A stretch of 64,000 nucleotides of DNA from Candidatus Zixiibacteriota bacterium (lineage in GTDB: Bacteria; Zixibacteria; MSB-5A5; GN15; FEB-12). The translations under genes and the position numbers were made by a program. This document shows, one piece after another, positions 1-64,000 of this stretch; within the stretch, counting starts at the first letter, position 1; every line of letters starts with the position of its first letter. A model generated the notes under the pieces. That model had not been told where the DNA came from and ran no database searches. It saw only the letters and a list, made by a program, of their open reading frames with translations. Where the stretch lies: NCBI GenBank assembly GCA_017999435.1, contig JAGNLV010000001.1, forward strand, positions 1,148,746 to 1,212,745. The letters run 5' to 3'.

Positions 1-2224
<2,224 letters not shown>

Positions 2225-2239
2225 ATTTTGTAACCCCTT

Positions 2240-2268
2240 AAGATACAAAAGTTCAAATCCGAACGCAA
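2240..2268 (-). promoter_or_regulatory. promoter for dciA-gyrB
   Basis: Reading the minus strand: TTGCGT (2268-2263), 17 bp, TATCTT (2245-2240). The expected start near 2233 leaves a leader of only about 9 nt before the ATG at 2224. The AAGGGG ribosome site would then be at or just above the transcription start, so either the leader is very short or another promoter also serves the gene. A small hairpin (AAGAGG/CCTCTT, 2274-2292, followed by T residues on the minus strand) lies just upstream. Confidence 0.45.
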
Positions 2269-2426
2269 GCAAAAAGAGGCTAATAACCTCTTATTGTACA
2301 GCAACTTGCGGCGACAAATGGGCCGCCCTTGCGGCCGCCGGTTTCCGGCCCGGCCGAGCGGGCAAAAAGTGGAAAAGCAGGCGGCGCCGAACCGGGAAGG
2401 CCGAACAGCGCACACACCAAAAGCAA

Positions 2427-2452
2427 CGGCGGGAGGACTTGCCCTCCCGCCG
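2427..2452 (-). terminator. intrinsic terminator of the GSGD-repeat gene
   Basis: Perfect 10-bp stem (CGGCGGGAGG/CCTCCCGCCG) with a 6-nt loop, about 107 nt after the minus-strand stop at 2559. On the minus strand it is followed by GTTGCTTTTGG, a short U tract. Confidence 0.6.
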
Positions 2453-2558
2453 AGCGTCGGCGGTTATGTGAAGGGAACGGCCCAACCGAGGGGAGGTCCA
2501 CCATCGGCGGGGATGTCTTCAAACCGATCGTCCGTCCGCGACCGGTGCTCGGAAAGGG

Positions 2559-3236
2559 CTACTCCCCTTTCCTGATGTCGCCGCTGCCGGCCACGCTGCG
2601 ATTCACTTTCTCGGGGTTTCCGTAGTAGGCGATGTCGCCGCTGCCGGCGATGACGCCTTCGAACAGCTCGCTCGCCCAGACAGCGACGTCGCCGGAGCCC
2701 GCGATATCGACATAGGCGCGCCGGGCCTTCAGGTCGCGGGCATCGACATCGCCGGAACCGGACACCTCGATCCGCACTTCGTCGACCGCGCCGCTGAGAG
2801 TCGCGTCGCCGGAGCCCGAGATGTCATAGGCGAATTCGGCGCCGCTGAGTCCCTGGACGACCAGGTCGCCGGAGCCCGAGACGATGGCTTCCTCAAGAGC
2901 GGGAACGGTGATTTCCACGCGGCAGGATTTGCGGGAGCTGAACGACCCGTCGGTGTATATCTGCAGCGTGCGGCCCCGGAGTTCCGTCTTGACGAGGTCG
3001 ATGAGGTTATCATCGAAGCTGACGGTCACCTTTTGGACGGGGCCGATAGTCACGTCGACATCGAACGAGCCGGAACTGCGGATACGGTCGAAGGCGCCGA
3101 AATCGCGGATCTCGGTGACGATGGCGCCGGAGCCGTCGCGATGATTGCGGCTGGTGAACAGGCCGGCGACGGCGGGCAGGGCCAGGGCGAGGAGCACCAA
3201 GCCGCCGAGGGCCGAGTGGAGCAAAGTTCTGGTCAT
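2559..3236 (-). CDS. exported DUF2807 (head GIN domain) GSGD-repeat protein
   Basis: 225 residues. An N-terminal signal peptide (basic MTRT, then a hydrophobic stretch ending AVAG near 25) is followed by a DUF2807 domain. This is a right-handed beta-solenoid family found in outer-membrane or periplasmic proteins of Bacteroidetes-like bacteria, with no established biochemical role. The motif S/AGSGD recurs six times, about every 17-20 residues, from residue 120 to the end, which marks the solenoid turns. The last repeat, AGSGDIRKGE, ends the protein. GGAGAGAGG precedes the ATG. It is probably the last gene of a short run starting with the zinc-ribbon gene at 3797. An inverted repeat covers the ribosome-site region. 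Confidence 0.8.
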   Translation of the reverse strand: MTRTLLHSALGGLVLLALALPAVAGLFTSRNHRDGSGAIVTEIRDFGAFDRIRSSGSFDVDVTIGPVQKVTVSFDDNLIDLVKTELRGRTLQIYTDGSFSSRKSCRVEITVPALEEAIVSGSGDLVVQGLSGAEFAYDISGSGDATLSGAVDEVRIEVSGSGDVDARDLKARRAYVDIAGSGDVAVWASELFEGVIAGSGDIAYYGNPEKVNRSVAGSGDIRKGE

Positions 3237-3243
3237 TGCCTCT

Positions 3244-3282
3244 CTCCAGGTAGTGGACGGTTGTATTCTTGCCTACCTGGAG
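3244..3282 (-). promoter_or_regulatory. inverted repeat over the translation-initiation region of the GSGD gene
   Basis: CTCCAGGTAG (3244-3253) and CTACCTGGAG (3273-3282) form a perfect 10-bp inverted repeat with a 19-bp centre. It ends 7 nt before the ATG at 3236. The near arm includes the CTGGAG part of the ribosome-binding region, so it could be an operator or an RNA hairpin that masks initiation. Confidence 0.45.
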
Positions 3283-3332
3283 TTACGGGGCCGGCGGGCG
3301 CAGGTTTCGCCGGCGGCGCACAAATCGCCGGG

Positions 3333-3797
3333 TCAGTGGGGCTCGTAGGTCACGTGTTCCATGGGGCGGAGCCGGGTGCGGCGCGGGTGGCGGACCGAGG
3401 GAATGAAGAAGTCGCGCCCCTCGGGGCGGCGCATGCGGATGGTGTAGTCCTGGCAGGCGCGACAGCGGCGGATTTTTCCCACCGCCTCCTTGCGGACGCG
3501 CCGACGGTGCTTGTGGTTGGGAGCATAGATCGGGCGGCCGACTATTTCAAACCCCTTGGTCGCGTCGTTCTCGTCGCGCCAGCGGACACCCTCGACCACC
3601 TCGCCGGTCGCCGGGTCATAGAGAGACACGCCGGGGCACTCGATCAGGAGGTAGTCCTCGCTTTCGACGGGATCGACGAAGATGTCGGCGGTATCGATGG
3701 CGGTGGGATTGCAGGCCAGGCAGATCCAGACGCCTTTCTGTTTGACCAGGGTGCGCCCGCAGTTGACGCAGGTTTGGGGAGTGGTTTCTTCTGCCAT
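3333..3797 (-). CDS. zinc-ribbon-containing protein of unknown function
   Basis: 154 residues. CVNC (10-13) and CLAC (26-29) form a classic zinc ribbon at the N-terminus, and CRAC occurs near residue 112. Between them are a short acidic domain and a basic segment (NHKHRRRVRKEAVGKIRR), so nucleic-acid binding or a role as a small metal-binding adaptor is possible. I do not recognise the family and give no function. CGAGGC precedes the ATG. The gene ends about 96 bp before the GSGD-repeat gene, so the two could be co-transcribed. Confidence 0.7.
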   Translation of the reverse strand: MAEETTPQTCVNCGRTLVKQKGVWICLACNPTAIDTADIFVDPVESEDYLLIECPGVSLYDPATGEVVEGVRWRDENDATKGFEIVGRPIYAPNHKHRRRVRKEAVGKIRRCRACQDYTIRMRRPEGRDFFIPSVRHPRRTRLRPMEHVTYEPH

Positions 3798-3890
3798 AGA
3801 CGGTTGCCTCGCGGGTCGGCCGAGCGGAGCTCGGATCTTTGTTTCAGATGAAACGGGGGCAAACGGTTTGCCGGGCGGCGGGCAGAAGAA

Positions 3891-3913
3891 AACCGCCTGA
3901 ACCTCAGGCGGTT
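3891..3913 (-). terminator. intrinsic terminator of the small membrane-protein genes
   Basis: Perfect 10-bp stem AACCGCCTGA/TCAGGCGGTT with a 3-nt loop. It is followed on the minus strand by TTTTCTTC and lies 73 nt after the stop at 3986. A second inverted repeat (GGCCGGCC, 3946-3953 and 3962-3969) lies between the gene and this hairpin. Confidence 0.75.
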
Positions 3914-3985
3914 AGCATGCCATGGGGAACCGCGGGCGGGGAATCGGCCGGCCAAGGGAGGGGCCGGCCTCCCACAGGTGTGGCG

Positions 3986-4321
3986 TCAGCCCTTAAACAG
4001 CAGCACGAGCGAGCAGGCGGACAGGGTAATCGGCAGGAGAAAGAAGAACGAGAACGGCAGCACCAGCGAGCCGAGCAGGGCGAGTCCGACGCCCGGGACG
4101 ACCAGGTATTTGAGAGCGGCCAGGGTGATGCGGATCAGCTGCAGGATCAGGTAAAGGCCGAGGGCGGCACCGATAAAGGCCGCGGCGTAGAGGCCGTTCT
4201 GGCCAAAGTGCGCCACGATCCACTCCTGCGCCCCGGCCGCGGCCGCGGCGAGATCCTGGACGGCCTGGACAGCCCGTTCGAGCAGCGCGCGGGCCTGTGC
4301 CAGCCACTCACCACTGTGCAT
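3986..4321 (-). CDS. small membrane protein of unknown function
   Basis: 111 residues. An amphipathic, Ala-rich N-terminal helix (about 1-35) is followed by two or three membrane segments (about 42-66, 70-88, 90-108). The start at 4321 is chosen because GAGGACGATT precedes it and it overlaps the stop of the upstream 77-residue gene by 14 nt, a sign of translational coupling. An upstream in-frame ATG at 4345 has no ribosome site. No family recognised. Confidence 0.65.
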   Translation of the reverse strand: MHSGEWLAQARALLERAVQAVQDLAAAAAGAQEWIVAHFGQNGLYAAAFIGAALGLYLILQLIRITLAALKYLVVPGVGLALLGSLVLPFSFFFLLPITLSACSLVLLFKG

Positions 4322-4541
4322 AATCGTCCTCTTCGAGCGGTTCAATGGTCAGGGAGGACTCACCAACCTGCACTAGTCCCAACATGCGCTGAGTGAGGAA
4401 GTTCCTCGAGGTTATCCACTGGTGGGACAACTGGAGGATTTCCGATTGGTCGACATTGGCCTCCCAATCGAGCACCACCTGGTCGATGCTCTTATCATCG
4501 ACGACCAGGTTGTCCATCGTCAGCACGAACTTGACTCTCAT
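4308..4541 (-). CDS. small acidic cytoplasmic protein of unknown function
   Basis: 77 residues starting MRVKFVLTMDNL and ending EEDDYAQW; acidic, no signal peptide, no cysteines. The reading frame stays open to 4853, but the upstream part is proline/arginine-rich and low in coding character, so I use the ATG at 4541. No strong ribosome site is visible. It overlaps the membrane-protein gene at 4321 and probably forms a two-gene unit with it. Function unknown. Confidence 0.55.
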   Translation of the reverse strand: MRVKFVLTMDNLVVDDKSIDQVVLDWEANVDQSEILQLSHQWITSRNFLTQRMLGLVQVGESSLTIEPLEEDDYAQW

Positions 4542-4755
4542 ACGTACTGTCCGCCGTAGTAGTTCGTTCCCAGTCTGTTCGCGCTGGGGTAGTGCAAGCG
4601 CGGTGCCGGAGGCGGCCGGGACACGCTTGGCGCCGGGCAAACCGATGGTTCTGAACGGATTAGCAGAGGGGCGGGAGTGTCGATGCGGGGCGCGCGGTTC
4701 GCCGGCCGGGGACGGAGTATGGGGGGATCCCCTTAGCCAGTAGGGGAATAAAGCA

Positions 4756-4781
4756 CCGGCGGCCGGTTGTCCGGCCGCCGG
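4756..4781 (-). terminator. strong hairpin ending an orphan minus-strand unit
   Basis: Perfect 11-bp stem CCGGCGGCCGG/CCGGCCGCCGG with a TTGT loop, followed on the minus strand by TGCTTTATTCCCC. It sits about 450 nt downstream of the promoter at 5230-5258, with no recognised gene between. Confidence 0.55.
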
Positions 4782-5223
4782 GCTTCGTGTCACGGAGATC
4801 CGTTTCCATTGTGAAACGATCGCAACCGCTTCCCGCCGCCGCTCCCGCCGCACCGATCCGGGGATGATGGGCGGATGTTGGGTGGGCCGCCGTTTTTCCG
4901 GACCGGCACCGAGCCGGCATCTATCCCTGATGCCCGAGGAGACGCCGGGACATTGCGGTCAATCGTTTCGCTTTCGCGGTAGTAGGTCTCTCTGGTCTTG
5001 GCAGGATCTCTCCTGGGTCCGCGGCGCGGCGACCAGCCGCCGTCGCGGACACATTCATCTCATATGCACCTCCTCACTGACGTTGAGCATTACCCGTTCC
5101 GATGAAGAGGCATGCGAGGCGGGGAATTGGCTTTTCTCTCCAGTCCGAGACGCACCACAGGCGTCGCACGAGGTGAGGATATGGACTTCTCTTGGCGGTG
5201 AACGAAAAGACCCTGACGGTTTC
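4756..5223 (-). ncRNA. predicted orphan transcript: ncRNA or short-peptide mRNA
   Basis: Inferred transcript from a good minus-strand promoter to a strong hairpin. It includes a very strong ribosome site, GAGGAGGTG (5067-5075). The first ATG after it (5063) stops after two codons (ATG AGA TGA). A second ATG (5058) opens a 45-codon basic, Arg/Ala-rich frame ending at 4921, with 9 nt between GGAGGT and the ATG. I cannot assign a function. It could be a small-protein gene, a leader peptide or an RNA gene. The rest of 4542-5377 contains only hairpins. Confidence 0.35.
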
Positions 5224-5229
5224 ACTTAT

Positions 5230-5258
5230 AATTTAGGCAGCAGGGGATTGCCTGTCAA
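5230..5258 (-). promoter_or_regulatory. consensus promoter of the orphan unit
   Basis: On the minus strand: TTGACA (5258-5253), 17 bp, TAAATT (5235-5230). This is one of the best matches to the primary-sigma consensus in the window, yet the next recognised gene starts nearly 700 bp downstream. Confidence 0.6.
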
Positions 5259-5306
5259 GCGATATTGCGGATCGGGGGTCTATTTTTTTCGGCGAGGCCG
5301 CGGCCG

Positions 5307-5337
5307 TGCCGCTTCCCCCGCGCGGGGGGAAGCGGCA
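5307..5337 (-). terminator. hairpin downstream of the FG-GAP protein
   Basis: Perfect 13-bp stem (TGCCGCTTCCCCC and its complement) with a 5-nt loop, 41 nt after the stop at 5378. A second 7-bp hairpin lies at 5351-5367. No U tract follows on the minus strand, so this may act as an RNA 3'-end stabiliser or a U-independent terminator. Confidence 0.45.
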
Positions 5338-5377
5338 GGCGTCGTCTTTCTCTCGGCTTGGCCGAGACAGCCCGGAC

Positions 5378-8056
5378 TTACGGGCAGGCGGCGGGCGGCG
5401 GGCCGCTGCGGAACAGGTACGAGATCAGCAGGGTCAAATCGCTCACCTTGATCGTCCCGTCGCCGTCGATATCGCCGTGCTCAAAACAGCCCGGCGCGGG
5501 GCCGCCCCGGAAGAGGTAGGCGACGAGCTGGGTGAGGTCGGCGACTTTGATCGCGCCGTCGCTGTCGTAGTCGCCGCGCAGCGTGCAGCAGCCCGGCTCG
5601 ACGTACCAGGAATCGAAGGCGTAGACCGTGCCGTCGCCGTCGAACGTCACGCAGGCGATGCTCGGTCGGCCGGGGCCGGCGATGTCGCCGACCATGAGGT
5701 GCATGACGTCGCCGCTGGTGGAGAACTGCCAGTACGGGACACCGGTGTTGCCGTGCAGCACGTACACGAGCTGGTCGTCGGAGCCGGCGATGACGTCGTT
5801 GACCCCGTCGCCGTCCATGTCCTGCACCCAGACGCAGTTGACCTCGTCGCCGGTCAGGAAGGGCGTCCAGAGGTCGCCGCCGGTGAGTCCCCAGAGGGCG
5901 TGGACCTTGCGGTCGGTCGAGTTGCCGGGGGCGACGAGATCGTCCAGTCCGTCGCCGCTCAGGTCGCCGTGGGCGAAGCTGTGGGTGTTGGAGGCCAGGC
6001 CGAGGCTCACGTTCCACATTTCGAGATGGGTGGCGCCGTTGATCATGATCACCCTGGCGGCGCTCGGGGCGACGCCGGCCGCGATGTCGTTGACCTTGTC
6101 GCCGTTGACGTCGAGCACCTCGACGTGCTCGCAGGTGCCGCCGGTGGTGTAATCCCAGAGGACGGCGCCGGTCTCGCCGTTGAGCACCCAGACTTTGCCG
6201 GTCGAGGAGGCGGCGACGACATCGAGCGGGCCGACGTCGTTCATCTGCGCCAGTTCCACTTCGTTGACCGCGCCGAGGCTCGGGGCGTCCCAGAGGGCGA
6301 TCCCGGTGAGGCCGTTGATGGCGTAGACATGGCCGTCGTCGCAGCCGGCGATGACATCGTCGGCACCGTCGCCGTTGAGATCGCTCGACGCAAGGCACTT
6401 GCGGTAGATCTGGGCGGTGGGCGTCGTGAACTGCCACTGCACCGCTTTGTCGACGACCCCGAGGGCGGTCACCCGCTTGTCGGCGCCGGCCACGGCGACC
6501 TCGTCGACGCCGTCGCTGTTGAAGTCGCCGCTGGTGACGGCGTAAAGGTTCTCCGTCCCGACCCAGGTCCAGAGCTCCTGCCCGGTGAGGCCGTTGATCG
6601 CCAGCGCCGCATCGCCCAGCGACATGACCGCCACGACATCCAGGTAGGCGTCGTCGTTGAGATTGCAGATTGTCAGTTCGTTGCCGTACTGGTTGAACAC
6701 GTACTCCCAGAGGAGCGGGGAGTAGACGGTGCGGAGCGCCCAGACGCCTTTGCCGGGATTGGTGCCGACATATTCGGCGCCGCCGCCGGCGGCCACGTCG
6801 AGCACGCCGTCGCTGTCGAAGTCGCCCACGGCCACGTCCTTGATCAGGCCGGCCACCGAGTAGTACCAGAGCTTCTTGCCGTCGTCCGCGCCGAGCACCT
6901 CGACCCGGTCCCAGGCGGAGCAGACGATGTCGAGCGCGCCGTCACCGGTCACGTCGCCGAAGGCCAGTTCCTGCGGGAAGCTGGTGAGCGGCTCGGAGGT
7001 GAACATGAGGCTCGCCGTCGGACCATCGAACGCATACACGTGGTAGGCGCCGAGGTAGTTTCCGACGACCAGGTCCTGGTCGCCGTTGCCGTCGAGATCC
7101 CACGAGAAGAGGGTGACGAGACCGTTGACGTGCTCGACGCTGAAGATCTGGTAGTCCCAGATGAGTCCACCGGAGGCGGCCGAGCGCAGGAAGACCCAAC
7201 CCTGGTCGAGCTCGTCCATGGCGCCGATCGCGAGATCGAGCGTCCCGTCGGCGTCGAAGTCGCCGTAGAGCACGCGCGTCGGCACGTAGGCGACCGGCAG
7301 GTCCCAGATCACGGAGCCGTCGATCCCGTCGCGCACCCCGATGTGGTTGGTGTAGCCGGCGAGGTATTCGTGGGCGTAGGCGACGTCGTCGATCCCGTCG
7401 CCGTTGACGTCGGCGGCGGCCACGTCGTTGATCCAGAGGGAGCCGATGGTGACGCTCCAGAGGTAGGAACCATCGACACCGGCGATGGCGTAGATGTTGT
7501 CGTCAAACGACCCGGCGACGACGTCGGCAAACGCGTCACCGTCGAAATCTCCGACGGCGACGCAGGAGACGGTGTTGTTCACGGGGTAGGTCCAGAGGGG
7601 GGCGCCGTTCTCGCCATTGATGGCGTGGACGCGGCCGTCGGGGGTGTTCGAGGCGTTGTACGAGGCGCCCGCGATGACGTCCATCACGCCGTCGTTGTTG
7701 ACGTCGCCGATGGTCATCGAGCGCACCGCATCCTGAAGCGGATACCGCCAGAGGGTATCGCCGGTGGCGCCGTCGACGGCGAAGACGTTGTGCGGGTCGC
7801 CGTAGTAGTCGGTGTTCTGTTCGCCGGCGATGATGTCGGGGATACCGTCGCCGTTCAGATCAGCGGTCTCGATGTGTTCGACCCGCCACTGGGTGTCGAA
7901 GGTGAAGATCGGTTGGGCGGAGAACGCTTTCGAGCCGCGTTCGGCCGAGCCGACCCCGGCGGCCGCCGCCGGGGGACCGAGCGGGGCTGCCGGCAGTACG
8001 GCGACGAGCAGGGCCGCCACGATCGCCGCGCGCCGCGGTGAGCAGCAAGGATACAT
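5378..8056 (-). CDS. secreted FG-GAP/VCBS beta-propeller protein with dockerin-like tail
   Basis: 892 residues. An N-terminal signal peptide (about 1-33, cut near AAAAG) is followed by a long run of FG-GAP/VCBS-type repeats. These appear as calcium-binding motifs such as DLNGDGIPDI, DVNNDGVMDV, DFDGDAFADV and DVNGDGIDDV, with PQQ-propeller-like segments such as GETGAVLWDY. The last 65 residues are two EF-hand-like loops (DYDSDGAIKV and DIDGDGTIKV, each followed by DLT and LF/YLFR), a dockerin-like domain introduced by CC and closed by a terminal Cys-Pro. Likely a cell-surface or extracellular protein; substrate unknown. AAAGGGACT precedes the ATG. It lies 79 bp downstream of the next dockerin protein and probably shares its promoter. 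Confidence 0.85.
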   Translation of the reverse strand: MYPCCSPRRAAIVAALLVAVLPAAPLGPPAAAAGVGSAERGSKAFSAQPIFTFDTQWRVEHIETADLNGDGIPDIIAGEQNTDYYGDPHNVFAVDGATGDTLWRYPLQDAVRSMTIGDVNNDGVMDVIAGASYNASNTPDGRVHAINGENGAPLWTYPVNNTVSCVAVGDFDGDAFADVVAGSFDDNIYAIAGVDGSYLWSVTIGSLWINDVAAADVNGDGIDDVAYAHEYLAGYTNHIGVRDGIDGSVIWDLPVAYVPTRVLYGDFDADGTLDLAIGAMDELDQGWVFLRSAASGGLIWDYQIFSVEHVNGLVTLFSWDLDGNGDQDLVVGNYLGAYHVYAFDGPTASLMFTSEPLTSFPQELAFGDVTGDGALDIVCSAWDRVEVLGADDGKKLWYYSVAGLIKDVAVGDFDSDGVLDVAAGGGAEYVGTNPGKGVWALRTVYSPLLWEYVFNQYGNELTICNLNDDAYLDVVAVMSLGDAALAINGLTGQELWTWVGTENLYAVTSGDFNSDGVDEVAVAGADKRVTALGVVDKAVQWQFTTPTAQIYRKCLASSDLNGDGADDVIAGCDDGHVYAINGLTGIALWDAPSLGAVNEVELAQMNDVGPLDVVAASSTGKVWVLNGETGAVLWDYTTGGTCEHVEVLDVNGDKVNDIAAGVAPSAARVIMINGATHLEMWNVSLGLASNTHSFAHGDLSGDGLDDLVAPGNSTDRKVHALWGLTGGDLWTPFLTGDEVNCVWVQDMDGDGVNDVIAGSDDQLVYVLHGNTGVPYWQFSTSGDVMHLMVGDIAGPGRPSIACVTFDGDGTVYAFDSWYVEPGCCTLRGDYDSDGAIKVADLTQLVAYLFRGGPAPGCFEHGDIDGDGTIKVSDLTLLISYLFRSGPPPAACP

Positions 8057-8135
8057 GGTGAGTCCCTTTCTCCATCAGGTCTATGTCAGCGCCGGCCGCC
8101 GCGAATGACGGTGCGGCCGCCGGCGGATGTGCCGG

Positions 8136-10556
8136 TCACTCGCGGCACCCCGGCCCGGAGTCGCCGGGCGAGCGCGCCGCCGGGCACTCGGTCGGCGGCG
8201 GGCCGCCCTGGAAGAGGTAGCCGATCAGCGTCGTAATGTCGACCACGCCGATTGCGCCCGAAGAATCGAAATCCCCTTCCTGGTAGCACGGTAACGGGGC
8301 GCCGGGACGAAACACGAACGCAATCAGGCCGGTGAGATCCGCCACCGTCGGCGCTCCCAACCCGTTGCTGTCGTAGTTGACGTCGCCGCGCCGCCCGATA
8401 CAGCAGGGCAGGCCGGAGTCGTACACCCTGATGGTCCGGACGGAACTGATGACGGAGGGGTGGGGCGGGATCGGATCGGTGGCGCGAAAGCGCAGGTAGT
8501 AGAACACGGGGCCGCAGGGACTCCCCTGCACGCGGTTGGGCACGAAAGTGAGGACCCCCGCCCCGTTGCCGGAATCGACCATCGTCATGTTGCGCGCGAG
8601 CGTGTCGGTCCCGTCGAGGTACGCGGTGAGCACGGACGGCACCGAATCGGGATCGAACGCCAGGACGCGCACACGGGCCGTGTCTTCCTCGAAGATCACA
8701 TCATTGCCCGGCAGCAGCATGATGACCGGCGGATGGTTGCGGGCGACCACCGCGAGGTCGACCGCGGCCGAATCGATCAGGTCGACGTTGGCCGCGTAGA
8801 AAGTGACCCGGTACTCCCCGACCATGCCGTCGGCCGGCTTGAATCGGAAAATCTTGTGATCGCCGGCGGTCGCGCCGGGGTAGTCGGTGAGCGAGGCGGT
8901 CGGCGGGAGCGCGCTCGCCGAGATCACCGGGATGTCGCCGGTGGAAGTCGCCGCCGTCAGTTCGAATACCAGGCTGTCTTCCTCAGCGACGGTAAACGGC
9001 CCCTCCCCCGCCGAGAGCGAGAGCACCGGCGGGCCGAGGCCGCTGTTGCGGTTCTGCACGTAGATGCGCACGGGCGCGGTGGCGACCGTGAGCGCCGGGT
9101 CGACCGCGTCGCGAATCGTGAAACTGACCAGATAGTAGGTCGGCGCCAGGTTTCCCTGGAAATAACTCGGAAGGAAAGTCAGGAGGCCGGCGCCGTTGCC
9201 GCTGTCGACGAACGACATGTTCGCCGCCAGCGTATCGGCATAGTGAAGGTGGGCTGCGATCGAGGGGATGGTTCCGTTCGGATCAGCCGCGGCGATCGGG
9301 ATGCGGAGGGTGTCTCCCTCGAAGATCATCCGGTCGCTGCTGTCATAGGAGTAGGTCGGGGGGAAGTTGGCGTCCCGAACATAGATCTCGAGATTCAGGG
9401 AGTCGCAGCGGGCCGAGTCGAGTGCATCGTGGGTGAGAATCGACACCGCGCGATAGCCGGTATCGGCGGCCGAGGGCGTCCACTCGAACAGGACGCCGCC
9501 GCCGCCAAGGGCGATGAGCACCGCACCGGGCGGAAGATTGGGCGACGAGAAAGTCGGCTCGTCGCCATCGGGATCGATCGCCCAAAGGTACCGGCGGATG
9601 GGAGAGAGCACCGGCCCGCCGACCGGCTCGGGGTAGTACTGCCAGTATGGAAAGCGGTTGGCGCCCGGGGGGACGGCCAGCAGGCGCAGCGTCCGCGAGA
9701 CGGGGGCGCCGCGGCCGAAGGCGGTCAGGGTGTAGGTCGTCGGCGCGCCCTCCACCACCTCAAACGGCTCGGTCTGAACGCTGCCCGGGTGCATGCCGAC
9801 CGCCGGCGCCAGCACGATGCTGTCAGCGTTGCGCACCGACCAGACGGCCTGCACGGTGTCCCCCTGCCAGGCCGAGCGCGGGTCGATGCCGAAGTACTCG
9901 ATGCGCGGAGGACCGGCCGGGTCGGGGTCGGTGAAGAAGTACGCCGTGCTCGGCCGGGGAAATCCTTCGGCCATGCCCGAGGGCCCGCCGGACCGCTCCA
10001 CGAAGTCGGTCCCCCGGCAGATCGCCGTGGAGTCGGGCGGCGCGCTTGAAGAGTCGACCAAGTAGACCGTGCGCCGCGGAAATCTAATGAGCGAGTATTC
10101 CGCGAACAGGGCCTCCTGCTGAACGACGAAAGGAATGCGGAGGATGACGCCACGGCCGGCCGGAATGGTGTCGTTGGAGTTCAGAAACGGCAGGAAGACG
10201 ACGGCGATGGCGCCGGAGTCAATCTCGGCCTCGGACAAACTCGCCGCCAGGTTGACCGAGCCGGCGAAGCGGCCGGCCGGTTCGACGACCAGTTGATCGC
10301 TGCCGGGGGCCGCGAAGAGGGGCCGGAGAATTGTCGAGTCAAACTGAATGACCATCCGGAAGGCGATCAGGGTGGAGTCGGTGATGGCCCAGACGGGGGC
10401 CCAGATGGTGTCGCCGGGCAGGCCGACGATCGTCTGGAGGCCGACCTCGTCGCGGGAGAAGGGGACGGAATCGCAGTTCTGCGCCCGAACCTGCTCGGCC
10501 GGGCCGAGCAAGGACAACCCCAGCACCAGCCACGACGCGATGCGGAGCCTGTGCAC
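8136..10556 (-). CDS. secreted cohesin-like/cadherin-like protein with dockerin-like tail
   Basis: 806 residues from a GTG at 10556, chosen because AAGGAGG lies 4 nt upstream and it yields a clean signal peptide (VHRLRIASWLVLGLSLLG, cut near VRAQ). An in-frame ATG ten codons upstream has no ribosome site. A cohesin-like beta-sandwich region (about 30-170) is followed by Ig/cadherin-like modules. Two related repeats carry the shared phrases EGDTLRIPI/EEDTARVRV and MSFVDSGNGAGLLTF/MTMVDSGNGAGVLTF. The C-terminal dockerin-like pair (DVNYDSNGLG and DFDSSGAIGV, with DLTGLIAFVF and DITTLIGYLF) is introduced by CC. Likely an extracellular structural or adhesive protein. A strong promoter lies 170 bp upstream. 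Confidence 0.8.
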   Translation of the reverse strand: MHRLRIASWLVLGLSLLGPAEQVRAQNCDSVPFSRDEVGLQTIVGLPGDTIWAPVWAITDSTLIAFRMVIQFDSTILRPLFAAPGSDQLVVEPAGRFAGSVNLAASLSEAEIDSGAIAVVFLPFLNSNDTIPAGRGVILRIPFVVQQEALFAEYSLIRFPRRTVYLVDSSSAPPDSTAICRGTDFVERSGGPSGMAEGFPRPSTAYFFTDPDPAGPPRIEYFGIDPRSAWQGDTVQAVWSVRNADSIVLAPAVGMHPGSVQTEPFEVVEGAPTTYTLTAFGRGAPVSRTLRLLAVPPGANRFPYWQYYPEPVGGPVLSPIRRYLWAIDPDGDEPTFSSPNLPPGAVLIALGGGGVLFEWTPSAADTGYRAVSILTHDALDSARCDSLNLEIYVRDANFPPTYSYDSSDRMIFEGDTLRIPIAAADPNGTIPSIAAHLHYADTLAANMSFVDSGNGAGLLTFLPSYFQGNLAPTYYLVSFTIRDAVDPALTVATAPVRIYVQNRNSGLGPPVLSLSAGEGPFTVAEEDSLVFELTAATSTGDIPVISASALPPTASLTDYPGATAGDHKIFRFKPADGMVGEYRVTFYAANVDLIDSAAVDLAVVARNHPPVIMLLPGNDVIFEEDTARVRVLAFDPDSVPSVLTAYLDGTDTLARNMTMVDSGNGAGVLTFVPNRVQGSPCGPVFYYLRFRATDPIPPHPSVISSVRTIRVYDSGLPCCIGRRGDVNYDSNGLGAPTVADLTGLIAFVFRPGAPLPCYQEGDFDSSGAIGVVDITTLIGYLFQGGPPPTECPAARSPGDSGPGCRE

Positions 10557-10888
10557 CTTACCTCCTTCACTGACGTAATGGACCAAGGCGACCCTACAAA
10601 CGCGGGAACGACTGTTTCATGGGCGCCGACTTCCGCATGGACCCGAAGACCCCTTGGTGTGCCCGCCGGTGAAGCCCGGCTCGCCGCGAGCCGGCCGGCG
10701 CGGGCCAGTCGGCGGACGCAATTATAGTATAGGCGGGAAGTTGCGGTCTGTCAATGCGTTTTCGCCGGCCGACGACGTGCGGGAAAACGGGGGCTGGCGT
10801 AATTCCGGCCGGTCCATATATTTATGCGGACTTTGGCCGTGTGGGCGGCTAAAGCAAGTTCGGTGCGCAACCGATAACCCTAATACGT
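10557..10888. other. divergent intergenic region
   Basis: Separates the minus-strand dockerin genes from lepB. It holds the minus promoter (10726-10754) and a plus-strand TATATT (10817-10822) with only a weak -35 (CTGGCG, 10794-10799), which may serve lepB. No gene seen. Confidence 0.5.
10726..10754 (-). promoter_or_regulatory. consensus promoter for the dockerin-protein pair
   Basis: On the minus strand: TTGACA (10754-10749), 17 bp, TATACT (10731-10726), giving a leader of about 160 nt before the GTG at 10556. Confidence 0.75.
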
Positions 10889-11614
10889 ATGGAAGAGGAT
10901 TTCCTCATACAGGACATCAAGCGCGCGGAAGCTCACAAAGAGGCCGAGCGGGTGCGCCGCTACCGGGCCCCGCGCCCGGTCTGGCGCGAGTACCTTGACA
11001 CCGCCATCCTCGCCTTCCTGGCCGCCGTCCTTCTGCGGATGTTCGTGGTCTCGGCCTACCGGGTCAGCTCCTCCTCGATGGAGGGGACGTTGTACGAAGG
11101 GGATTACATCTTCGTCAACAAGCTGGCCTACAAGTATGGCGGAGCGCCGAAGGTCGGCGACATCATCGTCTTCGCCTACCCCAACAATCCCACCAAGGAT
11201 TACATCAAGCGCATTGTGGCGCTGCCGGGGCAGGAAGTCGTGGTGGGCGACAAGGTTCTGTATGTGGACGGCGCGGTGGCCGAGATTCCGGCCCACGCCC
11301 AGCACACGGATCAGCGGATACTGCCCGCCGATCTGTCGTTCCGCGACAATTTCGGGCCCTACGTGGTGCCGGAGAACCAGTACTTCGTCATGGGGGACAA
11401 CCGTGACGACAGCCGGGACAGCCGGTTCTGGGGGGGCGTGCCCGCCCAGAATGTCAAGGGAAAGGCGGTGTTCGTGTACTGGTCGTGGCAGCCGGACGAC
11501 GGGGCGCCGGGATTCTCATTTCCCTACGTGATCGATGCGGTCCAGTGGATCGGGTATGTTGTCTTCAACTTCCCGTCCCACGTTCGCTGGGACCGTGTCG
11601 GACTGGCGCTCTGA
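10889..11614 (+). CDS. lepB: signal peptidase I
   Basis: 241 residues. Removes signal peptides from exported proteins at the outer face of the inner membrane. A cytoplasmic basic N-terminus is followed by one membrane segment (about 36-56) and the S26 catalytic domain. The nucleophile is Ser63 in SSSSMEG and the general base is Lys107 in DYIKRIVALPG; the box E motif GDNRDDSRDSRFWG lies near 169-182. No ribosome site precedes the ATG. It is followed after 3 bp by hemW. Two large proteins with signal peptides lie immediately upstream in the opposite direction. Confidence 0.95.
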   Translation: MEEDFLIQDIKRAEAHKEAERVRRYRAPRPVWREYLDTAILAFLAAVLLRMFVVSAYRVSSSSMEGTLYEGDYIFVNKLAYKYGGAPKVGDIIVFAYPNNPTKDYIKRIVALPGQEVVVGDKVLYVDGAVAEIPAHAQHTDQRILPADLSFRDNFGPYVVPENQYFVMGDNRDDSRDSRFWGGVPAQNVKGKAVFVYWSWQPDDGAPGFSFPYVIDAVQWIGYVVFNFPSHVRWDRVGLAL

Positions 11615-11617
11615 GGC

Positions 11618-12757
11618 ATGCCGTTCGGCCTGTACGTACATTTCCCCTTTTGCCGCAACACGTGCTCCTACTGCGACTTTTACAAAGAGAAGCACCAGGC
11701 CGCCCTGGAACGCGAGTTCTACCACGCGCTGCGCATTGAAACGGAACTCGCCGCCGAGCACCCGGCGGTGCAGCGCAGCCAGGTCACGACCATCTTTATC
11801 GGCGGTGGCACGCCCAATATCTCCGATCCGGATCTCCTGACCGACTGGCTCGGCCACCTGCGGCGGCATATCGATGTCGCCGACGAAATCGAGTTTACCA
11901 TCGAGTGCAACCCCGAGGCGGTGACGCGGGAGCAGCTCGAGCGGCTCAAAGGGCTGGGCGTGAACCGGCCGGTGTTCGGAGTGCAGTCGTTCAACACGCG
12001 GCTACTGAAACTGCTCGACCGGCGCCACCACCCGCACGACAGCTACCGGGCGATTTACTACGCCAACGCGCTGGGGTTCCGCGCCTGGGGAGTTGATTTC
12101 ATCTTCGGACTCCCCGGCCAGACCAGCAAGATGCTGGCGGCCGATCTCGACCAACTGCTCGATTTCGAACCCCCCCACGTGTCGTACTACCAGCTCACGG
12201 TGGAAGAGGGGACGCCCCTGTGGCGGCGGGTGAAGGCGGGGAAACTGCGGATGCCCGACCAGGAACTGTTGCTGGCGCTTTACCGCGGGGGCGTGGAACA
12301 GATGGCGGACCTCGGGTACCTGCGGTACGAGGTCTCCTCGTTCGCCCGACCGGGGTTCGAGTGCCGGCACAACCTCGGCTACTGGGAGGGGGCGGAGTAC
12401 CTCGGGCTGGGGCCCTCGGCCCATTCCTACCTCGACAACACCCGGTTCGCCAACTGGCCGAACGTGCGCGAGTACATCAAGGCGCTCCAGGCCGGCATTC
12501 TCCCCCGCACGGTTGACGAGTCGGGGGCGCCGGAGCGGATGACCGAGGCGATCATGCTCGGTCTGCGCACGGCCCGCGGGATCAGCCGCTCCGCCTTCGC
12601 CGAACGCTTCGGCCAGCCTATCGAATCGCGGCTCGATACGGAGCAGTACGCGCTCCTGGTCGAGTCGGGGCATCTGATTCCCGAACGGGGGATGCTGCGT
12701 CTGTCGGAAGAGGGCATTCACCTCGCCGACGAAATCACCCGACGGCTGCTGAAGTGA
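11618..12757 (+). CDS. hemW: radical SAM heme chaperone HemW (coproporphyrinogen oxidase-like)
   Basis: 379 residues. The radical SAM cluster motif is C12-x3-C16-x2-C19 in FCRNTCSYCDF, followed by GGGTP near 67-71 and the HemW core sequences GVQSF and GVDFIFGLPGQT. The HemN/HemW C-terminal domain follows (ERMTEAIMLGLRTARGI). HemW binds heme and delivers it to respiratory proteins rather than oxidising coproporphyrinogen. The CSYCDF form with Phe after the third cysteine, and the length, fit HemW rather than true HemN. GAGG overlaps the lepB stop just before the ATG, so the two genes form an operon. Confidence 0.9.
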   Translation: MPFGLYVHFPFCRNTCSYCDFYKEKHQAALEREFYHALRIETELAAEHPAVQRSQVTTIFIGGGTPNISDPDLLTDWLGHLRRHIDVADEIEFTIECNPEAVTREQLERLKGLGVNRPVFGVQSFNTRLLKLLDRRHHPHDSYRAIYYANALGFRAWGVDFIFGLPGQTSKMLAADLDQLLDFEPPHVSYYQLTVEEGTPLWRRVKAGKLRMPDQELLLALYRGGVEQMADLGYLRYEVSSFARPGFECRHNLGYWEGAEYLGLGPSAHSYLDNTRFANWPNVREYIKALQAGILPRTVDESGAPERMTEAIMLGLRTARGISRSAFAERFGQPIESRLDTEQYALLVESGHLIPERGMLRLSEEGIHLADEITRRLLK

Positions 12758-12803
12758 CGGCGTCGCGCCGGGCCGCCTCCCCCCCGGTCGGCCGACAAAG
12801 GGG

Positions 12804-12833
12804 TTGCCGCGGGTAATCCAACGGATCTATATT
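12804..12833 (+). promoter_or_regulatory. promoter for tadA (leaderless transcript)
   Basis: TTGCCG (12804-12809), 18 bp, TATATT (12828-12833). The tadA ATG at 12840 lies only 6 nt after the -10 box, where transcription should start, so the mRNA is predicted to begin at the start codon. Confidence 0.6.
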
Positions 12834-12839
12834 ATTCGG

Positions 12840-13319
12840 ATGGACTCGGACCGGTACAGCATATATATGCGGCTGGCGCTGCGCGAGGCGGAGCAGGCTT
12901 TCGAGGAGGGGGAGGTGCCGGTGGGCGCGGTGGTGGTGCAGGGGGACCGCGTGATCGGCCGGGGGGCCAACCGCACCGTCCATCTGCATGACGCCACGGC
13001 GCACGCGGAGATGATTGCGCTGACGGCGGCGGCCAACGCGCTCGGCGACTGGCGCCTCGAAGGCTGCGAGCTGTACTGCACGCTCGAGCCGTGCGCCATG
13101 TGCGCCGGGGCCGCCGTACTGTCCCGGATCGAACGAATCGTGTTCGGATCGCGCGACCCCAAATTCGGCGCCTGCGGTTCGATTTTCCTGATCCCCGGCG
13201 ATCCCCGGCTGAACCACCGGGCGGAAATTGTCGAAGGCGTCCTGGCCGACGCGGCCGCGGAACTGATGCGGGCGTTTTTCCAGCGCCTCCGCCAAGCCAA
13301 GGGAGAAGAAGTGACGTGA
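12840..13319 (+). CDS. tadA: tRNA-specific adenosine deaminase
   Basis: 159 residues. Deaminates the wobble adenosine 34 to inosine in tRNA-Arg(ACG). Zinc and catalytic residues are His55 and Glu57 in AHAEMIAL and Cys85/Cys88 in PCAMCAG, the standard CDA-fold signature. The start at 12840 gives the family-typical opening with YMRLALREAEQAFEEGEVPVGA. An upstream extension to 12804 would lie within the promoter. There is no ribosome site, consistent with a leaderless message. The stop overlaps the GTG start of the next gene by 4 nt. Confidence 0.93.
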   Translation: MDSDRYSIYMRLALREAEQAFEEGEVPVGAVVVQGDRVIGRGANRTVHLHDATAHAEMIALTAAANALGDWRLEGCELYCTLEPCAMCAGAAVLSRIERIVFGSRDPKFGACGSIFLIPGDPRLNHRAEIVEGVLADAAAELMRAFFQRLRQAKGEEVT

Positions 13320-13786
13320 AACCGCTGAGCGAGACGCAGGAGCGGACGTGGATGGTCATTCGGGTGGTCGCGGCAGCGGTCGGGATTGTCGCGCCGGCGT
13401 TCTTCTTCGCCATTGCCGCGCTCGTCCACCCGGATTCGTCGCCGCTCGGCGAAAACGGCGCGGGGGCGATTGACGTCGCGTTCTACCTCCTGCTGATCCT
13501 GGGGATCGTCGATCCGCTGCTGGCGCTGCTGATCGAGCGGCCCCTGCTGGCCGACTGGCGCCGCCGGCCCGGCCGGCGCACGGCCGACCGGATGTTCTTC
13601 CATCTCGCCGTCCTCCGCATGGCCTTCGTCGAGGCAACGTTCCTCTACGGGTTTGTCGTGTACCTTCTGACCTGGGATCTGATGCGGATGCTCATTTTCT
13701 ACCTGGTCGGACTCGTGTGGCTCGGCCTCTATTGGCCGCGGCGGGAGAAATACGAACAGTTTATCGAAGGGGCGGAGCGGTTATGA
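13316..13786 (+). CDS. small membrane protein of unknown function
   Basis: 156 residues from a GTG at 13316 that overlaps the tadA stop (GTGA); GGGAG lies about 10 nt upstream. Four hydrophobic segments are seen (about 14-38, 54-70, 92-120, 122-142). There is a conserved-looking basic loop (LADWRRRPGRRTADRM) and a charged tail. No family recognised. Translational coupling to tadA and to the following gene suggests one operon. Confidence 0.65.
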   Translation: MKPLSETQERTWMVIRVVAAAVGIVAPAFFFAIAALVHPDSSPLGENGAGAIDVAFYLLLILGIVDPLLALLIERPLLADWRRRPGRRTADRMFFHLAVLRMAFVEATFLYGFVVYLLTWDLMRMLIFYLVGLVWLGLYWPRREKYEQFIEGAERL

Positions 13787-14319
13787 GAGACGAAGGGAAC
13801 GAAGATCGGTACGATCTGGCGCGCATGATCGCCGGGTCGCTCTACCAGGGGCTGTTCATCAACATCCTGCTGCCCGCCGGGCTGCTGCTGGCGGCCTATG
13901 TCATCGAGCAGCGCGGCGGCCTGGGCAACGCGCTCGGGGCGGCCGCCAACCCGCTCTTCTATGTCCTGGCGGTGGTGAGCGTCGCCGAGGGGGCCGCCGC
14001 CGTCCTGTGGCGGTCGAAGACACTGGCTTTGCCCATGGTGCGGCGGATCGAGACGCTCGAGGAGGATATCCGCGGCGAACTCCGGGTGCGCCTGCGGCCG
14101 GTTTTCCTGCTCATCGCCGGCATCGCCCTCAACGGGTTCGCCTATTTCCTGCTCACCGGGCGGTTCCGCGAGGGGCTGGTGTTCGTGGTCCTCTCGTTTC
14201 TCGCGTTCCAGATAGTCCGGCCGAGGTACGGCATGGTGCGCGGCCTGATCAAACAGCAGGAGGACCTGGCCGCCCGGGGACTCCTGCGCACCCAGCGCCG
14301 CCCCGGCGAGCTGACGTAG
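13783..14319 (+). CDS. membrane protein of unknown function
   Basis: 178 residues from the ATG at 13783, overlapping the previous stop (ATGA). An acidic N-terminus (MRDEGNEDRYD) is followed by four predicted membrane segments (about 20-42, 52-72, 104-122, 126-146) and a basic C-terminal tail. It resembles the preceding protein in layout (four helices, charged ends), so the two may form a heteromeric membrane complex; this is inference only. It is the last gene before a strong terminator. Confidence 0.65.
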   Translation: MRDEGNEDRYDLARMIAGSLYQGLFINILLPAGLLLAAYVIEQRGGLGNALGAAANPLFYVLAVVSVAEGAAAVLWRSKTLALPMVRRIETLEEDIRGELRVRLRPVFLLIAGIALNGFAYFLLTGRFREGLVFVVLSFLAFQIVRPRYGMVRGLIKQQEDLAARGLLRTQRRPGELT

Positions 14320-14405
14320 GGCGGCCGGCCGAGGGCCGCGCCCGATTTCCGGCGTCCGGGGTCTCCCCCGCCCCGCCGATAAGCGGCCCCCCCGGGACAA
14401 ACAGC

Positions 14406-14440
14406 GCGGCCCGCCGGATACGCCTGCGGGCCGCCTTTTC
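14406..14440 (+). terminator. intrinsic terminator of the tadA operon
   Basis: Perfect 9-bp stem GCGGCCCGC/GCGGGCCGC with an 11-nt loop, followed by CTTTTC, between convergent genes. Confidence 0.7.
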
Positions 14441-14463
14441 ATTTGCCGTCGGGCTGCGCCGGC

Positions 14464-16587
14464 TCAGGCGGCGCTTTTCTGTTTCCCCTTGTCCTTCACC
14501 GACACGCCCACCCGGTACAGCATGTACATGAGCGCCCCGAACGGGATCAGCGAGAACCAGTCCGCCTCCGAGAGGTAGTGCGACCACCCGGAGCCGTTGA
14601 TCGCCTTGTCCAGTCCGAAGCCGGTGAGGCCGGCGACGACGATGCCCATGATGGCGGCGCCGGCGATGAATCCGGACGACATGAGCACGCCCGGCGAGAA
14701 CTCCGCCTCCGCGGAATTGCTCTTGCGCTTGCGGTCGACAATGCCGCGGATGAGACCGCCCGCCATGATCGGTGCCGAACTCGACAGCGGGAGATAGAGG
14801 CCGACCGCGAAGGGAAGGGACGAGATCCCCACCAGCTCCATCATGAGCGCCAAGAACACGCCGATCAGCACCAGCCCCCAGGGAAGTTTCTGCGTGAGGA
14901 TGCCGTCGATGATGAGACTGAAGAGCCGCGCCTTGGGCGAATCGAGCTTCGTCACCTGCTTGCCGTCGACCTCCGACACGACGCCCGCGATGCCGGGATC
15001 GACGAGGTAGGCGATCCGCCCCGAATCGTCGACCAGGTACTTGCCGATCAGGACGGTCCCGACCGGCTCGTTGACATAGTGCACGCGGTACATCGCGCCG
15101 TCCGGACCCTGCTGCGTCTCGGCGCCGGGAGCGGCGGCCGCGAGGTAGTCGGGGTGGCGGGCGGGGGTCACGGTCGTGTAGGCGTTGTTGAGGGCGATGA
15201 CGATGAGCCCGATGACCAGGGCGCTGGAGATGACGCCGATCATGATGGCGATCTGCTGGAGCCGGGGCGTGGCCCCGACGAGGAAGCCGGTTTTGAGATC
15301 CTGGCTGATTGTGCCGCCGTTCGAGGCGGCGATGCAGACGATCGCCGCCGTCGAGAGAGCCATCGCCCGGTACGACACGCCCGTCCATCCGACGGCCAGG
15401 AAGAGCAGGCAGGTGATCAGGAGGGTGGCCACGGTCATACCCGAGATCGGGTTCGAGGAGGAGCCGATTTCGCCGGTGATGCGGCTGGAGACGGTGACGA
15501 AGAAGAACCCGAAGAGGACGATCAGGACGGCCGAGATGACGTTGATGTGGAGGATGGGGGAGAGCCAGATGGCGAGGACCAGGCCGATTGATCCAAAGAC
15601 CACGACCGAGAGCGGGAGGTCGCGCTCGGTGCGGAGCACCGCCTCCTGCGCCCCCTTCCCCGCGCGGGAGTCCAGGAACGTGCGGAAGCCGCGGCGGAAC
15701 GCGGCGATGATGGTGGGGAAGGACCGGATGAGGCTGATGATGCCGCCGGTGGCGACTGCACCGGCCCCGATGTAGAGCACGTAGGCGTTGCGCACCTCGT
15801 TCGGCGACATGTCGCGGATGAGGGTCGTGGCCGGGAACATCGGCGCCGTGAGGTTCTCGCCGAAAATCGTGATCGCGGGGATGAGAATGAGGTACGACAG
15901 CAGGCCGCCCGCCATCATGTTCGCGGAGACCCGGCGGCCGATGATGTAGCCGACGCCGAGGAGCTCGGGCGTGATCTCCGCCGCCACCGAGGCTCCCTTA
16001 AAGAACCCCAGCATGCGGTTGGGAATCTCCGCCCACAGCTTCATGCCCGCGTTCAAAAACTTGTACGCGGCGCCCAGCCCGAAACCGAGAAAGACGGTCT
16101 TGGCATTGGTGCCGCCCTGCTCGCCCACGATGAGCACGTCGGCGCAGGCAGTCCCCTCCGGATAGGTGAGCCGGCCGTGTTCCTTGACGATCAGCCCCTG
16201 GCGCAGCGGGATCATCATGAGGACGCCGAGGATCCCGCCCAGGAGTGCCATCCAGCAGATGCTCAGCAGCTCCATGTCCTGGCCGAGCAGCAGGAAGACC
16301 GGCATGGTGGTGGCCACACCGAAAGCGATCGATTCCCCGGCCGACCCGGTCGTCTGCACGATGTTGTTCTCCAGAATGGTCGCGCGGCCGAGCACGCGGA
16401 AGAGCGTGATCGAGAGCACGGCGATGGGGATTGAGGCGCTCACGGTCATGCCGACCTTCAGAGCCAGGTAGACCGACGAGGCGGCGAAGACGATGCCGAG
16501 GATCGCCCCGAGAGCGACCGCGCGAAAGGTGAACTCGCGGAGACTGCGGTCGGGCGGGACGAAGGGACTGAAGTGCGGGTCTTTCAT
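14464..16587 (-). CDS. OPT-family oligopeptide/metal-chelate transporter
   Basis: 707 residues with about 14-16 membrane segments. It is an OPT-family secondary transporter, a proton-coupled importer of oligopeptides or metal-peptide chelates in the inner membrane. Family-typical motifs include GVVFAASSVYLALKVG-like sequence near 33-47, NNIVQTTGSAGESIAFGV near 73-90, RLTYPEGTACADVLIVGEQGG near 141, and SNPISGMT. The length fits bacterial OPT proteins of about 650-700 residues. AGGAGAG lies 6 nt before the ATG. It is a single-gene unit behind its own promoter, convergent with the tadA operon. The substrate cannot be told from sequence. Confidence 0.9.
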   Translation of the reverse strand: MKDPHFSPFVPPDRSLREFTFRAVALGAILGIVFAASSVYLALKVGMTVSASIPIAVLSITLFRVLGRATILENNIVQTTGSAGESIAFGVATTMPVFLLLGQDMELLSICWMALLGGILGVLMMIPLRQGLIVKEHGRLTYPEGTACADVLIVGEQGGTNAKTVFLGFGLGAAYKFLNAGMKLWAEIPNRMLGFFKGASVAAEITPELLGVGYIIGRRVSANMMAGGLLSYLILIPAITIFGENLTAPMFPATTLIRDMSPNEVRNAYVLYIGAGAVATGGIISLIRSFPTIIAAFRRGFRTFLDSRAGKGAQEAVLRTERDLPLSVVVFGSIGLVLAIWLSPILHINVISAVLIVLFGFFFVTVSSRITGEIGSSSNPISGMTVATLLITCLLFLAVGWTGVSYRAMALSTAAIVCIAASNGGTISQDLKTGFLVGATPRLQQIAIMIGVISSALVIGLIVIALNNAYTTVTPARHPDYLAAAAPGAETQQGPDGAMYRVHYVNEPVGTVLIGKYLVDDSGRIAYLVDPGIAGVVSEVDGKQVTKLDSPKARLFSLIIDGILTQKLPWGLVLIGVFLALMMELVGISSLPFAVGLYLPLSSSAPIMAGGLIRGIVDRKRKSNSAEAEFSPGVLMSSGFIAGAAIMGIVVAGLTGFGLDKAINGSGWSHYLSEADWFSLIPFGALMYMLYRVGVSVKDKGKQKSAA

Positions 16588-16625
16588 CTTTGCTCTCCTG
16601 CAAGGGCACGCTGGTGGTTCCGGTA

Positions 16626-16654
16626 TGTATACGCAATGGTCTGCGGCGGGGCAA
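16626..16654 (-). promoter_or_regulatory. promoter for the OPT transporter
   Basis: On the minus strand: TTGCCC (16654-16649), 17 bp, TATACA (16631-16626), about 32 nt of leader before the ATG at 16587. Confidence 0.6.
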
Positions 16655-16720
16655 TCGGTTAATTGCGGCGCCCCGCGGCGGCGCCCGCTCCTCCACGGCC
16701 GGACACCCCGGGCCGGCTCC

Positions 16721-16808
16721 GCGTAATGTTCTCGGCGAGCCCCCGCGCAACGTCTTCGGCCGACCCTCGCGCAACGCCTTCGGCCGACCCTCGCGCGACA
16801 CGCCCGGC
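16721..16808. repeat. 24-bp tandem repeat, three full copies plus a partial
   Basis: Units start at 16721, 16745, 16769 and 16793 (partial). The two central copies differ at one position and share GCGCAACG, then CTTCGGCCGACCCTC. The outer copies are diverged. It lies in the gene-free stretch between the OPT promoter and tRNA-Ser. Confidence 0.7.
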
Positions 16809-16907
16809 TGGTTAGTGCTGAACAGGCTTCGCCGGCGCTGGTTGGAAGCGCCGGGTGGCCTGAGCCGGGATGCGGCTGCTCTGGGCCGAGGCGGGCGGAA
16901 ATTGGAC

Positions 16908-16935
16908 TTTACAAACGGTGGCGGAAGATTAAATT
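16908..16935 (+). promoter_or_regulatory. probable promoter for tRNA-Ser
   Basis: TTTACA (16908-16913), 16 bp, TAAATT (16930-16935), about 50 nt before the mature tRNA 5' end. Confidence 0.5.
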
Positions 16936-16984
16936 GGATAGTCGCGGCGACCGGGGCTTTCGGCCCCGGCGCCTGCGAAGACAC

Positions 16985-17072
16985 GGAGAGGTGGCTGAGT
17001 GGTCGAAAGCGGCGGTCTCGAAAACCGTTGTACCCTCGGGTACCCTGGGTTCGAATCCCAGCCTCTCCGCCA
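16985..17072 (+). tRNA. tRNA-Ser(CGA)
   Basis: 88 nt. Acceptor stem GGAGAGG (16985-16991) pairs with CCTCTCC (17062-17068), with discriminator G and an encoded CCA (17070-17072). The anticodon loop CTCGAAA puts CGA at 17019-17021, reading UCG. A long variable arm (around GTACCCTCGGGTACC) marks it as a class II serine tRNA. The T arm contains GGTTCGAATCCC. Confidence 0.95.
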
Positions 17073-17195
17073 TTTTGTGTGAGGGCGCGGAGGTTGCGGC
17101 GGGGGAAAGCGGGAGGTCCAGTGCGCATTCAGGCAATTTGACCGGGAGAAGGCGGCAAACTTCCACCGTATTGTCGCCACCGGCCGGCAAATGAG

Positions 17196-17222
17196 AAAAG
17201 GGCGGCCGGCGGCCGCCCCTTT
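17196..17222 (-). terminator. intrinsic terminator, mainly minus strand
   Basis: GGGCGGCC/GGCCGCCC with a 3-nt loop (17200-17218). It is flanked by AAAA on the left and CTTT on the right, so it has T residues on both strands. It follows the minus-strand stop at 17248 by about 30 nt and could also stop readthrough from the tRNA. Confidence 0.7.
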
Positions 17223-17247
17223 CGTTTGCCGTTTCCGTGTCCAGCAG

Positions 17248-20200
17248 CTACTTCAACAAGAGCATCTTCTTCGTGTCGCGGAATGTCCCCGCTTCCAGGC
17301 GGTAGAAATACACGCCGCTCGCGACCCGGCTCCCGTCGGAGTTGGTGCTGTTCCACTCGACCGATTGATACCCCGCCTCCATCTGGCGGTCAACCAGCGT
17401 CGTCACCGTCTGGCCGAGAATGTTGATCACCTCGAGCCGGACGTGGGTCGCCACCGGGAGCGCAAACTGGATCACGGTCGTGGGGTTGAACGGGTTCGGG
17501 TAGTTCTGCGCCAGCTCAAACCGCCGCGGCAGATTCGGCGAACTGGACTTGCCGCCGATCCGGGCGATCATCGACTGGTGCGACATATCGGCCACGAGGC
17601 CATCGACCAGCGTCACCTCGCCCGGAACCGTGAACAGCGTCGTCGATCCCTGCGGCAGGTGAACCTCGCCTTGGAGATCGAGCAGGCCGACACGAGTGAG
17701 CCCATCGACCGTGCCGTGAACCAGCTCAAGGCCGGTTTCGGTGGTGTTGGCGATGCTGTCCGGGTGATCCGCCTGCAGTGTGATCTGCACGCCCATGAGC
17801 GGCTCGGAGGCTTCGAGAATGACCGTCGTCGCGGCGCCATCGAACTCGGTGCGCAGCGAGGCGATCGGTTCCGGGGCCGCCCGGCGGGCCGACTTGACAA
17901 CCCCGCAGGCCAAGGGAGTCTGGCAGTCGCGGAATATTATGCATATGAGCATGGTTGCATCGCCCACTGTAACCCCACCATCAGCGTTCACATCGGCTTC
18001 GTCGAGACACTGCGGCGCCGCACCGCCCCTGAAGAGGTAGGCTATGAGAGAGGTAAGATCGAGGATAGTGAGCTCGGGTGGCCAATCGTGAGTGAAATCG
18101 CCCCGCATCACACAGCACGGCGGCTCCTCGCCAATGATGATCTGGCCCGGGCTGAACGCCGGAACCGTCGTATCGCCGGTCGCCAGTACGAAGCGGTAGC
18201 GCAGGGTATCATCATCCGGCGCCACGTAAGTGGTCGTATCGATCAGGACCTTTTCGTCGTAGGCGAAGTCTCGCACCGTGAAGTGGATATCCGCCACCTT
18301 GCAGGTCTGCGGCACCATCATCGAATCCGTCGAATCCGGCATCGGCGGCGGCTGGATATCCCGATCAACGATGATGATCTGCTGGTCCGGGATGATCCAG
18401 GCGGTGTCGACAATAGCGTGGCTGAAACTGACCGAGTCGACCACCACGGCCGCAGACTGGGTCGTGAAGTAGCGCAGGGGGATGGTGAAATCCCTCAGCG
18501 TGTCATTGGTGTGCAGGTAAACCGGCACAGTTACGGTGCGCCCCGGCTGCGTGTACTGCGTTCCGACTGTGACTCCGGACTCGACAAACAGCGCCAGCGG
18601 GATCGTTTGGATGTGACGGCCGGCGATGTCCCGAAACACCAGCGTGGCGCGGTAGATACCGGGGGCCCACGACCCCGGATCCCCCTTGAGCGCAACCCGG
18701 ACCGAATCAGGGTTTGTGCCGCTCAGCTTGTCGATCTCGAGCCACTCCACATCGAAGTGCGGTTCCACCGTCCAGTTAAGCATACCGTCGCCGCAGGACG
18801 AGTTCACGTGAATCCACTGCGCCGGCGGCATGACGGTCGAGGTATCAGTGGTCGTGAACTCCATGTCGGTCTGGTCGATGTTCATGGGGATATCGATCGT
18901 CACGTTGATCGCGACATCGGCGGTGTCCGCGCCATAGCTGTTCTCCGCGATCACCCTGACCGTGTGCGTCCCCTCCGACGGCGGCGTGAAGTAGAGGGTG
19001 TCGTTGGCCCAGGTGGCGCCATTGGAGACGGTGACGTTATCCTGTAGATGGATGAGCAGTGGAAACTTCACCTCGGTTGGAAGTTGACAGCCGACCGATG
19101 TAAACGATGACGGGTTCTGAATCCATGGGAACCCATACCAACCGCACGCACCCGGGCCGCCGTGGGCACCAAGATCATTGCGAGCACCACCGAGTGATGG
19201 CCCGAAGCACACGTCATCATAGGCGGGATCAGGGTTCCCGGCATCGATACAGAGAGAGGGGAATAGAATGGTCAGATCCTCCTCGGCGCAGCCCGACGGG
19301 CTTAGGAACACCGGTCCCACATCAATGTTTCCCGTTCCGGGATAACCGCCTTGAACATCGCTAAAAGTAACGGCCACGTTGCCGGATATTTCAGGGTTAG
19401 TACCGTTATTGAAGAAGAAGATCGAGTTCATGGCGGCTATGGAGTCGCCGGTGCGGTACAACGCATTCTCAGTATTATTGGCGAATGTGCTATTCTCGAT
19501 ATTAGCGTCGGCCCCTGCAGAATATACACCTGCACCCCACGCGCGATACCCGTTGGCGCTGTATACAGTATTGCACGCAACCACCGTATTGGCGATTGTC
19601 AGTTCCCCGTTCTCATGACAGACTCCGCCGCCGTAGCTCATTGCGTTTCTGGCACCCGTAGACGCGTCGACGCGGCTATAGACATAGTTGCCGGAAAATA
19701 CCGAGTTGGTAATGATTGTTCTCCCACTTAAGTACGCCCCCCCACCCCAAGCATTCACGCCGCATCCAAACGTACAGCTGACGCGTCCGTACAAGTCATT
19801 GTTGAATATCTGGCATCGCGTGATCCGGATGAGTCCACTTGCAGTAGAGGCATAGATCGCACCGCCATAGACACTTCCCACCTGGCTGTTGCCTGGGTTG
19901 CCCCCGTTGTATTCGAATCTGCAGTCATCTACGATTAGATGCCCGCCCGTGGAGTGGCTTATGATACCGCCGCCGCTCATCCTAGCCGTGTTCGAGTCCA
20001 CAATACATTCCTGCATGAGCAGGCTGCCTGTCCCCAATTCCGCCCAAATCCCGCCGCCATGGGTAGACGGCGAGCTGTTTCCCACAAACCGACAAGCCCT
20101 CAGGCGCAACGTGTCGACGCTCAGCCGGCGATCCAGGTATATGGCACCACCGCCGGTCGGCGACGAGCACCCTCGTATCTCTGTGTTCTCGATTACTTGC

Positions 20201-20847
20201 TCCGTGTTGATCAGGCGCATGCCGCTGTTCTGGGCACCCACGATCTGGCAATACCTCAGCTGCGAACCGGGCATGGTCGCCTCGAATAGCATCCCTTGCC
20301 ATCTCTGTGTGCCCGCGCCGGCGAAGAGAATGGTGTCACTGGCTGTGCCAACGGCGGTGAGAATGCCGGTGACTTCCAGTTCGAAGTCGCCATAGAACAG
20401 GACCTCGACACCAGGCTGAATCGTGAGGCTGGCCACCGCCAGATTTCCCACAACACAGTAGGGCGACTCCGCCTTGGTCCATATGGCACCCGCCATCGTC
20501 CCCTTCTTCGTCGTCACTCCTGGGAACTGCACGATCAGGTCGCATGTATCCGCCCCATATGTGTTGGTTGCGATCACGCGGATGGTGTCTTTGACCGGCA
20601 TGGTCAGAGTCACCTGGATCGTGTCGTTCGCCCATGTTCCACCGGAGACCGAGGTAGCTCCCGTAATGGGCAACTCAATCACCGCGGTTGGGATGTCGTC
20701 AAGCGTCAGATCGATAGGCCCTGGCGGGCAGGTGATGACCGGCGGATCCTGCGCCCAGACGACTTGAGATCCGCCCATCGCCGATGCCAGCAGCACGCTC
20801 ATCATCAGGATGCCCCGGACAAAGCCGAGGCGGCCCTGCTTCTTCAT
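17248..20847 (-). CDS. giant secreted beta-helix protein with internal dockerin-like domain and T9SS-type C-terminal domain
   Basis: 1199 residues from the ATG at 20847 (AAGGAGGAG upstream), with a signal peptide ending VVWAQ. A pectate-lyase-like right-handed beta-helix (about 150-500) carries GGGIW, GGGVC and GGGAY-type turns of the polymorphic outer-membrane/Omp repeat kind. Ig-like and BACON-like domains follow, then a dockerin-like pair near 955-1020 (CCVMRGDFTHDWPP..., DLTSLIAYLFRGG, DVNADGGVTV). The last 90 residues are a FlgD-Ig/Por-type C-terminal sorting domain: AQNYPNPFNPTTVIQFALP, GVYFYRLEAG, and TKKMLLLK at the end. The frame is open upstream; an alternative ATG at 20967 with AAGGAGGTG would add 40 residues before the signal peptide. 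Confidence 0.85.
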   Translation of the reverse strand: MKKQGRLGFVRGILMMSVLLASAMGGSQVVWAQDPPVITCPPGPIDLTLDDIPTAVIELPITGATSVSGGTWANDTIQVTLTMPVKDTIRVIATNTYGADTCDLIVQFPGVTTKKGTMAGAIWTKAESPYCVVGNLAVASLTIQPGVEVLFYGDFELEVTGILTAVGTASDTILFAGAGTQRWQGMLFEATMPGSQLRYCQIVGAQNSGMRLINTEQVIENTEIRGCSSPTGGGAIYLDRRLSVDTLRLRACRFVGNSSPSTHGGGIWAELGTGSLLMQECIVDSNTARMSGGGIISHSTGGHLIVDDCRFEYNGGNPGNSQVGSVYGGAIYASTASGLIRITRCQIFNNDLYGRVSCTFGCGVNAWGGGAYLSGRTIITNSVFSGNYVYSRVDASTGARNAMSYGGGVCHENGELTIANTVVACNTVYSANGYRAWGAGVYSAGADANIENSTFANNTENALYRTGDSIAAMNSIFFFNNGTNPEISGNVAVTFSDVQGGYPGTGNIDVGPVFLSPSGCAEEDLTILFPSLCIDAGNPDPAYDDVCFGPSLGGARNDLGAHGGPGACGWYGFPWIQNPSSFTSVGCQLPTEVKFPLLIHLQDNVTVSNGATWANDTLYFTPPSEGTHTVRVIAENSYGADTADVAINVTIDIPMNIDQTDMEFTTTDTSTVMPPAQWIHVNSSCGDGMLNWTVEPHFDVEWLEIDKLSGTNPDSVRVALKGDPGSWAPGIYRATLVFRDIAGRHIQTIPLALFVESGVTVGTQYTQPGRTVTVPVYLHTNDTLRDFTIPLRYFTTQSAAVVVDSVSFSHAIVDTAWIIPDQQIIIVDRDIQPPPMPDSTDSMMVPQTCKVADIHFTVRDFAYDEKVLIDTTTYVAPDDDTLRYRFVLATGDTTVPAFSPGQIIIGEEPPCCVMRGDFTHDWPPELTILDLTSLIAYLFRGGAAPQCLDEADVNADGGVTVGDATMLICIIFRDCQTPLACGVVKSARRAAPEPIASLRTEFDGAATTVILEASEPLMGVQITLQADHPDSIANTTETGLELVHGTVDGLTRVGLLDLQGEVHLPQGSTTLFTVPGEVTLVDGLVADMSHQSMIARIGGKSSSPNLPRRFELAQNYPNPFNPTTVIQFALPVATHVRLEVINILGQTVTTLVDRQMEAGYQSVEWNSTNSDGSRVASGVYFYRLEAGTFRDTKKMLLLK

Positions 20848-21175
20848 ACACTCCTCCTTGGACCGAAACAGCCGAGGCTGTTCATGATATGATGTGGAAT
20901 CGCTATCCCCACGTTGAGAACGAGGAACCTGACGTTCGCTAACGCAAATTACCGATCTGAGATCCATTGTCAACACCTCCTTGCCGGAAAATGATTTCTT
21001 GCTCGGGATATCGTTCCACCCGCAACCGATCGTGGCGGCGTCGCACCGTGCGAAGGGATTCTGTCGAAATCCGGACCATTGTGGTTCTCCAATTCTGTTT
21101 ACCGGCCTGTGGTTGATAGGCGAACCACATTGGCGGTCGTTTGTCACGGCCGACCGGAAAAGAACCATTTGCGGG
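20848..21175. other. leader and promoter region of the beta-helix gene
   Basis: On the minus strand TTGACA (20973-20968), 16 bp, TAATTT (20951-20946) is a plausible promoter. The same TTGACA overlaps a second, well-spaced ribosome site and ATG (20982-20965). The stretch is therefore either a roughly 90-nt leader or the start of a longer reading frame. Nothing else recognised. Confidence 0.5.
20946..20973 (-). promoter_or_regulatory. promoter for the beta-helix protein
   Basis: TTGACA, 16 bp, TAATTT on the minus strand, about 92 nt upstream of the ATG at 20847. Confidence 0.5.
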
Positions 21176-21598
21176 CTACAGACTGGCGATCACGGCCGGC
21201 CGAGTCGCCGGCGGATCCGGCGGCTCGACCACGAGAATCGAGACTAGATCTGTCACGGATCCCCTGGCATTGGACACGGTGACCCTGATGTGCGCGACGG
21301 CGGCATGCCCTGGAGCGGTCCAGCGCACGCACGCGCTGTCGGCGAAATCAAAGCCGCCGGCATCGGCTTCCCAGTGGATGACAACTCCGGCCTTCCCCAT
21401 TCGCGCGGTCGCACAGAACAGCAGGAGTTCTCCGCCGGCCGGAACCGAATTGAGGTCGGCTCGGATGGTCCCGCTGTTGGCCGGGATCTCGGCCGGCGTC
21501 TCCGGCTGGATAGCCCGGTGATCGCTGCAACCGAAGAATGCCGCCGCGCTGACAGCAGCCAGAACGGCAGCGTGCGTTGTTCGCGAATAGCTGGTCAT
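21176..21598 (-). CDS. exported lipoprotein with Ig-like domain, function unknown
   Basis: 140 residues. The N-terminal signal ends in a lipobox (FFGC, Cys24), so it is a likely lipid-anchored protein. The mature part resembles an Ig-like/PKD-type beta-sandwich: VPAGGELLLFCATA, then VIHWEADAGGFDFADSACVRWTAPGHAA and VTVSNARGSVTDLVSI. AAGGAGGATCCC precedes the ATG. It ends with a short proline-rich tail. It is probably co-transcribed with, or lies close upstream of, the beta-helix protein on the same strand, which suggests a surface role. No specific family identified. Confidence 0.7.
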   Translation of the reverse strand: MTSYSRTTHAAVLAAVSAAAFFGCSDHRAIQPETPAEIPANSGTIRADLNSVPAGGELLLFCATARMGKAGVVIHWEADAGGFDFADSACVRWTAPGHAAVAHIRVTVSNARGSVTDLVSILVVEPPDPPATRPAVIASL

Positions 21599-21752
21599 GG
21601 GATCCTCCTTGTCTCTGCGGGTGGGTAGTCACCGGCTTTGATCCTACAGGCGAACGGCGGGGGAAAGGGTTTGCGGGAGAATGTCGGTCGCGCGGGATCA
21701 GTTTCCGTTTGGGCGGTTGCGCGCGGGAGCAGAGAGCGACATCGCCCAATAG

Positions 21753-21787
21753 AACGCCCCGGAGACCTTTTCGGTCCTCGGGGCGTT
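21753..21787 (-). terminator. hairpin after the 300-residue lipoprotein gene
   Basis: AACGCCCC/GGGGCGTT outer stem plus an imperfect inner stem (GGAGACC/GGTCCTC), about 45 nt after the minus stop at 21833. The U tract is weak. Confidence 0.5.
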
Positions 21788-21832
21788 GCGAGACCCTCCC
21801 CTGACAGGCGGCATGGCGACCCCTGTTTTGGT

Positions 21833-22735
21833 CTAGCGGCTCGGACCGGCCGCTGCCTCGGCCAGCGCGAAACTTTCGATCTGCCGCACCAGGTTGTTGA
21901 CGGCCGCCCGCAGCGATGCCAAGGCAAGTTCCTGCTTGCGCTTGGCCGTGTCGAATCCGGGCATGGAGCGATGTCCATTGTCCTGCGACTCCGCTGTGCC
22001 GGCCCACAGAATCTGCCCCGTCTTCGTGTCCAGCAAACGCAGGGTGAGCAATGCATGACCATCGACATCCCGCCTGCCGGTGCTTTCAAGCAGCGATCCC
22101 AGAAGCCCCCCGGACATTGCCGCCAAACTGATCGCGAGCGGGTTGATCTTGGTTTCCGTGATCGTGAAGCCGTCCTGGAACGGCATCTCGACCGTGGATT
22201 CCTCGGTCTCGGTGGTCAGGAGTGCCGCTGCGAACCCCAAACCTGCGGCCAGCCCGGCAGTCGTCAGTAATTGTGTGCCCGGATGTTGATCGTAGTACCC
22301 GACAAAGTGGTCCACTGATCCGGTGAGAACGGCATCGATCCCCGCGCCATTCAGCGAATCCAGAACCGCCGGGGTGAGAGCGGCTGTCCGGTAGGGAAAG
22401 AGCTCCACTCTGTCGAATGACCGGGCCCAGGTCAGGTGATCAGCCACCACCCGGCTGATCTCCCACGCCACAGTGCCCCGGAAGTCTTTGTCCTTCGTCC
22501 GGTCGCCGCAGTCTTGAAGCCCCGCACGCTCGCATCCATCCTGGCTCCGCTCAGCAATCTCCCGGGTATCATCGAAGAGCGCGACCGCGACGGCCATCGG
22601 TTGCGGGTCGGCCGCCCTGGGTGTGTTTGCTTCCGACATGCGGTAGTCAATTCGGTAGCCGCACCCGGCAGCGGAGAGCGACAGCGTCGCAGTCAAGACC
22701 ACCGCCGTGATCTGAGTCAGGCTTCTTGCGTTCAT
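21833..22735 (-). CDS. lipoprotein of unknown function (CsgG/LpoB-like layout)
   Basis: 300 residues. The signal ends in a lipobox (LSAAGC, Cys25) followed by GYRIDYRM. The mature part has VAVALFDDTREI, VVADHLTWARSFDRVELFPY, GIDAVLTGSVDHFVGYYDQ and ALLTLRLLDTKTGQILWAGTAES. This order resembles lipoproteins with a CsgG/LpoB/DUF799-type fold, which compare an envelope-stress or assembly factor across paralogues. The similarity is in pattern only. A Gly/Ala-rich segment (about 150-215) may contact the membrane. GGAGG lies 12 nt before the ATG. Possibly an outer-membrane assembly or secretion accessory; low certainty about function. Confidence 0.7.
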   Translation of the reverse strand: MNARSLTQITAVVLTATLSLSAAGCGYRIDYRMSEANTPRAADPQPMAVAVALFDDTREIAERSQDGCERAGLQDCGDRTKDKDFRGTVAWEISRVVADHLTWARSFDRVELFPYRTAALTPAVLDSLNGAGIDAVLTGSVDHFVGYYDQHPGTQLLTTAGLAAGLGFAAALLTTETEESTVEMPFQDGFTITETKINPLAISLAAMSGGLLGSLLESTGRRDVDGHALLTLRLLDTKTGQILWAGTAESQDNGHRSMPGFDTAKRKQELALASLRAAVNNLVRQIESFALAEAAAGPSR

Positions 22736-22762
22736 GAGAGTTCACTTTCCTCCACAAATGAT

Positions 22763-22786
22763 CGCCCCGGGCCTCCGCCCGGGGCG
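22763..22786 (-). terminator. terminator of the 153-residue membrane-protein gene
   Basis: Perfect 10-bp stem CGCCCCGGGC/GCCCGGGGCG with a CTCC loop, 15 nt after the minus stop at 22801 and followed on that strand by ATCATTTG. Confidence 0.6.
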
Positions 22787-22800
22787 TGCGGTTCGTGCGT

Positions 22801-23262
22801 TCAGAAGCTCAGGGTAAACCCGACTTTCACGCCCAGGTCCGAGAAATCCGGCCTGCGGCCGTCGGACCCGATCGTCTCCGCCGGGTTCAGTCCCAGGTAG
22901 AGCCCGAGTCGCGACGCTCCGGCATCGTCCGACACGGCGCTTTCGCCTCCGGACGATTGCCCGGCGGCGTCGCCCTCTCCCTCCGTCTCTTCTGCGGGCT
23001 CTTCCCGGCCGGTCGAGCTGCTGTCGGCGGGAACCACGTCTTTGTCCTTGCCGCCGCTGTGTTTGACGAGAGCGATGATTCCGACCACCGCCAGCGCCCC
23101 CGCCGCGACGGCGAGGTAGGTGCCGACCGGTGTATCGGTGCCGGGGAGCTCATCGCTGTGATCGTGGTATCTGGCGGAAGCGCTTGACGGAATCAGGATG
23201 TACGCCGCAAGAGATGCCAGCGTCAGCGCCGCCGCGAGTTTCGGGAAGTGGGTGGGTGTCAT
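22801..23262 (-). CDS. small exported/membrane protein of unknown function
   Basis: 153 residues from the ATG at 23262 (GGAGG upstream). A signal-like N-terminus (about 1-30, ending SASA) is followed by a His/Asp-rich patch and a second hydrophobic helix (about 47-65). An acidic, low-complexity linker (EEPAEETEGEGDAAGQSSGG) leads to a C-terminus ending GVKVGFTLSF, a final aromatic pattern like that of outer-membrane beta-strands. It is transcribed divergently from the ECF sigma gene, with 117 bp between, so it may belong to the regulon. A longer in-frame reading to 23994 runs antisense to the sigma gene and was rejected. Confidence 0.6.
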   Translation of the reverse strand: MTPTHFPKLAAALTLASLAAYILIPSSASARYHDHSDELPGTDTPVGTYLAVAAGALAVVGIIALVKHSGGKDKDVVPADSSSTGREEPAEETEGEGDAAGQSSGGESAVSDDAGASRLGLYLGLNPAETIGSDGRRPDFSDLGVKVGFTLSF

Positions 23263-23331
23263 GTCTGTGTACCTCCGTTGGAAAGGGTCCCTTGATCGGC
23301 AATCCGTCATTTCTTCTCCTCCGGCGAGCGG

Positions 23332-23347
23332 CCCGACAAAACGTTTG
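23332..23347 (+). promoter_or_regulatory. candidate ECF-type site, copy 1
   Basis: CCCGACAAAACGTTTG, 33 bp before the sigma-factor start. A near-identical copy occurs at 23929-23943, before the anti-sigma-like gene. The core CAAACGTTTG of the second copy is a perfect palindrome. Possible autoregulatory element. Confidence 0.4.
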
Positions 23348-23379
23348 CGGAAGAATCGACTAACGTGTAGATTTCCGCC

Positions 23380-23946
23380 GTGGCAGGGACAAACCAGGAC
23401 ATCGACGTGATCGACGGCTATCTCTGCGGGGATGCCACGAGCTGCCAAGTCATCGGACGCTACATTAATGCCGCGCTGGGTCCGTTCCGGGAGCGGCTCG
23501 GGTATCAGGTTGACGACGTTCGCTCCGATGTAGAAGATGAACTCCGTACGGCGCTGGGGGAGCGACAGTTCCGCGGCGAGGCGCAACTCAAGACATTCGT
23601 GAGCCGCGTGGTCAGCCACACCGCGATCGACTATATCCGCTACAATCGCCGCTTTGCCGATGGCGACCCGGAGGAGGCGATCAGACTCCTGCCCGACAAA
23701 CTTCCCGATCCCGAACGGGAGCTGGAGCGCAACCAGTTGCTGCGCCTGCTGTGGCGGGTGGTGCGGCGGCTGCCCCGGGATTGCGTGAAGATCCTTCGGA
23801 TGCACGAACGGGATGGTCTGACGTGCGCAATGATCGGCCAAGTCATTGGGAAAAAAGAGGATCGGGTCCGGCGGCGCATGTGGGAGTGTCGCCGCGAGGC
23901 CGAGCGAATCCGAGAGGAATTGCTGCGACCCGACAAACGTTTGTGA
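23380..23946 (+). CDS. ECF-type RNA polymerase sigma factor
   Basis: 188 residues. Sigma-2-like helices (about 50-90, with FRGEAQLKTFVSRVVSHTAIDYIRYNRR) and a sigma-4 helix-turn-helix (about 118-180, with LPRDCVKILRMHERDGLTCA and GQVIGKKEDRVRRRMWECRR). It has no sigma-1 or sigma-3, which is the ECF layout. It should direct RNA polymerase to a small regulon. The start is GTG at 23380 with no obvious ribosome site; an in-frame GTG at 23407 is an alternative. It is followed after 46 bp by a membrane zf-HC2 protein, the usual position of a cognate anti-sigma factor, and then by a TPR-CHAT protease. Confidence 0.85.
   Translation: MAGTNQDIDVIDGYLCGDATSCQVIGRYINAALGPFRERLGYQVDDVRSDVEDELRTALGERQFRGEAQLKTFVSRVVSHTAIDYIRYNRRFADGDPEEAIRLLPDKLPDPERELERNQLLRLLWRVVRRLPRDCVKILRMHERDGLTCAMIGQVIGKKEDRVRRRMWECRREAERIREELLRPDKRL
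23929..23943 (+). promoter_or_regulatory. candidate ECF-type site, copy 2
   Basis: CCCGACAAACGTTTG, matching the site at 23332 except for one A. It lies within the last codons of the sigma gene and 50 bp before the anti-sigma-like start. Confidence 0.4.
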
Positions 23947-23992
23947 GCCTGCTTCGCCGGTAGTTCGAGCGTTATGGCGAAGGAGAATATAC

Positions 23993-24820
23993 ATGGACGA
24001 CCTTGGTAACTACGACGACCGGATTGGCAGATACATTCACGGCCGCCTGACCGAAGCGGAGCGGGTGGAGTTCGAGGAAGCTCTGGGCCGGGATCCGTCC
24101 CTGGTGGAGGAAGTCGGCCGGGCGCGCCTGCTCGCGGCGGGACTGGCGGTTCAGGCGCACGTCACCGGCGACCACCCGGAACCGTTAGACATTACGGCCT
24201 TTGCCCTGGAGCCATCGGAGTTGGACAGCGGTCTCCGCAGCCGCATCGAGGCGCACCTGCGGGACTGTCCGGAGTGCCGCGTGGAAGTGGAGCTGTGTCG
24301 GCAAAGCGCCCAGGCGATGGTCGACCGCCCTGTGCCCGCATCGGCAATCCGGCCGAGGTGGTGGGCGTGGCTGGCCGGCGCCCAGCCGCGACTCGCTGTC
24401 GCCACCGTGGCCGCGGCGGCGCTGGTGTTGTTCACCGGGCTCTTTCTCGGCAGGACGTTCTTCGCGTCAGCCCCGCCCACGGCCCGGATCGAGCTCTCCG
24501 CGGCGTCCGAGCGCGGCGAGCAGACTAAAAACCTCGTCAGGATCGGCGCCGGCAGCGAACTGGTTTCGCTTGAGTTTCTGGTGCCGTCGCGCGAGGGCCG
24601 CCGTTATGACCTCGTATTGGCCGATGGCGCACAGAATGAGATTCTCACCCTGCACAACCAGCTCCACCGTATTCCGTTCTCGCTGGCCGTTCCGGCCGCG
24701 TATCTGGCCGCCGGATCCTATGAAATACTGGTTATTGAACAGGTCGATGCATCACAACCCATGGACACGCTTGCACCCGATACCTTCCGCATCCGTTTCG
24801 AAACCGCGCCGGCTCGATGA
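23993..24820 (+). CDS. membrane zf-HC2 protein, probable anti-sigma factor
   Basis: 275 residues from the ATG at 23993 (AAGGAG upstream). The cytoplasmic N-terminal half carries the zinc anti-sigma signature H88-x3-C92-x2-C95 (HLRDCPEC). One membrane segment (about 133-153) and a periplasmic C-terminal beta-rich domain (about 160-275) follow, ending APDTFRIRFETAPAR. Anti-sigma factors of this class hold their sigma factor until the protein is cleaved or rearranged. The periplasmic domain resembles sensory domains of such proteins but I cannot name it. The position between the sigma gene and a CHAT protease makes it the natural candidate substrate of that protease; this is inference. Confidence 0.75.
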   Translation: MDDLGNYDDRIGRYIHGRLTEAERVEFEEALGRDPSLVEEVGRARLLAAGLAVQAHVTGDHPEPLDITAFALEPSELDSGLRSRIEAHLRDCPECRVEVELCRQSAQAMVDRPVPASAIRPRWWAWLAGAQPRLAVATVAAAALVLFTGLFLGRTFFASAPPTARIELSAASERGEQTKNLVRIGAGSELVSLEFLVPSREGRRYDLVLADGAQNEILTLHNQLHRIPFSLAVPAAYLAAGSYEILVIEQVDASQPMDTLAPDTFRIRFETAPAR

Positions 24821-24842
24821 GGGAACCGTAAGCCGAGCGGTC

Positions 24843-27635
24843 GTGGCTTGCGCGTGTCTGATCCTCTTCACCGCCGCGGTTCTTACCTCGCGGAATGCGG
24901 ACGACCAGCCGGCCGCGCCCGAGCCGCCGAGACTGGCGGCAATTGCCGCGGCCCGGGACAGCGCCGCTTTCGACAGCGCACTCGCCGTTGATGCCGCCGG
25001 TGTCCGACGATACCTGAAGACGGCTGTTACAGACCTCACGCGGCGCGCTGCCGAGGGAGCCGATGCCGCCGGCGGCGGCGAGAGTCTGGGTGTCAACTGG
25101 CTGGTGGATCGCTACACGGGAGTCACTTCTGTCGGCGACCTGTCTCGACAACGGGACCTGCTGTATGCCTGGGGTCCGGCTCAGGCAGCCGCGAAGACCA
25201 CGTGCGATTCTCTCTTCCGCCGGGGCAACCGGGTCTTCCAGCGCGAGCGCGATGACGGCCGGGCGGGAGCGGGGGCGCGGTTTCTGTCCCTGCTCGACAC
25301 GCTGGCGGCCCGATACGCGGCTCTCGGCGATGGTCCCGGGCGGGCAGCCGTGTGGTCGTATCGAGCCGGCATCCTTGAGCAGGGCGGCGACCTTGCCGTC
25401 GCGATCGCAGCGGCCGACAGCGCCCGCGCGCTGGCCGAAGCCTTTGACGCACCCGATCTCCTGGGCGACGTCCATTTGCGCCGGAGCGAAATCGCTCTCG
25501 TGCGGCAGGCCGACTACCTCGCCGCCGGCCTGCACCACCGGCAGGCTGTCGAGGCCTTTCGGCGCATCGGCGATCAACGCCGGATTCTGACCGCCGCGCT
25601 GCAGCAGTTCTATGCCCTCCACCAGCTGAATCGGACCGAGGAGGCCCTGAGAGCCGTTCGCGAGGCCATGCAGTCGGCCCGGCATCTCAACGACCGGCGG
25701 AGCGAATCATACTGCGCCCACGTCATCAGCGAGTGTCTGTTCGACCTTGGCGACTTCGACTCGGCACTTACCTACAACGACCGCTGCACATCGCTGCGGC
25801 TCCCCGTCGATATCGCTCTCCCCCGCCCAAGCGCTCTGAGCGACCTCGGCTACGCGCTCGCCACCCGGGGGCTGGTTCTGCATGCGCTTGGACGGACCTC
25901 CGACGCCCGGTATTTCTACGAGTGGGCCGATTCGCTCTTCTCGAAGGCCGTCGATACCCTGGGGCTGTTCCTCAGCGGCGGCCGGCTGGGGAACCTGTTG
26001 CTCGACGAAGGCCGCTGGGAGGACGCCGAAGGCGTGTTCCTTCCCATCCTGGCCAGGGCCGGGAAGTTCGAGACGCGGCTGGCGGCCGCTTACGGCCTGG
26101 GAGTCGCAGAGTACCGGCGAGGACGACCCCAGGAAGCACGCATCTATCTCCGGGAATGCGTGAGGCAGTGCGAGCAGATGCGCGGGCGGCTGCCCAGTCC
26201 GGACCTTCAGTTGGGAATGCTCGCCGACAAGGCCGGCTTCTACGATCTGCTGGTCGTGACATTCCTGGAGGAGTACATGGCCGGCGGGAGCAGCGCCAGC
26301 CTGGACTCGGCGCTGGCGTACCTCGACCTTGCCCAGGCGCGCTCGCTGGTCGAAAGCGCCGGGGAGGCAGTCGGCAGCCCTTGTCCCGAGGAGAACCGGC
26401 TTCTCTCTCGCCTTTCCGACCTGCAGTTCAGCCTGCTGGTGGACCGCGATGATCCGGCCGGGCTCGGGAGGTCCCAGCGGGCTCTCGAGGATTCGCTCTT
26501 CGCCGCGCGGGTCGAATGCGCCGCCGTCAGCCCGTCCGACAGCCACCCCCCGGCCCTGCCGACCAGTCGAACCCTCTGCTCAACGGTTTTGCCCCGCGAT
26601 CTGGTGCTCTGCTGGGTGCTGTCGCCGGCGGGGACGTTCGCTATCGCTCTATCGGCCGACACAGTCGTCGTGCGGCCGCTGGCGGCATCGCGCGACGAAA
26701 TCGCCGAACTTGTCCGGGAGTTCGTCGCCGCCGTGGCGGCCTATCCAACAGCCCGAGACTTCCCGGAAAGCCCGTACCACGCTCCCGGGCGGAAGCTCTA
26801 CGACATCCTGCTGAAGCCCTTCGTCAACGAACAGGACACGACCCGCCTGACAGTTATCGCCCCGGGTGCGCTCGCCGGCCTGCCGGTGGGCGCACTGGTT
26901 GATGCGCACGGCCGCTTCGTGGTGGAGAGCCGGGAAGTTGTGTACGCGCCCGCTCTGTCGATGTTGGCTCGGCACCCTGAGGAAGCGGAGCGGTCCGATC
27001 CCCGCCGCATGCTGGCTTTCGGCGACGCCCGGTACGACGACAACTCGGTTCTGTCCGGACTTCCCTTCTCATCCGAGGAGCTTGACCGCATCAGCCGGGT
27101 GTACGGCGCGAACGCCTCGGTCTATGCGGACTCGGCGGCCACCGAGGCGAATGTGCGGCGCACCGCCGATAGCTGGACGGGGATTCTGCACTTAGCAGTT
27201 CATGGGTTGGTCGATCCCGACGACTGGTCGCGTTCGGCCCTGAGCTTTTCGTTCGACTCCGACGGCCGGGGATCGGGCCTGCTTCACGCCTCGGAGATCG
27301 CTCACCTGAATATTCCTGCGGCCCTCGTGTTTCTTTCCGCTTGTGAGAGCGGCTCCGGGAGGCAGATTGCGGGCGAAGGCGTAATGAGCCTGGCGCGATC
27401 ATTCCTGGCGGCCGGCGCCGGCTCCGTGATATCGACCCTCTGGCGCGTCGATGACCGGGCCTCTGCGGAATTCGTCGGGCAGTTCTACGACCGAACGGCC
27501 GCCGCGGCGCCGCCCGCGGAAGCGATCGCCGAGGCGCAACGCCTGATGATCCATTCCGATCGCCCGCTCTACCGCCATCCGTATTTCTGGGCTTCCTACG
27601 TGCTTACCCAGACGGGCGCTCGGAAGACCAAGTAA
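24843..27635 (+). CDS. TPR-CHAT (caspase-like) protease
   Basis: About 930 residues from a GTG at 24843. GAGGGA lies 18 nt upstream, so the start is uncertain. A hydrophobic N-terminus (about 1-16) suggests a membrane anchor or signal. An alpha-helical TPR-like region (about 60-560) has repeated A-x3-G/A-x2-Y-A patterns such as EQGGDLAVAIAAADSARALA and HALGRTSDARYFYEWADSLF. The C-terminal CHAT domain (about 640-930) carries the caspase-fold dyad: His787 in HLAVHG and Cys834 in FLSACESG, plus GAGSVISTLWRVDD. CHAT domains are cysteine proteases, often activated through attached sensors. The gene is in the same operon as the sigma factor and its probable anti-sigma. Confidence 0.85.
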   Translation: MACACLILFTAAVLTSRNADDQPAAPEPPRLAAIAAARDSAAFDSALAVDAAGVRRYLKTAVTDLTRRAAEGADAAGGGESLGVNWLVDRYTGVTSVGDLSRQRDLLYAWGPAQAAAKTTCDSLFRRGNRVFQRERDDGRAGAGARFLSLLDTLAARYAALGDGPGRAAVWSYRAGILEQGGDLAVAIAAADSARALAEAFDAPDLLGDVHLRRSEIALVRQADYLAAGLHHRQAVEAFRRIGDQRRILTAALQQFYALHQLNRTEEALRAVREAMQSARHLNDRRSESYCAHVISECLFDLGDFDSALTYNDRCTSLRLPVDIALPRPSALSDLGYALATRGLVLHALGRTSDARYFYEWADSLFSKAVDTLGLFLSGGRLGNLLLDEGRWEDAEGVFLPILARAGKFETRLAAAYGLGVAEYRRGRPQEARIYLRECVRQCEQMRGRLPSPDLQLGMLADKAGFYDLLVVTFLEEYMAGGSSASLDSALAYLDLAQARSLVESAGEAVGSPCPEENRLLSRLSDLQFSLLVDRDDPAGLGRSQRALEDSLFAARVECAAVSPSDSHPPALPTSRTLCSTVLPRDLVLCWVLSPAGTFAIALSADTVVVRPLAASRDEIAELVREFVAAVAAYPTARDFPESPYHAPGRKLYDILLKPFVNEQDTTRLTVIAPGALAGLPVGALVDAHGRFVVESREVVYAPALSMLARHPEEAERSDPRRMLAFGDARYDDNSVLSGLPFSSEELDRISRVYGANASVYADSAATEANVRRTADSWTGILHLAVHGLVDPDDWSRSALSFSFDSDGRGSGLLHASEIAHLNIPAALVFLSACESGSGRQIAGEGVMSLARSFLAAGAGSVISTLWRVDDRASAEFVGQFYDRTAAAAPPAEAIAEAQRLMIHSDRPLYRHPYFWASYVLTQTGARKTK

Positions 27636-27925
27636 GAACAGTGCGCGGAGTCGCTCCGGGTGACCTTGCCCGGCCTCCGGCAGACCTGCATGGTCGGCGG
27701 CTCTCTGCGGGGGCACATTCAGGACCCGTCTTATGACTCGCAGGACGGCCGTGTGGAGGTCGGCTCGCCCCGCAGCACTCCCGGAGCGGCCCAAAAACCC
27801 TTGCGATTTGACTCGCCCGGCGCTATCTTCGAACCCGGTGGCGGCGCTAAGCACAGCCGATCTGGAAGAGGTTCGGTTGGGGAGACAACACGGCGTTGTG
27901 ACACGGCGATTGAAGGCTATCACCG
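27636..27925. other. gene-free stretch after the CHAT gene
   Basis: Short open frames only, none with a ribosome site or recognisable product. It ends with the promoter-like pair at 27801-27829 ahead of the broken gene at 27926. Confidence 0.5.
27801..27829 (+). promoter_or_regulatory. promoter ahead of the broken gene
   Basis: TTGCGA (27801-27806), 17 bp, TATCTT (27824-27829), about 100 nt before the ATG at 27926. Confidence 0.5.
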
Positions 27926-28199
27926 ATGAGCGGAGTGGGACGACGGGGCGGCGAGCTTTTCATTGTCGAAAACGGCGATTCCGACCGGAAAGCCTGGCAG
28001 TGTCTCCACGACTGGGCCGAGACAGCTGACAAGCTCGATAGTGCGACGGGGTACTGTGAGATCGGCGCTCTCCCTGGACGGTATCGAATGCTACCCGAAT
28101 GTCGAGGTCACGCCGAGCGTGACCGTCTCCCTCATGGCCGAGATCGACAGAGTGATCGAGGCCCGCGGCGGCTTGCCGGGGGCGTTTAAGGCGGACTAG
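27926..28199 (+). pseudogene. frameshifted remnant resembling the N-terminus of PLD-domain SNF2-type helicases
   Basis: The first frame reads ELFIVENGDSDRKAWQCL, then HDWAETADKLDSATGYCEIGAL. I recognise this as like the opening of large phospholipase-D/SNF2 helicases found in defence regions, whose usual form is FIVDNSD..., YL..W, and IATGYFEIGALLALDG. After IGAL (about 28070) the matching continuation (SLDG) is in another frame, which then runs to a stop at 28199 without the rest of the family's roughly 1000 residues. So this looks like a truncated, frameshifted relic. The identification rests on remembered family sequence; a small unrelated gene is the alternative. Confidence 0.4.
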
Positions 28200-28323
28200 C
28201 GGGGCCGCACACTATCGGACTGGAACGCGGGCATTCTCCGGACAGCAGGGGGAGACACAACGATGAGCAGCGCCCCGCTCCGGCGGGCGAACAACCGAAC
28301 CTGTGACAAGGGGACCGGGACAT

Positions 28324-30708
28324 ATGAGCGAGCATTTTCTCTCCGCCCTGCGGGCGCAGCTGCGCGCGCACGGGCAGGCGCCCCTGCGCGTCATCGGCAT
28401 CGACCTGGGCACCACCAACTGCACGGTCGCGGAGATTGTCGCCGACGGCGCGGCTGAGGATTTCGAGCCGCGGTGTATCGAGATCGAGCAGGAGACGCCG
28501 TTCCAGGGTGAGTACACGCACATCCTGATACCCTCGATCGTCGCGCTCCACGGCGGCCGCGAGTATGTCGGCGAGGGGGCCAAAAGGCTGCGGGCCGGCC
28601 TCGCCGGCCCGGAGACCGGCCTGGAGCGCAATCGGACGATATTCTGGGAAGTGAAGAACGAGATGGGGATCCAGCGCACCTACGCGCGCGCGCCGGAGGG
28701 GTATCGCGGCGCGGCCGAAGTGAGCGGTCGGATTCTGCGGTTTCTGGCCAACAGGTACCGGGCGGACCACGGGGAGCCGCGCAAGGCGGTGGTGACGGTG
28801 CCGGCTTCGTTCCAACAGCCGCAGCGAGAGGATACGCTCCGGGCGGCCAAGCTGGCGTCGATGGAACTGGCCGGGGGCGACCTGCTCGATGAGCCGCTGG
28901 CCGCCTTTGTCGACTTCTGGATGCGCGGGGAATTGGCGAAGGCTCTTCCGCGCGGAGAGGGCAATGTCCTCGTGTTCGATTTCGGCGGGGGCACTTGCGA
29001 CACGGCCGTGGTGAAGGTCCACGCGGGGGACGCCGCGGGCCACCTGAGGGCCTCCCCGCTCTCAGTGTCGCGCTACTACCGCCTCGGCGGCGGCGACATC
29101 GACCTGGCGATCTTCTACGAAGTCCTCCTCCCGCAAATAATGGAGCAGAACGGATTGAGCGAGCGCGACCTGGATTTCGGCGTGAAGAAAAACCAGCTCG
29201 AACCCGCGTTCCTCGGCATTGCCGAGTCGCTCAAAGTAGGTCTATGCACGCAGGTGCGGCGTCTCAGGGAGCTGGCGCGGGGCGCCGAACTCCCGATCGA
29301 GCCGGTCCAGAAATTGCCGGCGACGGAGCGCTGCCGGCTCACCAACGGCCGGGAGATCACTCTGCAGTCCCCCGCCCTGACACTTCCGCAGTTTGAGGCT
29401 GTGCTGGAGCCGTTTCTGGACCGCACCTTCGTGTTCCATCGCGAGACGGAGTACCGGTTGACCTGTTCGATCTTCGCGCCGCTTGAGGATGCCCTCGACC
29501 GGGCGGAGCTCGACGCGCGGGAGATTGATTGCTGCCTGCTGGTGGGGGGCAGCTCGCTGATCCCGCAAGTGGCCGATGCCCTCCGCAGTTACTTTGAACC
29601 CGAGAAAGTCGTCCTGTACTCGCACCCGGATCAGGTGCAGTCGGCGGTGGCGCGGGGCGCCGCCGCGCAGGCGCTCTCGCTGGCCGTCCTCGGCCGGGGG
29701 GTGCTGCAGCCGGCCTCGCCCACGGGCGTGTGCATCCGAACAACCGCCGGGAAGATGCAGTTGATTCCGCCTCACAGCCCCCTGCCGTACCCGGCGGCAG
29801 GCGAATGGGCGATGAATACCAACCTGGCTCTGCCCAAGCGGCTGAGCCAGACTGAACGCGTAGTCCGGATCGAACTCATCGGGACCGATGATTCGCTCAT
29901 CCAACGCTGGACCTGGTTGGTGCCCCCGGCAGCCGCTCCCGGCGAACCGTTGACCCTCCAGTACTGCATGGACGAGAATCAGGTGATCCGGTACCGGTTG
30001 GACTTGGAATCGGGAACCGGTCGGGAGGGTCTCACCGGGAGCACCGAGAACCCGATCCATAACGTGGTCAACCCCGACCTCAAGCGAATCAGGATTCTCG
30101 AACTTGAGGAGTGCCTCCGGACCTCGCTACCCGCCGGAGAGCAACAGGAGGAAATGGTGGTCGAAATCGCCAACTTGAGCCGGGAGCTTCGCCAGTATGA
30201 CAAGGCACGCTACCTGCTGGAGAGAGTTCTCCGCACCCGGGGCGGCGGCGACATCGGGGTTCTCAATTACCTGGGCATAGTGTGCGGCGAGCAGGGTGAC
30301 CGCCAGGCGGAGGAGAAGTACTACAGAGAAGCCGCCCGGCTTGGTTCCGATGCCGCTCAATTCAATCTCGCCTACTTCTACCGCGACCACGGTTCGCTGG
30401 CGAAAGCCGCCGAGGCGATTGAACGCCTGGTCGAGCGGTTCCCCAAGGGTCCGTATTTGGTGCTCAAGGCCGACATTGCCGAACGGGAGGAGCGGATTTA
30501 CGAGAGCAAGCGCGCTTTGGAGATGGCCAGGAAGGCGTTTGGGCCGGTGAAATCGCTGAGCGACTGGGAACTGAGTTGGTACGAGCACGGCGCCAAACTT
30601 GCCGGCGACGAGGCGGCGCAGGAGATGGTTCGGGCGGAGAGGAAACGGCGGCGGCGCTCAAACGCCCCCGAACCGAGCGGACTCCTTCCAGAAATGAGGG
30701 AGGCCTAG
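28324..30708 (+). CDS. Hsp70-like ATPase with C-terminal TPR region
   Basis: 794 residues from the ATG at 28324 (AAGGGG upstream). The actin/Hsp70 ATPase domain shows as GIDLGTTNCTVAE near 26-38, VLVFDFGGGTCDTAVV near 214-229 and LLVGGSSLIPQVADAL near 403-418. The canonical substrate-binding half is replaced after about 420 by a divergent beta-rich segment, and then by TPR-like helices (about 600-770: LREL..YDKARYLLERVL, YYREAARLGSDAAQFNLAYFYRD). It is therefore a DnaK-like paralogue, not the housekeeping chaperone, and no DnaJ or GrpE is nearby. It is followed after 8 bp by an SF1 helicase gene. Function unknown; a chaperone-helicase partnership is likely from gene order. Confidence 0.85.
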   Translation: MSEHFLSALRAQLRAHGQAPLRVIGIDLGTTNCTVAEIVADGAAEDFEPRCIEIEQETPFQGEYTHILIPSIVALHGGREYVGEGAKRLRAGLAGPETGLERNRTIFWEVKNEMGIQRTYARAPEGYRGAAEVSGRILRFLANRYRADHGEPRKAVVTVPASFQQPQREDTLRAAKLASMELAGGDLLDEPLAAFVDFWMRGELAKALPRGEGNVLVFDFGGGTCDTAVVKVHAGDAAGHLRASPLSVSRYYRLGGGDIDLAIFYEVLLPQIMEQNGLSERDLDFGVKKNQLEPAFLGIAESLKVGLCTQVRRLRELARGAELPIEPVQKLPATERCRLTNGREITLQSPALTLPQFEAVLEPFLDRTFVFHRETEYRLTCSIFAPLEDALDRAELDAREIDCCLLVGGSSLIPQVADALRSYFEPEKVVLYSHPDQVQSAVARGAAAQALSLAVLGRGVLQPASPTGVCIRTTAGKMQLIPPHSPLPYPAAGEWAMNTNLALPKRLSQTERVVRIELIGTDDSLIQRWTWLVPPAAAPGEPLTLQYCMDENQVIRYRLDLESGTGREGLTGSTENPIHNVVNPDLKRIRILELEECLRTSLPAGEQQEEMVVEIANLSRELRQYDKARYLLERVLRTRGGGDIGVLNYLGIVCGEQGDRQAEEKYYREAARLGSDAAQFNLAYFYRDHGSLAKAAEAIERLVERFPKGPYLVLKADIAEREERIYESKRALEMARKAFGPVKSLSDWELSWYEHGAKLAGDEAAQEMVRAERKRRRRSNAPEPSGLLPEMREA

Positions 30709-30716
30709 TTTGTGCC

Positions 30717-31976
30717 ATGGGCGTCTGGCTGGTACCTGAAAGCGAACTGACACCCGATCAGATTCGAGCGGTCCAATTGCCGACCGACGGCCACAAGGTT
30801 GTTTCCGGTCCCCCGGGATCGGGCAAGACCCTGGTGCTTGTTCATCGCGCGCGGTATCTCCTCGACTCAAAGGGAATCACCGGCGGGCAGCTCCGCCTGT
30901 TTGTCTATACCCGCACCCTTCGCGACTACATCCAGTCGGCCCTCAAACTGCTGGGTATTGCCGACGAATGCGTGCTCACTTTTGACGCGTGGTGTCGATC
31001 CTTCTATCTTTCGTGCGTGGGCAACCCACCCCCTAGGGATGAGGTTAATGGCCAGCTTGACTTCAGGGAGATCCGACGTGCTGTTCTCAGAGCGCTCGAG
31101 ACTGCACCGGTAGCACCGGTTTACGATTATGTGCTGGTCGACGAGGGTCACGATCTCGACGAGATTTCCTACAAGATCCTCGTCCGGATCGCCCGCCACA
31201 TCACTGTCTGTATGGACAGGAAACAGCAGATCTATGACGATGGTGCGGCCGAGGAACGGGTGCTTCACATACTCGGGCTGCCCAAGCGCAGCGTTGCTCT
31301 CCTTGAGGCGTATCGCTGCTGCCCCTACATCACCCGCCTGGCCGCGACCCTCCTGGACCGCCAGGAGCGACAGCCGTATTTGGGGCAAATGCGGACCGAG
31401 CAGGTGGAGAGGGAGAAGCCGCTGCTGTTCATCGCCAATGCACAGGAAGCGGAGCTTCACGAGCTCGCGCGGCAGATCAGGGAGCGCCAGAGGGTACAGG
31501 GCAGGAATGACGGCGGTGGCGGGAGCATCGCTATCCTGTTTCCCCAAAAGCGCATGGTCTTCGGATATGCGAACGCGCTGGCCGATCTCGGCGTACAGGT
31601 TGAAGTGCACCTGGACCGGCCCGCCCAGCAGGCCAGATATGAAATGGTTGATTTCCGGAACAATCTCCCCAAGATACTGACTTACCACCAAGCGAAGGGG
31701 CTCACATTTGATTCGGTGTTTATGCCGCGCCTGGTCGGTTACGCGTTCAAACGAGTATCTGAACCGCGCTTGCGCCGGCTGCTGTTCGTCGGAATCACAC
31801 GGGCCAAGAGCTGGGTTTATATGAGCACGGAGGACTCGCGGATGCTCCCATGCCTCAACGCGATCTGCGATGAGTCCGGAGACTTTCTGGCTGTCCGATA
31901 TTCCGGCGGGAATGACGGGCCGAAGCCGGACACTGACAGCGGTGAGGAAGACGGGTTGGCGAACCTCTTCACCTGA
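30717..31976 (+). CDS. compact UvrD/RecD-like superfamily 1 helicase
   Basis: 419 residues. Walker A GPPGSGKT (31-38), Walker B VLVDEGHD (about 139-146), motif IV region YRCCPYITR (about 199), motif V AKGLTFDSVFMPRL (about 325) and motif VI RRLLFVGITRAKSW (about 352) are all present. The 1B and 2B insertions of full UvrD/PcrA are absent, and the length is far below the usual 650-750, so this is a minimal SF1 ATPase. GGAGG lies about 13 nt before the ATG. The 8-bp gap from the Hsp70-like gene implies co-transcription. Possible roles are DNA/RNA remodelling in defence or repair; neither is shown by the sequence. Confidence 0.85.
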   Translation: MGVWLVPESELTPDQIRAVQLPTDGHKVVSGPPGSGKTLVLVHRARYLLDSKGITGGQLRLFVYTRTLRDYIQSALKLLGIADECVLTFDAWCRSFYLSCVGNPPPRDEVNGQLDFREIRRAVLRALETAPVAPVYDYVLVDEGHDLDEISYKILVRIARHITVCMDRKQQIYDDGAAEERVLHILGLPKRSVALLEAYRCCPYITRLAATLLDRQERQPYLGQMRTEQVEREKPLLFIANAQEAELHELARQIRERQRVQGRNDGGGGSIAILFPQKRMVFGYANALADLGVQVEVHLDRPAQQARYEMVDFRNNLPKILTYHQAKGLTFDSVFMPRLVGYAFKRVSEPRLRRLLFVGITRAKSWVYMSTEDSRMLPCLNAICDESGDFLAVRYSGGNDGPKPDTDSGEEDGLANLFT

Positions 31977-32124
31977 GTGACTCTCGGCACGGCCGACAAC
32001 CGGCTCGGGCGGTGGAGACGCGCCGGCGCCGGAGTGCTTCCGCTTCCTTGACGGCCTCGGATTCCGCACGGTTGTGTGAGGCGACCCTTTCGCCGGGCCG
32101 GCTTTCGGCGCCGCGCGCGTGGGC

Positions 32125-32237
32125 TGCGTCATCTGCGTCAGGCCTGACGCACCCTGTGACGCACCTGCGCGCCGGTAACTCGTTTCCCCTCAACACGATT
32201 TTTGCCGCTGCGTCGCGCTGCGTCACGAACTGCGTCA
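32125..32237. repeat. array of TGCGTCA motifs with an 18-bp palindrome
   Basis: Direct copies at 32125, 32134, 32219 and 32231, a variant TGCGTCG at 32209, and inverted copies TGACGCA at 32145 and 32157. The pair at 32134/32145 forms the perfect palindrome TGCGTCAGGCCTGACGCA (32134-32151). Neighbouring copies are 9-12 bp apart, close to one helical turn, as expected for cooperative protein binding. Confidence 0.7.
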
Positions 32238-33186
32238 CAAGACAGATCCATCCGGCCGTTCACACTCTTCGCACGGCGCCTCTCTTTCGCGATAACTCAC
32301 CTACACAGAATGCGATAGCGAATTCGTGACAGCGCCGCCCGCCGATTGGCACGCCGGTTGATATAACTGAGCGCAGCAGGCGCGCACACGAGCCGCAGCT
32401 TCAACATCACCTCCCGGCTGCCTCGCTGTGTCGACGCCTGGCTGACCATACTTAACGCGAAAGGTCTCCGTCGCCGGGCGGGCTTCCAAGCGAGCCCGAC
32501 TCAATCCGGAACCCGCCCGGCCCGGGACCTTAACCGCCGGCGGAGGATACGTTCCGGCCGGGTGTTTCGGCCGATGCGTCATCTGATGGCGCGCCGCGGT
32601 CAGCGCTCCCGCGGGAGCGCGGCAACCTGGTGCTCACAGGCAGACAAACCCCTTTGGGAGAGAGGGGGTAAGGCTCACATGAGGAGGAACACAAACCTAG
32701 ATTGAAAGCGATGGAGGGCCAATGAGACCGGACGGGTCGCATGGGGAGAGGCGACCGGTCGGGAGCGCGGGGCGGCAGGCACAGCACTTCGCGCAGCCGC
32801 CATCGGCTCCGCCGAATCAGCCAGTATCTCACGCGAGAGCCACTGGGAGTGTTCCCTCTCATTTGAGCGCGTGTAATCCTCGTGCGGCCGGGGCGGGCTC
32901 TCGGCGGCAGTGCGCCCACACCAACCGCCGACGCCCCCCCGGCCCGAGGAAAAAAGGAGGAACGAGGTCGTTCACTGGAAACGGAATCAGCAAGAGACGA
33001 TCGCCAGGGCGGCGCTGACTGAGTCGCGGGCCTCAGCCTGACCTTGCGTTCACTCCCCTCGACCGCCGGCGCGGAGGCATAGCCACATGAGTCAAGGGAT
33101 GAACGCGACGACGCGAGGGATGCGGGTCCGCGGGCCAAGGCCGGTTGACTCGGTGCCCGGCCGAAGTTCCGTCGTGCAGCGGAGGC

Positions 33187-33215
33187 TTGATCACCTTTAA
33201 CCCGAGGTTTATCAA
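33187..33215 (+). promoter_or_regulatory. probable promoter for the small exported protein and TonB-like gene
   Basis: TTGATC (33187-33192), 17 bp, TATCAA (33210-33215). The outer CTTGAT and ATCAAG also form an inverted pair. Confidence 0.4.
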
Positions 33216-33253
33216 GGCACTGAACGAGGTGGTTAAGTCGGCTGTTGCTCTTT

Positions 33254-33448
33254 ATGCTAGTGCCGGCGTTGTCGGCCTTTGTGGTGCCGCTGCCGGCGAC
33301 GGCGGAAGGCCCGTTTGATCCACACATCGACAGCCGGCCAGGCTGTCACGGCTGTTTCACCGAGACCGGGTGCATCTTTTTCGCCTTCTTCTGCAGCGGG
33401 TTGGTTATGATCATCGACTGGGCCCATGTGAGCCTGATGGCGTACTAA
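33254..33448 (+). CDS. small exported cysteine-containing protein, function unknown
   Basis: 64 residues. A signal peptide (MLVPALSAFVVPLPATAE) is followed by a short mature part with CHGCF, CIFF and CSG, then a hydrophobic stretch ending HVSLMAY. No ribosome site is evident close to the ATG. It lies 16 bp upstream of the TonB-like gene. A real gene is plausible because of the clean signal peptide, the paired cysteines and the promoter just upstream, but no family is recognised. Confidence 0.45.
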   Translation: MLVPALSAFVVPLPATAEGPFDPHIDSRPGCHGCFTETGCIFFAFFCSGLVMIIDWAHVSLMAY

Positions 33449-33464
33449 CCTGAGGCGGGTTCGG

Positions 33465-34313
33465 ATGGAACGGGGAAGCATGAACTACTGGCTGATCGGC
33501 TATGAACAGAAGCGGTCCTACCAGGGCAACCTGCTGAGGGCGCTGCTGAGCACGGCGCTTCTGTTTATCGGCCTCGGTGTGCTGATCCGGTTCGCGGAAC
33601 CGGGTGCGGAACGCCGGGTGTCCTGGTCCGACCGTCTGTTGGGCGGGGTTGCGGCCGAGACGGCGGCGATCCAGCCGACGGGCCGGGGCGGCGGAGCCGG
33701 CGGCGGGCAGGGCGCCTCCCACGCGGCACCCTTCCTGCGGGGCTACGTCGGCCCGGTTGTGATCATCCGGGACGCCCCGAGCACGATCCGACCGGCGGTA
33801 GCGGTGCTGCCCGGACCATCCGAACCCGATCCTTTGCCGTCGCCGGTGCCGGGCGAACCGGGCTGGGGAGGCGACTTCGCCGGCCAGGGGGACAATCCGT
33901 TTGGCCTGCCGGCGAGCGAACCCTACCTCCCCCCGGTCGGCAACGGCTTCGACGGCTTCGACGGCTTGGGCGGTGACGGGCTGAACTGGGCGCCGGCGAT
34001 CCGGATTCGACCGGCGGGCTGGCCCATGGACGCCGATAACGTGCCCCGTGTCGACTCCGGCGTCGTCTGGCTGACGCTGACGATCCATGCCGACGGGCGG
34101 CTGAGCTTCGTGGTCGATTCGGCGTACCCGGAGGCACGCGGATTCGTGCCGAATGTCGAGTGGGCCCTGATACAGAGCCGGGTGGAACCGGCGCTCCAGG
34201 CGGGGGAGCCGGTGGCGACGACCTTCGCCATGACCTACATCGTGCGCCGGGGCGGGGTGGAAAGCGTTGTTCACAGCAAGACCGGCTACGTGCGGGGGTT
34301 TGTGGCGGAGTGA
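33465..34313 (+). CDS. TonB-like energy-transducer/periplasm-spanning protein
   Basis: 282 residues (277 if the ATG at 33480 is used; GGGGAAG lies just before it). A short cytoplasmic N-terminus is followed by one membrane anchor (about 27-46). A long Pro/Gly-rich periplasmic linker follows (LPGPSEPDPLPSPVPGEPGW, then NGFDGFDGLGGDG). The C-terminal TonB-like domain shows as VWLTLTIHADGRLSFVVDSAYP, IQSRVEPALQAGEP and FAMTYIVRRGG. TonB couples the inner-membrane proton gradient to outer-membrane receptors. exbB, exbD and any receptor are absent from this window, so the partner is unknown. Confidence 0.7.
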   Translation: MERGSMNYWLIGYEQKRSYQGNLLRALLSTALLFIGLGVLIRFAEPGAERRVSWSDRLLGGVAAETAAIQPTGRGGGAGGGQGASHAAPFLRGYVGPVVIIRDAPSTIRPAVAVLPGPSEPDPLPSPVPGEPGWGGDFAGQGDNPFGLPASEPYLPPVGNGFDGFDGLGGDGLNWAPAIRIRPAGWPMDADNVPRVDSGVVWLTLTIHADGRLSFVVDSAYPEARGFVPNVEWALIQSRVEPALQAGEPVATTFAMTYIVRRGGVESVVHSKTGYVRGFVAE

Positions 34314-34356
34314 AAAAATACCGGCCTGTAACCGGCCGACCTGTTGCGTCTACAAA

Positions 34357-34386
34357 AACGCCCGGTGAGTCACTTCACCGGGCGTT
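34357..34386. terminator. bidirectional intrinsic terminator between convergent genes
   Basis: Perfect 12-bp stem AACGCCCGGTGA/TCACCGGGCGTT with a 6-nt loop. It is preceded on the plus strand by five A residues (TTTTT on the minus strand) and followed by CGTTCTCC. Confidence 0.8.
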
Positions 34387-34521
34387 CGTTCTCCTGATTG
34401 ACGGGCAATTCGCGCTGTTGCCTCAGGCCGCGGGTTCACGTCGGCCGGGAGCCTGCCGGCCCGGGTTTCTTCCCGCACCGCCGGTGAACGCCGCGCGGGC
34501 GGCCGCCGGTGCGAACCGGCG

Positions 34522-35595
34522 CTAGTCGGCGGTCGGCGACACCACCGAGGTGGAGTCCGGGCAGTCGACGATCCAGATTCCGCGCAGCGGCAGGGCGGGC
34601 GGAGTCGGAGCGCTGAGATTGCCGAAGATCCCGGCCATGCATCCCTCGCGCCGCGGCTCGCCGCCCATCTCATAGAACACGAAACGGCCGCGAAACCACC
34701 CGTGGCCGGCCCCGCAGGTCGGACACATCCGCGGGTCGTCGTACTGCCAGATGCCGCTCACCTCGCCGATGACGACATCGAGCAGCACGCCGCTGATCGA
34801 GCCCGCGTAGACGCGGTCCCCCTCCGGGGTCTTGCGATAGACTGCAGACATGACACCGATCGGGGTGTTGGTGCGGTCATACCAGAGGCCGCTGAAATAC
34901 CCGCTGTCGCCCGTGTTGCTCTGCAGCGTCCATTCGCCGGAGATGAAACCGCGGGGGCAGGCGTGGTGCCAGATCCGGCGGGCCTTGACGGCAACGACAT
35001 GGGTGTGGCCCACGATGTAGAAAGCGGTGAAGCGGGTCAGTTGGTCGCGGGTGAGCGCAAGCTCGCACAGCGGGGTTTTGAACCGGACCCTGGCGTTCGC
35101 GGCGGCGTCGCTCTCAGGGTCGAGAAACACCAGGAACGACAGCCCATCGAGATCCCCCTCGGTGAACGACGTCCACAGGGCGGTTGGGGAACTTGCGGAC
35201 GGCAGCACTGAATCCTGGCCGGGCTCGAAATCAATCACGGCGACGACGTCAAGCAGGCCAGCGGCGTTTTCGATCGCCAGCGATCCCGACCAGTCGGTGG
35301 GCGGAACAACCGCCGCGGGCCCAAGCGGGAATTCTCCCCACACGAAAGTGACAGCGTAGGCATCCCAGGCCGTCCAGGGAAGAGCGCCCGGCCCCGTGAA
35401 TTCGGGATAGCGCAGCGCGGCCGACGCGACATCGCCCTGGTCCGCCGCATGGCGGTCGAGGACGGCGGCGACCGCTCCCGGCATCTCGCCCGGCCGCATG
35501 GCCGACTGGTCCGGCGCCGACGGACGCTGCCCATCCCGGCTGCACCCGGCCGCGCTCAGGGCCGCGAGCACCACAAACAGGAGCACACGTTTCAT
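34522..35595 (-). CDS. lipoprotein of unknown function
   Basis: 357 residues from the ATG at 35595 (GGAGG 11 nt upstream). The signal ends in a lipobox, LSAAGC (Cys18). The mature protein has no recognised domain. It contains a CPTC pair (GGIWQYDDPRMCPTCGAG-like region near 290) and several further cysteines, so it may bind a metal or form disulfides. Its own promoter lies at 35726-35754. It is convergent with the TonB-like gene and divergent from the hdr operon, so it is a single-gene unit. Confidence 0.7.
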   Translation of the reverse strand: MKRVLLFVVLAALSAAGCSRDGQRPSAPDQSAMRPGEMPGAVAAVLDRHAADQGDVASAALRYPEFTGPGALPWTAWDAYAVTFVWGEFPLGPAAVVPPTDWSGSLAIENAAGLLDVVAVIDFEPGQDSVLPSASSPTALWTSFTEGDLDGLSFLVFLDPESDAAANARVRFKTPLCELALTRDQLTRFTAFYIVGHTHVVAVKARRIWHHACPRGFISGEWTLQSNTGDSGYFSGLWYDRTNTPIGVMSAVYRKTPEGDRVYAGSISGVLLDVVIGEVSGIWQYDDPRMCPTCGAGHGWFRGRFVFYEMGGEPRREGCMAGIFGNLSAPTPPALPLRGIWIVDCPDSTSVVSPTAD

Positions 35596-35725
35596 GATGG
35601 TCACTCCCTCCGGTTACGATTAGTTCAGCGCGACTGCGAACTTGACCATGTCGGACTCCCGGTGAACCCGGTCGTCGGACCCTCCGGTCGACGACGGGGG
35701 AGGTAAATCGACATTACCTGTCCAC

Positions 35726-35754
35726 AAAATAGCGGTCCCGGCAATGTCGGACAA
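35726..35754 (-). promoter_or_regulatory. promoter for the 357-residue lipoprotein
   Basis: On the minus strand: TTGTCC (35754-35749), 17 bp, TATTTT (35731-35726); leader about 125 nt. Confidence 0.5.
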
Positions 35755-35898
35755 GCGATAAACGCGCCGCCGCGCGCGATGAGGGTGACAGAGACCGTCG
35801 GAGCGCGGTGGCGAGAGCGAAATTTGAGTGAAACTGCCGACTTTGTGGTATTTCGGTTGCCCTCAATTTGCGCCGGTCGGAGGAATGCCCGGTTTGTC

Positions 35899-35927
35899 TT
35901 GACACGGTAGATCAGAGTGTCTATCTT
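35899..35927 (+). promoter_or_regulatory. promoter of the hdr-mvh operon
   Basis: TTGACA (35899-35904), 17 bp, TATCTT (35922-35927). The implied leader to hdrC (36340) is about 400 nt and contains the CRP-like site. Confidence 0.65.
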
Positions 35928-36339
35928 GCAACTAGTTAAAGAGGATGCAATCAACATGTGGTGGCATTCCGGCCGCACTTCATCGACCCGCCCGCTCGGG
36001 TTGGCTTCTTCCCTCGCCGGCCCCCTTCGGGAGACCAGCGGCGGGGGTGAGATGCGCCCGGCGGACCATACCCGACGGAACCCAGCATTGTCGACGTGGA
36101 GCCGTGCGCATGCGACGACCGGAGAATCCGGCCGTTGCGACGGCCGCTTTTGCGTGCCCGTGCTTGTGAACCAGTTCACAAGCTTCGGAGCGACTCGTCG
36201 ACCCGCGGGGACCGGAGCGCGGGGCGGTCCGGCGGACTGAGGCGCCGGTCGAAATGACGCCATGAGTGAACCGCCGCCCGCGGCCCGGCCTTCGAACCGA
36301 CCCCGCCGCGCCGCAGCGGACCAGAGGAGACCGAACGAT
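35928..36339 (+). other. long untranslated leader of the hdr-mvh operon
   Basis: No convincing gene. An ATG at 35956 after AAAGAGGA opens a 95-codon frame of low coding character, and an ATG at 36262 in the hdrC frame lacks a ribosome site. It contains the palindrome at 36162-36183. It may act as a regulatory leader. Confidence 0.45.
36162..36183. promoter_or_regulatory. CRP/FNR-family operator-like palindrome
   Basis: GCTTGTGAAC, CA, GTTCACAAGC: perfect 10-bp arms with a 2-bp centre. It contains TGTGA-N6-TCACA, the exact core of CRP-type sites. It is 235 bp downstream of the -10 box and 157 bp before hdrC, so it may repress or mark a second start. Confidence 0.6.
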
Positions 36340-36960
36340 ATGGAAAAGTGGCAAGGTTGGGACAAGATTCGCTACGAGTCGGAGCTTGACCACCACTTCG
36401 CCGACGAAATCGCCTCGATTCCGGGCGGCGACAAGCTCTTCCGCTGTATCCAGTGCGGAACATGCAGCGGCATGTGCCCGCTGAGTTCCTACATGGATTA
36501 CACCCCCCGTCAGATTGTCGCGATGATCCGTGCGGGCTTTCGCGGCGAGGTGCTGTCGAGTTACACGACCTGGCTGTGCGCCTCGTGTTACGCCTGTACG
36601 GTCGAATGTCCTCAGGAGATCAAGATCACCGAGATTATGTATGCGGCCAAGCGGCTGGCGATTCGCGGCGGCATGCACCCGAAGCGTTTTCCCAGCCAGG
36701 TGCTCGCGACCGAGTTTTTCCGCGGGGTGGAGCGCAAGGGCCGCAGCAACGAGGGGCCGCTGCTGGTGCGGCTCTTTCTGAGGACCAACCCGTTCAAGAT
36801 GTTCGGCAACACCGGGCTCGGGCTCGGCCTGTTCCGGCGGGGACGCCTCTCGCCCAAGCTTGAGTCGATCAAGCGAACCGGCGAGCTCCACACCATGCTC
36901 GCCGCGATTGAGCAGGAGCGCATGGTCCGCCGGACGGAGACAACGGAGGCGACCGCATGA
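36340..36960 (+). CDS. hdrC: heterodisulfide reductase subunit C-like iron-sulfur protein
   Basis: 206 residues from the ATG at 36340 (GAGGAG about 10 nt upstream; an in-frame ATG at 36262 lacks a site). Two 4Fe-4S motifs, CIQCGTCSGMCP near 35-46 and CASCYACTVECP near 81-92, are the HdrC signature. With HdrB it carries electrons from HdrA to the catalytic site. It is the first gene of a seven-gene run whose stops and starts overlap throughout. In a bacterium the disulfide substrate is unknown and need not be CoM-CoB. Confidence 0.9.
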   Translation: MEKWQGWDKIRYESELDHHFADEIASIPGGDKLFRCIQCGTCSGMCPLSSYMDYTPRQIVAMIRAGFRGEVLSSYTTWLCASCYACTVECPQEIKITEIMYAAKRLAIRGGMHPKRFPSQVLATEFFRGVERKGRSNEGPLLVRLFLRTNPFKMFGNTGLGLGLFRRGRLSPKLESIKRTGELHTMLAAIEQERMVRRTETTEATA

Positions 36961-37856
36961 AATACCTCTACTACCCCGGGTGCTCGCTGAAGAGCACCGG
37001 CAAGTCCTACGAGGAATCGATCCTCGCCGTGTTCTCCGCTCTGGGGCGGCCGCTCGAGGAGCTGGACGACTGGAACTGCTGCGGGGCGACGGCGTACATG
37101 TCGATTTCGGAGATGAAGGCCTTTGCGCTCTCGGCGCGCAATTTCGCGATCGCCGAGCGCCAGGGAGACAGCGACACGCATCTCGTCGTGCCCTGCGCGG
37201 CCTGCTACCTCGGCCTGAACAAGGCCCACCGCTATCTCGACGAGCACCCCGACATACGCAAGACCATCCAGAGCGCGCTCGCCGCCGCCGGCCTGAGCTA
37301 CGAGAACGGGATCAAGGTGCGCCACCCGCTCGACGTGCTCGCCAACGATGTCGGATTGGAGGCGATCAAGGGAGCGGTGACCCGGCCGCTGGCCGGGCTG
37401 AAGGTGGCCTGCTACTACGGGTGCCAGCTCGTGCGGCCTTATGCCGACTTCGACGACGCCCATGAGCCGATGGTGATGGACCGGCTTATCACGGCGCTCG
37501 GCGGCACGCCCGTGGCTTGGCCGCTGAAGACGCGCTGCTGCGGCGGCTCGCTCACCGGCACGGTGCCGGAGGTCGGACTGCGGCTGAGCTACGTTCTGCT
37601 GCGCGAGGCGCAGAAGCGCGGCTGCGACGTGATTGCCACCGCCTGCCCGCTCTGCCAGTTCAACCTCGAGTGCTACCAGCCGAAGATGAGCCGGATGTAC
37701 GAATCGCGGGTGAACGTCCCGGTCGTCTACTTCTCGCAGCTCATGGGGACGGCGTTCGGGCTCGACCGGCGCCCGCTCGGGCTGCAGCGGCTGTTTGTCC
37801 CGTTTGCGTACCGCGAACCCGCGGCCGCGGTGGAAGGAGGCGCCCATGTCGGCTGA
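36957..37856 (+). CDS. hdrB: heterodisulfide reductase subunit B-like CCG protein
   Basis: 299 residues, overlapping hdrC by 4 nt. Two complete cysteine-rich CCG domains are present. The first has C9, CC at 41-42 and CAAC near 77-80; the second has YYGC near 145, RCCGG near 182 and ACPLC near 217. Each would bind the non-cubane 4Fe-4S cluster that is the disulfide-reducing centre in methanogen HdrB. Both domains are intact, so a catalytic role is plausible, with an unknown bacterial disulfide or thiol substrate. Confidence 0.9.
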   Translation: MKYLYYPGCSLKSTGKSYEESILAVFSALGRPLEELDDWNCCGATAYMSISEMKAFALSARNFAIAERQGDSDTHLVVPCAACYLGLNKAHRYLDEHPDIRKTIQSALAAAGLSYENGIKVRHPLDVLANDVGLEAIKGAVTRPLAGLKVACYYGCQLVRPYADFDDAHEPMVMDRLITALGGTPVAWPLKTRCCGGSLTGTVPEVGLRLSYVLLREAQKRGCDVIATACPLCQFNLECYQPKMSRMYESRVNVPVVYFSQLMGTAFGLDRRPLGLQRLFVPFAYREPAAAVEGGAHVG

Positions 37857-39846
37857 CCAGTCCTCGAACGGCACGCCCAAAGTCGGCGTCTACGTCTGCC
37901 ACTGCGGGATCAACATCGCCCACACGGTGGACGTGAAAGCCTGTACCGATTTCGCCGCCTCGCTCCCGTACGTCACGGTGGCGAAGGAGTACAAGTTCAT
38001 GTGCTCGGACCCGGGGCAGGAGATCATCCAGCAGGATATCCGCGAGGGCAAGGTGAACCGGGTGGTGGTGGCCTCGTGCTCGCCGCTCATGCACGAGAAC
38101 ACTTTCCGCAAGGCGACGGCGGTGGGGGGCGGCAACGCCTTCATGTTCCAGATGGCCAACATCCGCGAACACGTGAGCTGGGTGACGCTGGATACGGCGA
38201 TGGCGACGGAGAAGGCGAAAGCGCTCATCGCGGGGGCGGTCACCCGCATCGTCCGCCACGTCCCGCTCCAGCGCAACCGCGTGCCCGTGCACCCCGACGT
38301 GATGATCGTCGGCGGCGGCATCGCCGGCATCCACGCCGCGCTCACGATGGCGGACGCGGGCAAGAAGGTCTACCTCGTCGAACGCGAGCCCACTATCGGC
38401 GGCCACATGGCCAAATTCGACAAGACCTTCCCCACCCTCGACTGCTCCGCCTGCATCCTCACCCCCAAGATGTCGGCCGTCCGGTCGCACCCCAACATCA
38501 CCCTCTGGACCTACGCGGAGGTGGCCGGGGTCGAGGGATTCGTGGGGAATTTCAAAGTGAAAGTGCGGCGCAAACCGCGCTACGTGATCGAGGAGCAGTG
38601 CGTCGGCTGCCTCGACTGCATTGACGCCTGCATCTACAAGACGGCCAAGGTGCCCGACGAATTCAACGTCGGGCTGAGCAAGCGCAAGCCGGTGTACATT
38701 CCCTTTCCCCAGGCCACCCCGCTTGTCGCCGTGATCGATCCGGAAACCTGCATCGAGTTCAAGACCCACCGGTGCAAAAAGAGCTGCCTGGAGGTCTGTC
38801 AGAAGAACGCGATTGATTTCAGCCAGACGGAGAAGATCGAGGAGGTGCCGGTCGGGGCGATCATTCTCGCGACCGGGTTCAAGACCTTCGACGCCCGGCG
38901 GATCGCCCGCTATGGCTACGGCAAGTACCCGAACGTCTACTCCAGCCTCGAGATCGAGCGGATGGTCAACGCGGCCGGGCCGACCGGCGGCGAGGTGACC
39001 ATGCCGGACGGCGCCAAACCGAAAGCGGTCGGCATCGTCCACTGCGTCGGTAGCCGCGACGCCCACACCAACCGCTACTGCTCGCGGGTGTGCTGCATGT
39101 ACTCGCTCAAGCTCGCCCACCTGATCAAGGAGCGGACGGGCGCCGAGGTCTACAACTTCTACATCGACATGCGGACGCCCGGCAAGGGGTACGAGGAGTT
39201 CTACGACCGTCTCCTGCAGGAGAACGTCCACTTCATCCGCGGCCGGGTGGCCGAGATCTCGGACTGGGCGATGAGCGCCGAGGAGGAGGGGAAGCTCACG
39301 ATCCGGGTGGAGGACACGCTGGTCGGGGCGGTGCGGCGGATCCCGGTCGACATGGTCGTTCTGTCGGTCGGGCTGGAGCCTCAGGCGGACGCCGACGAGG
39401 TGCGGCGGCAGTTCAACATCAGCTGCAGCACGGAGGGGTGGTTCCTCGAGCGCCATCCCAAGCTGGCGCCGGTGTCGACGTTCACCGACGGGATCTTTCT
39501 CGCGGGAGCCTGCCAGGGTCCCAAGGACATCCCCGACTGCGTCGCCCAGGCGGGCGCCGCGGCGGCCGAGGCCCTGGCGCTCATCGACCGCGGCCACGTC
39601 GAACTGGAACCGAACACCGCCTACTCGCAGGAAGAACTCTGCTCGGGGTGCCACACCTGCATCGCCCTGTGTCCCTACAGCGCGATCGTGTTCGACAAGG
39701 CGAAGAACGCCGCGATCGTCAACGGCGCGCTCTGCAAGGGGTGCGGCACGTGTGTGGCCGCCTGTCCCTCGGGCGCCCTCCAGCAGAACCTCTTCACCGA
39801 CGAGCAGATTTTCGACGAAATCAAGGGAGTGCTGAGCTATGTCTAA
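37846..39846 (+). CDS. hdrA: heterodisulfide reductase subunit A-like flavoprotein
   Basis: 666 residues from the ATG at 37846 (GGAAGGAGG upstream), overlapping hdrB by 11 nt. An N-terminal HdrA domain (KVGVYVCHCGINIAHTV) is followed by a Rossmann FAD site VGGGIAGIHAAL near 160, and ferredoxin-type clusters CVGCLDCIDAC near 250, CSGCHTCIALCP near 605 and CKGCGTCVAACP near 635. HdrA carries the bifurcating FAD that splits electron pairs from hydrogenase between ferredoxin and the disulfide. The length matches the methanogen type, about 650 residues, with no fused extras. Confidence 0.92.
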   Translation: MSADQSSNGTPKVGVYVCHCGINIAHTVDVKACTDFAASLPYVTVAKEYKFMCSDPGQEIIQQDIREGKVNRVVVASCSPLMHENTFRKATAVGGGNAFMFQMANIREHVSWVTLDTAMATEKAKALIAGAVTRIVRHVPLQRNRVPVHPDVMIVGGGIAGIHAALTMADAGKKVYLVEREPTIGGHMAKFDKTFPTLDCSACILTPKMSAVRSHPNITLWTYAEVAGVEGFVGNFKVKVRRKPRYVIEEQCVGCLDCIDACIYKTAKVPDEFNVGLSKRKPVYIPFPQATPLVAVIDPETCIEFKTHRCKKSCLEVCQKNAIDFSQTEKIEEVPVGAIILATGFKTFDARRIARYGYGKYPNVYSSLEIERMVNAAGPTGGEVTMPDGAKPKAVGIVHCVGSRDAHTNRYCSRVCCMYSLKLAHLIKERTGAEVYNFYIDMRTPGKGYEEFYDRLLQENVHFIRGRVAEISDWAMSAEEEGKLTIRVEDTLVGAVRRIPVDMVVLSVGLEPQADADEVRRQFNISCSTEGWFLERHPKLAPVSTFTDGIFLAGACQGPKDIPDCVAQAGAAAAEALALIDRGHVELEPNTAYSQEELCSGCHTCIALCPYSAIVFDKAKNAAIVNGALCKGCGTCVAACPSGALQQNLFTDEQIFDEIKGVLSYV

Positions 39847-40354
39847 GACCGAATCGAGCCGGAAGGAATTCGAACCGCGGATTGTCGCGTTCTTCTGCAA
39901 CTGGTGCACGTATACGGCGGCCGATCTCGCCGGCACGGCCCGCATGAAGTACGCCGGGAATGTCCGCGTGATTCGCACCATGTGCTCCGGACGCCTCGAT
40001 CCGCAGTTTGTCTTCGCCGCGCTGCGGCAGGGGGCGGACGCGGTTCTCATCGGCGGCTGCCACCCCGGCGACTGCCACTACCAGGAGGGGAACTACAAGG
40101 CGCTCCGGCGGGTCGTCCTCATGAAGCAGTTCCTCGCGGCCATGGGAATCGAGCCGGAGCGCGTCCGCCTGGAGTGGATCGCCGCCTCCGAGGGGGACAA
40201 GGTCCAGCGGGTGATCAACGAGATGACCGAGGCGGTCCGGGCGCTCGGTCCGCTTCGCCTTGAACAGCGGACCCTGCTCCACGCGGCGGAACTGCCCGCC
40301 GGGCAGGCCGGGCGCACCGCGGAGCCGGCCGGGGCGGAAGGAGGACGGCGATGA
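39839..40354 (+). CDS. mvhD: F420-non-reducing hydrogenase iron-sulfur subunit D
   Basis: 171 residues, overlapping hdrA by 8 nt. It is the MvhD family, a [2Fe-2S] protein that joins the hydrogenase to HdrA. Conserved cysteines appear in FFCNWCTYTAADLAG near 18-33, MCSGRLDP near 49 and GGCHPGDCHY near 73-82. The C-terminal 25 residues are Ala/Gly/Pro-rich and probably disordered. Confidence 0.92.
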   Translation: MSKTESSRKEFEPRIVAFFCNWCTYTAADLAGTARMKYAGNVRVIRTMCSGRLDPQFVFAALRQGADAVLIGGCHPGDCHYQEGNYKALRRVVLMKQFLAAMGIEPERVRLEWIAASEGDKVQRVINEMTEAVRALGPLRLEQRTLLHAAELPAGQAGRTAEPAGAEGGRR

Positions 40355-41337
40355 GCAAGCCGAAAGTCGCGTTCTACTGGTGCGCCAGTTGCGGCGGCTG
40401 CGAAGAAGCGGTCGTCGACCTCGACGAGGCCATTCTCAAGGTCGTCGAGGCCGTCGACATCGTCTTCTGGCCGGTCGCCCTCGATTTCAAGCGCACCGAC
40501 GTTGAGGCGCTGCCCGACGGGTCGATCGCGGTCAGTTTCATCAACGGCGCCGTGCGCAGCTCCGAGCAGTTCGAGATGGTCGAAATGCTGCGGCGCAAAT
40601 CGCAACTGGTGGTTGCGTTCGGAAGCTGCGCGCACCTCGGCGGCGTGCCGGGACTCGGCAATCTGTACCGGCGCGAAGAGCTGACCGCCACCGCCTACCG
40701 CGAGGTGCCGAGCGTGAACGGCGGCAACGGCGTCGAGCCCGCGGTGTCCTCGACGGTGCCGGAGGGAACGCTCACTCTGCCCGAGCTCTGGAAGACGGTC
40801 AAGACGCTCGACCAGACGATCGCCGTGGACTACTTTCTCCCCGGCTGTCCGCCGCCGGTGAAGCTGATTCTCGGCGCGGTGGAAGCGATCCTCGCGGGGA
40901 AGCTCCCGGCCAAGGGGAGCACGCTCGCGCCGGACATGGCGCTGTGCGACGAGTGTCCCCGCAAGGAGACCAAGCCGGAGAAACTGACGGTGAAGGAGTT
41001 CCACCGTCCGCACGAGATTCTCATCGATCCCGAGCAGTGCCTGCTCGCCCAGGGGCTCCTGTGCCTCGGGCCGGTCACGCGCCAGGGCTGCGGCGGCGCC
41101 TGCACCAAGGTCAGCATGCCCTGCACCGGCTGCCTCGGGCCGACCAGCCGGATCACCGATTTCGGCGCCAAGGCGATGTCGGCGATGGCCTCCATCATCG
41201 AGGCGAAAGACGACGCCGGCATCGAAGCGACGCTCGCCAGGATCGTCGACCCCGCCGGCACTTTCTTCCGCTACAGCCTGCCGGCCTCGCTCCTCCACCG
41301 GAAGTATGAACCCGAAACCACGCGGGGGATGAAATGA
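40351..41337 (+). CDS. mvhG: NiFe hydrogenase small subunit (group 3c, MvhG-like)
   Basis: 328 residues, overlapping mvhD by 4 nt. The proximal-cluster motif is CASCGGCEEAVVDL near 11-24; further cluster ligands occur in GSCAHLGGVPGL near 91, PGCPPP near 167, and the C-terminal CGGACTK and CTGCLGP near 248-263. There is no twin-arginine signal, so the enzyme is cytoplasmic, as expected for group 3c. It passes electrons from the NiFe centre toward MvhD. Confidence 0.92.
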   Translation: MSKPKVAFYWCASCGGCEEAVVDLDEAILKVVEAVDIVFWPVALDFKRTDVEALPDGSIAVSFINGAVRSSEQFEMVEMLRRKSQLVVAFGSCAHLGGVPGLGNLYRREELTATAYREVPSVNGGNGVEPAVSSTVPEGTLTLPELWKTVKTLDQTIAVDYFLPGCPPPVKLILGAVEAILAGKLPAKGSTLAPDMALCDECPRKETKPEKLTVKEFHRPHEILIDPEQCLLAQGLLCLGPVTRQGCGGACTKVSMPCTGCLGPTSRITDFGAKAMSAMASIIEAKDDAGIEATLARIVDPAGTFFRYSLPASLLHRKYEPETTRGMK

Positions 41338-42803
41338 CGACGACACGACGGGTGACAATAGACCCGATCACGCGGCTCGAGGGGCACGGCAAGATCGACA
41401 TTCTCCTGAACGACCGGGGGGACGTCGACCATGCCTATTTCCAGGTGCCCGAACTGCGCGGGTTCGAGCGGTTCGCCCACGGGCGTCCGGCCGAAGACAT
41501 GCCGCAGATCACCTCCCGCATCTGCGGCGTCTGCCCGACCGCCCACCACATGGCCTCCACGCGGACGCTCGACGACCTGTACAAGGTGGAGCCGCCCCCG
41601 GCCGCCCACAAGGTGCGCGAGCTGCTCTATAACATTTTCTTCGTCGAGGACCACGCCCTGCACTTCTTCTACCTCGCGGGGCCGGATTTCGTGGTCGGGC
41701 CCACCGCCCCCAAGGCCGAGCGCAACATCATCGGCCTGCTCGGGAAAGTGGGGATCGAAGCGGGCAAGAAGGTGATCGGGATGCGGCGGGACCTGCGGGA
41801 GCTGATGGTGCTGGCGATGGGGAAAGCCGCCCACCCGGCCTTCGGTCTGCCTGGCGGCATCTCCCGGCCGATCCCGCCGGAGCACCAGAAGGCGTTCATC
41901 GAGGTGTGCGAGCGGGCGGTGGAATTCGCCCAGTTCAGCCTGAAGGTGTTCGATGACGTCGTGCTGGCGAACAAGACGTACGTCGACTACATCACCTCCG
42001 ACACCTACACTCACCGGACCCACTACATGGGCCTGGTCGACGCCCACAACCGCCCCAACTACTACCGCGGCGAACTGCGGGTGGTCGGTCCCGACGGCCG
42101 CGAGGTGTGCAAGTTCCCGGTGGCCAAATACCTCGACCACATCGCCGAACACGTCGAGCCGTGGAGCTTCATGAAGTTCTCCTACCTGAAAGATGTCGGG
42201 TGGAAGGGGTTCGTGGACGGTCCCGACAGCGGCATCATCGCGGTGGCTCCGCTGGCCCGGCTCAACGCCGCCGAGGGGATGCCGACGCCGCTGGCGCAGA
42301 AAGCCTTCGAGCGGTTCTACCAGACGTTCGGCGGGCGGCCGGTGCACCACACGCTCGCCAATCACTGGGCCCGCCTGATCGAGCTGCTGTGCGCCGCCGA
42401 GCGGGCGCGCGAGCTGTCCCGCGACCCCGAGATCGTGAGCAAGGATGTGCGGGTGCTCCCGACCAAGACGCCGAGCGAGGGGATCGGCGTGGTCGAAGCG
42501 CCGCGCGGCACCCTCATTCACCACTACCGGACCGACGAGCGGGGCGTGATCAAAATGGCCAACCTCATCGTGGCGACCCAGAACAATGCCGCCCGGATCT
42601 CCCTGTCGGTGGACAAGGCCGCGCGCGGCGTGATCTCCGGCGGCCGCATCGACGACGGCGTCCTCAACCTCGTCGAGATGGCCTTCCGGGCCTACGATCC
42701 GTGCAACGGCTGCGCCACCCACACCCTTCCGGGGTCGATGCCGCTCGTCGTGCGCGTGTACGACGCCGCCCACAACCAGGTTCAGGAGATTCGGCGCGAC
42801 TGA
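41334..42803 (+). CDS. mvhA: NiFe hydrogenase large subunit (group 3c, MvhA-like)
   Basis: 489 residues, overlapping mvhG by 4 nt. The nickel site is given by RICGVCPTAHH near 62-72 (L1) and DPCNGCATH near 455-463 (L2). The 26 residues after the L2 histidine form the C-terminal extension that a maturation protease must remove, and that protease is encoded next. Oxidises hydrogen in the cytoplasm and feeds MvhG. Confidence 0.94.
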   Translation: MTTTRRVTIDPITRLEGHGKIDILLNDRGDVDHAYFQVPELRGFERFAHGRPAEDMPQITSRICGVCPTAHHMASTRTLDDLYKVEPPPAAHKVRELLYNIFFVEDHALHFFYLAGPDFVVGPTAPKAERNIIGLLGKVGIEAGKKVIGMRRDLRELMVLAMGKAAHPAFGLPGGISRPIPPEHQKAFIEVCERAVEFAQFSLKVFDDVVLANKTYVDYITSDTYTHRTHYMGLVDAHNRPNYYRGELRVVGPDGREVCKFPVAKYLDHIAEHVEPWSFMKFSYLKDVGWKGFVDGPDSGIIAVAPLARLNAAEGMPTPLAQKAFERFYQTFGGRPVHHTLANHWARLIELLCAAERARELSRDPEIVSKDVRVLPTKTPSEGIGVVEAPRGTLIHHYRTDERGVIKMANLIVATQNNAARISLSVDKAARGVISGGRIDDGVLNLVEMAFRAYDPCNGCATHTLPGSMPLVVRVYDAAHNQVQEIRRD

Positions 42804-43318
42804 TGATGAAACCGGTTGTCATGGGCATGGGGAACGAGCTGTTCGGCGACGACGGGTTCGGCATCATCGCCGCCCGCCGTCTGGCCCCCCTGGCGGGCGA
42901 GGCCGCCGATGTGATCGAGTGCGGCGCCGCCGGTCTGGCGCTGCTGGACCCGCTCATCGGGCGTCCCCGGGCCGTGATAATCGATGCGATTTGCACGGGG
43001 CGGCAGGCCCCGGGCACGATATATCGGGTCAGTCCGGCAGACTTGCGGGACATAACCAACCTCTCACCGCATTATGCCGGACTGCCCGAGGTCATTCGCA
43101 TGGCGCAGCGGCTGGAGCTGCCGATACCCGACACGATCGATATCATCGCGATCGAGGCGGCGGACATCACGACCATGGGCGCCGGTCTGAGCCCCGCGGT
43201 CGCGGCAGCTCTCGAACCGGTCGTCGCCCTGGCGGTCGAGCTCCTGTTGGGCGGGCGGCGGACGGGCAGCCCGGCGGCGGACGCGCAGGGGATCTCCGCG
43301 GCCGGCACACACGTCTGA
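42803..43318 (+). CDS. hydrogenase maturation endopeptidase (HyaD/HycI family)
   Basis: 171 residues from the ATG at 42803, which overlaps the mvhA stop (TGATG); a second ATG follows directly. MGMGNELFGDDGFGIIAARRL near 8-28 is the M52 family opening, with nickel-binding acidic residues in GNELFGDDG and ECGAAGLALLD. It cleaves the MvhA C-terminal extension after nickel insertion. It is the last gene of the operon, followed by a terminator. No hyp genes are in the window, so the other maturation factors lie elsewhere. Confidence 0.9.
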   Translation: MMKPVVMGMGNELFGDDGFGIIAARRLAPLAGEAADVIECGAAGLALLDPLIGRPRAVIIDAICTGRQAPGTIYRVSPADLRDITNLSPHYAGLPEVIRMAQRLELPIPDTIDIIAIEAADITTMGAGLSPAVAAALEPVVALAVELLLGGRRTGSPAADAQGISAAGTHV

Positions 43319-43320
43319 AA

Positions 43321-43364
43321 CCCGCGCCCGCGCGGCGGGGCGGGCGGCGGTTTTTTTTATTTTC
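43321..43364 (+). terminator. terminator of the hdr-mvh operon
   Basis: GC-rich stem CCCGCGCCCGC/GCGGGGCGGG with one bulge (43321-43344), then CGGCGG and TTTTTTTTATTTT, starting 2 nt after the stop. Confidence 0.7.
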
Positions 43365-43367
43365 CGC

Positions 43368-43396
43368 TTGACACGGCGGCGGGGAACATGTACCGT
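43368..43396 (+). promoter_or_regulatory. promoter of the structured leader/ncRNA
   Basis: TTGACA (43368-43373), 17 bp, TACCGT (43391-43396), directly after the operon terminator. Confidence 0.55.
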
Positions 43397-43402
43397 TAAG
43401 CT

Positions 43403-43642
43403 CCAGAATGTATTATTTCCGCACAGATCAAAGCGTTTCCTCATCGGCGGCCGGGGCGCGCTTGCGCCCGGTCCGCGACCGCAGCCTATGCGCCTGCCGC
43501 TGAAGAGACCGGACCGGCGCCCGACGGGCCGCCCTGCGGCAAGGGCGCGCGAGGCGGTCCAATGACCGCCGCCCGCGCCGCGGGGGTTTTCTTTCCCGCA
43601 CGCCAACTATCGGCCACCCGGCTTTCCGGGCGGCCTTTTTTT
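43403..43642 (+). ncRNA. predicted structured leader or ncRNA upstream of the AsnRS-like gene
   Basis: About 240 nt from the promoter to a strong terminator that sits 28 nt before the next start codon. Internal pairing is extensive: GGGCGC-GCTT-GCGCCC near 43457, and a long hairpin pairing GGACCG, GCGCCC with GGGCGC, CGGTCC, enclosing GCCGC/GCGGC. No T-box sequence (GGGTGG...ACCGCG) is seen. It could be an attenuating leader for the downstream gene or an independent RNA. Confidence 0.45.
43612..43642 (+). terminator. intrinsic terminator/attenuator before the AsnRS-like gene
   Basis: GGCC-A-CCCGG / CCGGG-C-GGCC stem with a 4-nt loop followed by TTTTTTT. Readthrough or another start is needed for the gene at 43671 to be transcribed. 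Confidence 0.75.
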
Positions 43643-43670
43643 ATCACCGCCGTATGCCATGGAGGCCCGT

Positions 43671-44666
43671 ATGCGTCACCACGCTGTCCTGCAGGGCACG
43701 TATGCCCAGACCACGCTTCTGCGTTCCGCGCTTTTGAAGGCCGCCCGCGCCTGGTTCGAGCGCGAGCACTTTCTTGAGATCTGCGTCCCCCACATCACCG
43801 GCGCCACCGGCTCGTGCGAGTGGTTCCCCAACGCCATGCCGGTCACCATGTACGATCCCGCGGGCGCCGAGACGCCGATGTTTCTCCGCCAGACCGGCCA
43901 GCTCTACCTCGAGGCGTTCACCCAGGCCCACAACCGCGTCTATACGATCGGACCGTCGTTCCGCCAGGAGCGCAAAGTGACCGACCGCCACCTGTGCGAG
44001 TTCACCCTCATCGAGTTCGAGGGGCGCGACTTTGAGCTGGACGGTCTGATGAACCACATCGAAGGTTTGGTCAAGACGATGTACCGGGCCGCTCGCAGGG
44101 TCATGCCGACCGACCGGCTCACCCGCTACATCCGGTCTCCCTTCAACCGCATCACCTACCGTGAGGCGGTTCGGCTCCTTTGCGCCCGCGGCCACGGGCT
44201 GACTTACGGCGACGACCTCGGGAGCGCCGAGGAGAAGGCGCTGTGCGCCCACCTCGGCGGTCTGCCGACCTTCGTCACCCACTACCCGGCCGATCCCAGG
44301 CCGCGGCCCGGCGGCGTGATCAAGTTCTTTTCGATGAAGCGGCGGGAGGGCGAGACGCTCTGCTGCGACCTGCTTCTCCCCTTCGTCGGCGAGTCCGTCG
44401 GCGGGGCCGTGCGCGAGGGATGCGCCGAGACCTGCCGCCGGCAGTTCCGCGAATCGTACATGTACGACCACATCGTCGGCGCCGGGATCGACCCGCGGCA
44501 GTTCGACTGGTACTTCGAGGTGCTCTCGCACGGCACCGGCCAGAGCGCCGGGTGCGGCATCGGATTCGAACGCGTCGTGCAGTCGATTCTGGCCACCCGC
44601 CAGCAGGAGGTGACCATCAAGGGGGCGGTGGAACTCCCCCGCTCGCCCGATTTTCTTGTCCCCTGA
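43671..44666 (+). CDS. stand-alone class II aminoacyl-tRNA synthetase core (AsnRS/AspRS-like)
   Basis: 331 residues from the ATG at 43671 (GGAGG 7 nt upstream; an ATG 12 nt earlier has none). Motif 2 FRQERKVTDRHLCEFTLIEF lies near 97-116, preceded by RQTGQLYLEAF, and motif 3 GCGIGFERVVQ near 294-304. These match the AsnRS/AspRS subclass. The N-terminal OB-fold anticodon-binding domain is missing, so it cannot be an ordinary synthetase. Known relatives of this form are archaeal AsnRS-like asparagine synthetases and EpmA-like modifiers; sequence alone does not separate these. It sits behind an attenuator-like leader. Confidence 0.8.
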   Translation: MRHHAVLQGTYAQTTLLRSALLKAARAWFEREHFLEICVPHITGATGSCEWFPNAMPVTMYDPAGAETPMFLRQTGQLYLEAFTQAHNRVYTIGPSFRQERKVTDRHLCEFTLIEFEGRDFELDGLMNHIEGLVKTMYRAARRVMPTDRLTRYIRSPFNRITYREAVRLLCARGHGLTYGDDLGSAEEKALCAHLGGLPTFVTHYPADPRPRPGGVIKFFSMKRREGETLCCDLLLPFVGESVGGAVREGCAETCRRQFRESYMYDHIVGAGIDPRQFDWYFEVLSHGTGQSAGCGIGFERVVQSILATRQQEVTIKGAVELPRSPDFLVP

Positions 44667-44706
44667 CGACCGTCCTGCTGACGGCCCGCGCCGGGGAGGC
44701 GGCCGG

Positions 44707-45936
44707 CTATTCGCAGATCGGCGGCGGACCGCCGGCGAACAGGTACGCCACGATGTACGTGACGTCGCTGATTTTCACCTGCCCGTCCCCGTTCATATCG
44801 GCGGAGGAGGGGAAAGCGGCTCCCGGACCGCCCCGGAACTTGAAGTTCACAAAGAACGTCAGGTCGGAGACCTTGATGCTGCCGTCGCCGGTCACATCGC
44901 CGCAGTAGTAGTAGGTGACGGCCGGGCGGGAGTGCAGTTCGGTGACGAAATCATAGTAGGCCCCCACGGTCACGGTGAGGGTATCGTCGGGGGCGCCGTA
45001 GAGGGGGGCGGTCAGGACACACGCGAAGGTTCCGTCGCCGTTGTCGGCGACCGCGCTCAGAACCGCCTGGCCCGTCGTGCCCACCCGCACCGAGTCGATC
45101 CGGACCGGGGGCGCCCCGGCCCAGTTGCGCGGAGCAATGGTGATGACCGTCGACGCCTGCCCGTCGCCGTCGAGCGCAGTCTTCCCGATCACCACCGTCG
45201 AGGAATCCGGGTGGGCAGCCTGGCGCAGACGCCAGGTGTCGAACTGGGCGTGCAGAACATCGATCGGGTCGGTCGATCCGGTAGTGGTGGGGACGATCTC
45301 CTGGAGGAAAGGCGTGCCGCCGTCGCCCGGCCGCACGACCTTGATGAATGCCGAGATCGCCGACTTGCCGGCGAAGATGCAGCGGTTGTCCGCCCCCGGC
45401 CGTTTGGCCGCCTCCATCGCCGCCATCAGTTTCGCCTCCAGCGGGCCGTCAGTTCCCAGAAACGCCGTCTCCATGTCGGCGATCACCTCCGGCCCGAGGA
45501 GGATGTTCCCCTGGACAGCGTAGCCGGGGCCGGTGAGGTGACCGGCCCAGTCGCTGGTAGCGCTGCCGGTGTAGGCGGCCGAGGCGCCGGATCCGGCCAG
45601 GGTGACGACGCCGTACTGGCGGTATTCGGGCGTCCCTTCGACATCGTTCTGAACGAGCAGGAGGATAATCGAATCGGGCGTCAATCCCTGGGCGAGCAAC
45701 TGGTGGGCGTAGTTCTTGTTGCCCTGCAGCCAGTAGGCCTGGGTGTGGACCGCGCCGATCGATTCGATGATGTCATCGATGATGAAGCAGTTGTCGATGC
45801 AGGAGGCTCCGGCGCCGCCAATGACGCCGTTGACGGTATCGACGGCCACGATTGAAAACGTCGCTTCCGCCGGGGCGGCGGCTCCCGCGACGAGGGCTGC
45901 AACCGCCCACGCGGCCGACACCAGTCTCCGATTCAT
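44707..45936 (-). CDS. secreted DUF1028 protein with dockerin-like tail
   Basis: 409 residues from the ATG at 45936 (AGGAG 5 nt upstream). The signal peptide ends AEA, and the mature protein starts TFSIVAVDTVNGVIGGAGASC, the DUF1028 Ntn-hydrolase-like opening, with the domain to about 225. A beta-sandwich segment follows, then the dockerin-like pair (DVTGDGSIKV with DLTFFVNFKFRGG; DMNGDGQVKI with DVTYIVAYLFAGG) ending GGPPPICE. DUF1028 function is not established. It converges with the AsnRS-like gene. Confidence 0.85.
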   Translation of the reverse strand: MNRRLVSAAWAVAALVAGAAAPAEATFSIVAVDTVNGVIGGAGASCIDNCFIIDDIIESIGAVHTQAYWLQGNKNYAHQLLAQGLTPDSIILLLVQNDVEGTPEYRQYGVVTLAGSGASAAYTGSATSDWAGHLTGPGYAVQGNILLGPEVIADMETAFLGTDGPLEAKLMAAMEAAKRPGADNRCIFAGKSAISAFIKVVRPGDGGTPFLQEIVPTTTGSTDPIDVLHAQFDTWRLRQAAHPDSSTVVIGKTALDGDGQASTVITIAPRNWAGAPPVRIDSVRVGTTGQAVLSAVADNGDGTFACVLTAPLYGAPDDTLTVTVGAYYDFVTELHSRPAVTYYYCGDVTGDGSIKVSDLTFFVNFKFRGGPGAAFPSSADMNGDGQVKISDVTYIVAYLFAGGPPPICE

Positions 45937-45976
45937 ACGCACTCCTGGGCAAGCGGACGGTGATGGGACCTTTTCT

Positions 45977-46006
45977 CCAATATGCGCGGATTTCGCGATT
46001 CGTCAA
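45977..46006 (-). promoter_or_regulatory. probable promoter for the DUF1028 gene
   Basis: On the minus strand: TTGACG (46006-46001), 18 bp, TATTGG (45982-45977). Its -35 lies 9 bp from the -35 of the divergent DUF362 promoter. Confidence 0.4.
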
Positions 46007-46015
46007 GGCCTCTTC

Positions 46016-46044
46016 TTGCCGCGCGCGTTCCCCCGGCGTATATT
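46016..46044 (+). promoter_or_regulatory. promoter for the DUF362/NapH-like pair
   Basis: TTGCCG (46016-46021), 17 bp, TATATT (46039-46044), about 26 nt of leader before the ATG at 46077. Confidence 0.6.
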
Positions 46045-46076
46045 GGCGGAAAAGGTCGGGTGACCGAGGGATCTTC

Positions 46077-47033
46077 ATGGAGCGACGCGAGTTCCTCAAG
46101 CGAACGGGCCGGGCGATGGTGCTGGCGGCCGCCTCGGGCGGCATCGGCGTCCTCTTCCACAACCGCAACGCCGCGGGTTACAGACCGCTCGCGGTGTTCG
46201 ACCGCCGGTTCACGGTTTTCGGCGACCCGGCCTGCCCCGCGGTCGCTTTTGCCCGCCACCCCGACCCCGAGCACGCCCTGGACGCCGCCCTGGCCGCGGT
46301 CGGCGGGATCGGCCGTTTCGTCAAGCCGGGAGAGACCGTCACCCTCAAGCCGAACGTCGGGTGGGACCGCACCCCGGAGCAGGCAGCCAACACCAGCCCG
46401 GCGCTGGTGGCGGCGATGGTCCGTCGGTGCCTGGGCGCGGGGGCGGCGGCGGTCGTCGTCACCGACATGTCGTGCAACGATCCCCGGCGGTGTTTTCTCC
46501 GTTCGGGCGTGCGCGATGCCGCGGCGCAGGCCGGGGCCCGCGTTACCATCCCCGCCGCCGGCGACTTCGTCGAGGTGGATCTCGACGGCGAGCTGCTCAC
46601 CGCCTGGCCGGTCCTCCGGGCGCTCCTGCACACCGACCGCCTCATCAACATGCCCATCGTGAAGCACCACTCCCTCACCGCCTGTACGATCGGGCTGAAA
46701 AACCTCTACGGGATTCTGGGCGGGATGCGCCACCGCCTCCACCAGCAAATCGACCAGTCGCTGGTGGATCTCACCCGATTCTGCACGCCGACTCTGACGG
46801 TGATCGACGCCACCCGCGTGCTGCTGCGCAACGGGCCGCAGGGGGGATCGACCGATGACGTGGCGGTTGAGAACGCCGTTCTCTGCGCGACCGATCCGGT
46901 GGCGGGCGACGCCCGCGGCTGCGAACTGCTCGGGCTGACGGCCGACCGTGTCCCCCACCTGCTCCGGGCGGAGGCGGCCGGGCTCGGGCGCATCGACTAC
47001 CGGAATGCCGGTTACCGGGACGTGACGGCATGA
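46077..47033 (+). CDS. DUF362 protein with twin-arginine signal
   Basis: 318 residues. The N-terminal Tat signal is RREFLK (3-8) then a hydrophobic stretch, predicting export in folded form. The DUF362 domain contains TLKPNVGWDRTPEQAANTSP near 95-114, and MPIVKHHSLTACTIGLKNLYG near 193-213. DUF362 proteins often accompany iron-sulfur redox proteins. This one has only scattered cysteines rather than a ferredoxin cluster, so a binding or scaffolding role for its partner is likely. GAGGG lies 7 nt before the ATG. The next gene overlaps by 4 nt. Confidence 0.85.
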   Translation: MERREFLKRTGRAMVLAAASGGIGVLFHNRNAAGYRPLAVFDRRFTVFGDPACPAVAFARHPDPEHALDAALAAVGGIGRFVKPGETVTLKPNVGWDRTPEQAANTSPALVAAMVRRCLGAGAAAVVVTDMSCNDPRRCFLRSGVRDAAAQAGARVTIPAAGDFVEVDLDGELLTAWPVLRALLHTDRLINMPIVKHHSLTACTIGLKNLYGILGGMRHRLHQQIDQSLVDLTRFCTPTLTVIDATRVLLRNGPQGGSTDDVAVENAVLCATDPVAGDARGCELLGLTADRVPHLLRAEAAGLGRIDYRNAGYRDVTA

Positions 47034-48724
47034 CGATCGCGGCCGTCCGCCACCTCCGCCGCGCCAGCCAGGCGCTCTTCTTCGCGGCGTTTTTCTGGCT
47101 CATTCTCAAGACCACGTTCGAGGCGGATTTCCGGGCGACGGGCGGCGGGGAGATCCGTCTGCCCTACCCCGTCTCGATCGGGCTGGAGCTCGATCCGCTG
47201 GTCGGCCTGGCCAACCTGCTGGCCAACGGGACGGTCTACTCCGGGCTGCTGCTCGGGCTGGTGGTGTTGCTTCCGACGATCTTCTTCGGCCGCTTCTTCT
47301 GCGGCTGGGTCTGCCCGCTCGGGTCGCTCAACCACTGGCTGTCCGAGGTGCGCTCCGAGCGCGCGGCGAACCGGGGGGCCCGGAAGATCGAGGCCAACCG
47401 GTACCGCGGCTACCAGCGCATCAAGTACTATCTCCTGCTGGTTTTTCTGGGCGCGGCGCTCGCGGGCGTACTCCAGATCGGTCTGCTTGATCCGATCGCC
47501 CTGCTGGCCCGCTCGCTCGGCACGGTGGTTCTGCCGGCGCTGCACGTGGCGGCCGAGGGCGTACGGGACGCGGTCGCGGCTGTCGGCTTCGCGCCGCTGA
47601 CGAACGCGGCGCAGCGAGTCTACGATACGCTGGGGCCGCTGGTGCTGCCCTTCCGCCCCCAGTTTTTCCATGCCCTCCTGACGATCGGGGCGCTGTTTGT
47701 GGCGATCCTGTGGCTCAACCGGCTCTTCACGCGCTTCTGGTGCCGGGGAATCTGCCCGCTCGGTGCGCTGCTCGGGCTGTTCTCGCGCTTGGCCGTTTTC
47801 GGCCTGGAAAAAAACGCCGCCTCGTGCGACCACTGCAACAAGTGCCTGCTCCACTGCCAGGGGGCGGACAACCCGGATGTCGGGAGCGCCTGGCGGCAGG
47901 AAGAGTGCGTGCTGTGCCTGAACTGCCAGGCAGCCTGTCCGCACGGGTCGCTCCGCTTCCGGTTCTTTCCCCGGCTGGAGGGGACGCGCGACAACCCGGC
48001 GCCCGTCCGGACGCCGCACCTCACGCGGCGCAAAGTGCTCGGGTCGCTCGCCGGCGGGCTCGCCCTGTTCCCGCTCTTCCGCGCCGGCGACGCCTTCTCG
48101 GCCAATCCCAACCCCCTCCTCATCCGTCCCCCCGGCGCCCCGCCCGAGGACGACTTCCTCGCCCGCTGCATCCGTTGCGGCCAGTGCATGCGCGTCTGTC
48201 CCAACAACGCCCTCCACCCGACTCTCCTCGAGAGCGGTTTCGAGGGGTTGTGGACGCCGGTCCTGATCCCGCGCATCGGCTACTGCGAGCCGAGCTGCAC
48301 CCTGTGCGGCCAGGTCTGCCCGACCGGCGCCATCGAAGAGCTCACCCTCAGCGAGAAAGTGGGCGACCGGGCGACCCCGGGCGTCCATATCGGCACCGCT
48401 TTTGTCGACCGCGGCCGGTGCCTGCCCTGGGCCATGGCCATTCCCTGCATCGTGTGCGAGGAGTGGTGCCCGGTGTCGCCCAAAGCGATCTATCTCCGGG
48501 AGGAGATTGCCTACGACCGGAACGGGGACGCAGTGAATGTCAAGCGGCCCTTTGTTGATCCCGCGATCTGCAACGGCTGCGGGGCGTGCGAATTCGCCTG
48601 CCCGGTGGCGGATCAGGCGGCGATTCGGGTGAGCTCGGTGGGGGAATCGCGCTCGAGAGAAAACCGCATTCTGCTGGACCGTCGCCCCGCCCGCCGGGAG
48701 CCGTCCGGACCGCGCGCCAACTGA
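47030..48724 (+). CDS. NapH-NapG-like fusion: membrane iron-sulfur quinol/electron-transfer protein
   Basis: 564 residues, overlapping the DUF362 gene by 4 nt. The N-terminal half is NapH/MauN/CcoG-like: four to five membrane helices, CGWVCPLG near 92 and CRGICPLG near 240, and two ferredoxin clusters (CDHCNKCLLHC, CVLCLNCQAACP) near 262-310. Near 331 an internal Tat-like TRRKVLGSLAGG plus hydrophobic run opens a NapG/MauM-like second half with clusters CIRCGQCMRVCP, CTLCGQVCP, CIVCEEWCP and CNGCGACEFACP. It could pass quinol electrons to a periplasmic partner, presumably the DUF362 protein. Confidence 0.85.
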   Translation: MTIAAVRHLRRASQALFFAAFFWLILKTTFEADFRATGGGEIRLPYPVSIGLELDPLVGLANLLANGTVYSGLLLGLVVLLPTIFFGRFFCGWVCPLGSLNHWLSEVRSERAANRGARKIEANRYRGYQRIKYYLLLVFLGAALAGVLQIGLLDPIALLARSLGTVVLPALHVAAEGVRDAVAAVGFAPLTNAAQRVYDTLGPLVLPFRPQFFHALLTIGALFVAILWLNRLFTRFWCRGICPLGALLGLFSRLAVFGLEKNAASCDHCNKCLLHCQGADNPDVGSAWRQEECVLCLNCQAACPHGSLRFRFFPRLEGTRDNPAPVRTPHLTRRKVLGSLAGGLALFPLFRAGDAFSANPNPLLIRPPGAPPEDDFLARCIRCGQCMRVCPNNALHPTLLESGFEGLWTPVLIPRIGYCEPSCTLCGQVCPTGAIEELTLSEKVGDRATPGVHIGTAFVDRGRCLPWAMAIPCIVCEEWCPVSPKAIYLREEIAYDRNGDAVNVKRPFVDPAICNGCGACEFACPVADQAAIRVSSVGESRSRENRILLDRRPARREPSGPRAN

Positions 48725-48772
48725 CGCATTCGCGGCGGCCCCCTCCCATGTCGGCCCGGCGGAGAGTCTTCG

Positions 48773-49582
48773 CTAGCGGCTTGCCCAGAACACGCTGAGC
48801 GCCTCGATCATCGGCCGGCCCTCTTCCCCCCACAGGTCGGGGGGCTGGACTTTCCACCCGCAATGCGGATCACCCTTGCCGATGCAGGTCGGTTCCATCG
48901 CCAGCACCGGCCAGCCGCAGAAGGCCGAGCACCAGCCCGTGGCGTAGCCGGTCAGAGTCCAGCAGACCGACTGCGGGCTCGGCGGGTTGAAAGCCAGGTG
49001 CTGCTCCGCCTCCCAGGAGTTGGTCCAGATGCCGGCGAATTGGAATTCCCGGCTGTGCCTATCGAAGCGGATCTCGGTCGGGGCGGCCTTCACAATCCCC
49101 TCGTAGGTGTGCAGCACCGGTCCGGCGCACAGGAGGTCCATCTCATCGGCGAACTCGAAGTTGTGCCGGATCTGCATGAAGTCGGAGTAGCCGTGCTGGT
49201 AGCCGAACCGCAGGAGAAAGTCGCGGGCCTGCGCCCAGCCGAGAGTGTCGAGGAGGTTCTGGCGGAGCATGCCGATCGCGTTGGCGTCGAGGATCAGGAC
49301 GCGGCTGTCGCGAAAGAGGGTGCGCCCGGTGTCGGGATGGAAGCTCAGTTCGCGGGAAAGGTCGAACCCGGCCTCGCCCGCGGGCGGCGCGCCGGCGGCC
49401 GCGCGGCGGAGGCGTTCCCCCCGCACAGTGACCCAGCCCTCCCGCCGGCCCGCCTCCTGGGGCCGTCGGCCGCGGGCGGCCGGCCGGTTTCTTTTGGTCG
49501 AAACGATGTCCACGCCTCTCTTATCGGCTCCCGATAGGCCGAATTTGACTCCGGCCCCGACGGAACTTGCCTGACGCTCCAT
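48773..49582 (-). CDS. stand-alone XylR_N/V4R sensor protein
   Basis: 269 residues. XylR_N-like domain (about 75-205: LSFHPDTGRTLFRDSRVLILDA, and a segment with LGWAQARDFLLRFGYQHGY) and a V4R domain (about 205-255: LTGYATGWCSAFCGWPVLAMEP, CIGKGDPHCGWKV). In sigma-54 activators such as XylR and DmpR these bind aromatic effectors and are followed by an AAA+ domain and a DNA-binding domain; here the protein stops right after the linker (WGEEGRPMIEALSVFWASR). The start at 49582 is uncertain, since the first 70 residues are basic and low-complexity; a later start is likely. It converges with the NapH-like gene. Confidence 0.75.
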   Translation of the reverse strand: MERQASSVGAGVKFGLSGADKRGVDIVSTKRNRPAARGRRPQEAGRREGWVTVRGERLRRAAAGAPPAGEAGFDLSRELSFHPDTGRTLFRDSRVLILDANAIGMLRQNLLDTLGWAQARDFLLRFGYQHGYSDFMQIRHNFEFADEMDLLCAGPVLHTYEGIVKAAPTEIRFDRHSREFQFAGIWTNSWEAEQHLAFNPPSPQSVCWTLTGYATGWCSAFCGWPVLAMEPTCIGKGDPHCGWKVQPPDLWGEEGRPMIEALSVFWASR

Positions 49583-49595
49583 TTCTGTGTAATCT
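49567..49595 (+). promoter_or_regulatory. promoter for the M19 dipeptidase
   Basis: TTGCCT (49567-49572), 17 bp, TAATCT (49590-49595), leaving a leader of about 13 nt before the ATG at 49615. It overlaps the annotated start of the divergent V4R gene. Confidence 0.55.
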
Positions 49596-49614
49596 TGGCT
49601 CCGGAAAGGACGTT

Positions 49615-50733
49615 ATGAACAACAGCGATCAACTCTTCACCGCCGATCTGCACTGTGACACGATTCACCGGATCCTCCAGGGCGCCGATTTCTCCCGGCG
49701 CAATGAGATCGGACACCTCGATCTTCCCCGCCTGATCGAAGGCGGAATCGATCTGCAGGTATTCGCCTGTTTCACGGAGTCGTTCATCGAGGCGAAGGAC
49801 CGGGTCCCGCTGGTCCACCGGATGCTCGACGGGCTGCACCGCACCGTGGAGGCCCATGGGGAGAAGGTCGCCCTCGCCCGGACCTCATCCGAGGCCGCGC
49901 GCAACCGCGCCGCGGGCAAAATCAGCGCCGTCTTCTCGATTGAAAACGGACTGGTGCTCAACGACAACCTGGACACTCTCCGGCAGTTCTATGAGCGGGG
50001 CGTCCGAAGCCTGACCCTGACCCACAACGTCTCGAGCGCGTGGTGCATTTCCTCGGCCGATGAGCACCCGGCGTTCGACGGTCTGACTGCTTTCGGACGG
50101 GAGGTGGTGCGGATGATGGACGAACTCGGCATGATCGTCGACCTCTCCCACGCGGCCCCGTCGGCGGTGGCGGCCGTACTGGAGATCGCCACCCGGCCGG
50201 TGATCGCCTCCCACTCGTGCGTCCGCGCTCTCTGCGACCACCACCGGAATCTCACCGACGAGCAAATCCGGGGAATCGCCGCGACCGGCGGCATGGTCGG
50301 CATCAACTTCCTCTGCGATTTTCTCTCCCCAGCCTGCCGCGACGCTTCCGCCGCCTACATCAACGCCCACTATGATCTGGGCAGGAGATACTGGCTGCTG
50401 TTCACGGCCGAGTGCGGCGCCGAGGAGTACGCGGCCCGGCGGGCGGAGCTGCAGCCGTTTCTTGCGGGCTGGGAGCAGGTCGTGCGGGCCACGGGGGTCG
50501 ATGTGGGGGTGGTGGCCGACCACATCGACTACATTGTCCGCCTGGTCGGCCCGGACCATGTCGGCCTGGGGTCGGACTTCGACGGGATCACGTTTGCCCC
50601 GGCCGGCCTTGAGGATTGTGCGAAAATGCCGCGTCTGGCCGACGAACTGCGGGGGCGGGGATATTGCCGGGAAGACCTAGCTAAGATCATGGGGGGCAAT
50701 TTCCTCCGCGTTTTCCGCGAAGTCTGCGGCTGA
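49615..50733 (+). CDS. membrane (renal-type) dipeptidase, family M19
   Basis: 372 residues from the ATG at 49615 (AAAGGA 6 nt upstream). Zinc-binding and active-site motifs are DLHCDT near 10-15, FSIENG near 107, LSHAAPS near 181-187 and ASHSCVRALCDHHRNL near 198-213, with GLGSDFDG near 319. Hydrolyses dipeptides, often with broad side-chain tolerance including D-residues. There is no signal peptide from this start, so a cytoplasmic role is likely. Single gene. Confidence 0.9.
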   Translation: MNNSDQLFTADLHCDTIHRILQGADFSRRNEIGHLDLPRLIEGGIDLQVFACFTESFIEAKDRVPLVHRMLDGLHRTVEAHGEKVALARTSSEAARNRAAGKISAVFSIENGLVLNDNLDTLRQFYERGVRSLTLTHNVSSAWCISSADEHPAFDGLTAFGREVVRMMDELGMIVDLSHAAPSAVAAVLEIATRPVIASHSCVRALCDHHRNLTDEQIRGIAATGGMVGINFLCDFLSPACRDASAAYINAHYDLGRRYWLLFTAECGAEEYAARRAELQPFLAGWEQVVRATGVDVGVVADHIDYIVRLVGPDHVGLGSDFDGITFAPAGLEDCAKMPRLADELRGRGYCREDLAKIMGGNFLRVFREVCG

Positions 50734-50764
50734 CCCGACCGGAACCCCCGGCCCCCCTTTTCGG

Positions 50765-50793
50765 TTGAACACCACGGCGGCCCGCGTTATATT
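50765..50793 (+). promoter_or_regulatory. promoter for the secreted serine protease
   Basis: TTGAAC (50765-50770), 17 bp, TATATT (50788-50793). A second possible promoter, TTTACA-18 bp-TAATGT, lies at 50861-50890. Confidence 0.55.
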
Positions 50794-50955
50794 AAGGGCA
50801 AGTCGGGATCCGCGCCGACGACCTGGTCTTCTCACCGGCAACCGTCACGTGTACCGCGGGTTTACAGATTTCAAAACCGTTCGATAATGTATAGGAACAA
50901 GGCACTTGCCGGCGGATCGCGGCCGGCGTCGTCGGACCACCATCGGAGGATTGCC

Positions 50956-53217
50956 GTGTCTCTTCATCGATCCGCTCGCCGCGCGGCTCTGCCGCTCTTT
51001 TTCGGACTGCTTCTCGCCGCTCCCTATGTTTCCGCACAAATCAGCGAAGGGGGAACGCCTCCAAGCCGGATGGTCCGCGCCGGCGCTCTTGCCGCCGCAA
51101 CCTCCCTCCCCACCGTGGATACCGGACCCGTCGATGTCCCGGCCCTGCTGGCGGAGGATGCGGCCGAACAGGACAAGGGCGTCCCGTTCCGTTTCGGCTA
51201 CCCCTTCGAGACGGTCTGCGACCTGACCAATTCCGGGCAGTGGGACACGCTCTCCGACGGCGGCCGGCTCTGGCGGCTCCGCATCGTCGCTCCCGGCGCG
51301 TACTCGATCAATTTGGTGTATCGGAAATTCTGGCTGCCGCCGGGCGCAAAGTTCTTCGTGTACAGCGAGGACTACCGATACGTCATCGGCGCCTTCACCG
51401 AACGCAACAATAAGGAGTACGGCGAGTTCGCCACCCAGCCGGTTCCCGGATCGGTGAGCATCCTTGAATACTACGAACCCCCGAACGCCCCTGAGCCGGG
51501 GATCATCAGCCTCCAGCGGATCGTCCACGCCTACCGGGATATCTTCGCGACGGCGACGATGAAAGAGGCGGCCGGATTCGGCGGGTCCGGTTCATGCAAC
51601 AACAACGTCAACTGCCCGGAGGGGGATCTGTGGCAGGACGACAAACGGGCGGTGGCGATGATCCTGACTTCCGGCGGCTACCGGATCTGCACCGGCGCGC
51701 TGGTCAACAACGTGCGCGAGGATCTCACCCCATACTTCCTCACCGCCAACCACTGCCTCGGCGGCGAGAGCACGTGGATCTTCATGTTCAACTACGAGAG
51801 CCCCTCCTGCGCCAACATCGACGGCCCCACCTGGATGACCGTGCAGGGATCGGTCCGCCGCGCGAACTACTCCAGTTCCGACTTCGCGCTCCTGGAGCTG
51901 CTCGAACAGCCGCCCGATTCCTACAACGTGTACTACGCCGGATGGTCGGCCGTCGACGTGGCGGCGCAGAGCGCGGTCGGCATTCACCACCCCTCCGGCG
52001 ACATCAAGAAAATATCGTTCGACTACGACGCGGTGGTGAGCGCCAACTACGCGGGCAGCACCGGGGGGACGCACTGGCGGATATTGCAGTGGGACGACGG
52101 CACGACCGAGCCGGGTTCCTCCGGTTCCCCCCTGTTTGATTCGCTGACCCACCGCATCGTCGGCCAGCTCCACGGCGGCACAGCCTCGTGCGCCAGTCTG
52201 ACCTCCGACTACTACGGCAAGGTGGCGCGGTCCTGGACGGGCGGGGGGACCTCGACGTCGCGCCTGAGCGACTGGCTCGATCCCGACAACACGGGGACGC
52301 TGGCGGTCGACGGTCTTGACCCGGCCGGCGTCGCTTTCACGGCCGATCCGCAGCTCGGCGATGCGCCGCTGGCGGTGCAGTTCACCGGGACGTCGCTTTT
52401 GGATGTCGACACGTGGGCCTGGTCGTTCGGCGACGGGGACTCGGCCTTCGTCCAGTCGCCCGGCCACGTGTACGCGGCGCCCGGGCTGTACGACGTGTCG
52501 CTGCAGGTGACGGCGGGCGCCGAGAGCGCGCGCCGCGAACGCGCCGACTACATCGCCGTCCTCGCCGATACGCTCCGCGCGGATGACCGGTCGGTCCCGC
52601 GGTTCTCCGAGGTCGAATTGGCGGTCTTTGCCGCGAATAACCTTCCCCTCTCCGAGATCCGCATCCCCGTTACTTTCGCGGGGACGCTCGACCTGACTCT
52701 GGACTCGCTGACCACCTCGGGCTGCCGGACCGACTACTTCGCCGTCCGCGGGTTCATCGACCTCAACAATTCGCTCAAGCAGGGAACCGTTCAGCTCGTG
52801 AGCGCCCCCTCCGGTTCCTCGCCGCTTCCGCCCGGCAGCGGCCCGGTAGTGAGACTCTGGTTCACCACGGCCGGGGCGGCCTCGGGCGACTCGGCGGTCG
52901 TCTCGTTCAACGGCTACGGCTCGTTCACCCCCCGCTTCGTCAGCAGCATCGCCGCCTACGCGCCCAAGACCGTCTCGCCGGTCCTCGTCTACCAGAATTG
53001 CTGCGTCGGGACCCGCGGCGACGTCGACAACAGCGGCTCCCTCAACGTCACCGATCTCACCTTCCTGATCTCGTATCTGTTCCGCGGGGGGCCCGAGCCG
53101 GCGTGTTACGAAGCGGGCGATGTCGATCTGTCCGGGATCGTGGCGGTCGCCGATGTGACTTACCTGATTGCCCACCTGTTCCGCGGCGGGTCCGCGCCGT
53201 ACCCGTGCTCATCGTGA
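50956..53217 (+). CDS. secreted lysyl-endopeptidase-like serine protease with PKD, cohesin-like and dockerin-like domains
   Basis: 753 residues from a GTG at 50956, chosen because GGAGG lies 7 nt upstream and it yields the signal peptide MSLHRSARRA... ending VSAQ. The propeptide (about 26-210) is followed by a trypsin-fold domain (about 215-450) with catalytic His near 266 (FLTANHCLGG), Asp near 308 (SSSDFALLEL) and Ser near 388 (EPGSSGSPLFD), the pattern of bacterial lysyl endopeptidases. Then come a PKD domain (about 455-540; WSFGDGDSAFVQSPGHVY), a cohesin-like segment and the dockerin-like pair (DVDNSGSLNV with DLTFLISYLFRGG; DVDLSGIVAV with DVTYLIAHLFRGG). Extracellular or surface protease. 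Confidence 0.88.
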   Translation: MSLHRSARRAALPLFFGLLLAAPYVSAQISEGGTPPSRMVRAGALAAATSLPTVDTGPVDVPALLAEDAAEQDKGVPFRFGYPFETVCDLTNSGQWDTLSDGGRLWRLRIVAPGAYSINLVYRKFWLPPGAKFFVYSEDYRYVIGAFTERNNKEYGEFATQPVPGSVSILEYYEPPNAPEPGIISLQRIVHAYRDIFATATMKEAAGFGGSGSCNNNVNCPEGDLWQDDKRAVAMILTSGGYRICTGALVNNVREDLTPYFLTANHCLGGESTWIFMFNYESPSCANIDGPTWMTVQGSVRRANYSSSDFALLELLEQPPDSYNVYYAGWSAVDVAAQSAVGIHHPSGDIKKISFDYDAVVSANYAGSTGGTHWRILQWDDGTTEPGSSGSPLFDSLTHRIVGQLHGGTASCASLTSDYYGKVARSWTGGGTSTSRLSDWLDPDNTGTLAVDGLDPAGVAFTADPQLGDAPLAVQFTGTSLLDVDTWAWSFGDGDSAFVQSPGHVYAAPGLYDVSLQVTAGAESARRERADYIAVLADTLRADDRSVPRFSEVELAVFAANNLPLSEIRIPVTFAGTLDLTLDSLTTSGCRTDYFAVRGFIDLNNSLKQGTVQLVSAPSGSSPLPPGSGPVVRLWFTTAGAASGDSAVVSFNGYGSFTPRFVSSIAAYAPKTVSPVLVYQNCCVGTRGDVDNSGSLNVTDLTFLISYLFRGGPEPACYEAGDVDLSGIVAVADVTYLIAHLFRGGSAPYPCSS

Positions 53218-53267
53218 GGTGGGCGCCGCCGGTCCCGTGTCTGCGCGCGGCGGGTGCTGAAGCCGGC

Positions 53268-53723
53268 CTAGAGCGGCCGGGACCGAAGCCAGGTGTCCAC
53301 CTGGCGCAGCGCTTCGCGGTCCCCCGGCCAGTAGAGCAGCCGATCAGCCAGAAGGAGCGGGCACCACAGGTAGCGGTCGTGCTCGGCGGGATCGAGGACC
53401 GGCTCCGCCCCATCGTCGACCCGGGCCGCGAAGGTGTGCAGCGGCATGGTCTCATCGGCGCCCGGAGCGGCGCCGAGCTTGCGGTCGTGGAAGGCCGGGA
53501 TGCGGTAGGCGTAGTTGATTGATTCGACGGCGGCCGTCTGAAACCCGGTCTCTTCGCGCAACTCGCGGCGGGCCGCGGTCAGGAGATCCTCATCGTCCTC
53601 CACTCCGCCCGAAATCGGCTGCCAGAACCCGCGGAGCTCGGGAATGCGGCGGAGCATGAGATATTCCCGTCCCCGGGCGGTCTGGCGATAGACGAAAATG
53701 AGGACTTGAATGGGCCGGCGCAC
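53268..53723 (-). CDS. Nudix hydrolase (NudB-like)
   Basis: 151 residues. The Nudix box GGVEDDEDLLTAARRELREE, then TGF, lies near 39-61 and fits G-x5-E-x7-R-E-U-x-E-E-x-G. The opening VLIFVYRQTARGREYLMLRR and the FWQPISGG turn resemble dihydroneopterin-triphosphate pyrophosphatase (NudB); other nucleotide substrates are possible. It lies 5 bp after thpR and is the last gene of the pgsA operon. Confidence 0.85.
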   Translation of the reverse strand: MRRPIQVLIFVYRQTARGREYLMLRRIPELRGFWQPISGGVEDDEDLLTAARRELREETGFQTAAVESINYAYRIPAFHDRKLGAAPGADETMPLHTFAARVDDGAEPVLDPAEHDRYLWCPLLLADRLLYWPGDREALRQVDTWLRSRPL

Positions 53724-53728
53724 GGTGC

Positions 53729-54307
53729 TCAGCCCCCCAGCCGCTCGTCGCCCAGCTTCGCCTCATGCACGCGCTCGTAGATCGACCCTTTCGGAGTCAG
53801 CGTCGACCGGAACAGCACGAGACGGTCGAGGCGCACGGCGAGCGGCGTGAAGCGGTACGATTCCATGAAGGCCGCCAGTTGCTCCATCCCGCGCGGGTCT
53901 TTGACCCGGCCGAGCGTCAGGTGCGGCTGGAAGCCTTTCTTTTCCGGCTCGAAACGCAGTTGCCGCACTGCGAGCTCCACCTGCCGCGCCATCTGCGCCA
54001 TCCGCTCGACCGGCTCGGCGGCGGCCAGTCCGGCCCAGATCACGCGCGGCTTGCGGAGATTGGGAAAACCGCCGAGACGGTCGATCAGGACGTCGGCCGG
54101 GGCGAAGGCCGGCGCGATGCTGTCGATCAGACTCCGCAGCTTCGGCACCCGCGCCTCGTCCGTCTCGCCGAGAAACCGCACGGTTAAATGGATGTTCTCC
54201 GGCGCCACCCAGCGGACCGGCCCCCCTTTTGCGCGCAGGAGCACGATCACGCGGCCGAGTTCCTCCGCGACCGCCTCCGCCGGCGGCAAAGCGATAAACA
54301 ACCGCAT
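53729..54307 (-). CDS. thpR: RNA 2',3'-cyclic phosphodiesterase
   Basis: 192 residues starting MRLFIALPP at 54307, where the start overlaps the cinA stop (TGATG). The two catalytic H-x-T motifs are HLTVRFLGE near 42-50 and HLTLGRVKD near 132-140. It hydrolyses 2',3'-cyclic phosphates at RNA ends (LigT/2H family). The open frame extends upstream to 54559 but that part lies within cinA in another frame. cinA-thpR adjacency recurs in other bacteria. Confidence 0.9.
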   Translation of the reverse strand: MRLFIALPPAEAVAEELGRVIVLLRAKGGPVRWVAPENIHLTVRFLGETDEARVPKLRSLIDSIAPAFAPADVLIDRLGGFPNLRKPRVIWAGLAAAEPVERMAQMARQVELAVRQLRFEPEKKGFQPHLTLGRVKDPRGMEQLAAFMESYRFTPLAVRLDRLVLFRSTLTPKGSIYERVHEAKLGDERLGG

Positions 54308-55554
54308 CAGGTAATATCCAGGATGTTGCGCCGCAGCATCTCCAGCGCCGTGTAGGCCGCCCGGTCGCGGATGCTCTCCCGCAGCGTGCCCAGGCTGAAC
54401 GTTTTCGCGTAGGTTTCGTGGAGGGAGGCGAGGCCGATCCAGACGGTCCCCACGGGTTTGTCCGGCGTGGCGCCCCCGGGCCCGGCGATGCCTGTGACCG
54501 CCAGGGCGTAGTCGGCGCCGAAACGCCGGCGGCACCCCTCGGCCATCGCCTCCGCGCACTCCCGGCTCACCGCGCCGAACTGCGCGATGATGTCCCGGTC
54601 CACTCCGAGCAGTTCCGTCTTGGCCTCGTTGGAGTAGGCCACCACGCCGCCGAGGAAGTAACGCGAGGCGCCGGGGACCGAGGTGATGAGCATGCCGAGC
54701 TCGCCGCCGGTGCAGGATTCCGCCACGGCGAGGGACTTGTCGTTGTCGACCAGGAGCTGTCCCACCACTCCCTCGAGGGTGTCGTCGCCGCGGCCGAAAA
54801 TGTACTTCCCCACCGTCGATTCGAGATACCGGACCACCGCCTGCGCCTTCTCCTGCGCCTCCTCGCGGGTAGCGGCGGCCGCCAGGACGCGCAGTTCGAT
54901 GGCCGACGGGGCGGGCAGGTAGGCGAGTTTCACCCCCGGCTCCAGCTTCAACCCCGGGGCGATCAACTCCGCGAGCTTGGACTCGACCGCTCCCGTCGTC
55001 CGCAGACTCACAACCTCGAGCACCTGCCCGATGTTGAGGCGCTGGAGGTACGGGATGATCTCATCGGTCATGATCTGCTTCATTTCGTACGGGACGCCCG
55101 GCAGGGCCAGGAACACCGTCCCGCCCTCGGCGATTCCGATTCCGACCGCCGAGCCGTACTTGTTCGGGAAAACGGTCGCCCCCTGCGGGAGGAGCGCCTG
55201 GTTCTGGTTGATGGCGGGCATCTCGATACCGCGCGCCGCGTAGCGCTTCTTCAGCTCTTCGAGCAGCTCCTCATGGAAAATGAGGTTGCGTTTGAAGACG
55301 CGGACAATGGCCTTCTTGGTGATGTCGTCGTCGGTCGGCCCGAGCCCGCCGGTGACAATCACGACCTGGGCCCGTTTGAGGGCCAGGCGGAACACCTCCT
55401 CCATCATTTCGAGCGAATCGCCGACCGAGCTTCGGTACCGGACCTCGAGCCCGATCCGGGTCAACTGCTGGGCGATGAACGCCGAGTTGGTGTCGATCCG
55501 GTGGCCGGTGATGAGCTCGTCGCCGACCGTGATGATTTCCGCGCACATGGGCAT
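54307..55554 (-). CDS. cinA: CinA: MoCF-like domain plus NMN amidohydrolase domain
   Basis: 415 residues from the ATG at 55554 (GGAGG 9 nt upstream; earlier and later ATGs at 55563 and 55548 are also in frame). The N-terminal COG1058/MoCF-like domain has EIITVGDELITGHRIDTNSA, TGGLGPTDDDITK and ALPGVPYEM. The C-terminal CinA domain (about 255-415) has AESCTGGELGMLITSVPGAS and ALAVTGIAGPGGATPDKPVG, the nicotinamide-mononucleotide deamidase signature. Role: recycling of pyridine nucleotide fragments. It lies 18 bp after pgpA. Confidence 0.93.
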   Translation of the reverse strand: MPMCAEIITVGDELITGHRIDTNSAFIAQQLTRIGLEVRYRSSVGDSLEMMEEVFRLALKRAQVVIVTGGLGPTDDDITKKAIVRVFKRNLIFHEELLEELKKRYAARGIEMPAINQNQALLPQGATVFPNKYGSAVGIGIAEGGTVFLALPGVPYEMKQIMTDEIIPYLQRLNIGQVLEVVSLRTTGAVESKLAELIAPGLKLEPGVKLAYLPAPSAIELRVLAAAATREEAQEKAQAVVRYLESTVGKYIFGRGDDTLEGVVGQLLVDNDKSLAVAESCTGGELGMLITSVPGASRYFLGGVVAYSNEAKTELLGVDRDIIAQFGAVSRECAEAMAEGCRRRFGADYALAVTGIAGPGGATPDKPVGTVWIGLASLHETYAKTFSLGTLRESIRDRAAYTALEMLRRNILDIT

Positions 55555-55572
55555 CGCCGCCATCCTCCGGCC

Positions 55573-56037
55573 TCAGGCGCCCGCAGAGCGGGCGATGAGG
55601 CGGACCACAATCTGGGTCAGGATGTTCGCCTGCACGCCGGCCACGACGTCATCCATGGTCACTCCCCACCCGCGCGGGAGCCGCTCGGCCTGCGCCGCCG
55701 GCGGGATCTTGACCACGTCGAAAGCCCGGAACGCCGCAAACCCGATGAGGTAGTTCACCAGCGAGTACGGCACGAACAGCAGGGTCAGGAACATGCCCGC
55801 CCATTCGTCGATCACAATCTTCTTCGCATCGTGGCCGTAGAAGCGCTCCGCCTCCCCGGCGGCCCAGACGGAGACGAAGACGGTCAGGACGGCCACAATC
55901 CCGAGCGCCGCCTGGTTGCCCGCCAGGAGAAACCAGGCGATGAGCCAGGGGGGAATCGACCCGGTGGTGCCGGGGACAATCGGCGAGGCGCCGCTGTACA
56001 GCCCGCCGGCGATGAGTTGGACCAGGCCGCGCTTCAT
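55573..56037 (-). CDS. pgpA: phosphatidylglycerophosphatase A
   Basis: 154 residues. The PgpA family is recognised by SPIVPGTTGSIP near 18-29, KKIVIDEWAGMFL near 72-84, and AFRAFDVVKIPPA near 101-113. Three or four membrane helices. It removes the phosphate from phosphatidylglycerophosphate, the product of PgsA encoded 10 bp upstream. Together they complete phosphatidylglycerol synthesis at the inner membrane. Confidence 0.92.
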   Translation of the reverse strand: MKRGLVQLIAGGLYSGASPIVPGTTGSIPPWLIAWFLLAGNQAALGIVAVLTVFVSVWAAGEAERFYGHDAKKIVIDEWAGMFLTLLFVPYSLVNYLIGFAAFRAFDVVKIPPAAQAERLPRGWGVTMDDVVAGVQANILTQIVVRLIARSAGA

Positions 56038-56047
56038 TCGCCGCCCC

Positions 56048-56635
56048 TCACTTGAGCACCGTCTTGATCATGTAGTAGTATTTCCTGATATAGTCGATTC
56101 CCGTCCAGACCGTCACCGCGGCCGTAATCCACAGGAGGATATTAAAATAAAAGGGGTAATCAAACTGAAAATACGGCCGCGCCGGACTGTCAAAGTGCTC
56201 GAGCGTGAGAATCAGGTTGATGTACGCCAGCACCAGCCCGACCACCGAGAGCTGCAGAAAAGTCTTCACCTTCGCCCACCAGGTCGGAGGGATGACCACC
56301 CCCCGGTAGGCCGCCAGCATGCGCAGCCCGGTGATGAGGAACTCGCGCCCCACGATGAGGATCACCGGCAGCGGCGAGACCACGTCGAGCGCGATAAACG
56401 TAATCAGCGCGCTGGAAACGAGCACCTTGTCCGCCAGCGGATCCATGAACTTCCCGAAACCCGTAATGATGCCGTACTTCCGGGCGTAGTAGCCATCGGC
56501 GAAATCGGTCAGCGCCGCCACCACGAACAACACGAGCGCCGTGAGTTTCATCCAGTAGCTGTCGAGCAGGAAGAAGTACATGAAGATCGGGGCGATGATG
56601 ACCCGAAGGAGCGTCAGGCGGTTGGGCATGTTCAT
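56048..56635 (-). CDS. pgsA: CDP-diacylglycerol-glycerol-3-phosphate 3-phosphatidyltransferase
   Basis: 195 residues from the ATG at 56635. The CDP-alcohol phosphatidyltransferase motif D-G-x2-A-R-x8-G-x3-D-x3-D is seen as DGYYARKYGIITGFGKFMDP near 47-66, then LADK. Five or six membrane helices. It makes phosphatidylglycerophosphate. There is no ribosome site: the -10 box ends 8 nt before the ATG, so the message is probably leaderless. An ATG two codons in (56629) is also possible. First gene of the pgsA-pgpA-cinA-thpR-Nudix operon. Confidence 0.93.
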   Translation of the reverse strand: MNMPNRLTLLRVIIAPIFMYFFLLDSYWMKLTALVLFVVAALTDFADGYYARKYGIITGFGKFMDPLADKVLVSSALITFIALDVVSPLPVILIVGREFLITGLRMLAAYRGVVIPPTWWAKVKTFLQLSVVGLVLAYINLILTLEHFDSPARPYFQFDYPFYFNILLWITAAVTVWTGIDYIRKYYYMIKTVLK

Positions 56636-56643
56636 TTGCAGCA

Positions 56644-56672
56644 AAGGTAGGCCGGGGGATGCGGGGTGTCAA
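56644..56672 (-). promoter_or_regulatory. promoter of the pgsA operon
   Basis: On the minus strand: TTGACA (56672-56667), 17 bp, TACCTT (56649-56644). Transcription should start at or within about 3 nt of the ATG at 56635. Confidence 0.65.
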
Positions 56673-56816
56673 ATGGGTTTCGGCTCGGGGCGCGCCGACG
56701 GATCTGCCTGCGGTCGAGGGGGACGACCGTCTGATCGGCGACGGTTCGGTTACTAAGACGGGGATCGTTGGGAGAGCAGGATTGCGGGGGCGCTTGGGGA
56801 AGCACTTGCACGGCTC

Positions 56817-56853
56817 AAAAAAAAACCCAAGCAGGGGACGAATCCTGCCTGGG
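56817..56853 (-). terminator. intrinsic terminator of the predicted sRNA
   Basis: Stem CCCAGGCAGG/CCTGCTTGGG (one mismatch) with an 8-nt loop, followed on the minus strand by nine T residues (56825-56817). Confidence 0.85.
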
Positions 56854-56900
56854 TGGACGATATTAGGTAATCCACAGAAAGAGTAACACTTTCCGATTGC
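56817..56900 (-). ncRNA. predicted 84-nt small RNA
   Basis: A consensus promoter and a strong terminator only about 85 nt apart bound a transcript with no room for a typical gene. It can form a 5' hairpin (GGAAAG, 7-nt loop, CTTTCT), a possible GTGGA/TCCAC helix and the terminator hairpin. I match it to no known RNA family. It lies between the pgsA and nrdJ promoters. Confidence 0.6.
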
Positions 56901-56906
56901 ACCAGT

Positions 56907-56935
56907 AAATTAACCCAGGGGGGGCGACTTGTCAA
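56907..56935 (-). promoter_or_regulatory. consensus promoter of the predicted sRNA
   Basis: On the minus strand: TTGACA (56935-56930), 17 bp, TAATTT (56912-56907). Confidence 0.65.
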
Positions 56936-57277
56936 GGGAAAACTGCAGAAAATCCGGCAAAAAATCGATGTTTCTCCCGACGGCACATCGGCTTTGTCCA
57001 CACGTTTTGTGACGATCCTGTGGTTATCCTGTTGATAACCGGTGAAGTCCCCCGTAAGAGCAGGACCTACAAGAGATTAGCTGTTGTTGAAAATTCAACG
57101 CCGGTTTCCCGCGGCGCCGTTAAGAACGGATGTCCGCGTACTGTCCCATGAAACAATAGCTTACCGAACTCGATTTCTTCAACGATGGAAAGTCGTGGAC
57201 GGCGCGTGTCTCCCCCGGCAACCGGTTCTGCTGCGCAGCCGCTTGCCCGCCAAAGAAATATGAATTACCCAATAAAA
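56936..57277. other. non-coding stretch upstream of nrdJ
   Basis: Relatively AT-rich. Contains the hairpin GGTTATC/GATAACC (57022-57040) and two DnaA-box-like sequences, TTGTCCACA (56994-57002) and, reversed, TGTGGTTAT (57019-57027). No gene seen. No cobalamin-riboswitch sequence was recognised here or in the nrdJ leader. Confidence 0.5.
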
Positions 57278-57324
57278 ACACCATTTTTTGTGGCTTGACA
57301 AAAGCCGACCCCTATATCTTGTGG
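57278..57324 (+). promoter_or_regulatory. tandem NrdR boxes overlapping the nrdJ promoter
   Basis: ACACCATTTTTTGTGG (57278-57293) and CCCCTATATCTTGTGG (57309-57324) match the NrdR consensus ACACWATATMTWGTGT at 12 and 13 of 16 positions. They are exactly 31 bp apart, three helical turns, as is typical of NrdR operators. The likely -10, TATATC (57313-57318), lies inside the second box. Confidence 0.75.
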
Positions 57325-57486
57325 CCACCTAATTACAGACAGCGACCTGATTCGCCTGTAACGATGACAGCGAAACACACAGCAAGTGGGGCAGACTGCT
57401 ACTCAAACGCCATCCGGATGTGATCTCCGATTACCGCATGGACGCGCCCCGATGAGCCGCGAGCAGAGATCTGCAGGAGGTATGCT

Positions 57487-60400
57487 TTGAAAATACAGCG
57501 GTATTTCACGCGGGACGGTGAGTCGCCGTACAGCCGCATTCCCTTTGCGAAACGATCCTCGCGGATCGTCAACCCCGACGGCTCGGTGGTCTTCGAGCTG
57601 AAGGATATCCACGTTCCGGAGGCGTGGTCGCAGGTGGCCGTGGATATTCTCGCCCAGAAGTATTTCCGCAAAGCCGGCGTCCCGCTCCGGGACGAGGACG
57701 GCCGGCCGGTTCTCGACGAGAAGGGGCAGCCGAAGACGGGCGGCGAGACCGATTCCCGCCAGGTGTTCCACCGCCTGGCCGGCTGCTGGCGGTACTGGGG
57801 AGAGCGCTACGGTTACTTTTCGGGGGAGGCCGATGCGCGGGCGTTCGCCGAGGAGCTGTCGTACATGCTGGCCGCGCAGATCGCGGCGCCGAATTCGCCG
57901 CAGTGGTTCAACACCGGTCTCAACTGGGCCTACAACATTACGGGCCCGGCCCAGGGGCACTACTATGTCGATGAAGAGACCCACACGCTGACCGAGACCA
58001 AGAGCGCCTACGAGCGCCCGCAGCCGCACGCCTGCTTCATCCAGTCGATCAACGACGATCTGGTGAATGAAGGGGGGATCATGGATCTGTGGGTGCGCGA
58101 GGCGCGTCTGTTCAAATACGGTTCGGGCACGGGCACGAATTTCTCGCGCCTCCGCTCGCTCGGCGAGCCGCTCTCCGGCGGCGGGTGCTCCTCGGGGCTC
58201 ATGTCGTTTCTGAAGATCGGCGACCGGGCGGCCGGCGCCATCAAGTCCGGCGGCACCACGCGGCGGGCCGCCAAGATGGTCACCCTTAACCTCGACCACC
58301 CCGACATCCAGGCCTTCATCGCCTGGAAAGTCACCGAGGAGCAGAAGGTCGCGACCATGGTGGCGGGGTCGAGAATTATCCGCGACCAGCTCCGGGCGAT
58401 CGCCCGGGCCGCTCGCGGGGCCGGTTCGAACGGCGCCGCCGCGTGCGAGACCGACCCCGAGAAGAACGCGGCGCTCAAAGAGGCGTTGCGCACCGCCCGC
58501 CGCTTCGCCGTGCCGCAGGCCTACATCAAGAAAGTCCTCGACCTGCTGCGGCAGGGGATCAGCGACATCGACTTCATCGAGCTCGACACCAACTGGGAGG
58601 GGGAGGCCTACGCCACGGTCTCCGGCCAGAACTCGAACAACTCGGTCCGCATCCCCAACCGCTTCTTCGAGAAACTCAAAGAAGGAGGGAACTGGGAGCT
58701 GATCCGGCGCACCGACAACCAGACGGCGCGCACCGTCCCGGCCGCCGAGCTCTGGGAGGAGATCTGCTACGCCGCGTGGTCGTGCGCCGACCCGGGGGTG
58801 CAGTTCGACACGACCATCAACGAGTGGCACACCTGCCCGGAAGACGGCCGGATCAACGCCTCCAATCCCTGCTCGGAGTACATGTTCCTGGACGACACCG
58901 CGTGCAACCTGGCCTCGATCAACCTCGTGAAATTCGTCCGGGATGACGGCTCGTTCGATATCGAGGGCTTTTTCCACGCCGTGCGGCTGTGGACGGTGGT
59001 GCTGGAGATATCGGTGCTCATGGCCTCGTACCCGTCGCGGCCGATCGCCCAGCGGAGCTATGAATTCCGCACGCTCGGCCTGGGCTACGCCAATCTCGGC
59101 ACCCTGCTCATGCGGCTGGGCATCCCCTACGATTCGCCCGAGGCGTACACCTGGTGCGGGGTGATCACGGCCATGCTGACCGGGCAGGCCTATGTGACGT
59201 CGGCCGAGATGGCCCGGGAGCTCGGCCCCTTCCCCGGCTTCTGGCGCAACCGCGAGCATATGCTGCGGGTGATCCGCAACCACCGGCGGGCGGCCTACAA
59301 CGCCGACAAGGCGGAGTACGAGGGTTTGACGATCAAGCCGATCGGCATCAACGGCACCTATGTGCCGGAGGAGCTGGTGCACGCGGCCCGCCGCGTCTGG
59401 GACCGGGCGCTGGAGATGGGCGAAACGCACGGCTACCGCAACGCCCAGGTGTCGGTGATCGCGCCGACCGGGACGATCGGCCTGGTCATGGACTGTGACA
59501 CGACCGGGATCGAGCCGGATTTCGCGCTCGTGAAATTCAAGAAGTTGGCCGGCGGCGGCTATTTCAAGATCATCAACAACTCGGTCCCCATCGCCCTGCA
59601 CCGGCTGGGCTACACGGAGCGCCAGATCGCCGACATCATCAATTACGCGACCGGCCACAAGACTCTCAAGGGGGCGCCCTTCATCAACCACGAGTCGCTC
59701 CAGGCCAAGGGGTTCGGTGACCGGGAGATCGAGAAAATCGAGGAGGGGCTGGGGGACGTATTCGACATCTCCTTTGCCTTCAACAAGCACACCCTGGGCG
59801 AGGATTTCCTGCGCGAGACGCTCAACCTGCCCCCCGAACACTACAACGACTTCAGCTTCAACCTGCTGCGCGACCTCGGCTTCACCCGCGAGCAGATCGA
59901 CGCCGCCAACGAGTACTGTTGCGGCACGATGACGCTCGAGGGGGCGCCGCAACTCGACGAGAAACACCTCCCCATCTTCGACTGCGCCAACCGGTGCGGC
60001 AAGAAAGGGAAACGCTACATCAGCTTCGAGGCGCACATCCGGATGATGGCGGCCGCCCAGCCGTTCATCTCCGGCGCCATCTCCAAGACGATCAACATGC
60101 CGGCCGAGGCCGCCCTCGAGGACGTCAAGCGAGCCTACCGGCTGGCGTGGGAGACGATGAACAAGGCGATCGCGATTTACCGCGACGGCTCCAAACTCAG
60201 CCAGCCGCTCTCGGCCTCGCTGCTCGGGGAGGACGAGGAGGAGGAGGCGCCGCAACTGGCAGTGGAGATTCTCGCCGAGCAGGCGGCGCGCAAGCTGGTC
60301 TACCGCTACATCGCCAAGCGCCGCAAACTCCCCAACCGCCGCGCCGGGTACACGCAGAAAGCGGTGGTGGGCGGCCACAAGATCTACCTGCGCACGGGCG

Positions 60401-61143
60401 AGTACGCCGACGGGACGCTCGGCGAGATTTTTGTCGACATGCACCGCGAAGGGGCCGCCTTCCGCTCCCTCATGAACAGCTTCGCTATCGCCGTCTCCCT
60501 CGGGCTGCAGCACGGCGTGCCGCTCGAGGAGTTCGTCGAAGCCTTCCTCTTCTCGCGGTTCGAACCCAACGGGTTCGTGCGCGGCAACCACGCGATCAAG
60601 CGCGCCACCTCGATCATCGACTATATTTTCCGCGAACTGGCCATCACCTATCTCGGGCGCACCGACCTCGCCCAGGTATCCGACGACGATCTTCGCCACG
60701 ATGCGATCGGCGTGCCGGCCGACGAGACCGCCGAGTTCATCGAGGAGAAGGCGGTCGACTACGGGGCGAGCGGCTCGCGCAAGTCGGACGACATCCACTC
60801 CGACCACATAGAGATCGATCTCGGCGGCAACGGCCACGGGAACGGCAATGGCCACAAGCCGGACAATCACAGCGCAACCGGAGGGAACGGCAATGGTAAA
60901 TCGCTGGCGGGTGCGGCTGCAGCGGCGCACCCAGCAGAAGAGACGGTGCTTGAGTATGTCGCCCCGGCAGGTGGAACGCCTGCGGGGGGAACCCAGGCCC
61001 AGAGACTTCAGCGCGAAATCCGCGCAGCGCGCCTTAAGGGTTACGAAGGCGATATGTGCGCTGAGTGCGGCCAGTTCACCATGGTCCGCAACGGCACCTG
61101 TCTCAAGTGCGATACCTGCGGCGCCACGAGCGGCTGCTCCTGA
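57487..61143 (+). CDS. nrdJ: adenosylcobalamin-dependent (class II) ribonucleotide reductase
   Basis: 1218 residues from a TTG at 57487, with AGGAGG 6 nt upstream; an out-of-frame ATG at 57482 ends after two codons. Converts ribonucleotides to deoxyribonucleotides using B12. Family motifs are [15 protein letters not shown] near 138-152, [14 protein letters not shown] near 213-226, [20 protein letters not shown] near 459-478, and [24 protein letters not shown] near 657-680. The long form carries a C-terminal extension with a Gly/Asn/His-rich linker and a zinc-type end ([17 protein letters not shown]). NrdR boxes upstream imply repression by NrdR at high dATP. Confidence 0.95.
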
Positions 61144-61492
61144 GGAGTAGGCCGCGCCGGGCTTCGGCCCGCGTCCGAGAAAAGTGTCCCGTGGACCTGA
61201 TGGATCAGGGATCCTTTCAGGGATGAAAGCAGCGGCGGCCCGGGCCCCTCGCCCGGGCGCCGCTGAGAAATCGCACACATCGCACCTCTTGCCAGAGGCC
61301 GACCATACACACGCGCCCTGCGCTTTCCTGGTTCCCTGCCCGCCGGGCGCATATTTTTCTGCCACTTTGACGTTCCCCCGCTCCCCGTTCCTCCGTATAT
61401 TACTCACAGACGGCGGGGGCGGCGGTGATCTCCCCCCGCCGGGGCAGCGCAGTGCGCGCGCCATCGAAAACCTTCACCGATCGGAGGTTCTC
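61144..61492. other. intergenic region after nrdJ
   Basis: Contains GC-rich hairpins: CGGGC-TTCG-GCCCG near 61156-61169, and GCCCGGGC/GCCCGGGC within a longer stem at 61231-61264, without a clear U tract. A TATATT at 61396-61401 may be the -10 of the GYD gene; the nearest TTGACG is 23 bp away, too far. No gene seen. Confidence 0.5.
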
Positions 61493-61843
61493 ATGAAGAC
61501 CTATGTCGTGGTGTCGAAGATTTCCCAGCACGGGCCGAGCCTGGTGGAAGTCGCCGCCAAGATGCAGTCGCTGGATGCGTCGGGGCGCCAATGGATACAG
61601 GATGTCCAGCAGCACTGCCCCGAGGTCCGTTTCCTCGCCCACTACGCTCTCCTCGGACCGTACGATTTCCTTGATATTTACGAGGCGCCCGACGAGGAGA
61701 GCGCGGCGAAGGTGTCGCTGCTGGCCAGCGCCGACCGCATGTTCACGGTGGAAAGCTGGACGGCCATCCCGGACAAGCGCCTGGCCGAGGTGCTCAGAGC
61801 GCTCCGCCGGCGGCGGACGGACGGGGATCCGAAAACCGCCTGA
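61493..61843 (+). CDS. GYD-domain protein
   Basis: 116 residues from the ATG at 61493 (GGAGG 5 nt upstream; the frame is open further upstream but that part is non-coding in character). The family name motif G-Y-D occurs as LLGPYDFLDIYEAPDEESAA near 55-74, within a ferredoxin-like alpha/beta fold similar to dimeric alpha/beta-barrel proteins. Function unknown; such proteins are small, cytoplasmic and probably dimeric. No operon partner is evident. Confidence 0.8.
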   Translation: MKTYVVVSKISQHGPSLVEVAAKMQSLDASGRQWIQDVQQHCPEVRFLAHYALLGPYDFLDIYEAPDEESAAKVSLLASADRMFTVESWTAIPDKRLAEVLRALRRRRTDGDPKTA

Positions 61844-61956
61844 ACCGGGACCAAGACAGATCGCGTGCGGCGTCCGCCCCGGGGCGCCCGGAGTCCTCAG
61901 GGTGCGCGGCGCGGCGCCAAAGCGCCCGCGCGGCAACCCGGGCGGCCACTTCGTGC

Positions 61957-61986
61957 TTGCGCGCCCCCTCCCCCCCATGATATATA
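61957..61986 (+). promoter_or_regulatory. promoter for the NSS symporter
   Basis: TTGCGC (61957-61962), 18 bp, TATATA (61981-61986); leader about 134 nt with a CCGGCC/GGCCGG hairpin. Confidence 0.5.
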
Positions 61987-62126
61987 GTCGCATTCCGGCC
62001 TGAGGGGCCGGATGCCTTCGTAAGTCAGGCGGTTGCCGCTGCACCGCCCCACATCTTTCACAGCCAGATCACACGCACCTTTCACGCACTTCGGTTCCGC
62101 CGCGCGGGACCGATGGAGGTAGAGCG

Positions 62127-63701
62127 ATGGCACGAGAGCGCTGGGGAACCAAAATCGGACTCATCCTGGCCATGGCCGGTAACGCGGTCGGCCTGGGCAA
62201 TTTCCTGCGTTTCCCCGTCCAGGCGGCGGAGAACGGCGGGGGGGCGTTCATGATCCCCTACTTCGTCGCCCTCGTCCTGCTGGGCATTCCCCTCATGTGG
62301 GTGGAGTGGGGCATGGGGCGCTACGGCGGCCGGTTCGGGCACGGCGCGACCCCCGGCCAGTTCCACGCCATGTGGCAGCACCCGATCTCCAAGTACCTCG
62401 GCGCCCTCGGCCTGTTCCTCTCGCTGGCCACGATGATCTTCTACGTGTACGTCGAATCGTGGTCGCTCGGGTTCAGTTTCTTCTCGATCACCAAGTCGTA
62501 CTTCGGCATGGAGTCGTTCGACTCGATGCGCCACTTCCTGTCGAGCTACCAAGGGGTGACGGAAGGGTTCTTTACGAGCATCTGGCCCGCCTACCTGATC
62601 CTTCTGCTCACCCTGGCGATCAACTTCTACGTCGTCTACCACGGGATCGCCAAGGGGATCGAGCGGCTGGCCTTGATCGCAATGCCGGCCCTGATTCTCT
62701 TCGCGATCATCCTGGTCGTCCGCGTCGTCACTCTCGGGACACCCGACCCGGTGGCGCACCCGGACTGGAACGTCGAATCCGGCTTCGCCTTTATCTGGAA
62801 TCCCGATCTCTCGCAGCTCGGCTCGGCCAAGGTCTGGCTCGCCGCCGCCGGGCAGATTTTCTTCACCCTGAGCCTCGGCTCGGGGCTCATCCAGACGTAC
62901 TCGAGCTATGTGCGCGAGAATGACGACATCGCGCTCGGCGGTCTCACGACCGCGTCCATCAACGAAGGGGTGGAGGTGGTGCTCGGCGCGAGCATCGCCA
63001 TCCCCATTGCGGCCGCCTTCTTCGGCATCGCCGTCACCCAGGAGATCGCGGCCCGGGGCGCCTACGATCTCGGTTTCGTCTCGCTGCCGATCATCTTCAC
63101 CAAAATCCCGGCCGGATCGATCTTCGGCTGCCTCTGGTTCCTCCTGCTCTTCTTTGCCGGCATCACCTCGTCGGTGGCGATGGCCCAGCCGCTCATCGCC
63201 TTCCTCAAGGAGGAATTCCGATTCAGTCACCGCAAGGCGGTGGCGGTGCTGGCCGCCCTCGTGCTCATCCCGATTCACTTCGTCGTCTTCTTCCTCGGCA
63301 AGGGCTACCTGGACGAGATGGACTATTGGGTGGGGACGTTCGGACTGGTCGTGTTCGCCCTCATCGAGACGATCGTATTCGCCTGGGTTTTCGGGATGGA
63401 CAAAGGCTGGGCGGAAATCACGCGCGGCGCGGAGGTCCGCGTTCCCCGCATCTTCTACTACGTGATCAAGTACGTCACGCCCGTCTACCTGCTGGTCATC
63501 ATGATATACTGGATCGTCCTCGACGCCGTCCCGACCCTGCTCATGCGCGGCGGCAATCCGGAGAACGTCCCCTACCGGTGGCTGTCCCGCGCGGTCATGC
63601 TGCTGCTGTTTGTCGTGATGATCTATCTCGTGCGCCGGGCCTGGCGGCGGAACGACGTGGTCAAATCCTTTGAACGGCCTGATGAGGAGGCCGCGGTATG
63701 A
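62127..63701 (+). CDS. sodium-dependent transporter, NSS (SNF) family
   Basis: 524 residues with about 12 membrane helices. The first helix carries the family signature GNAVGLGNFLRFPVQAAENG near 18-37 (substrate and Na1/Na2 sites), with EWGMGRYGG after helix 2 and SLGSGLIQTYSSY near 249-261. It imports amino acids or related compounds with sodium. GGAGG lies upstream of the ATG. It overlaps the next, 38-residue gene by 4 nt, the arrangement known for NSS transporters with a MetS-type small subunit, suggesting an amino-acid substrate such as methionine or alanine; this is inferred from that arrangement. Confidence 0.92.
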   Translation: MARERWGTKIGLILAMAGNAVGLGNFLRFPVQAAENGGGAFMIPYFVALVLLGIPLMWVEWGMGRYGGRFGHGATPGQFHAMWQHPISKYLGALGLFLSLATMIFYVYVESWSLGFSFFSITKSYFGMESFDSMRHFLSSYQGVTEGFFTSIWPAYLILLLTLAINFYVVYHGIAKGIERLALIAMPALILFAIILVVRVVTLGTPDPVAHPDWNVESGFAFIWNPDLSQLGSAKVWLAAAGQIFFTLSLGSGLIQTYSSYVRENDDIALGGLTTASINEGVEVVLGASIAIPIAAAFFGIAVTQEIAARGAYDLGFVSLPIIFTKIPAGSIFGCLWFLLLFFAGITSSVAMAQPLIAFLKEEFRFSHRKAVAVLAALVLIPIHFVVFFLGKGYLDEMDYWVGTFGLVVFALIETIVFAWVFGMDKGWAEITRGAEVRVPRIFYYVIKYVTPVYLLVIMIYWIVLDAVPTLLMRGGNPENVPYRWLSRAVMLLLFVVMIYLVRRAWRRNDVVKSFERPDEEAAV

Positions 63702-63814
63702 ACCTCACCGTCGGCGGAATAATCTTCCTCGCGGTCGCCTGGGGCATCATCCTGTCCCTGTCGGCCTTTTGCCTGGCGCGGGTGTTGAGGAAGAAGGCGG
63801 GCTCGCCGGACTAG
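63698..63814 (+). CDS. MetS-like small subunit of the NSS transporter
   Basis: 38 residues. Its ATG overlaps the symporter stop (ATGA), with GAGGAGG about 10 nt upstream. A single membrane helix (about 5-28: VGGIIFLAVAWGIILSLSAF) is followed by a basic tail (RVLRKKAG). Size, topology and position match MetS-family small subunits of bacterial NSS transporters such as MetPS. Seven T residues follow the stop, perhaps part of a terminator. Confidence 0.75.
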   Translation: MNLTVGGIIFLAVAWGIILSLSAFCLARVLRKKAGSPD

Positions 63815-63895
63815 CGTTTTTTTCGGCCGTCCGCGTCAACGTTTTCGCCGGGTGCGGTGTCGTTACCGGCAGAAACCTGAAAACCGGAGGATCCC

Positions 63896-64000
63896 ATGAC
63901 GACACCAATCCTGAGACGCCTGCTGCCCGCGGCGGCCGCGGCGCTGGCCCTGGGCTGCAGCGCCTGCCTGGAGCGGAAAGAGACGATCACGGTCGGGCCG
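63896..64000 (+). CDS. lipoprotein, N-terminus only (runs off window)
   Basis: 35 residues visible from the ATG at 63896 (GGAGG 6 nt upstream). A basic start (MTTPILRRLL) is followed by an Ala/Leu stretch and the lipobox LALGC (Cys21). The mature part starts SACLERKETITVGP. Product beyond the window unknown. Confidence 0.65.
   Translation, partial: MTTPILRRLLPAAAAALALGCSACLERKETITVGP

Follow-up and report, generated by a model that had tools for sequence, protein, structure and literature searches.

An ECF sigma factor, a membrane anti-sigma factor and a TPR-CHAT protein in Candidatus Zixiibacteriota: a split form of DdvA-like signalling

Introduction

A stretch of 64,000 nucleotides from a Candidatus Zixiibacteriota bacterium (hereafter the window) carries adjacent genes for an ECF sigma factor, a membrane-spanning anti-sigma factor and a caspase-fold TPR-CHAT protein, and so raises the question of whether the three form one signalling device and, if so, what part the TPR-CHAT protein plays in it. 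An earlier note on this DNA had read the locus as a stand-alone, protease-triggered transcription switch and as a good candidate for an undescribed system. Here we describe the parts of the cassette, determine how widely they occur together, compare them with known systems and weigh the mechanisms by which they might act.

Results and Discussion

Layout of the cassette

The sigma factor, anti-sigma and TPR-CHAT genes were found consecutively on the plus strand, as the earlier note had placed them, with gaps of 46 bases between the first and second genes and 22 bases between the second and third (Table 1). On the 3′ side of the CHAT gene, Pfam matches identified HSP70-like and UvrD-like genes, and no subtilase. 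The host genome is 3.5 Mb in size. Each of its four CHAT genes has an ECF sigma factor gene within 1 kb, and an orthologous cassette is also present in a Candidatus Zixiibacteriota relative.

Table 1. Features of the cassette and its flank, with coordinates in the window.
Feature	Position	Strand	Basis or remark
Predicted lipoprotein, 300 aa	21833..22735	-	Possible companion; locus L096 has a homolog (42% identity) at the equivalent position
Small exported protein of 152 aa with a single membrane segment and the outer-membrane-protein-like C-terminus KVGFTLSF	22801..23259	-	Possible companion, divergent from the sigma factor gene
Bipartite element AACGTTTG-N19-GTANATTT, 35 bp	23340..23374	+	Ends 5 bases before the sigma factor start codon; probable cassette promoter
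ECF sigma factor of 188 aa, starting with GTG	23380..23946	+	TIGR02937 above cut-off; aligned with four orthologs
Anti-sigma factor of 275 aa that crosses the membrane once, with zf-HC2 on the cytoplasmic side and an Ig-like domain outside	23993..24820	+	zf-HC2 match, alignments, AlphaFold model
Zinc-binding anti-sigma motif H88-x3-C92-x2-C95	24254..24277	+	Invariant in ten aligned anti-sigma proteins
Anti-sigma membrane helix, residues 132-156	24386..24460	+	Model and hydropathy of relatives
Anti-sigma outer beta-sandwich (Ig-like) domain, residues 164-272	24482..24808	+	Fold class only, moderate-confidence model
TPR-CHAT protein of about 930 aa, very probably exported, with a signal peptide or anchor at the N-terminus	24843..27635	+	Pfam CHAT and TPR matches; ortholog signal peptides; model pLDDT 83
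CHAT (caspase/separase fold) domain	26781..27605	+	PF12770, 214.5 bits, cut-off 24; TPRs N-terminal to CHAT
CHAT catalytic His; catalytic Cys	27201-27203; 27342-27344	+	Both invariant in 43 sequences

The sigma factor, its anti-sigma factor and the upstream element

The first gene product, which the earlier note had taken for an ECF sigma factor, passed the cut-off of the NCBIfam profile TIGR02937 (51.4 bits against 42.9), and its Pfam matches to sigma regions 2 and 4 were below cut-off. The adjoining gene encodes a protein that combines a zinc-type anti-sigma domain (Pfam zf-HC2, 32.9 bits against a cut-off of 22.2) with one membrane helix; its original description as a zf-HC2 single-pass, anti-sigma-like protein was therefore accurate. 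The AlphaFold model of this protein is of moderate confidence (pLDDT 71, pTM 0.40), and a fold search for the identity of its outer domain gave nothing more specific than generic beta-sandwich matches, all at low TM-scores. About 18 residues beyond the membrane helix lies a basic residue, Arg174 in the window, that is Arg or Lys in ten of ten aligned Zixibacteria-type anti-sigma factors and that we regard from the alignment as a candidate cut site. The idea that this site is kept across phyla was dropped and the statement confined to Zixibacteria, because the alignment beyond that group is too poor at this position.

The bipartite element upstream of the sigma factor gene is present as an exact copy in three genomes (the window's own, G006 and G086), each of which contains a single exact match, located in every case at the orthologous sigma factor gene. 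Copies with two mismatches were found at sigma factor genes in G045, in the same place, and in G056 and G081, where they were recovered by a blind scan of the genome. The element looks like an autoregulated promoter giving a nearly leaderless transcript. It may be read by the cassette's own sigma factor or by the housekeeping sigma factor; TTTGCG-N18-TAGATT also fits a weak sigma-70 type site. A search of the host genome for a wider regulon with this element returned, besides the sigma factor promoter, one match with two mismatches, no better than the reversed control.

The TPR-CHAT protein

The third gene product has a CHAT domain with a His-Cys dyad, located behind a TPR superhelix. His787 and Cys834, reported as intact in the earlier note, are numbered correctly for a GTG start at 24843 (788 and 835 in the frame counted from 24840), and both residues, together with their surroundings, are strictly conserved in an alignment of 43 proteins with about 20% identity to the window protein. 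The top Foldseek matches of its AlphaFold model were DdvA (PDB 8rw5, E 1.3e-16), Csx29 (8eey, 2.1e-16) and separase. Residue 41 after the catalytic Cys, which on the strength of an ungapped alignment and the Chaetomium numbering we take to be the position of the arginine-selecting Asp of separase, is never Asp in the 43 proteins, and a separase-like arginine specificity was accordingly ruled out. The corresponding position is likewise not Asp in Craspase (PMC9729208). Since the arginine-selecting residue is not kept, neither the cut site nor the specificity of the CHAT domain can be predicted from sequence.

The start of the TPR-CHAT gene is less clear than its domains. The only start codon close by in frame is the GTG at 24843, which is not preceded by a clear ribosome site; the ATGA overlap at 24817 belongs to another frame. 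The predicted protein begins with the hydrophobic stretch remarked on in the earlier note; it lacks a lipobox, and its start codon is not convincing. Among its relatives, five Zixibacteria CHAT proteins carry lipoprotein-type signals (LIVQSC in L096, LLFQCS in L097, LIISCG in L098, LFLHCS in L014 and LVSCS in L101) and that of L017 has a cleavable-type signal, all called by a home-made rule rather than by SignalP. The CHAT N-termini are also hydrophobic in most loci of other phyla. Judged by the signal peptides of its orthologs, the window protein is very probably exported and located on or near the membrane, as the earlier note had supposed; once exported, it would share a compartment with the outer domain of the anti-sigma factor.

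Linkage across genomes and phyla

A close homolog of the window CHAT gene was identified in 14 of 132 genomes of the phylum, and the orthologous CHAT genes form a clade from nine genomes with 100/99 support on the CHAT tree. In seven of these Zixibacteria genomes the sigma factor and anti-sigma genes lie directly upstream of the orthologous CHAT gene, namely G000 (the window), G006, G040, G045 (two copies), G080, G086 and G056, for which the order was joined over two contigs overlapping by 19 bases within the anti-sigma gene. The locus in G036 is cut by a contig end. G081 is the exception: its CHAT gene, whose frame holds a stop, does not share a contig with the sigma/anti-sigma genes.

For a broader view we used 50 related CHAT genes whose flanks extended over 3 kb or more; they comprised a public set picked by CHAT similarity alone and the Zixibacteria loci. 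An ECF sigma factor gene was present within 1.5 kb of 34 of them, against about 2 (about 5%) expected from the density of 0.0136 sigma factor genes per kb farther from CHAT; a binomial p value on this count treats related loci as independent and so overstates the linkage. The remaining 16 CHAT genes have no sigma factor gene within 1.5 kb. Where the sigma factor gene is linked, the next gene after it nearly always encodes a protein with a single membrane helix. Three gene orders were observed: a co-directional one in Zixibacteria, some Acidobacteriota and KSB1; one in Bacteroidota in which CHAT, on the opposite strand, faces the sigma/anti-sigma pair; and one in Aminicenantes in which two CHAT genes flank the pair. 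Presence of a linked sigma factor is clustered on the CHAT tree, with 21 changes against 31.6 in shuffles.

The linkage of sigma factor, anti-sigma factor and CHAT is not due to chance. The adjacency repeats with changed orientation, an observation independent of the p value, and the three genes make up a recurrent module across several phyla. The earlier note had accepted that its reading would fail if the genes rarely occurred together; the seven Zixibacteria genomes and the recurrence in other phyla speak otherwise.

Possible companion genes

Two genes on the opposite strand, upstream of the sigma factor gene, may belong with the cassette. Homologs of the 152-aa protein occupy the same divergent position in G006 and G040 (loci L096 and L017), and another lies 2.6 kb downstream of CHAT in G056; a search of the phylum found the protein in three more genomes, with no sigma factor or CHAT gene within the stretches examined. 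Its KVGFTLSF end resembles the last strand of an outer-membrane protein. The 300-aa lipoprotein is present in four of the 132 genomes and lies beside the cassette in three of the four; in L101, which has the third copy, it immediately follows the CHAT gene. Both companions hint at outer-membrane surveillance.

Relation to known systems

The DdvS/DdvA system of Myxococcus xanthus (PDB 8rot, 8rw5) resembles the cassette in combining an ECF sigma factor and a transmembrane anti-sigma factor with TPR and CHAT domains. In a comparison based on PDB titles, a review and a domain match, DdvA ranks first among the fold matches of the window CHAT protein and also matches it by profile (E 2.9e-9), with the catalytic His and Cys aligned. 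The TPR-CHAT part therefore shares the DdvA fold, whereas the one-chain arrangement does not extend to the window: DdvA is a single chain of 991 residues with TPR-CHAT at its end, and the window has two genes for two proteins, an anti-sigma factor with its own Ig-like outer domain and a TPR-CHAT protein. A further difference concerns the neighbourhood, in that DdvS controls a CBASS-CRISPR defence island (PMC12288465), whereas the window neighbours that were examined are not defence genes. A second fused form was found in locus L063 (Chloracidobacterium), where an ECF sigma factor gene is followed by one for a single protein with a membrane helix, TPRs and a CHAT domain.

ECF54 sigma factor genes also adjoin CHAT genes, together with subtilase genes, and proteolytic control has been proposed for them (PMC8999054). 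ECF54 is said to be without an anti-sigma factor, whereas the window has one and has no subtilase following CHAT. Two other loci of the same host genome, L002 and L003, are nearer to the ECF54 type, with a sigma factor, a small soluble protein, a CHAT protein without signal peptide and a secreted subtilase. We conclude that the window cassette is a split, exported form of DdvA-like ECF signalling with CHAT and not a new category. The suggestion of an undescribed system made in the earlier note is thus not upheld, given that DdvA joins an anti-sigma factor and TPR-CHAT in one chain and that proteolytic regulation had already been put forward for CHAT and ECF54.

In type III-E Craspase a TPR-CHAT protease, an ECF sigma inhibitor and a sigma factor likewise share one locus (Csx29, Csx30 and CASP-sigma), and cleavage of Csx30 was proposed to relieve sigma inhibition (PMC10028731). 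The two systems differ in that Csx29 is triggered by target RNA via Cas7-11 and that Csx30 is not a membrane zf-HC2 anti-sigma factor. The earlier note had seen both the likeness to type III-E TPR-CHAT and the lack of a CRISPR effector, and we agree on both points: the AlphaFold model resembles Csx29, and the host genome gave no match to the RAMP-type CRISPR family PF03787 in a search that detected its positive controls. A type III-E CRISPR origin was ruled out by the absent RAMP gene and by the score of the window CHAT protein against the NCBIfam Csx29 profile (31.8 bits, far below the cut-off of 300), and Csx29 is a relative by fold only.

The RpoE/RseA system of E. coli, in which the first cut falls on the outside of the anti-sigma factor (PMC8103513), shares with the cassette a membrane anti-sigma factor with an outer domain and a first cut that, for the window, is proposed to be outside. 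The enzymes differ: DegS belongs to the serine proteases and carries a PDZ domain, whereas the window candidate is a caspase-fold TPR protein. PADLOC gave no match for the sigma or anti-sigma factor; for CHAT it returned nothing beyond a weak match to BovA (about 23 bits). A Pfam scan of the neighbours examined, using general Pfam models only, contained no gasdermin.

A model for the cassette and its rivals

The exported TPR-CHAT protein is probably a dedicated regulator that acts on the anti-sigma factor from outside. That it does so by cutting, which would make the cassette an envelope-to-DNA switch, is the explanation that we favour, at about even odds. Under such a mechanism the zf-HC2 domain would keep the ECF sigma factor inactive and tied to the inner membrane, as in other members of the family, while the TPR-CHAT protein, exported and retained on or near the membrane, would receive through its TPR superhelix an envelope signal such as a damaged or stranded outer-membrane component. 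The signal would activate the caspase-fold domain to cut the Ig-like outer domain of the anti-sigma factor near the membrane and, by analogy with RseA, a site-2 protease and a cytoplasmic protease would then release the sigma factor; genes for site-2 proteases are present in the host genome. The free sigma factor may finally read the element found upstream of its own gene, amplifying sigma factor, anti-sigma factor and CHAT.

This proteolytic switch is favoured by the recurrent linkage, the export of CHAT, the invariant His and Cys, the folds shared with DdvA, Csx29 and separase, the fusions in DdvA and L063, the site-2 protease genes and the conserved element before the sigma factor gene. It is weakened by the loss of the arginine-selecting separase residue, by the 16 of 50 CHAT genes without a nearby sigma factor gene, by the split arrangement and interrupted CHAT frame in G081 and by the lack of both a lipobox and a clear start codon in the window CHAT protein. 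A thiol protease in an oxidising compartment also needs its cysteine protected, and we have counted this against cutting outside.

The main rival to cutting is that the exported TPR-CHAT protein shifts the state of the anti-sigma factor by binding its outer domain alone, as a detached version of the outer half of DdvA, with the caspase fold serving as a binding platform or acting on some other target. The outer domain of the anti-sigma factor consists, in both DdvA and L063, of the TPR-CHAT part, and protease action there would therefore mean cutting its own chain or a dimer partner; the same module could serve as a structural sensor. Pure binding, however, would not need the His and Cys to be invariant in sequences as divergent as the 43 aligned here, and we consider this non-proteolytic role unlikely. 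We give rather less credence to the idea that CHAT is an output, in which an ordinary sigma/anti-sigma pair with some other trigger would, once the sigma factor is free, produce the exported CHAT protease as a damage-removing or killing enzyme. The CHAT gene does come last in an operon headed by the conserved element, and since the host genome holds no other exact copy of that element the sigma factor may act mainly on its own cassette. Yet the Bacteroidota CHAT genes are on the opposite strand, and CHAT is part of the anti-sigma factor in DdvA and L063, which fits a regulator better. That the genes are neighbours without a common function, together by chance or common descent, is very improbable: their content is vertically shared within Zixibacteria, but the adjacency repeats in several phyla with different orientations, and the sigma factor label, although clustered on the CHAT tree, needs many independent changes.

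Significance

To our knowledge, an activating protease is known for only a minority of the membrane anti-sigma factors in non-model species, and an exported caspase-fold protein encoded beside anti-sigma factors in several phyla is a candidate for one. We suggest, as a possibility to which we give somewhat less than even weight, that a widespread class of envelope-stress systems in Zixibacteria, Aminicenantes, Acidobacteriota, Bacteroidota and their relatives uses an exported caspase-fold TPR protease for the first cut of the anti-sigma factor, replacing DegS with an unrelated enzyme, and that this protease possibly senses the outer-membrane-like C-terminus of the divergently encoded small protein. 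If true, the bacterial envelope would be a site of action for proteases of the separase/caspase type, and a link would emerge between three things known separately: DdvA, the ECF54 neighbourhoods and Craspase. The cassette is, in this sense, a candidate bacterial route for sensing envelope trouble.

Sequences in and around the cassette

The perfect palindrome CAAACGTTTG, which forms the core of the conserved bipartite upstream element, occurs a second time where the 3′ end of the sigma gene precedes the anti-sigma gene. The small exported protein belongs to a family that was found in seven of the 132 phylum genomes (also in loci L096, L017, L098, L153, L155 and L156) and that had no Pfam match above the cut-off; all members end in a C-terminal outer-membrane-protein-like strand (like KVGxSxSF). 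Downstream of the cassette, one gene encodes TPRs fused to an HSP70-like ATPase domain and the other a short UvrD-like helicase, whose top PADLOC matches were the NERD+UvrD and GajB models.

Coordinates of features in the window and in compared loci
Feature	Locus	Position	Strand	Remarks
Small exported protein	Window	22801-23259	(-)	
Palindrome	Window	about 23933-23950		
Downstream gene pair	Window	28324-31976		
Region of the fourth host CHAT gene	L001	2453-5985		Host genome
ECF sigma-CHAT cassette	L002	1906-9921		Host genome (G000), C1 about 952-960 kb
ECF sigma-CHAT cassette	L003	1902-7254		Host genome (G000), C3 about 384-389 kb
Fusion protein, 1197 residues	L063	836-4429		Chloracidobacterium

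Other arrangements of CHAT genes

Seven loci, mostly from Aminicenantes (L020, L022, L023, L025, L032, L035 and L061), carry two CHAT genes around or near a single sigma/anti-sigma pair, and in the CHAT tree the two CHATs of such a locus fall in different clades. Directly behind an ECF sigma gene, the L063 protein combines an anti-sigma-like domain, a membrane helix, TPRs and CHAT in a single chain, and resembles DdvA of Myxococcus in uniting an anti-sigma-like part with TPR-CHAT.

Within the host genome, the L001 CHAT gene lies 150 bases from a divergently oriented ECF sigma gene and is followed by a GNAT acetyltransferase gene. L002 and L003 each encode an ECF sigma factor, a small soluble protein, a TPR-CHAT protein lacking a signal peptide and a secreted subtilase, resembling the published ECF54 neighbourhood (PMC8999054); the soluble protein of L002 contains a zinc-type H-x3-C-x2-C motif. 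These two cassettes would represent a cytoplasmic counterpart to the one in the window.

Follow-up and report, generated by a model that had tools for sequence, protein, structure and literature searches.

Results

Organization of the locus

The window, by which we mean the whole stretch of 64,000 nucleotides that was analysed (C1:1148746-1212745), contains a gene for an Hsp70-TPR protein followed by a gene for a minimal UvrD-type SF1 helicase, with 8 bp between the Hsp70 stop codon and the helicase ATG (Table 1). The first-pass annotation had described this two-gene layout, the gap and the length of the helicase, and both open reading frames were recovered with Pfam domains that agree with it. 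It had also reported no DnaJ or GrpE gene near the pair, which was borne out: DnaJ is encoded at C1:204524 and C4:30881, and GrpE at C4:33089.

Judged by its sequence, the segment directly upstream of the pair is a relic, left by deletion, of a PLD-Snf2 helicase gene and a type IIG-like methylase gene. The relic was identified only via full-length relatives; it had no plasmid match, and the PLD-Snf2 profile did not match it directly. The 1151-aa methylase gene, which fits the IIG profile weakly (1.4e-6) while its counterparts in two other genomes fit strongly, follows a PLD-Snf2 helicase gene in a relative, and the order of the two remnants is that of the corresponding genes in locus L014. The relic of a defence-type helicase proposed earlier is thereby confirmed as a PLD-Snf2 helicase. 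Because the partner restriction-modification (RM) genes survive only as this relic, the window copy of the pair may act alone, may have other partners or may be in the course of being lost.

Table 1. Features of the gene pair and of the relic upstream of it, in window coordinates.
Feature	Position	Strand	Evidence
Relic, first 42 residues of PLD-Snf2 helicase	27947..28072	+	64% identity to ORFs of 1053-1077 aa, three genomes of the phylum
Relic, 37 residues from gene end plus stop	28077..28199	+	54% identity, E 1.5e-8, to 1151 aa type IIG-like methylase
Hsp70-TPR gene, 794 aa	28324..30708	+	ATG 28324, TAG 30706-30708; Pfam HSP70 E 1.6e-26 and TPR models
Hsp70 nucleotide-binding domain, aa 20-455	28381..29688	+	Structure alignment and conserved ATP-site residues
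Family motif VPASFQxxQRxD, aa 159-170	28798..28833	+	Motif that served for the genome scan
Substrate-binding beta domain, aa 460-579	29701..30060	+	Alignment with lid-truncated DnaK structures
TPR helices where the Hsp70 lid would be, aa 586-779	30079..30660	+	Pfam TPR models, AlphaFold model
Minimal UvrD-type SF1 helicase gene, 419 aa	30717..31976	+	ATG 30717, stop ends 31976; Pfam UvrD_C 3e-14, UvrD-helicase 4.7e-13
Helicase motif I, GPPGSGKT, aa 31-38	30807..30830	+	Sequence, alignment
Helicase motif II, VDEGHD, aa 141-146	31137..31154	+	Alignment
Helicase motif VI region, FVGITRA..., aa 357-363	31785..31805	+	Alignment
Low-confidence C-terminal tail ending EEDGLANLFT	31923..31973	+	AlphaFold model, tail comparison

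The Hsp70 protein retains its peptide-binding domain

The AlphaFold model of the Hsp70 protein (mean pLDDT 89.6) aligned with DnaK 7krv_B (Z 36.8, rmsd 3.1, 469 residues aligned), and the superfamily features, an actin-like nucleotide-binding domain with an intact ATP site and a substrate-binding beta domain, are both present. The structure comparison covers model residues 20-574, and the TPR assignment comes from the Pfam TPR models and the AlphaFold model; by these, the helical lid (SBD alpha) is absent and TPR helices take its place. It had been suggested that the substrate half was replaced by a beta-rich segment and TPR helices. This proved incorrect, since DnaK can be superposed on residues 21-579, a stretch that takes in the substrate-binding beta domain. 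What was described as beta-rich is this domain, and only the lid has been exchanged. Although its fold is that of DnaK/Hsp70 chaperones, the window protein thus differs from them in this exchange and in its fixed operon with a helicase. D27, K111, E190, D219, T224 and D226 of the nucleotide-binding domain were kept in 42/42 aligned members, and identity to the 41 aligned relatives was 21-46%. The protein matched no family (0) among the PADLOC models.

The helicase consists of a 1A/2A core

The helicase motifs and the RecA-like 1A/2A core of SF1 UvrD-like helicases were found by Pfam, structure comparison and alignment. In a comparison covering residues 6-401 of the AlphaFold model (mean pLDDT 89.7), 377 of the 419 residues aligned across the whole of the 645-residue UvrD 4c2t_B (Z 36.7), which leaves approximately 270 residues of UvrD unmatched. 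Judging by sizes and by the spacing of the motifs, these are probably subdomains 1B and 2B, which agrees with the earlier claim that both are lacking. The fold is therefore like that of UvrD, PcrA and Rep, whereas the window helicase is reduced to the 1A/2A core and set in a fixed operon. It also aligned with HelD (8q3i_H, Z 27.6) and Upf1 (Z 22.0). The motif II position of H145 is Q in 29/30 aligned helicases, R362 of the motif VI region is invariant (n=30), and overall there is little or no variation at the catalytic residues of 42 Hsp70s and 30 helicases.

The top PADLOC matches of the helicase were C3a187 (NERD-UvrD, E 1.4e-25) and Gabija GajB (4.7e-19). The window helicase is shorter than these proteins, and its upstream partner is the Hsp70 gene, with no GajA (OLD nuclease) or NERD nuclease adjoining it. 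Minimal UvrD-type helicases that are 25-26% identical lie directly after DrmA-DrmB in DISARM-like loci of Streptomyces (L006) and Deinococcus (L007), where no Hsp70 was seen and the helicases lack the acidic-hydrophobic terminus described below.

The helicase tail and co-divergence of the two proteins

An acidic-hydrophobic, EEVD-like C-terminus was found in 32/34 helicases, as compared to 2/118 and 4/118 proteins of the comparison sets, by a criterion defined after the tails had been inspected; the window helicase, with T as its last residue, misses it. Such a tail is a plausible tether to the TPR helices of the Hsp70 protein. In the usual arrangement the Hsp70 tail binds a TPR protein, and the tether proposed here would be the reverse.

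The distance matrices of the two proteins were correlated (r 0.96 for 36 pairs), as they also were for 20 pairs of clade I, the clade of the window, without its Verrucomicrobiota members (r 0.72), with 0/2000 permutations as high, although the divergence of co-inherited proteins correlates even without contact.

The pair is conserved in many phyla

A direct scan of genome contigs with the single helicase found nothing, and a pattern of the Hsp70 motif was used in its place. It returned 80 loci, of which L016, L037, L048, L068, L072 and L078 were removed as chance motif matches; the remaining 74 encode the Hsp70 protein. The helicase gene lies directly 3' of it in 55/73 examinable loci from many phyla (43/55 loci with a visible 3' side and 12/18 further genomes), at gaps of mostly -3 to +27 nt. 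By the criterion used, an adjacent helicase was missing in 12/55 visible loci, one of which (L066) has a helicase just beyond it, and none was matched in 6/18 further genomes, mostly fragmentary bins where genes may simply be missing from the assembly. The neighborhood survey proposed in the first-pass annotation, with non-conservation as the outcome that would count against its reading, has thus found the pair to be conserved.

The pair is spread over more than ten phyla, which are mixed in the tree, and occurs on two plasmids. Phage records gave no helicase match. The Hsp70 motif was found in only 2 IMG/VR contigs, so that phages do not commonly carry the pair; one of these contigs is a prophage-like stretch with the Hsp70 gene after tail-type genes (named by eye).

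Defence neighborhoods, HEPN fusions and third genes

Two BREX operons carry the cassette between PglX and PglZ-BrxL, as PglX-[HEPN-Hsp70, helicase, gene 3]-PglZ-BrxL in L176 and PglX-[137 aa, Hsp70, helicase, gene 3]-PglZ-BrxL in L178. It is an insert there and does not belong to the BREX core; for most pairs no BREX was in view, and PglX, PglZ, BrxC and BrxL were absent among the 8 window proteins scanned. The cassette lies beside type III RM genes in L177 and type I RM genes in L180, and near Zorya in L182. Type IIG genes accompany it with PLD-Snf2 in L014, L173 and L174, and were also seen in L186 and L187. The adjoining CHAT gene had been linked to the pair, but no recurrent flank family was recognized as a CHAT protein.

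Defence genes were counted in 28/74 loci, or in 17/74 after dropping 11 in which the NERD-UvrD reference matched the pair's own helicase, and in 0/20 control chunks; as the reference proteins were drawn from the same loci, 17/74 is a description and not a test. Recognized defence context is thus found in a minority of loci. At E<=1e-10, 188 PADLOC families were matched for 118 flank proteins (121 less three pair-derived pieces) and 53 for 118 proteins of the genome that contains the window, a comparison that counts families rather than proteins and is a weak sign of defence enrichment.

In clade III, the Hsp70 protein has an N-terminal HEPN RNase domain. HEPN_Swt1 (Pfam) was matched above cut-off in L027 (5e-12) and below it in L009 (0.0015), and an R-x4-6-H motif is present in 6/6 long Hsp70 N-termini and also in L009 and L013. 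A third gene is added in clades II and III. These genes are not claimed here as one family, for the profiles of the two clades do not match (hhalign probability 0.1); those of Persicobacter and Antarctobacter showed no likeness by BLASTP. Neither HEPN nor a third gene was seen in clade I.

Discussion

On balance, we favor the reading that the two genes encode one two-part, ATP-driven machine for defence against mobile elements. The C-terminus of the helicase would dock in the TPR groove, or in the beta groove, of the Hsp70 protein, and through this contact the Hsp70 cycle would gate the bare 1A/2A motor. The motor may patrol an invader's nucleoprotein or its single-stranded nucleic acid, while the Hsp70 protein would read or strip bound protein. 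The output might be the HEPN RNase together with the third protein in clade III, the third protein in clade II and, in part of clade I, a co-encoded type IIG methylase-nuclease, PLD-Snf2 helicase or NERD-UvrD. A role in defence is likely from sequence and gene context, with the HEPN and BREX evidence coming from clades other than that of the window. More tentatively, the pair may constitute a distinct immune module that is widespread in prokaryotes. An Hsp70 protein with TPR helices for a lid would clamp the EEVD-like tail of a bare SF1 motor and thereby gate it, and the outputs (HEPN RNase on the Hsp70, third protein, neighboring RM or BREX) would be interchangeable.

A rather unlikely alternative is that the pair is a general nucleoprotein-remodelling machine of chaperone and helicase, clearing for example stalled transcription or replication complexes, and only occasionally recruited into defence loci. 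HelD, with which the helicase model aligns, clears stalled complexes of RNA polymerase. Within clade I, five Verrucomicrobiota loci (L026, L035, L057, L058 and L059) share the same upstream gene on the opposite strand and non-defence neighbors, and this stable synteny favors a housekeeping function. Housekeeping-type neighbors, named by eye, were likewise seen in L019/L183, L071/L179 and L051, and most clade I loci showed no effector gene. However, the pair is patchy within its own phylum (helicase in 2/61 genomes, own included; Hsp70 in 1/132 at E<=1e-40), and the plasmids, the prophage-like contig, the two BREX operons, the HEPN fusions and the mixing of phyla in the tree argue against general remodelling. 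The earlier suggestion, that this unusual pair serves in defence or in the remodelling of nucleoprotein, stands in part: the pair is widely conserved and a subset of loci, including those with RM and Zorya, points to defence, but some lineages keep it among housekeeping genes.

It is improbable that the pair is instead an RM or BREX assembly factor rather than a sensor, serving the assembly or disassembly of large methylase or nuclease complexes (type IIG, PglX, type III) on DNA. Methylase neighbors do recur, with IIG also in L024, L042, L053 and L086, and PglX in L038 and L075, yet many pairs lack a visible methylase neighbor and the neighboring RM types differ in organization. Type II/III CoCoNuTs include an Hsp70-like protein (CnuD), an SF1 helicase (CnuH) and HEPN in one defence cassette associated with BREX and RM, with HEAT where the present family has TPR, according to the sections of the report available to us (PMC11090510). 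A CoCoNuT-like, RNA-directed system with the Hsp70 protein as RNA binder and not chaperone, to which the HEPN RNase fusions might also point, is nevertheless very improbable, since the helicase is of the UvrD and not the UPF1 type, the Hsp70 ATPase residues are invariant whereas Walker A-like motifs of the CoCoNuT homologues are said in those sections to be degenerate (PMC11090510), and neither CnuB (McrB-like NxD GTPase) nor McrC was matched by Pfam among the window neighbors and the subset of flank proteins scanned.

We found no published description of the pair in the literature. Kaur et al. (2020) predicted GTPase-HSP70 conflict systems built on GTPases, tubulins or GrpE/DnaJ, which share an Hsp70 in a predicted conflict system; a UvrD helicase is not described in the available part of that paper (PMC7159879). 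If the two genes do encode a two-part defence machine, a conserved pair of more than ten phyla would so far have gone unnamed, despite its places within BREX operons and next to RM and Zorya. An Hsp70 would then serve immunity by switching a helicase, with a concrete tail-TPR contact between the two, and the Hsp70 motif VPASF[QE]xxQRxD would serve as a marker for finding new systems. Should the pair turn out to serve remodelling in general, it would be an uncharacterized Hsp70-helicase partnership.

The Hsp70-TPR and helicase genes form a conserved pair

An Hsp70-TPR gene and a minimal UvrD-type SF1 helicase gene lie in tandem in the window (see table; L handles denote loci or contigs of other genomes and plasmids that carry relatives or flanking genes). 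The first-pass annotation had described them as an operon with 8-bp spacing and a 419-residue helicase, and both ORFs were found as described. Each is single-copy in the 3.5-Mb genome. The genome's ordinary dnaK, dnaJ and grpE were located elsewhere, in agreement with the claim that DnaJ and GrpE are absent nearby. The suggested defence-type helicase relic upstream was traced to the start of PLD-Snf2 through full-length relatives, which match the PLD-Snf2 profile with E below 1e-110. Because the start of one gene and the end of the next are retained, a single deletion seems to account for the loss of nearly all of both genes upstream of the Hsp70. The order of the relic is that of L014 (Algoriphagus), which has PLD-Snf2, an IIG-like gene and Hsp70; the L014 view ends before the helicase.

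Features of the window and of related loci
Feature	Location	Strand	Description
OPT transporter	window 14464-16587	-	Pfam
Large protein	window 17248-21168	-	FlgD_ig/Por_Secre_tail domains (Pfam)
TPR-CHAT protein	window 24201-27635	+	upstream of pair; Pfam CHAT E 5.7e-63; weak PADLOC matches to BovA and Csx29-type
PLD-Snf2 relic	window 27947-28072		42 residues, 64% identical to N-termini of 1053-1077 aa ORFs from three relatives
Second relic	window 28077-28187		other frame; 37 residues, 54% identical to end of next gene in L138
Hsp70-TPR gene	window 28324-30708	+	801-codon ORF, likely start ATG 28324, 794 aa; Pfam HSP70 and TPR models
Helicase gene	window 30717-31976	+	ATG 30717, 419 aa, 8 bp after Hsp70 ORF; Pfam UvrD models
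TGCGTCA sites	window 32125-32581	both	just past helicase gene; 7 of 11 window sites, six within 113 bp; whole-window total near chance expectation
Minimal UvrD-type helicases	L006 5983-7068; L007 6007-7128		right after DrmA-DrmB (Streptomyces, Deinococcus plasmids)
Priestia plasmid run	L010 1612-8469		beta-CASP metallo-hydrolase, hypothetical, Hsp70 family protein, HEAT-repeat protein
Second same-family Hsp70, beginning	L025 5387-5854		~2 kb past pair, Mrr_N-like gene between

GTDB representative genomes were scanned with the Hsp70 motif VPASF[QE]xxQRxD, which gave at least 80 loci; among the matches listed, 74 of 80 encode the Hsp70-TPR family and 6 do not. A helicase was downstream in 43 of the 55 listed loci with at least 150 nt visible 3' of Hsp70; the spacing lay between -3 and +27 nt in all but one of them, where it was 81 nt. 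For the 19 listed loci whose 3' side was cut off, 18 genomes were searched and 12 gave a helicase match, in every case directly after Hsp70 on the same strand. Thus the pair is conserved beyond this genome, whereas confinement to it was what the first-pass annotation had said would refute its reading: among the loci listed, the helicase directly follows Hsp70 in 55 of the 73 examined. L066 was scored as lacking it; a helicase ORF lies 73 nt downstream there, its aligned part beginning ~445 nt on. Within the window's phylum, the helicase was found in 2 of 61 genomes, the window's own included, and Hsp70-TPR (E<=1e-40) in 1 of 132. In the second helicase genome, G050 (helicase 43% identical), the 209 bases up to the contig end contain an open frame of 64 residues, which on visual inspection looks like the C-terminal end of Hsp70-TPR.

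The Hsp70 retains its beta domain and the helicase is reduced

In the AlphaFold model of the Hsp70 (mean pLDDT 89.6; 42 family rows as alignment input), which was also compared by Foldseek, residues 21-579, which take in the NBD and beta domain, matched DnaK (7krv_B; Z 36.8, rmsd 3.1, 469 aligned), and residues 586-779 were helical and the site of the TPR matches. Hence, whereas the substrate half had been thought to be replaced, the peptide-binding beta domain is retained and only the lid has given way to TPRs. D27, K111, E190, D219, T224 and D226, which we take to be counterparts of DnaK's catalytic residues, are identical in 42/42 aligned members. Within the TPR part, 98% of the sequences share N681, and >80% have a basic residue at the positions of K665, K627 and R599.

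The helicase model (pLDDT 89.7) was nearest to UvrD, PcrA and Rep. Since 377 of its 419 residues align across residues 7-662 of D. radiodurans UvrD (Z 36.7, rmsd 3.1), ~270 residues of UvrD are absent from it. Helicase motif residues show little or no variation across 30 aligned members; at position 145, the window helicase alone has H, the other 29 having Q.

Helicase C-termini consist of a variable linker and an acidic-hydrophobic end (DDLDFL, DTLDFL, DDILDIL, SIDDLF, DDELFF and others), and the final 13 residues of the window helicase have pLDDT below 50. A rule devised after the tails had been inspected (hydrophobic final residue, two or more D/E among the final eight) was passed by 32/34 helicases, the failures being the window helicase (EEDGLANLFT) and L065. 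Among controls, which contain some cut and doubtful ORFs, it was passed by 2/118 flank proteins, 4/118 window-genome proteins and 76/1224 internal windows of the same tails. Paired Hsp70s passed in 2/43 cases and those without helicase in 3/12 (L046, L054, L079); the latter end in DEFSF, DDFSF or EDFSF, resembling helicase tails of other loci. The helicase tails are comparable to the EEVD tails bound in TPR carboxylate clamps.

Where a long N-terminal extension could be seen, it contained an R-x4-6-H motif, mostly RNxxxH, in 6/6 family members (the reported match in L039 is REVRNRH); the Antarctobacter and IMG/VR prophage-like locus Hsp70s have the motif there too. Pfam HEPN_Swt1 matched L027 above the cut-off (5e-12) and Antarctobacter below it (0.0015).

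The two genes co-diverge

A quick IQ-TREE of 65 Hsp70 sequences, with SH-aLRT as its only support, gave a large clade I, within which the window was placed no finer, clade II (n=7, mostly Bacteroidota) and clade III (n=12). A ~600-aa third gene is common to clade II loci L178-L181 and Persicobacter, and another to clade III loci L182-L185 and L177; the two had no profile match to each other, and nothing like them was found in ~1.4 kb downstream of the window helicase. Plasmids Persicobacter pPP6 and Antarctobacter pSMS3-3 both have the order Hsp70-helicase-third gene.

Phyla intermingle in the tree, as in horizontal transfer. Several loci that lack the helicase fall into small nested clusters (L018/L090/L082; L046/L054/L079), as secondary loss would produce. 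Eight Verrucomicrobiota rows form one clade, several sharing flanking genes, as in vertical descent. Hsp70 and helicase distance matrices correlated at 0.96 across 36 loci with both proteins, 0.86 for 27 clade I pairs and 0.72 for 20 leaving out the Verrucomicrobiota clade, values reached by 0/2000 permutations; nearest neighbours were identical in 20/36 loci. This co-divergence fits co-inheritance and is no proof of contact.

Neighbouring genes at some loci suggest a probable defence role

The BREX gap between PglX and PglZ often holds extra defence genes. L176 (Verrucomicrobiota) carries, on one strand, PglX, HEPN-Hsp70, helicase, third gene, PglZ and BrxL; L178 (Lutibacter) has PglX, a 137-aa ORF, Hsp70, helicase, third gene, PglZ (PDB PglZ match, E 2.2e-103) and BrxL. 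Because the two differ in clade and phylum, the cassette seems to have entered this gap at least twice. Other neighbours are the methylase and nuclease genes of a type III system immediately upstream (L177), a divergent type I RM system (L180; HsdS by Pfam, other genes named by eye), ZorA (3e-115) and ZorB (2.3e-91) ~3 kb off, past a transposase-like gene (L182), type IIG and PLD-Snf2 among the genes leading up to Hsp70 (L014, L173, L174), and IIG plus YhcG nuclease or NERD-UvrD (L186, L187). Ordinary neighbours at many loci count against defence surroundings. The DrmA-DrmB loci put the same kind of minimal helicase to a different use. At L061, a same-family Hsp70 without helicase adjoins a Cas6 gene.

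Defence cassettes with Hsp70, helicase and HEPN are already known as CoCoNuTs (PMC11090510); the pair is of this general kind, yet falls outside CoCoNuTs by their defining tests. It is not described in the portions seen of PMC11090510, PMC7159879, PMC3710099 and PMC12458937, nor in any open-licence PMC full text searched, a scope with subscription papers and most preprints outside it; no open-licence PMC text combines BREX, Hsp70 and PglZ. We conclude that the pair is very probably a real, conserved and unnamed module, and we predict, on balance, that its role is in defence.

Follow-up and report, generated by a model that had tools for sequence, protein, structure and literature searches.

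The window (the whole 64-kb stretch of DNA that was analysed) carries at 32125-32237 a group of short repeats around a palindrome, for which the initial annotation had counted six exact copies of TGCGTCA/TGACGCA and one variant; re-reading of the sequence bore this count out (Table 1). The copies had been described as mostly 9-12 bp apart, and such distances were found within each of two sub-clusters (9, 11 and 12 bp; 10 and 12 bp), but 52 bp separate the sub-clusters. An eighth TGCGTCA, placed at 32575 by the same annotation, is present but isolated, downstream of the promoter element described below and without counterpart in two sister arrays, and was not counted as part of the array; this copy (32575-32581) has the 11 bases TGCGTCATCTG in common with the first copy and stands alone ~210 bp behind the promoter element. 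Ahead of the array, 28303-30708 codes for an Hsp70-like ATPase with C-terminal TPR, directly followed at 30720-31976 by a short UvrD-like helicase that matched the PADLOC NERD+UvrD model (1.4e-25) and several GajB models; the two are a possible chaperone-helicase pair.

The total of TGCGTCA in the window is ordinary (11 copies, shuffle mean 9.15). When the window was simulated 100 times with a first-order Markov model, 113 bp never contained more than 2 copies, against 6 observed; none of its other 7-mers attains 6 copies within that length. The genome-wide count proposed as a check in the initial annotation gave 246 copies against 228 of the reversed pattern in the 3.5-Mb genome, so that single copies are ordinary there too. 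Exact pairs at most 30 bp apart occur at only 2 loci, the window array and C1:1045316-1045429, with 0 in the reversed-pattern controls. The simulations and the pair counts thus speak against such clusters being common by composition alone.

Table 1. Features of the array and of the DNA behind it (window coordinates; distances are from the -24 box)
Feature	Position	Strand	Remarks
Half-site TGCGTCA	32125..32131	+	-222; matched in both sister arrays
18-bp palindrome TGCGTCAGGCCTGACGCA, two half-sites	32134..32151	.	32134+ and 32145-
Half-site TGACGCA	32157..32163	-	-190
Variant half-site TGCGTCG	32209..32215	+	-138
Half-site TGCGTCA	32219..32225	+	-128
Half-site TGCGTCA	32231..32237	+	-116
AATGCGAT	32309..32316	+	-36; between array and promoter; conserved in the three own copies
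Sigma-54 -24/-12 promoter element TGGCACGCCGGTTGAT, 16 bp	32347..32362	+	best match in the window; equivalent place in sister copies
Presumed untranslated leader	32375..33244	+	inferred from promoter position; no convincing ORF seen
67-aa ORF, signal-peptide-like start, candidate target	33245..33448	+	start codon unsure; no Pfam family
282-aa ORF, N-terminal hydrophobic segment, candidate target	33465..34313	+	distant homologue in genome G040

Sister arrays and the sigma-54 promoter

The second array (C1:1045316-1045429, in stretch L005), used as query in a similarity search, gave as its best three places itself, C1:1313777 and the window. The window array is 72% identical to the second array over 120 bp (3.4e-6), and the copy at C1:1313777 (stretch L006), which is degenerate, 77% over 264 bp. 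A hit at C3:136291 (9.2e-4) was rejected, since there is no array there and it falls at the end of an ORF that looks ferredoxin-like by eye; array-DNA matches at E 1e-3 to 1e-2 in 6 of 98 genomes, the own one included, were likewise rejected for the five foreign stretches, which were without a half-site cluster.

Each of the three arrays is followed by a sigma-54 -24/-12 promoter, to which its half-sites keep the same spacing. With the -24 box as reference point, the window and L005 alike have half-sites at -222 (+), -202 (-), -190/-191 (-), -138 (+), -128 (+) and -116 (+), while the L006 copy has the exact half-site at -222 and variants at the remaining places. Within the palindrome, the half-site at 32145 (-202) is the conserved one; that at 32134 (-213) occurs in the window copy only and is extra with respect to the sisters. 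When the three copies were aligned, the likeness extended beyond the half-sites. Same-strand half-site spacings over the loci of the activator family described below followed a period of ~10.8 bp (R 0.45; uniform null at 10.5 bp 0/5000), a test in which spacing pairs from one locus are not independent.

The element at 32347-32362 is the top sigma-54-like site of the window on both strands (score 14.5, runner-up 14.0). The promoter pattern YGGCAYNNNNNTTGAT had 10 matches in the genome, against 0 for the reversed pattern, and these include all three arrays and the locus of an activator paralogue; a gene for sigma-54 (RpoN) is also present (PF04552, 8.2e-59). The -12 element of the window promoter reads TTGAT instead of the usual TTGCT/A, which counts against the enhancer reading. 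For Desulfovibrio, tGGcacg / tTGCt has been reported as the -24/-12 consensus, together with an activator site made up of three half-sites (PMC4641369).

Two readings of the array bear on this geometry. That the three copies are relics of duplicated DNA, with a window copy devoid of present function, draws some support from the degenerate L006 copy and from the identity between window and L005, but is very improbable, since the six shared half-sites (34/42 positions identical) and the promoter (14/16) have been kept where the remaining DNA has drifted to 77/180, and since the spacing to the promoter is preserved nearly to the base. The initial annotation had also listed plasmid or phage origins (iterons) and partition sites, which a Rep- or ParB-like protein would bind and which the phased 7-bp repeats and the palindrome might indeed recall; this was set aside as having next to negligible probability, given that the array is inside a 1.33-Mb contig with the Hsp70-like and UvrD-like genes as neighbours, that at all three of its genomic locations its copies are spaced constantly from a sigma-54 promoter, and that relatives carry similar arrays downstream of activator genes. 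The remaining function on that list, an operator, gained support in the form of a sigma-54 enhancer, from the promoter-tied geometry and from the arrays that in relatives have an activator gene on one side and a sigma-54 promoter on the other.

The gene controlled from the window promoter is unsure because the first plausible ORF begins as far as ~880 bp behind it, a distance that counts against the enhancer reading. Behind the L005 promoter follow a 396-aa protein and its 382-aa paralogue (41% identical), and behind the L006 promoter a 262-aa protein (L006:8165-8953); all of these, like the two ORFs of the window, look exported by eye from their hydrophobic starts. No Pfam family was found at the gathering cut-off for the proteins behind the three own promoters. 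Distant similarity links the 396-aa protein to the one found behind L111 (24%, 6.7e-10), and the protein starting at 33465 to the one behind L103 of G040 (34% over 62 aa, 5e-7), which has a TPR activator and a sigma-54 site ahead of it. Among six homologues of the 33465 protein, that of G040 alone has an obvious sigma-54 site close upstream. The idea that the sigma-54 target is always a small secreted peptide was dropped, as lipoprotein-like and larger exported-looking proteins also stand behind the promoters and short Cys-bearing ORFs only sometimes. Behind the position of the promoter search in L097, L106 and L107, and at 33245-33448 of the window, there are short ORFs (57-67 aa) that look exported, contain Cys and aromatics and are bacteriocin-like by eye only. 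In L005, a 148-bp piece of the leader behind the sister promoter (L005:7599-7746) is repeated with 96% identity 4.9 kb downstream (L005:12543-12690).

The TPR activator, its relatives and the half-site code

The second array starts ~30 bp past the stop codon of an activator gene (C1:1043137-1045287) that lies ~136 kb from the window array and codes for 717 aa with TPR, sigma-54 AAA+ and Fis-type HTH domains. Pfam matches were Sigma54_activat (PF00158, 1.4e-56), TPR_12 (4e-20) and HTH_8 (PF02954, 1e-6, above the cut-off), and a GAFTGA loop is legible in the translation. Among the NCBIfam matches listed, none was above its cut-off. When the TPR part was compared with solved structures, it matched only LGN/Pins, Tonsoku, kinesin light chain and a designed TPR protein, with none of the solved RRNPP receptors among the sequence matches.

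Activator matches at 1e-60 were obtained in 92 of the 98 neighbourhood genomes, partly over the AAA+ domain only. For comparison, 50 loci were sampled (30 + 20 from the homologue search, weaker matches being left out), of which 43 contain the activator C-terminus and 42 enough DNA behind the stop. A sigma-54-like site (score at least 13) lies 60-420 bp downstream of the activator stop in 31 of these 42 homologues; the same test gave 3/39 for generic activators of other bacteria (mostly Bradyrhizobium and other Proteobacteria) and 7/18 for other activators of the own genome. Half-sites between stop and promoter vary among the homologues (e.g. TGCGTAC, TGCGTAA, TTCGTAA, TGCGACA, TGCGAAT), and parts of the geometry recur: the 53-bp gap between blocks in L101, L133 and L134, a position of -114 to -116 for the last half-sites of L102, L133 and L134 and for the second last of L127, and half-sites at -127/-128 in L102, L127 and L133. 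No array was found by half-site search in L097, the top-scoring homologue in another genome (52%). Conservation in related genomes, which the initial annotation had made a touchstone of its claim, thus holds for the arrangement, while the exact array sequence was not found in relatives. The activator family is apparently large and undescribed.

The recognition helix, E..[VIFL]RX, was legible in 36 loci, 24 of them with at least three half-sites; of the other 12, five have none and seven have two. In the 24 loci, bases 6-7 of the half-site followed the helix residue X: CA with R (5/5), AC with K (4/4) and AA with N (3/3) and S (1/1), with Y accompanied by AA (4), AT (4), AG (2) or GG (1). In a permutation test 0/5000 arrangements matched as well, for a residue X and a pattern T[GT]CG[TA]NN that were both picked post hoc, after inspection of the data. 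One locus below the cut of three goes against the rule: L112, with residue N, has TGCGTCA in two members only. Over a tree of 33 loci X changed 4 times for R, 5 for K and 8 for Y, so that ancestry does not account for the match. Independent pairs were concordant for R (3/3) and K (4/4) with none contrary, the pairs being too few for the sign tests to reach 0.05.

The own genome supplies a natural specificity control. Stretch L145 (G000:C3:301500-308000) holds a second TPR activator, likewise accompanied by a small ORF; the half-sites there read TGCGAAC/TGCGTAC and the promoter TGGCACACTGTTTGAT. The gene of this K-type paralogue (C3:304531-306618) and that of the R-type activator, which goes with TGCGTCA, are sisters on the tree (99/90). 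The covariation is the strongest evidence that the window array would be read by the R-type activator and not by its paralogue.

Taken with the fixed geometry and the position of the activator gene beside the sister copy, this covariation argues that the array is very probably the upstream activating sequence (enhancer) through which the TPR activator C1:1043137-1045287 would act on the sigma-54 promoter at 32347-32362. The enhancer might instead be bound by another Fis-type activator, the present gene standing beside the sister array by chance. The genome has ~20 strong Sigma54_activat matches, and no activator gene was seen close to the L006 array within its stretch, as is true of the window array. 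Such an assignment is nevertheless improbable, because arrays in relatives adjoin genes of the same activator family, because the half-site tracks the helix residue of the activator, and because the helix VRRRI is unique to this activator among the 14 with a readable C-terminus in the genome. The HTH script read these 14 out of 20 stronger Sigma54_activat matches, and the six unreadable ones leave room for another R-type helix.

For the activator encoded beside the sister array, we infer binding, looping, activation and the choice of transcribed genes along the following lines. The protein would bind TGCGTCA half-sites through its C-terminal Fis-type helix-turn-helix, forming dimers where two half-sites are inverted, as in the 18-bp palindrome, and stacking where neighbouring half-sites are in helical phase; it would then form an AAA+ hexamer, loop ~110 bp of DNA to the promoter and open it by ATP hydrolysis, so that the putative exported proteins of 33245-33448 and 33465-34313 are made. 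The same activator would also serve the two sister promoters, directly behind its own gene and at C1:1313785.

As a sigma-54 enhancer the array is ordinary in principle; its extent and its owner are unusual. It shares with the NtrC/NifA/NorR type the AAA+ Sigma54_activat domain, the Fis-type HTH, RpoN, and half-sites with dyad symmetry that precede the -24/-12 promoter by 110-220 bp. It differs in the number of half-sites, six to seven, and in their division into two phased blocks with 52-53 bp between them, in a sister array that stands behind the activator gene, in a small, probably secreted ORF in front of that gene, and in an N-terminal TPR in place of the receiver or other sensory domains known for such activators. 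UAS sites are bound by pairs of D domains according to a review (PMC7175178).

The small ORF and comparison with peptide signalling

In 31 of 39 evaluable loci, those of the own two activators included, the activator gene is directly preceded by a small ORF (74-134 aa, basic-hydrophobic start), as counted with a hydrophobicity and RBS rule for signal-peptide-like starts. Under a stricter rule, which misses the own L096 case, the count was 25/31, against 0/39 and 0/14 in controls. The distance from the small ORF stop to the projected activator start runs from -55 to +152 nt, often with overlap. In 27 of the 31 small ORFs a D/E is followed within 0-2 residues by G/P/S-W, and pN/pS values of 0.36-0.58 in nine compared pairs suggest that the ORF is coding. 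Two tandem small ORFs with signal-peptide-like starts were seen in each of L103, L104 and L115; for L104 and L115, the two ORFs begin almost identically and diverge thereafter. The small protein is probably secreted, to judge from its predicted start, and is the leading candidate for the signal sensed by the TPR domain.

The gene arrangement resembles that of RRNPP/RRNPPA systems (Rap, Rgg, NprR, PlcR, PrgX, AimR), in which the gene of a TPR regulator adjoins or overlaps a small ORF with a Sec-like start (excerpts of PMC9765709 and PMC10075063). Validated RRNPP pairs have gene distances of -50 to 191 bp, and the distances here fall within or near that range; RRNPP_detector, by default set to receptors of 250-500 aa and propeptides of 10-100 aa, was applied to Firmicutes and viruses (all from extracts of PMC10075063). 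The receptor here, at 717 aa, is outside the default range and longer than the 285-473 aa of RRNPP receptors; the small protein has 74-134 aa as against 21-50 aa, and the output is a sigma-54 AAA+ protein with C-terminal HTH. The cassette was not filed as RRNPP because the receptor is longer, the output is different and peptide binding is only putative. RRNPP-like quorum sensing with an enhancer-type output was not found described for this lineage in the open-access literature.

LuxO is a phosphorelay response regulator. The activator is like the LuxO type in being a sigma-54 AAA+ protein, and the NCBIfam LuxO model matched its AAA+ part (7.4e-56), at 189.9 bits far below the 800-bit cut-off; unlike LuxO-type proteins, it has no receiver domain that Pfam could find.

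The cassette suggests, without proof and by analogy, peptide sensing that would work like RRNPP quorum sensing with a sigma-54 output. More tentatively, and with rather less than even confidence, the window array may belong to one of many parallel peptide circuits. The small protein (conserved D/E-x-G/P-W, variable rest) and the TPR activator would be made from one operon; the small protein would be exported, matured and bound by the TPR domain, which would free the AAA+ ring, and the targets would be exported proteins, partly small and cysteine-bearing. With its own half-site code for each receptor (helix R, K, N or Y), such a scheme would allow several circuits per cell without crosstalk.

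In the open-access literature, to which the search was confined, no description was found of a sigma-54 activator that has a TPR domain and is linked to a small secreted protein. The cassette as a whole is a novel version of enhancer-dependent regulation. If the small protein is the signal, this would be peptide signalling through a cytoplasmic TPR receptor with an output not found described in that literature. What was an anonymous repeat array becomes a testable regulon of three promoters and one regulator, and it leads to a large family of sigma-54 activators with TPR domains, in which the code of protein-DNA recognition can be read and to which a small, probably secreted protein is linked.
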